Source: Nanobdellati archaeon (GTDB lineage Archaea > B1Sed10-29 > JAGVWA01). From it: a stretch of 5,752 nucleotides of DNA. Each line of letters begins with the position of its first letter. Positions within the stretch are counted from its first letter, which is position 1. Position numbers and translations under genes: made by a program. The DNA lies in NCBI GenBank assembly GCA_018304505.1, contig JAGVWA010000002.1, positions 83,350 to 89,101 of the forward strand, read 5' to 3'. Of this stretch, positions 1 to 5,752 are shown piece by piece. The notes beneath the pieces were generated by a model that was not told where the DNA came from, did not search any database, and worked only from the letters and a program-made list of their open reading frames with translations.

Positions 1-1
1 C

Positions 2-190
2 CTGCCAATAACCTTGTCAGTGCACCAAATTCCAGTGCTCGGCCAAGGGGATTATTATGTAATAGAAACCGAGCTGACGCTGATAACGCGGGGAGAAAAC
101 ACCTTGCTGTTGTCAGTAGACGCAACAAATCAGGTGCAGGAAGAAAACGAACAGAATAACGTAATTGGCGTTCGCGTTAACGTCAGGTAA
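2..190 (+). CDS. CARDB-domain surface protein, C-terminal end (partial)
   Basis: This is the last 62 codons of a gene that begins before the window, open from base 2 to the TAA at 188-190. The peptide reads as the end of a CARDB-type (cell-adhesion-related, beta-sandwich) domain. It has an alternating hydrophobic strand pattern, then GENTLLLSVDATNQVQEENE followed by QNN and a last strand ending NVR. The G-x-x-T...VD...V.E.NE.NN spacing is the signature of the last strands of these domains in archaeal exported proteins. CARDB repeats are generally extracellular and adhesive or structural. The protein stops right after the domain, so any membrane anchor or signal must lie upstream. The next gene starts 14 bp later with its own ribosome site, so this is probably the upstream member of the same surface operon. 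Full length and other domains are unknown. Confidence 0.7.
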   Translation: MPITLSVHQIPVLGQGDYYVIETELTLITRGENTLLLSVDATNQVQEENEQNNVIGVRVNVR

Positions 191-204
191 GCAAAGGGGA
201 GCAC

Positions 205-720
205 ATGAGTAGACGAAGCAGAAAAATCACAATGCGCAGAAGCGATTTGGGCAGAAACCGAAGCAAGGGCCTAATAAGCCTCGACGCGATGATCGCAATC
301 ACCACCCTCCTGTTTTTGGTGCTGTGGTTCCAGTCTTTCGGGGTATCAATGCTCGAAAACTCAAGCATTGTCGGGACAAAGATGCAGTCAAAGACCTTGT
401 CACTGACCATAGGCAGCCAGCTCAACGCGTTCATGGCCATAAAACCCCAAAGCGGGGACTATGCCTGCGTCACAAAACCAGCATTAAAGGTTTTCCCTGA
501 CAAGGACGTCACGAATTACGCAGTGGCGAAAACAGGTGCAAAGATCGCAGTGGGTTTCCCCCAGGGCACGTTTCCCGAAAACCTAAAGGCCGACGTGTTA
601 AACATACTCTACAACATGCAGCAGAGCTATCCTGTAATCGGGAACGTGATTTACTTCAACGGCGCAGCGGCATTAGAGCAATTAGTGATAGCGCCATGCA
701 GTATAGGTGAGGCAAGATGA
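205..720 (+). CDS. Pilin-like membrane-anchored surface protein (class III signal)
   Basis: This 171-residue protein has a basic N-terminus of about 21 residues, then SKG|LISLDAMIAITTLLFL, a close variant of the archaeal class III prepilin motif K-G-Q-I-S-L-E. A PibD/FlaK-type peptidase would cut after Gly22, leaving an acidic Asp at +5 and a hydrophobic helix at about residues 28-47. The rest (50-171) is predicted to be extracellular, with two cysteines (C88, C165) and one N-glycosylation sequon (N52-S-S). The ATG is supported by GGGGAG at 196-201, and the long basic leader contains no better start. The TGA overlaps the next ATG (ATGA), so the two are probably translationally coupled. The domain after the helix is not recognised. 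Role as a minor pilin or pilus-like surface subunit is inferred from the N-terminus and neighbours. Confidence 0.75.
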   Translation: MSRRSRKITMRRSDLGRNRSKGLISLDAMIAITTLLFLVLWFQSFGVSMLENSSIVGTKMQSKTLSLTIGSQLNAFMAIKPQSGDYACVTKPALKVFPDKDVTNYAVAKTGAKIAVGFPQGTFPENLKADVLNILYNMQQSYPVIGNVIYFNGAAALEQLVIAPCSIGEAR

Positions 721-1157
721 GACGGGGAATTATCTTCACAATGGATCTGATGCTGGCAGTTACGGTAGTGGCAGCCATAGTCGGTTTCGCCATATGGGAA
801 CTTGAGGAAGTCAATAGCAGGGCGAATGAGCTGGAGTTCAGGAAAATGGACAGGATCGCTAGCGATCTGGCGCATTACTCCGTAAAGGTAATATTTACTG
901 AACAGGTTGGCGACATAACTATGCCAAACGCAATCAATTCACAGTCACAGGACTTTTCCGGCAAGCTAGGCCAGTTCTACACCAATGTATTCGCAATGCT
1001 GGCAGACACTAGATACTCGGCACAATTATCGCTAGCAGGCCAGGCAGTAAATGAACTGAACTGCGAAGAGGCCAATAACATCGTCGTCGCGAAACGGCTC
1101 GTTGTTGACTTAGCTGACAATGTTACAAAGTGGCTTGAGGTAAAGATATGCGATTAG
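717..1157 (+). CDS. Small pilin-like membrane-anchored protein
   Basis: This 146-residue protein begins MRRGIIFTMDLMLAVTVVAA. A very short basic leader ends in Gly4, followed by a hydrophobic segment at about residues 5-27 interrupted only by Asp10. This G-hydrophobic-F-T-x-D pattern is common in archaeal (especially DPANN) small surface proteins and resembles a prepilin signal with the acid one residue later (+6 if cut after Gly4). Residues 28-60 look like an amphipathic helix continuing from the anchor, as in pilins. There are two cysteines, C116 and C145, the latter next to the C-terminus. The start overlaps the previous stop (ATGA), and AGGTGA at 705-710 lies 6 bp upstream. The product probably sits in the membrane with its C-terminal domain outside. 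Whether the leader is cleaved cannot be told from the sequence. Confidence 0.72.
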   Translation: MRRGIIFTMDLMLAVTVVAAIVGFAIWELEEVNSRANELEFRKMDRIASDLAHYSVKVIFTEQVGDITMPNAINSQSQDFSGKLGQFYTNVFAMLADTRYSAQLSLAGQAVNELNCEEANNIVVAKRLVVDLADNVTKWLEVKICD

Positions 1158-1183
1158 CCGTCAAAAACTGGAATATTCAAAAT

Positions 1184-1191
1184 GGGGATGA
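1184..1191 (+). promoter_or_regulatory. Ribosome binding site for the 1199 gene
   Basis: GGGGATGA resembles the archaeal anti-16S complement GGAGGTGA and lies 7 bp before ATG 1199. It matters because ATG triplets also occur at 1182, 1188 and 1192. The first two share a frame that closes at TGA 1197-1199, and the third lies in another frame. Only 1199 opens the frame with the membrane-signal motif. Confidence 0.5.
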
Positions 1192-1198
1192 ATGAAAA

Positions 1199-1579
1199 AT
1201 GAGAAACGGAGTCGTGTTCACACTCGACGCGATCCTCGCCCTGGGGATCCTACTAATGACGATAGGCATAGTCATATCCTTTGTTTCAATACAGACGCAG
1301 CAGAACGACAACACGATAAAGCTGTCGCGGCTCGCCAGGGATATTTATGAAATCGACTACTATTTCACCTCGGGCTTGATTGCGGCTAACGCGCCAGGGG
1401 ATGTTGTGCAGTTGTGCAATGACGACTACCAGGAAATCGCAGTCATGCAAGAGGTATTCAGGTATAACGACGTAACATCATCAGGGCATGATGAATCAGG
1501 GGTTTTCAACAAATGGCATTACGCAGGCATCAGCCCAGTAGGCGTTACAAAAAAAGCGTGTTTACGGGGGGTAAAATGA
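1199..1579 (+). CDS. Small pilin-like membrane-anchored protein, paralog-like N-terminus
   Basis: This 126-residue protein starts MRNGVVFTLDAILALGILLM, nearly the same N-terminal pattern as the product of 717-1157: short leader, Gly4, F-T-L-D, then a hydrophobic helix to about residue 30. The remaining part shows no clear similarity, so the two share an export and assembly signal rather than a close duplication. Two cysteines (C73, C121) lie in the predicted extracellular part, the second five residues from the end. The ATG at 1199 is preceded by GGGGATGA at 1184-1191, 7 bp away. The 41-bp gap before it is the largest in the operon. The stop TGA overlaps the next gene's ATG. Role inferred as a minor pilin-like subunit; no family domain is recognised. 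Confidence 0.7.
   Translation: MRNGVVFTLDAILALGILLMTIGIVISFVSIQTQQNDNTIKLSRLARDIYEIDYYFTSGLIAANAPGDVVQLCNDDYQEIAVMQEVFRYNDVTSSGHDESGVFNKWHYAGISPVGVTKKACLRGVK
1566..1572 (+). promoter_or_regulatory. Ribosome binding site that fixes the start at 1576
   Basis: A GGGGGGT run lies 3 bp before ATG 1576, inside the end of the preceding gene. It supports 1576 over the upstream in-frame ATG at 1513, which has no such site and would add 21 basic, non-signal-like residues encoded wholly within the preceding gene. Confidence 0.5.
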
Positions 1580-2556
1580 GTTTAGCAGATTCAACATGCG
1601 GAAGGGGCTTTATTTTCAGCGGCGCCACGTTTCTGTTAGCGACAACAATTCTGATCAGCTACGGCTATCTCATCTGGGCCAGCAACACCATGGATGAGTC
1701 CATTCCAAGGATAATGGAATTCGACAGCATTGACAACTTTGCCCAAGACGCACTGCGGATCATGTTGATTTCAGGCAACAGCGCATTCACCGATTCGTTG
1801 CAAGACGCGGCTGCCGCGTCACTGTCTGCTGGAAACGAGCCGTTGTGTAGGCAGGGCCAGGTTTCAAGCGACGGCGTGCCAGAAGGGTGCTGCATGTATA
1901 CATACCAAGCCTCAGTAGGTCAGGCGTGCAACGCAGAATCAGTAAAGGTTACAGAAAACGCAGACCTGCTCTCGGTTTCAGTACTAAATAGGGCATGCGA
2001 CACCCTACGTGATTCACCACAGTTCATAGAAACCACGGTGTCAAACTACATAACGCGAGCTGCCCGGGAAGCGGCGCTGCTCTCAAACTACAAAATACAG
2101 GACTTAAAACTAACAGCCGATGTCACAGATACCTTGGCAGTGTCTGGCTCTTGCGGCTTACAAGTAAGGGTTAATGGGAGCTTTGTCGTCACAGACAGTG
2201 CACTGAGCGTTCGCAAGACCCAGAGCTTCAATTTAACGAAAGTATTGCAGATCCAAAGATCAAGGCAAGCAGGGCAAGTCTTGATGCAAGAAATACGCGC
2301 AACAGGCCCGGGATGCACAGCCCAGGAATCGCTGCAAGTCAACTACACCGAAGTGCGCGACTTTGCCAACATTCAGGTTAGGAACCAGCAAGGCCAACTA
2401 GAATATGGAAACCGCCAAGACGGCTTGTTCCACATTTCAACATTCGTTATACAGGAGCAGGGCTGTGTTGAAAAACAACAGGCGCAGCAGCCAGGAGTTA
2501 CATGCAATCAGGTAAGGCCGTTTTGCAACAGCATCGCTCTTACTGAGGTGACGTAA
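1576..2556 (+). CDS. Cysteine-rich extracellular protein with N-terminal membrane anchor
   Basis: This 326-residue protein begins with a short polar leader, then GRGFIFSGATFLLATTILIS, a hydrophobic anchor at about residues 11-36. The signal resembles those of its three upstream neighbours (Gly then F-I-F-S) but lacks the acidic residue after the glycine, so normal prepilin processing or assembly is doubtful. Residues 37-326 should be outside. They hold ten cysteines (91, 105, 106, 118, 141, 193, 247, 297, 310, 317), an even number that allows five disulfides, and three sequons (N200-G-S, N219-L-T, N256-Y-T). The C-terminal half alternates beta-like strands and is rich in Gln. ATG 1576 overlaps the previous stop and has a strong GGGGGGT upstream. 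It could be the tip or adhesive subunit of the structure formed by the smaller proteins; this is inference, and no family domain is recognised. Confidence 0.7.
   Translation: MSLADSTCGRGFIFSGATFLLATTILISYGYLIWASNTMDESIPRIMEFDSIDNFAQDALRIMLISGNSAFTDSLQDAAAASLSAGNEPLCRQGQVSSDGVPEGCCMYTYQASVGQACNAESVKVTENADLLSVSVLNRACDTLRDSPQFIETTVSNYITRAAREAALLSNYKIQDLKLTADVTDTLAVSGSCGLQVRVNGSFVVTDSALSVRKTQSFNLTKVLQIQRSRQAGQVLMQEIRATGPGCTAQESLQVNYTEVRDFANIQVRNQQGQLEYGNRQDGLFHISTFVIQEQGCVEKQQAQQPGVTCNQVRPFCNSIALTEVT
2545..2551 (+). promoter_or_regulatory. Strong ribosome binding site for a GTG start
   Basis: GAGGTGA is a near-perfect archaeal Shine-Dalgarno sequence, 6 bp before the GTG at 2558 and inside the end of the preceding gene. 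It decides in favour of the non-ATG start, since the frame from GTG 2558 opens directly with a complete signal peptide. Confidence 0.65.
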
Positions 2557-2557
2557 C

Positions 2558-3445
2558 GTGAAAAAACAGATAACTCTCGTTGTGTTTGTCATGATGCTTG
2601 CTGTTCCGCTAGCGTTTGCACAGTGCACAGGATCACAGCAGGCGGAGTTCTACCAAAAGCTTGAGCAAACCAAAAACAGCATGGGCACTGCAACCTCGCG
2701 GGTTGATGAAGCCAGGCAAGCCATCACGCAATTAAACTCGCTTGGGTTAGAAGCAGGCACTGCACGGGCAGCCTTAATAGTGGCCAAGCAGAGGCTTCAG
2801 CAGGCCAGCAGCAATTACAACAATGCGCTAAACCAATTCAAGGCAGACAACTGCGATGACGCAGTAGCAGAACTCGACGCAGCCATTGCAACACTTGCAC
2901 AATCAATCACAGCTTCAGATGCAGCTATCGGTAACTCATCACTTGAGCTCTCGCAAAACCAGGCCCAGATAAAGTACAGCATCACCGCAATTTCAAGCTC
3001 GGAGATCGTGAAACTAGATTCATTATTGGCGCAGGCGCGGCAAATCGAAGACAGCGAGGCACGATCAAGAGCCATTGTTGAGATTTTTGGAATGCAGGAA
3101 CAGCTAAGGCGGATTTCAGATACTGGGGAAGCTGAATCGCTAGCCATAGCTGCGGACGCATTAAAGGCTGTACAGCTACGCTCAAACCAGGTTGAAATCG
3201 AGATAGAGCGAAAGCCAAAAACCCCCGCAGATACAGCAAGCCGCGCACTTCCTGGAGACGCACTTCTGTCCCCGCGCGAGCTGCCCGCATTGCCAGAACC
3301 CACAGCGTCTGAGAATTACGTGTTTTTCCTTGCCCCTGTTTTGATCGTCATAGTGCTGGTAATGCTTGGCACAATTGTACGCATGATAAAACCAAGGGAG
3401 AAAAAGCCAAAAACGCTTTACGAAGCGCTCATTAAGAAAAAATAA
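2558..3445 (+). CDS. Sec-exported helical protein with C-terminal membrane anchor
   Basis: This 295-residue protein has a classical signal peptide (MKK, a hydrophobic core, then PLAFA-Q, cleavage predicted after Ala21). Residues 27-215 are Ala/Gln/Glu/Leu-rich and lack helix breakers over long runs, so they are probably long helices or coiled coil. A Pro-rich linker (about 219-250, including LPALPEP) leads to a transmembrane helix at about 254-276 and a very basic tail (KPREKKPKTLYEALIKKK). The topology is therefore N-terminus out and C-terminus in, the reverse of the pilin-like neighbours. The two cysteines of the mature protein are C23 and C99. The GTG start is 1 bp after the previous stop and has a strong GAGGTGA site. 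It may be a membrane platform or periplasm-like spacer for the surface structure; that role is inferred from position. No enzyme motif is seen. Confidence 0.75.
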   Translation: MKKQITLVVFVMMLAVPLAFAQCTGSQQAEFYQKLEQTKNSMGTATSRVDEARQAITQLNSLGLEAGTARAALIVAKQRLQQASSNYNNALNQFKADNCDDAVAELDAAIATLAQSITASDAAIGNSSLELSQNQAQIKYSITAISSSEIVKLDSLLAQARQIEDSEARSRAIVEIFGMQEQLRRISDTGEAESLAIAADALKAVQLRSNQVEIEIERKPKTPADTASRALPGDALLSPRELPALPEPTASENYVFFLAPVLIVIVLVMLGTIVRMIKPREKKPKTLYEALIKKK

Positions 3446-3453
3446 GCGTGGTG

Positions 3454-3471
3454 CACAACTATTACACAACT
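3454..3471. repeat. Short direct repeat CACAACT, 11-bp period
   Basis: CACAACT occurs at 3454-3460 and 3465-3471, one helical turn apart, just after the surface operon ends and before the first hairpin repeat. It could be a small protein-binding site, but a 7-bp repeat is easily produced by chance. Confidence 0.2.
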
Positions 3472-3494
3472 GACATGCAACCGACACTATGGCT

Positions 3495-3554
3495 ACGTTT
3501 GTTGCCATGCGGCAACAAAAATGGCATAAGTTTGTTGCCTATGGGTCACAAACG
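3495..3554. repeat. 60-bp hairpin repeat, copy 1
   Basis: This 60-bp sequence is identical to 4791-4850 and in the same orientation. It folds end to end as an imperfect hairpin. The outer arms are ACGTTTGT (3495-3502) and ACAAACGT (3548-3555, using one flanking base). Next come CCAT (3505-3508) with ATGG (3541-3544), and an inner 9-bp stem GGCAACAAA (3511-3519) with TTTGTTGCC (3531-3539) around an 11-base loop. A competing local hairpin pairs TTTGTTGCC (3498-3506) with the same GGCAACAAA around a 4-base loop. It lies between two converging genes, 49 bp after one stop and 2 bp from the stop of the ATPase gene. It lacks the T-run of an intrinsic terminator in either direction. Confidence 0.95.
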
Positions 3555-3556
3555 TA

Positions 3557-4756
3557 TCAATAAAGCAGGCCAAGCAGGTAAATAGGAATTTCATCCTTGC
3601 TTGGCACTATGGATTCTGTGACAAGGTAGGCGTTTTTCAGTTTATTTATCTGCGTCTTCTTTTTTGATGGCCCCCCCACTTCAAATATCCTGTTTCCGCA
3701 CTTAAAATCAGGGGTCTTCCTGGCCTTTCGTGACCGCAGGTATGTGCAGTTTCCAATGTGCTGTGCGAAGAAGTCTTCCCTCATGCCTCCAATGCTAGGT
3801 TTTGTGCCATAGTCACCAGCCAACGCTGCCCGAAAAGATAGGGGCAGGAGGAGCTTGTCCTCAGCCCTAATTGCCTTATGCCCTTGGCCTTGTGGTGGTA
3901 TTTGCATGACAATACCTGACAGATTTAATAGCCGTGCGAGCTCTATTACGAATTTTGTGCTCCTCCCAAGGCTCGTGGCGAGCTTCGAGTAGCTAACCTC
4001 AGCTGGTTCTGCTGTTGCTATGAATTTCATTATCTTGAATGCAGATTCAACGTAGTGCACGTCGATTTCCCGCAATGCCAGTAAGTCGTAGTGGATTGTT
4101 CTTGAAAGCACACCGAGGTATGTGTCTTTCTTGTTTTCGAAAAACGCTGCTGGCAAAGCATCATTCGAGAGGTACGGTTCAAAGAGGCTTATGTGGGGCG
4201 CCACTTTTTTTACTAACTCAGTTTTGTTGGTAAGGATGTCATCTATTGTCACTTTCGGTAGCAACTGGCCTGTTCTGAAGTACAAGTATTCCCTGAAAGA
4301 CAGTGGCTTTAGTATGTAAATCGATGCGCGTCTTGACAACTCAGAGGCCCTTGTAGTGATTGCCAGTGCTGAAGAGCCAGAGGCAACGATCTTTGCTTTG
4401 GTTGTGTCATAAAATATTTTTATGTCCTTTTCCCAGTCCGGGATGGCATGTATCTCATCCAGCAAGAACATCGACAGGCCCTTTGAGTAAGCATGCTGCA
4501 GGAAATCGAGTAGGTCAATGTCATACTTTACCAGCAGTTCGGCGTTTATGTAGAGTGAATTTTGGTTTTTAACTGAAAGTTCTATCAGGAGGGTTGTCTT
4601 CCCAGTGCCACGAAGCCCCGCTATCACTGACAAGCCCCGCGATTTTGAAATTGCATCTATGATGTCCCGTGACGCAGGCCTAAGTTTTTCGGTCGTATGC
4701 TCTTCAATCATCTGCGCTGAGTTTGACAATACTCTTGTGAATAATTCTTCGTCCAT
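3557..4756 (-). CDS. AAA+ ATPase with C-terminal DUF4143-like domain (COG1373 type)
   Basis: Counting from ATG 4756 (399 residues), the protein shows Walker A GLRGTGKTT (about 47-55), Walker B MFLLDEIH followed by PDWEKDIKIFYD (about 96-117), and a sensor-like KIVASGSSAL (122-131). It then has the LKPLSFREYLYFR segment (149-161) typical of this archaeal/bacterial ATPase family. A winged-helix-like stretch follows (about 254-286: SYSKLATSLGRSTKFVIELA, then NLSGIV). The C-terminus carries a PD-(D/E)XK-like pattern, TPDF (348-351) then IFEVGG (357-362) and a Lys-rich stretch. Such proteins bind and probably hydrolyse ATP; their cellular role is poorly known and no substrate is evident. An in-frame GTG at 4771 would give 404 residues, but the TATA box position favours the ATG as a leaderless start. 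The gene opposes both neighbours and is framed by identical hairpin repeats. Confidence 0.85.
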   Translation of the reverse strand: MDEELFTRVLSNSAQMIEEHTTEKLRPASRDIIDAISKSRGLSVIAGLRGTGKTTLLIELSVKNQNSLYINAELLVKYDIDLLDFLQHAYSKGLSMFLLDEIHAIPDWEKDIKIFYDTTKAKIVASGSSALAITTRASELSRRASIYILKPLSFREYLYFRTGQLLPKVTIDDILTNKTELVKKVAPHISLFEPYLSNDALPAAFFENKKDTYLGVLSRTIHYDLLALREIDVHYVESAFKIMKFIATAEPAEVSYSKLATSLGRSTKFVIELARLLNLSGIVMQIPPQGQGHKAIRAEDKLLLPLSFRAALAGDYGTKPSIGGMREDFFAQHIGNCTYLRSRKARKTPDFKCGNRIFEVGGPSKKKTQINKLKNAYLVTESIVPSKDEIPIYLLGLLY

Positions 4757-4778
4757 GTACTGATTATGCACATCAACC

Positions 4779-4786
4779 TATAAAAA
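4779..4786 (-). promoter_or_regulatory. TATA box for a leaderless ATPase transcript
   Basis: The minus strand reads TTTTTATA here. Its centre is about 26 bases before ATG 4756, the usual archaeal TATA-to-start distance, so the transcript should begin at or one base before that ATG and carry no leader. The hairpin repeat begins 4 bp upstream of the box, so a protein bound to the repeat could affect transcription. Confidence 0.6.
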
Positions 4787-4790
4787 CCTT

Positions 4791-4850
4791 ACGTTTGTTG
4801 CCATGCGGCAACAAAAATGGCATAAGTTTGTTGCCTATGGGTCACAAACG
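4791..4850. repeat. 60-bp hairpin repeat, copy 2
   Basis: This copy is identical over all 60 bp to 3495-3554 and lies in the same orientation. The outer pairing is 7 bp here (CGTTTGT with ACAAACG) because the next base is G rather than T. It lies directly upstream of the ATPase promoter and is followed by GGCT. Perfect identity of two copies of non-coding sequence 1.3 kb apart implies a recent origin, gene conversion, or strong selection. Confidence 0.95.
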
Positions 4851-4859
4851 GGCTATTTT

Positions 4860-4911
4860 GTAGTGTAAGACGTGCGCGGCGTAGTGTAAGACCGCAGGGG
4901 GTAGTGTAAGA
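4860..4911. repeat. Three iteron-like copies of GTAGTGTAAGA
   Basis: GTAGTGTAAGA occurs exactly at 4860-4870, 4881-4891 and 4901-4911, with start-to-start spacing of 21 and 20 bp. The spacers (10 and 9 bp, GC-rich) differ in sequence. Spacing near two helical turns puts all copies on one face of the DNA, as in operators or replication iterons. The array lies between the right hairpin repeat and the PIN gene, ending 76 bp before its ATG, so it may be an operator for that gene. The ligand is unknown. Confidence 0.7.
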
Positions 4912-4954
4912 TGTTGTTCACCCACGCTGGTTTAAACCCGCAGGTGTTGCAAAA

Positions 4955-4965
4955 TTGTTAATAAG
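4955..4965 (+). promoter_or_regulatory. Possible TATA element for the PIN gene
   Basis: TTGTTAATAAG, preceded by AAAA, is centred about 26-28 bases before ATG 4988, which would give a nearly leaderless transcript. This fits the absence of a clear ribosome site before that ATG. The match to an archaeal TATA consensus is weak; TTTAAA at 4931-4936 is an alternative with a leader of about 25 bases. Confidence 0.25.
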
Positions 4966-4987
4966 ATGATTGGTCACATGATATTGG

Positions 4988-5572
4988 ATGGAATCAAAAA
5001 AAGTATCTGCGCTCGACAGGCCGGTGATTGTTTCCAATACGTCGCCATTGATCTGCCTGGCCAACATGGATTCCTTGGATTTGATAAGCAGATATAAAGA
5101 TGCGACTAAGTATGGTGGGGAGTTTAGATTTCTAATTCCGCAAGAAGTTCTTGATGAAGTAAAAAGCCAGAGGGGCAGGGTTAATGAATTCATAAGGAAA
5201 AATGATTTTGTTGAAGTGTTGCCGAAATTGATTGAGATTCCGGAAGCGGTAAGGGGGTATGCGAACATTATGGTTTATGAATACTTCACTCAGTATGCGC
5301 AACGGAAACCAGAGCATCATTACCCTGAATGCATTGTTATTTACCATGCGAAAAAATCAGATGCCTTAATTCTAATAGATGAAAGCGCTGCTAAAGCAAT
5401 TGCCAAAAATAATGGGGTTATTTACATTGATCATGTAAGCATCTTAGTAAAAGCTGCCCTGCTTGGATTAATCAGCAAAGAAGAAGCATTAAGGCGATTT
5501 AGACTAGGAATAAAAAAAGGCAATAGATATAAAAACTTGAATAAGATAATTAAATCATTAGAGGATATTTGA
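4988..5572 (+). CDS. PIN-domain protein, DUF3368-like (putative toxin nuclease)
   Basis: This 194-residue protein opens with a PIN-type first strand, PVIVSNTSPLICLANMDSLDLI (residues 12-33), closely matching the V-(D/N)-x-SPLI-LA-LdLL pattern of DUF3368 proteins. Then come FLIPQEVLDEV (48-58), an acidic residue in YPECIVIYHAK (E114), ALILIDESAAK (D131), and the typical end IDHVSILVKAALLGLISKEEALRRF. PIN proteins are metal-dependent RNases; many archaeal ones are toxins of toxin-antitoxin pairs. The first metal-binding Asp is Asn17 here, seen in some DUF3368 members, so activity is uncertain. It is somewhat longer than the usual 150-160 residues. No clear ribosome site precedes the ATG. At about 39% GC it differs from the roughly 50% GC surface operon, suggesting separate acquisition. 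The next gene begins 15 bp downstream and may be its partner. Confidence 0.78.
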   Translation: MESKKVSALDRPVIVSNTSPLICLANMDSLDLISRYKDATKYGGEFRFLIPQEVLDEVKSQRGRVNEFIRKNDFVEVLPKLIEIPEAVRGYANIMVYEYFTQYAQRKPEHHYPECIVIYHAKKSDALILIDESAAKAIAKNNGVIYIDHVSILVKAALLGLISKEEALRRFRLGIKKGNRYKNLNKIIKSLEDI

Positions 5573-5590
5573 TGTGGTGGATATTTGATG
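5563..5590 (+). repeat. 16-bp-period tandem duplication at a stop/start junction
   Basis: GGATATTTGATG occurs at 5563-5574 and 5579-5590. The first copy holds the PIN gene's stop (TGA 5570-5572) and the second holds the next gene's start (ATG 5588). Deleting one 16-bp unit would recreate a TGATG stop/start overlap, so the pair was probably once directly coupled. Confidence 0.7.
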
Positions 5591-5752
5591 GAGCAAACTG
5601 AGGTAGAATGGGATGAATCAGGATTGGTGGTTCTCGATGAATTATTAAAACGAGGAATTGGTAAGTTTAAGTCAAGTCCTTTTGTTGATGGTTTGCAGGA
5701 CCTGACGGTGAAGGATTGGGTTAAGTTGCTGTTGTTTTCAGAAAAGCACAGC
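5588..5752 (+). CDS. Hypothetical protein, N-terminal part (partial)
   Basis: The frame is open from ATG 5588 to the end of the window (55 codons). The peptide starts MEQTEVEWDESGLVVLDELL and continues with KRGIGKFKSSPFVDGLQDL and TVKDWVKLLLFSEKHS. It is acidic at first, then mixed, with two likely amphipathic helices and no signal peptide or membrane segment, so it is probably cytoplasmic. GTGGTGG at 5574-5580, 7 bp upstream, is a fair ribosome site. I do not recognise the family. Its place directly after a PIN gene, and the apparent former stop/start overlap, suggest co-expression; it could be an antitoxin or regulator. It does not look like UPF0175, the usual DUF3368 partner. Confidence 0.6.
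   Translation, partial: MEQTEVEWDESGLVVLDELLKRGIGKFKSSPFVDGLQDLTVKDWVKLLLFSEKHS

What the first reader, a model, noticed from the sequence alone, without database searches (positions are those of the whole stretch)
3495..4850. ATPase gene precisely bracketed by two identical 60-bp hairpin repeats in direct orientation
Exact 60-bp identity of two non-coding sequences with nothing between them except one promoter and one gene is the layout of an excisable cassette. The gene's stop is 2 bp from one copy. COG1373-type ATPases are numerous in archaeal genomes with no settled function, so a repeat-bounded unit could show how they spread. No mobility enzyme is seen, so the mechanism would be new or act in trans.
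Basis: partly seen in the sequence, partly recalled or inferred. Interest (0 to 1): 0.75.

Follow-up and report, generated by a model that had tools for sequence, protein, structure and literature searches.

The report
Single-gene ATPase cassette between operator repeats
In a tiny archaeon, one ATPase gene of a candidate antiviral-defence family sits between two identical copies of its own probable control element, and many relatives show the same layout with different repeat sequences, which suggests that such single-gene units can move between genomes without carrying a recognisable mobility enzyme.

Summary
In detail: an exact 61-bp direct repeat (R; 3494-3554, 4790-4850) brackets one promoter and one gene and occurs nowhere else in the genome. 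R is two tandem ~22-bp palindromes 33 bp apart, ending just before the gene's TATA box, so the upstream copy is probably the gene's operator. The gene is an AAA+ ATPase with a winged helix and a PD-(D/E)XK-like domain (PADLOC candidate PDC-S01). The layout recurs: in the same DPANN phylum 17 of 49 such ATPases are bracketed by direct repeats, against 5 of 405 other genes (p about 4e-14). Repeat sequences differ from gene to gene; upstream regions track ATPase similarity (Mantel p 2e-4). Some relatives are instead bracketed by a duplicated host-gene 3' end, and two such sites lack the ATPase in a same-genus genome, which fits insertion of a one-gene unit. I favour a minimal integrating cassette whose ends are its own operator, moved by its own protein or in trans. 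Excision, circles and an empty site for the window's own element are not shown, and no other copy of R exists. The main rival is a paired regulatory site kept identical by duplication or gene conversion.

The parts
4790..4850 (.). R, promoter-side copy: two tandem palindromes directly upstream of the ATPase TATA box; probable operator and one end of the unit
3494..3554 (.). R, stop-side copy, 2 bp after the ATPase stop codon; identical to the other copy; other end of the unit
4794..4815 (.). palindrome TTTGTTGCC-ATGC-GGCAACAAA (perfect 9-bp arms) in the promoter-side copy
4827..4848 (.). palindrome TTTGTTGCC-TATG-GGTCACAAA (imperfect) in the promoter-side copy, centre 33 bp from the first
3498..3519 (.). 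same perfect palindrome in the stop-side copy
3531..3552 (.). same imperfect palindrome in the stop-side copy
4778..4787 (-). TATA-like box (TTTTTATAGG on the minus strand) about 22 bp upstream of the ATG; the identity of the two R copies ends just before it
   Evidence: read from the sequence; not tested
3557..4756 (-). ATPase, 399 aa from ATG 4756 (405 codons with the upstream GTG): AAA_14, winged-helix region, PD-(D/E)XK-like C-terminal domain; PADLOC PDC-S01
3491..3495 (+). GGCTA directly outside the 59-bp core of R (3496-3554); possible 5-bp target duplication, weak
4851..4855 (+). GGCTA directly outside the other end (core 4792-4850); possible partner of 3491-3495, weak

Best explanation
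The 1.3-kb unit R-promoter-ATPase-R is a minimal integrating cassette of a candidate defence ATPase. The ATPase probably binds the paired palindromes in R, so R serves as operator (copy before the TATA box) and as unit end (both copies). Shown: the exact repeats, the recurring layout with gene-specific repeats, co-variation of the upstream region with the ATPase, and target-like duplications with ATPase-free sister sites for two relatives. Inferred: that the window's own unit arrived by insertion. One simple route is a circle or tandem unit with a single R that is opened by staggered cuts at the two outer edges of R and filled in, which leaves R at both ends. The cutting enzyme is not identified: it may be the ATPase's own PD-(D/E)XK-like domain or an enzyme acting in trans, as Xer recombinases do for pdif modules.
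For: Exact 61-bp repeats including the linker. 17 of 49 ATPases against 5 of 405 other genes bracketed, Fisher p 3.9e-14; 15 of 49 against 1 of 405 at the stricter cut. Same positions in relatives with unrelated sequences: about -80 from the start and 2-6 bp after the stop. Upstream-region similarity follows ATPase identity, Mantel r 0.49, p 2e-4. L069: the 79-bp repeat holds the last 35 bp of the ATPase gene plus R, 3 bp after the carB stop, as expected of a circle or tandem unit with the gene tail joined to its own operator. L019 and L046 have R-like inner repeats and further outer duplications of 19 and 61 bp. L167, L168, L169 and L073 duplicate the 3' end of a neighbouring gene. Genome G012 lacks the ATPase at the orthologous uppS site and at the L169 site. 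C-terminal domain keeps RE..D..ExGG..K and structural matches are PD-(D/E)XK nucleases.
Against: R has no solo or extra copy in the genome or relatives, and another unit's R (L019) is also limited to its own two copies. No general target duplication outside R. About two thirds of these ATPases are not bracketed, including close relatives L020, L047 and L048. No recombinase in the window. The cleanest insertion evidence comes from the host-3'-end kind, not from the operator kind seen in the window. Structural matches of the C-terminal domain are weak (best Z 6.1).
Confidence: 0.47

Rival explanations
1. Paired regulatory site, not a mobile end. The ATPase (or another regulator) binds R before its promoter and an identical R after its stop codon, to loop the gene for tight repression or to block transcription entering from the convergent neighbour. 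The copies stay alike through duplication or gene conversion and selection on the palindromes.
For: Upstream paired palindromes occur before the TATA box even where no downstream copy exists (L020, L031, L038), so R's basic role looks regulatory. In diverged pairs (L050, L051, L052) the palindrome arms look better kept than loops and linkers, so the downstream copy appears to be under selection (by eye). A Fic-type gene in G012 has matching half-sites on both sides with unlike 16-bp middles.
Against: Selection on a binding site does not explain exact identity of linkers over 48-79 bp in several unrelated units. It does not explain the ATPase gene tail in the upstream copy of L069, nor the duplicated host-gene ends in relatives.
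Confidence: 0.3
2. Tandem duplication debris. The unit once stood as R-ATPase-R-ATPase-R; loss of one gene copy by recombination left a single ATPase between two R copies. No mobility is involved.
For: L069's upstream copy contains an ATPase gene tail, as a collapsed array would leave. Arrays of several neighbouring ATPases exist in other archaea (G030, G051).
Against: In many units the left boundary falls within a few bp after a stop codon and the right one just before the TATA box, which repeated random deletions would not give. No remnant of a second ATPase was detected by tblastn beside the window unit or most others. Arrays outside the phylum share gene tails, not palindromic R.
Confidence: 0.15
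3. R is an ordinary terminator or repeat element that happens to flank the gene, or an assembly artefact.
For: R can fold as hairpins on either strand (inverted repeats).
Against: Only two copies in the genome, strong specificity for one gene family, and independent genomes show the same layout with other sequences. The promoter-side copy lies upstream of the TATA box and so is probably not in the transcript.
Confidence: 0.04

Closest known systems
PDC-S01 candidate defence ATPases (PADLOC), AAA+ ATPase fused to HTH and RecB-like nuclease (arCOG type listed in PMC4158269)
   Same: Same protein family by profile and the same domain order; single-gene, very common in archaea, enriched with many cross-domain transfers (PMC12988326)
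   Different: I found no description of repeat bracketing in the papers searched; the window's subgroup has an ExGG..K form of the nuclease motif
pdif (XerC/XerD) modules of Acinetobacter plasmids
   Same: Small gene modules bounded by dyad recombination sites and moved in trans; an Acinetobacter plasmid carries a homologous ATPase in such a module, with a pdif site 12 bp after its stop codon
   Different: pdif sites are shared by all modules and stand in inverse orientation; R is specific to one gene, 61 bp with two palindromes, in direct orientation, and does not resemble the dif sequence tried
Integrative elements at gene 3' ends (tRNA- or protein-gene attachment sites)
   Same: Relatives L167, L168, L169 and L073 are bracketed by a duplicated 3' end of a neighbouring gene
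   Different: The unit is one gene with no integrase; the window's unit shows no such duplication
SoFic (solitary Fic) genes
   Same: A Fic gene at the G012 uppS locus has repeat half-sites on both sides, the first starting at its stop codon; SoFic is also enriched in DPANN (PMC12988326)
   Different: Different protein; the middle of the two copies differs

Membership tests
PDC-S01 / COG1373-type AAA_14 ATPases | AAA_14 P-loop domain with Walker motifs | tested here: met
   PF13173 E 1.2e-23; GLRGTGKTT and LLDE present
PDC-S01 / COG1373-type AAA_14 ATPases | match to PADLOC PDC-S01 profiles | tested here: met
   E 7.4e-22, residues 26-301
PDC-S01 / COG1373-type AAA_14 ATPases | DUF4143 / PD-(D/E)XK C-terminal region | tested here: inconclusive
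   No DUF4143 match for the window protein; D and E invariant and ExGG..K nearly so; matches of the domain model are nuclease folds but weak, best VRR_NUC Z 6.1, 73 residues, 3.3 A
PDC-S01 / COG1373-type AAA_14 ATPases | protects against viruses | not testable with these tools
   experiment needed; candidate status only
pdif (Xer) modules | 28-bp 11-6-11 Xer sites in inverse orientation at both ends | tested here: not met
   R is in direct orientation with 9-4-9 palindromes; no similarity to the dif sequence tried (score 8-10)
pdif (Xer) modules | mobility enzyme acts in trans | not testable with these tools
   no recombinase in the window; enzyme unknown
insertion sequence / DNA transposon | own transposase | tested here: inconclusive
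   no transposase in the window; the ATPase has a nuclease-like domain of unknown activity
insertion sequence / DNA transposon | target duplication outside the ends | tested here: inconclusive
   only GGCTA, 5 bp, next to the R core; no significant outer repeat; 19 bp in relative L019
insertion sequence / DNA transposon | more than one copy or empty site | tested here: not met
   single copy, no solo R in the genome held; no close relative held for an empty site
integron gene cassette | attC site and integron integrase | not tested
   attC model not run; no integrase seen in the window

The most novel reading that the evidence does not exclude
A new kind of minimal mobile element: its only protein is an AAA+ ATPase with a winged helix and a PD-(D/E)XK-like domain that recognises its own operator as the element end, opens a circular form by long staggered cuts around R and so regenerates R on both sides at each insertion. 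Each lineage evolves a private R, which explains why no two units share it.
Probability: 0.22. Interest if true: 0.88.

Novelty: new variant of a known kind. Interest (0 to 1): 0.62.

Why it matters
ATPases of this family are among the commonest candidate defence genes in archaea (9,986 archaeal cases in PMC12988326) and their function and mode of spread are open. A repeat-bracketed one-gene unit gives a concrete way for them to spread in genomes too small for larger islands, marks the DNA site that the protein probably binds, and makes both function and mobility directly testable.

Tried and rejected
Window protein and the palindrome in viral contigs: nothing; the alignment A2 could not be used there. 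Solo or extra copies of R in the own genome, in 60 relatives, and of the L019 R in the phylum: none. General target duplications outside R: only L019 significant. Same layout in Thermococcus-sized and other archaeal genomes (G023, G045, G054, G059): not found; repeats in array G030 reflect shared gene tails. Aliarcobacter plasmid ATPases: no R-type bracket, although the ATPase of A. vitoriensis (L073) is bracketed by a duplicated P-type ATPase gene end. A control-gene hit in L161 (397 aa) is bracketed far from its ends and was not followed. Papers on repeat bracketing of these ATPases: none found.

Full report
Observation. The window lies at the end of contig C9 (83350-89101 of 89101) of a 917-kb archaeal genome, 92.8% complete. 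Relatives in the same phylum include records titled Diapherotrites (L054 and L084 match loci of G008), so it is a DPANN archaeon. The direct repeat is 61 bp, exact, at 3494-3554 and 4790-4850. The longest repeat in 20 shuffled windows is 14 bp. The copies enclose one ORF on the minus strand and a TATA-like box. The genome has no third copy, also not of one palindrome with up to three mismatches apart from two unlikely partial matches, and 60 relatives have none.

Anatomy. R consists of two palindromes of about 22 bp, 33 bp centre to centre, with inverted outer ends (CGTTTGT...ACAAACG). The promoter-side copy ends a few bp before the TATA box. Homologues have comparable paired palindromes in the same place even where no downstream copy exists (L020, L031, L038). 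Similarity of the 120-bp upstream regions rises with ATPase identity (24 genes, Mantel r 0.49, p 2e-4). This suggests that the gene product reads this site; it is an inference, since binding was not tested and shared promoter sequence may add to the signal.

Protein. The product carries AAA_14 and matches PADLOC PDC-S01. An AlphaFold2 model (mean pLDDT 90.9) matches archaeal ATPases 2qen (Z 16.2, 258 residues, 4.5 A) and 2fna (Z 15.8) and apoptosis/NLR-type ATPases. The last 105 residues, modelled alone (pLDDT 81.7), match only weakly, but the rows are mainly PD-(D/E)XK nucleases: VRR_NUC Z 6.1, then Card1, McrC, Hjc. The motif R-E...D...ExGG..K is invariant or nearly so in 33 sequences. A nuclease is therefore likely but not shown.

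Recurrence. I compared 250 bp upstream with 250 bp downstream of each gene. In the phylum, 17 of 49 ATPases reach the cut-off against 5 of 405 other ORFs (Fisher p 3.9e-14), or 15 of 49 against 1 of 405 at the stricter cut. The sample is of regions fetched for their ATPases, so the controls are neighbours in the same genomes. Repeats of 42-79 bp with 90-100% identity occur in L019, L021, L032, L056, L069 and a third ATPase in L161, with unrelated sequences. Genomes of other archaeal groups did not show it.

Two kinds of bracket. Kind A, as in the window, is the operator itself. Kind B is the 3' end of a neighbouring gene: uppS in L168, the end of an MscS-like channel in L167, the last 29 bp of a surface-protein gene in L169, and the end of a P-type ATPase gene in the bacterium Aliarcobacter vitoriensis, L073 (gene names MscS and P-type ATPase are my reading of the translated ends, not a database test). 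L046 and L019 combine an inner repeat with an outer one of 61 and 19 bp. Kind B looks like insertion with duplication of target sequence.

ATPase-free sites. G012 and G013 belong to one genus. G012 has uppS (74% identical protein) with a single copy of its 3' end and no ATPase. At the L169 site G012 has the related surface gene and no ATPase on that contig. At the uppS site G012 carries instead a Fic gene with repeat half-sites on both sides. These are gains or losses at the same spots; the direction is not proven.

A telling case. In L069 the upstream repeat begins with the last 35 bp of the ATPase gene (LPLVAFGFLY-stop) followed by R, 3 bp after the stop of carB, and the same 79 bp close the unit. 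A linear unit drawn from a circle or tandem array in which the gene tail runs into its own operator would look like this.

Mechanism. Best supported: a one-gene integrating unit whose ends are its operator. Possible chemistry: the ATPase bound to the two palindromes cuts opposite strands at the outer edges of R in a circular form, and repair fills in R on both sides. This step is inference. A trans-acting enzyme is also possible: a homologous ATPase sits in a pdif module of an Acinetobacter plasmid, with a Xer site 12 bp after its stop codon, and pdif modules are moved by host XerC/XerD (PMC12907356). R is not a Xer site by its anatomy, and each unit has a private R, which argues against one shared host recombinase.

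Main doubt. Nothing shows movement of the window's unit itself. R is unique, there is no close relative to supply an empty site, and the GGCTA pair outside R (3491-3495, 4851-4855) is only 5 bp. In diverged pairs the palindromes look better kept than the linkers (by eye, not tested statistically), so the downstream copy has a role of its own, which a regulatory reading can also explain. I therefore put about 0.47 on the mobile reading and 0.30 on the regulatory one.

Known and new. The protein family is known as a candidate defence ATPase, enriched in archaea, with many transfers between domains (PMC12988326; also listed as AAA+ ATPase fused to HTH and RecB nuclease in PMC4158269). The repeat-bracketed form was not found in the papers searched.

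Noticed in passing
window 4860-4870, 4881-4891, 4901-4911 (+); L012 1382-1392, 1404-1414: GTAGTGTAAGA three times, periods 21 and 20 bp, just right of the unit; the only other array in the genome (two copies) lies directly upstream of an Orc1/Cdc6-type gene on contig C14. It resembles origin recognition boxes, so the window may hold a replication origin.
   Followed up: partly
window 4988-5572 (+): PIN-like gene matching PADLOC candidate PDC-S70, next to the ATPase unit
   Followed up: partly
window 205-2556 (+): Run of short proteins with a conserved N-terminal GxxFTLD-hydrophobic segment, like type IV pilin-like proteins; no Pfam match for those tested
   Followed up: no
L205 325-371 and 1281-1327: Fic gene between GTAGTGCCTACTGGAAACAG-N16-GTAGGCACTAC copies, the second starting at its stop codon
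   Followed up: partly
L266 1876-1903 and 4440-4467: Acinetobacter plasmid: homologous ATPase and two small genes between inversely oriented pdif sites
   Followed up: partly
L161 3811-7714 and L170 4029-11814: Clusters of three ATPases in a few kb; two of the three in L161 and all three in L170 bracketed by their own different repeats
   Followed up: partly
L221 2194-3336, L222 2018-3160, L223 2072-3214: On three Aliarcobacter plasmids a DUF4172 (Fic-type) gene lies directly upstream of the related ATPase
   Followed up: no
L073 around 3720-3790 and 5118-5190: Aliarcobacter vitoriensis: ATPase inserted at the 3' end of what reads as a P-type metal ATPase gene, with a 72-bp duplication at 66 of 72
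   Followed up: partly
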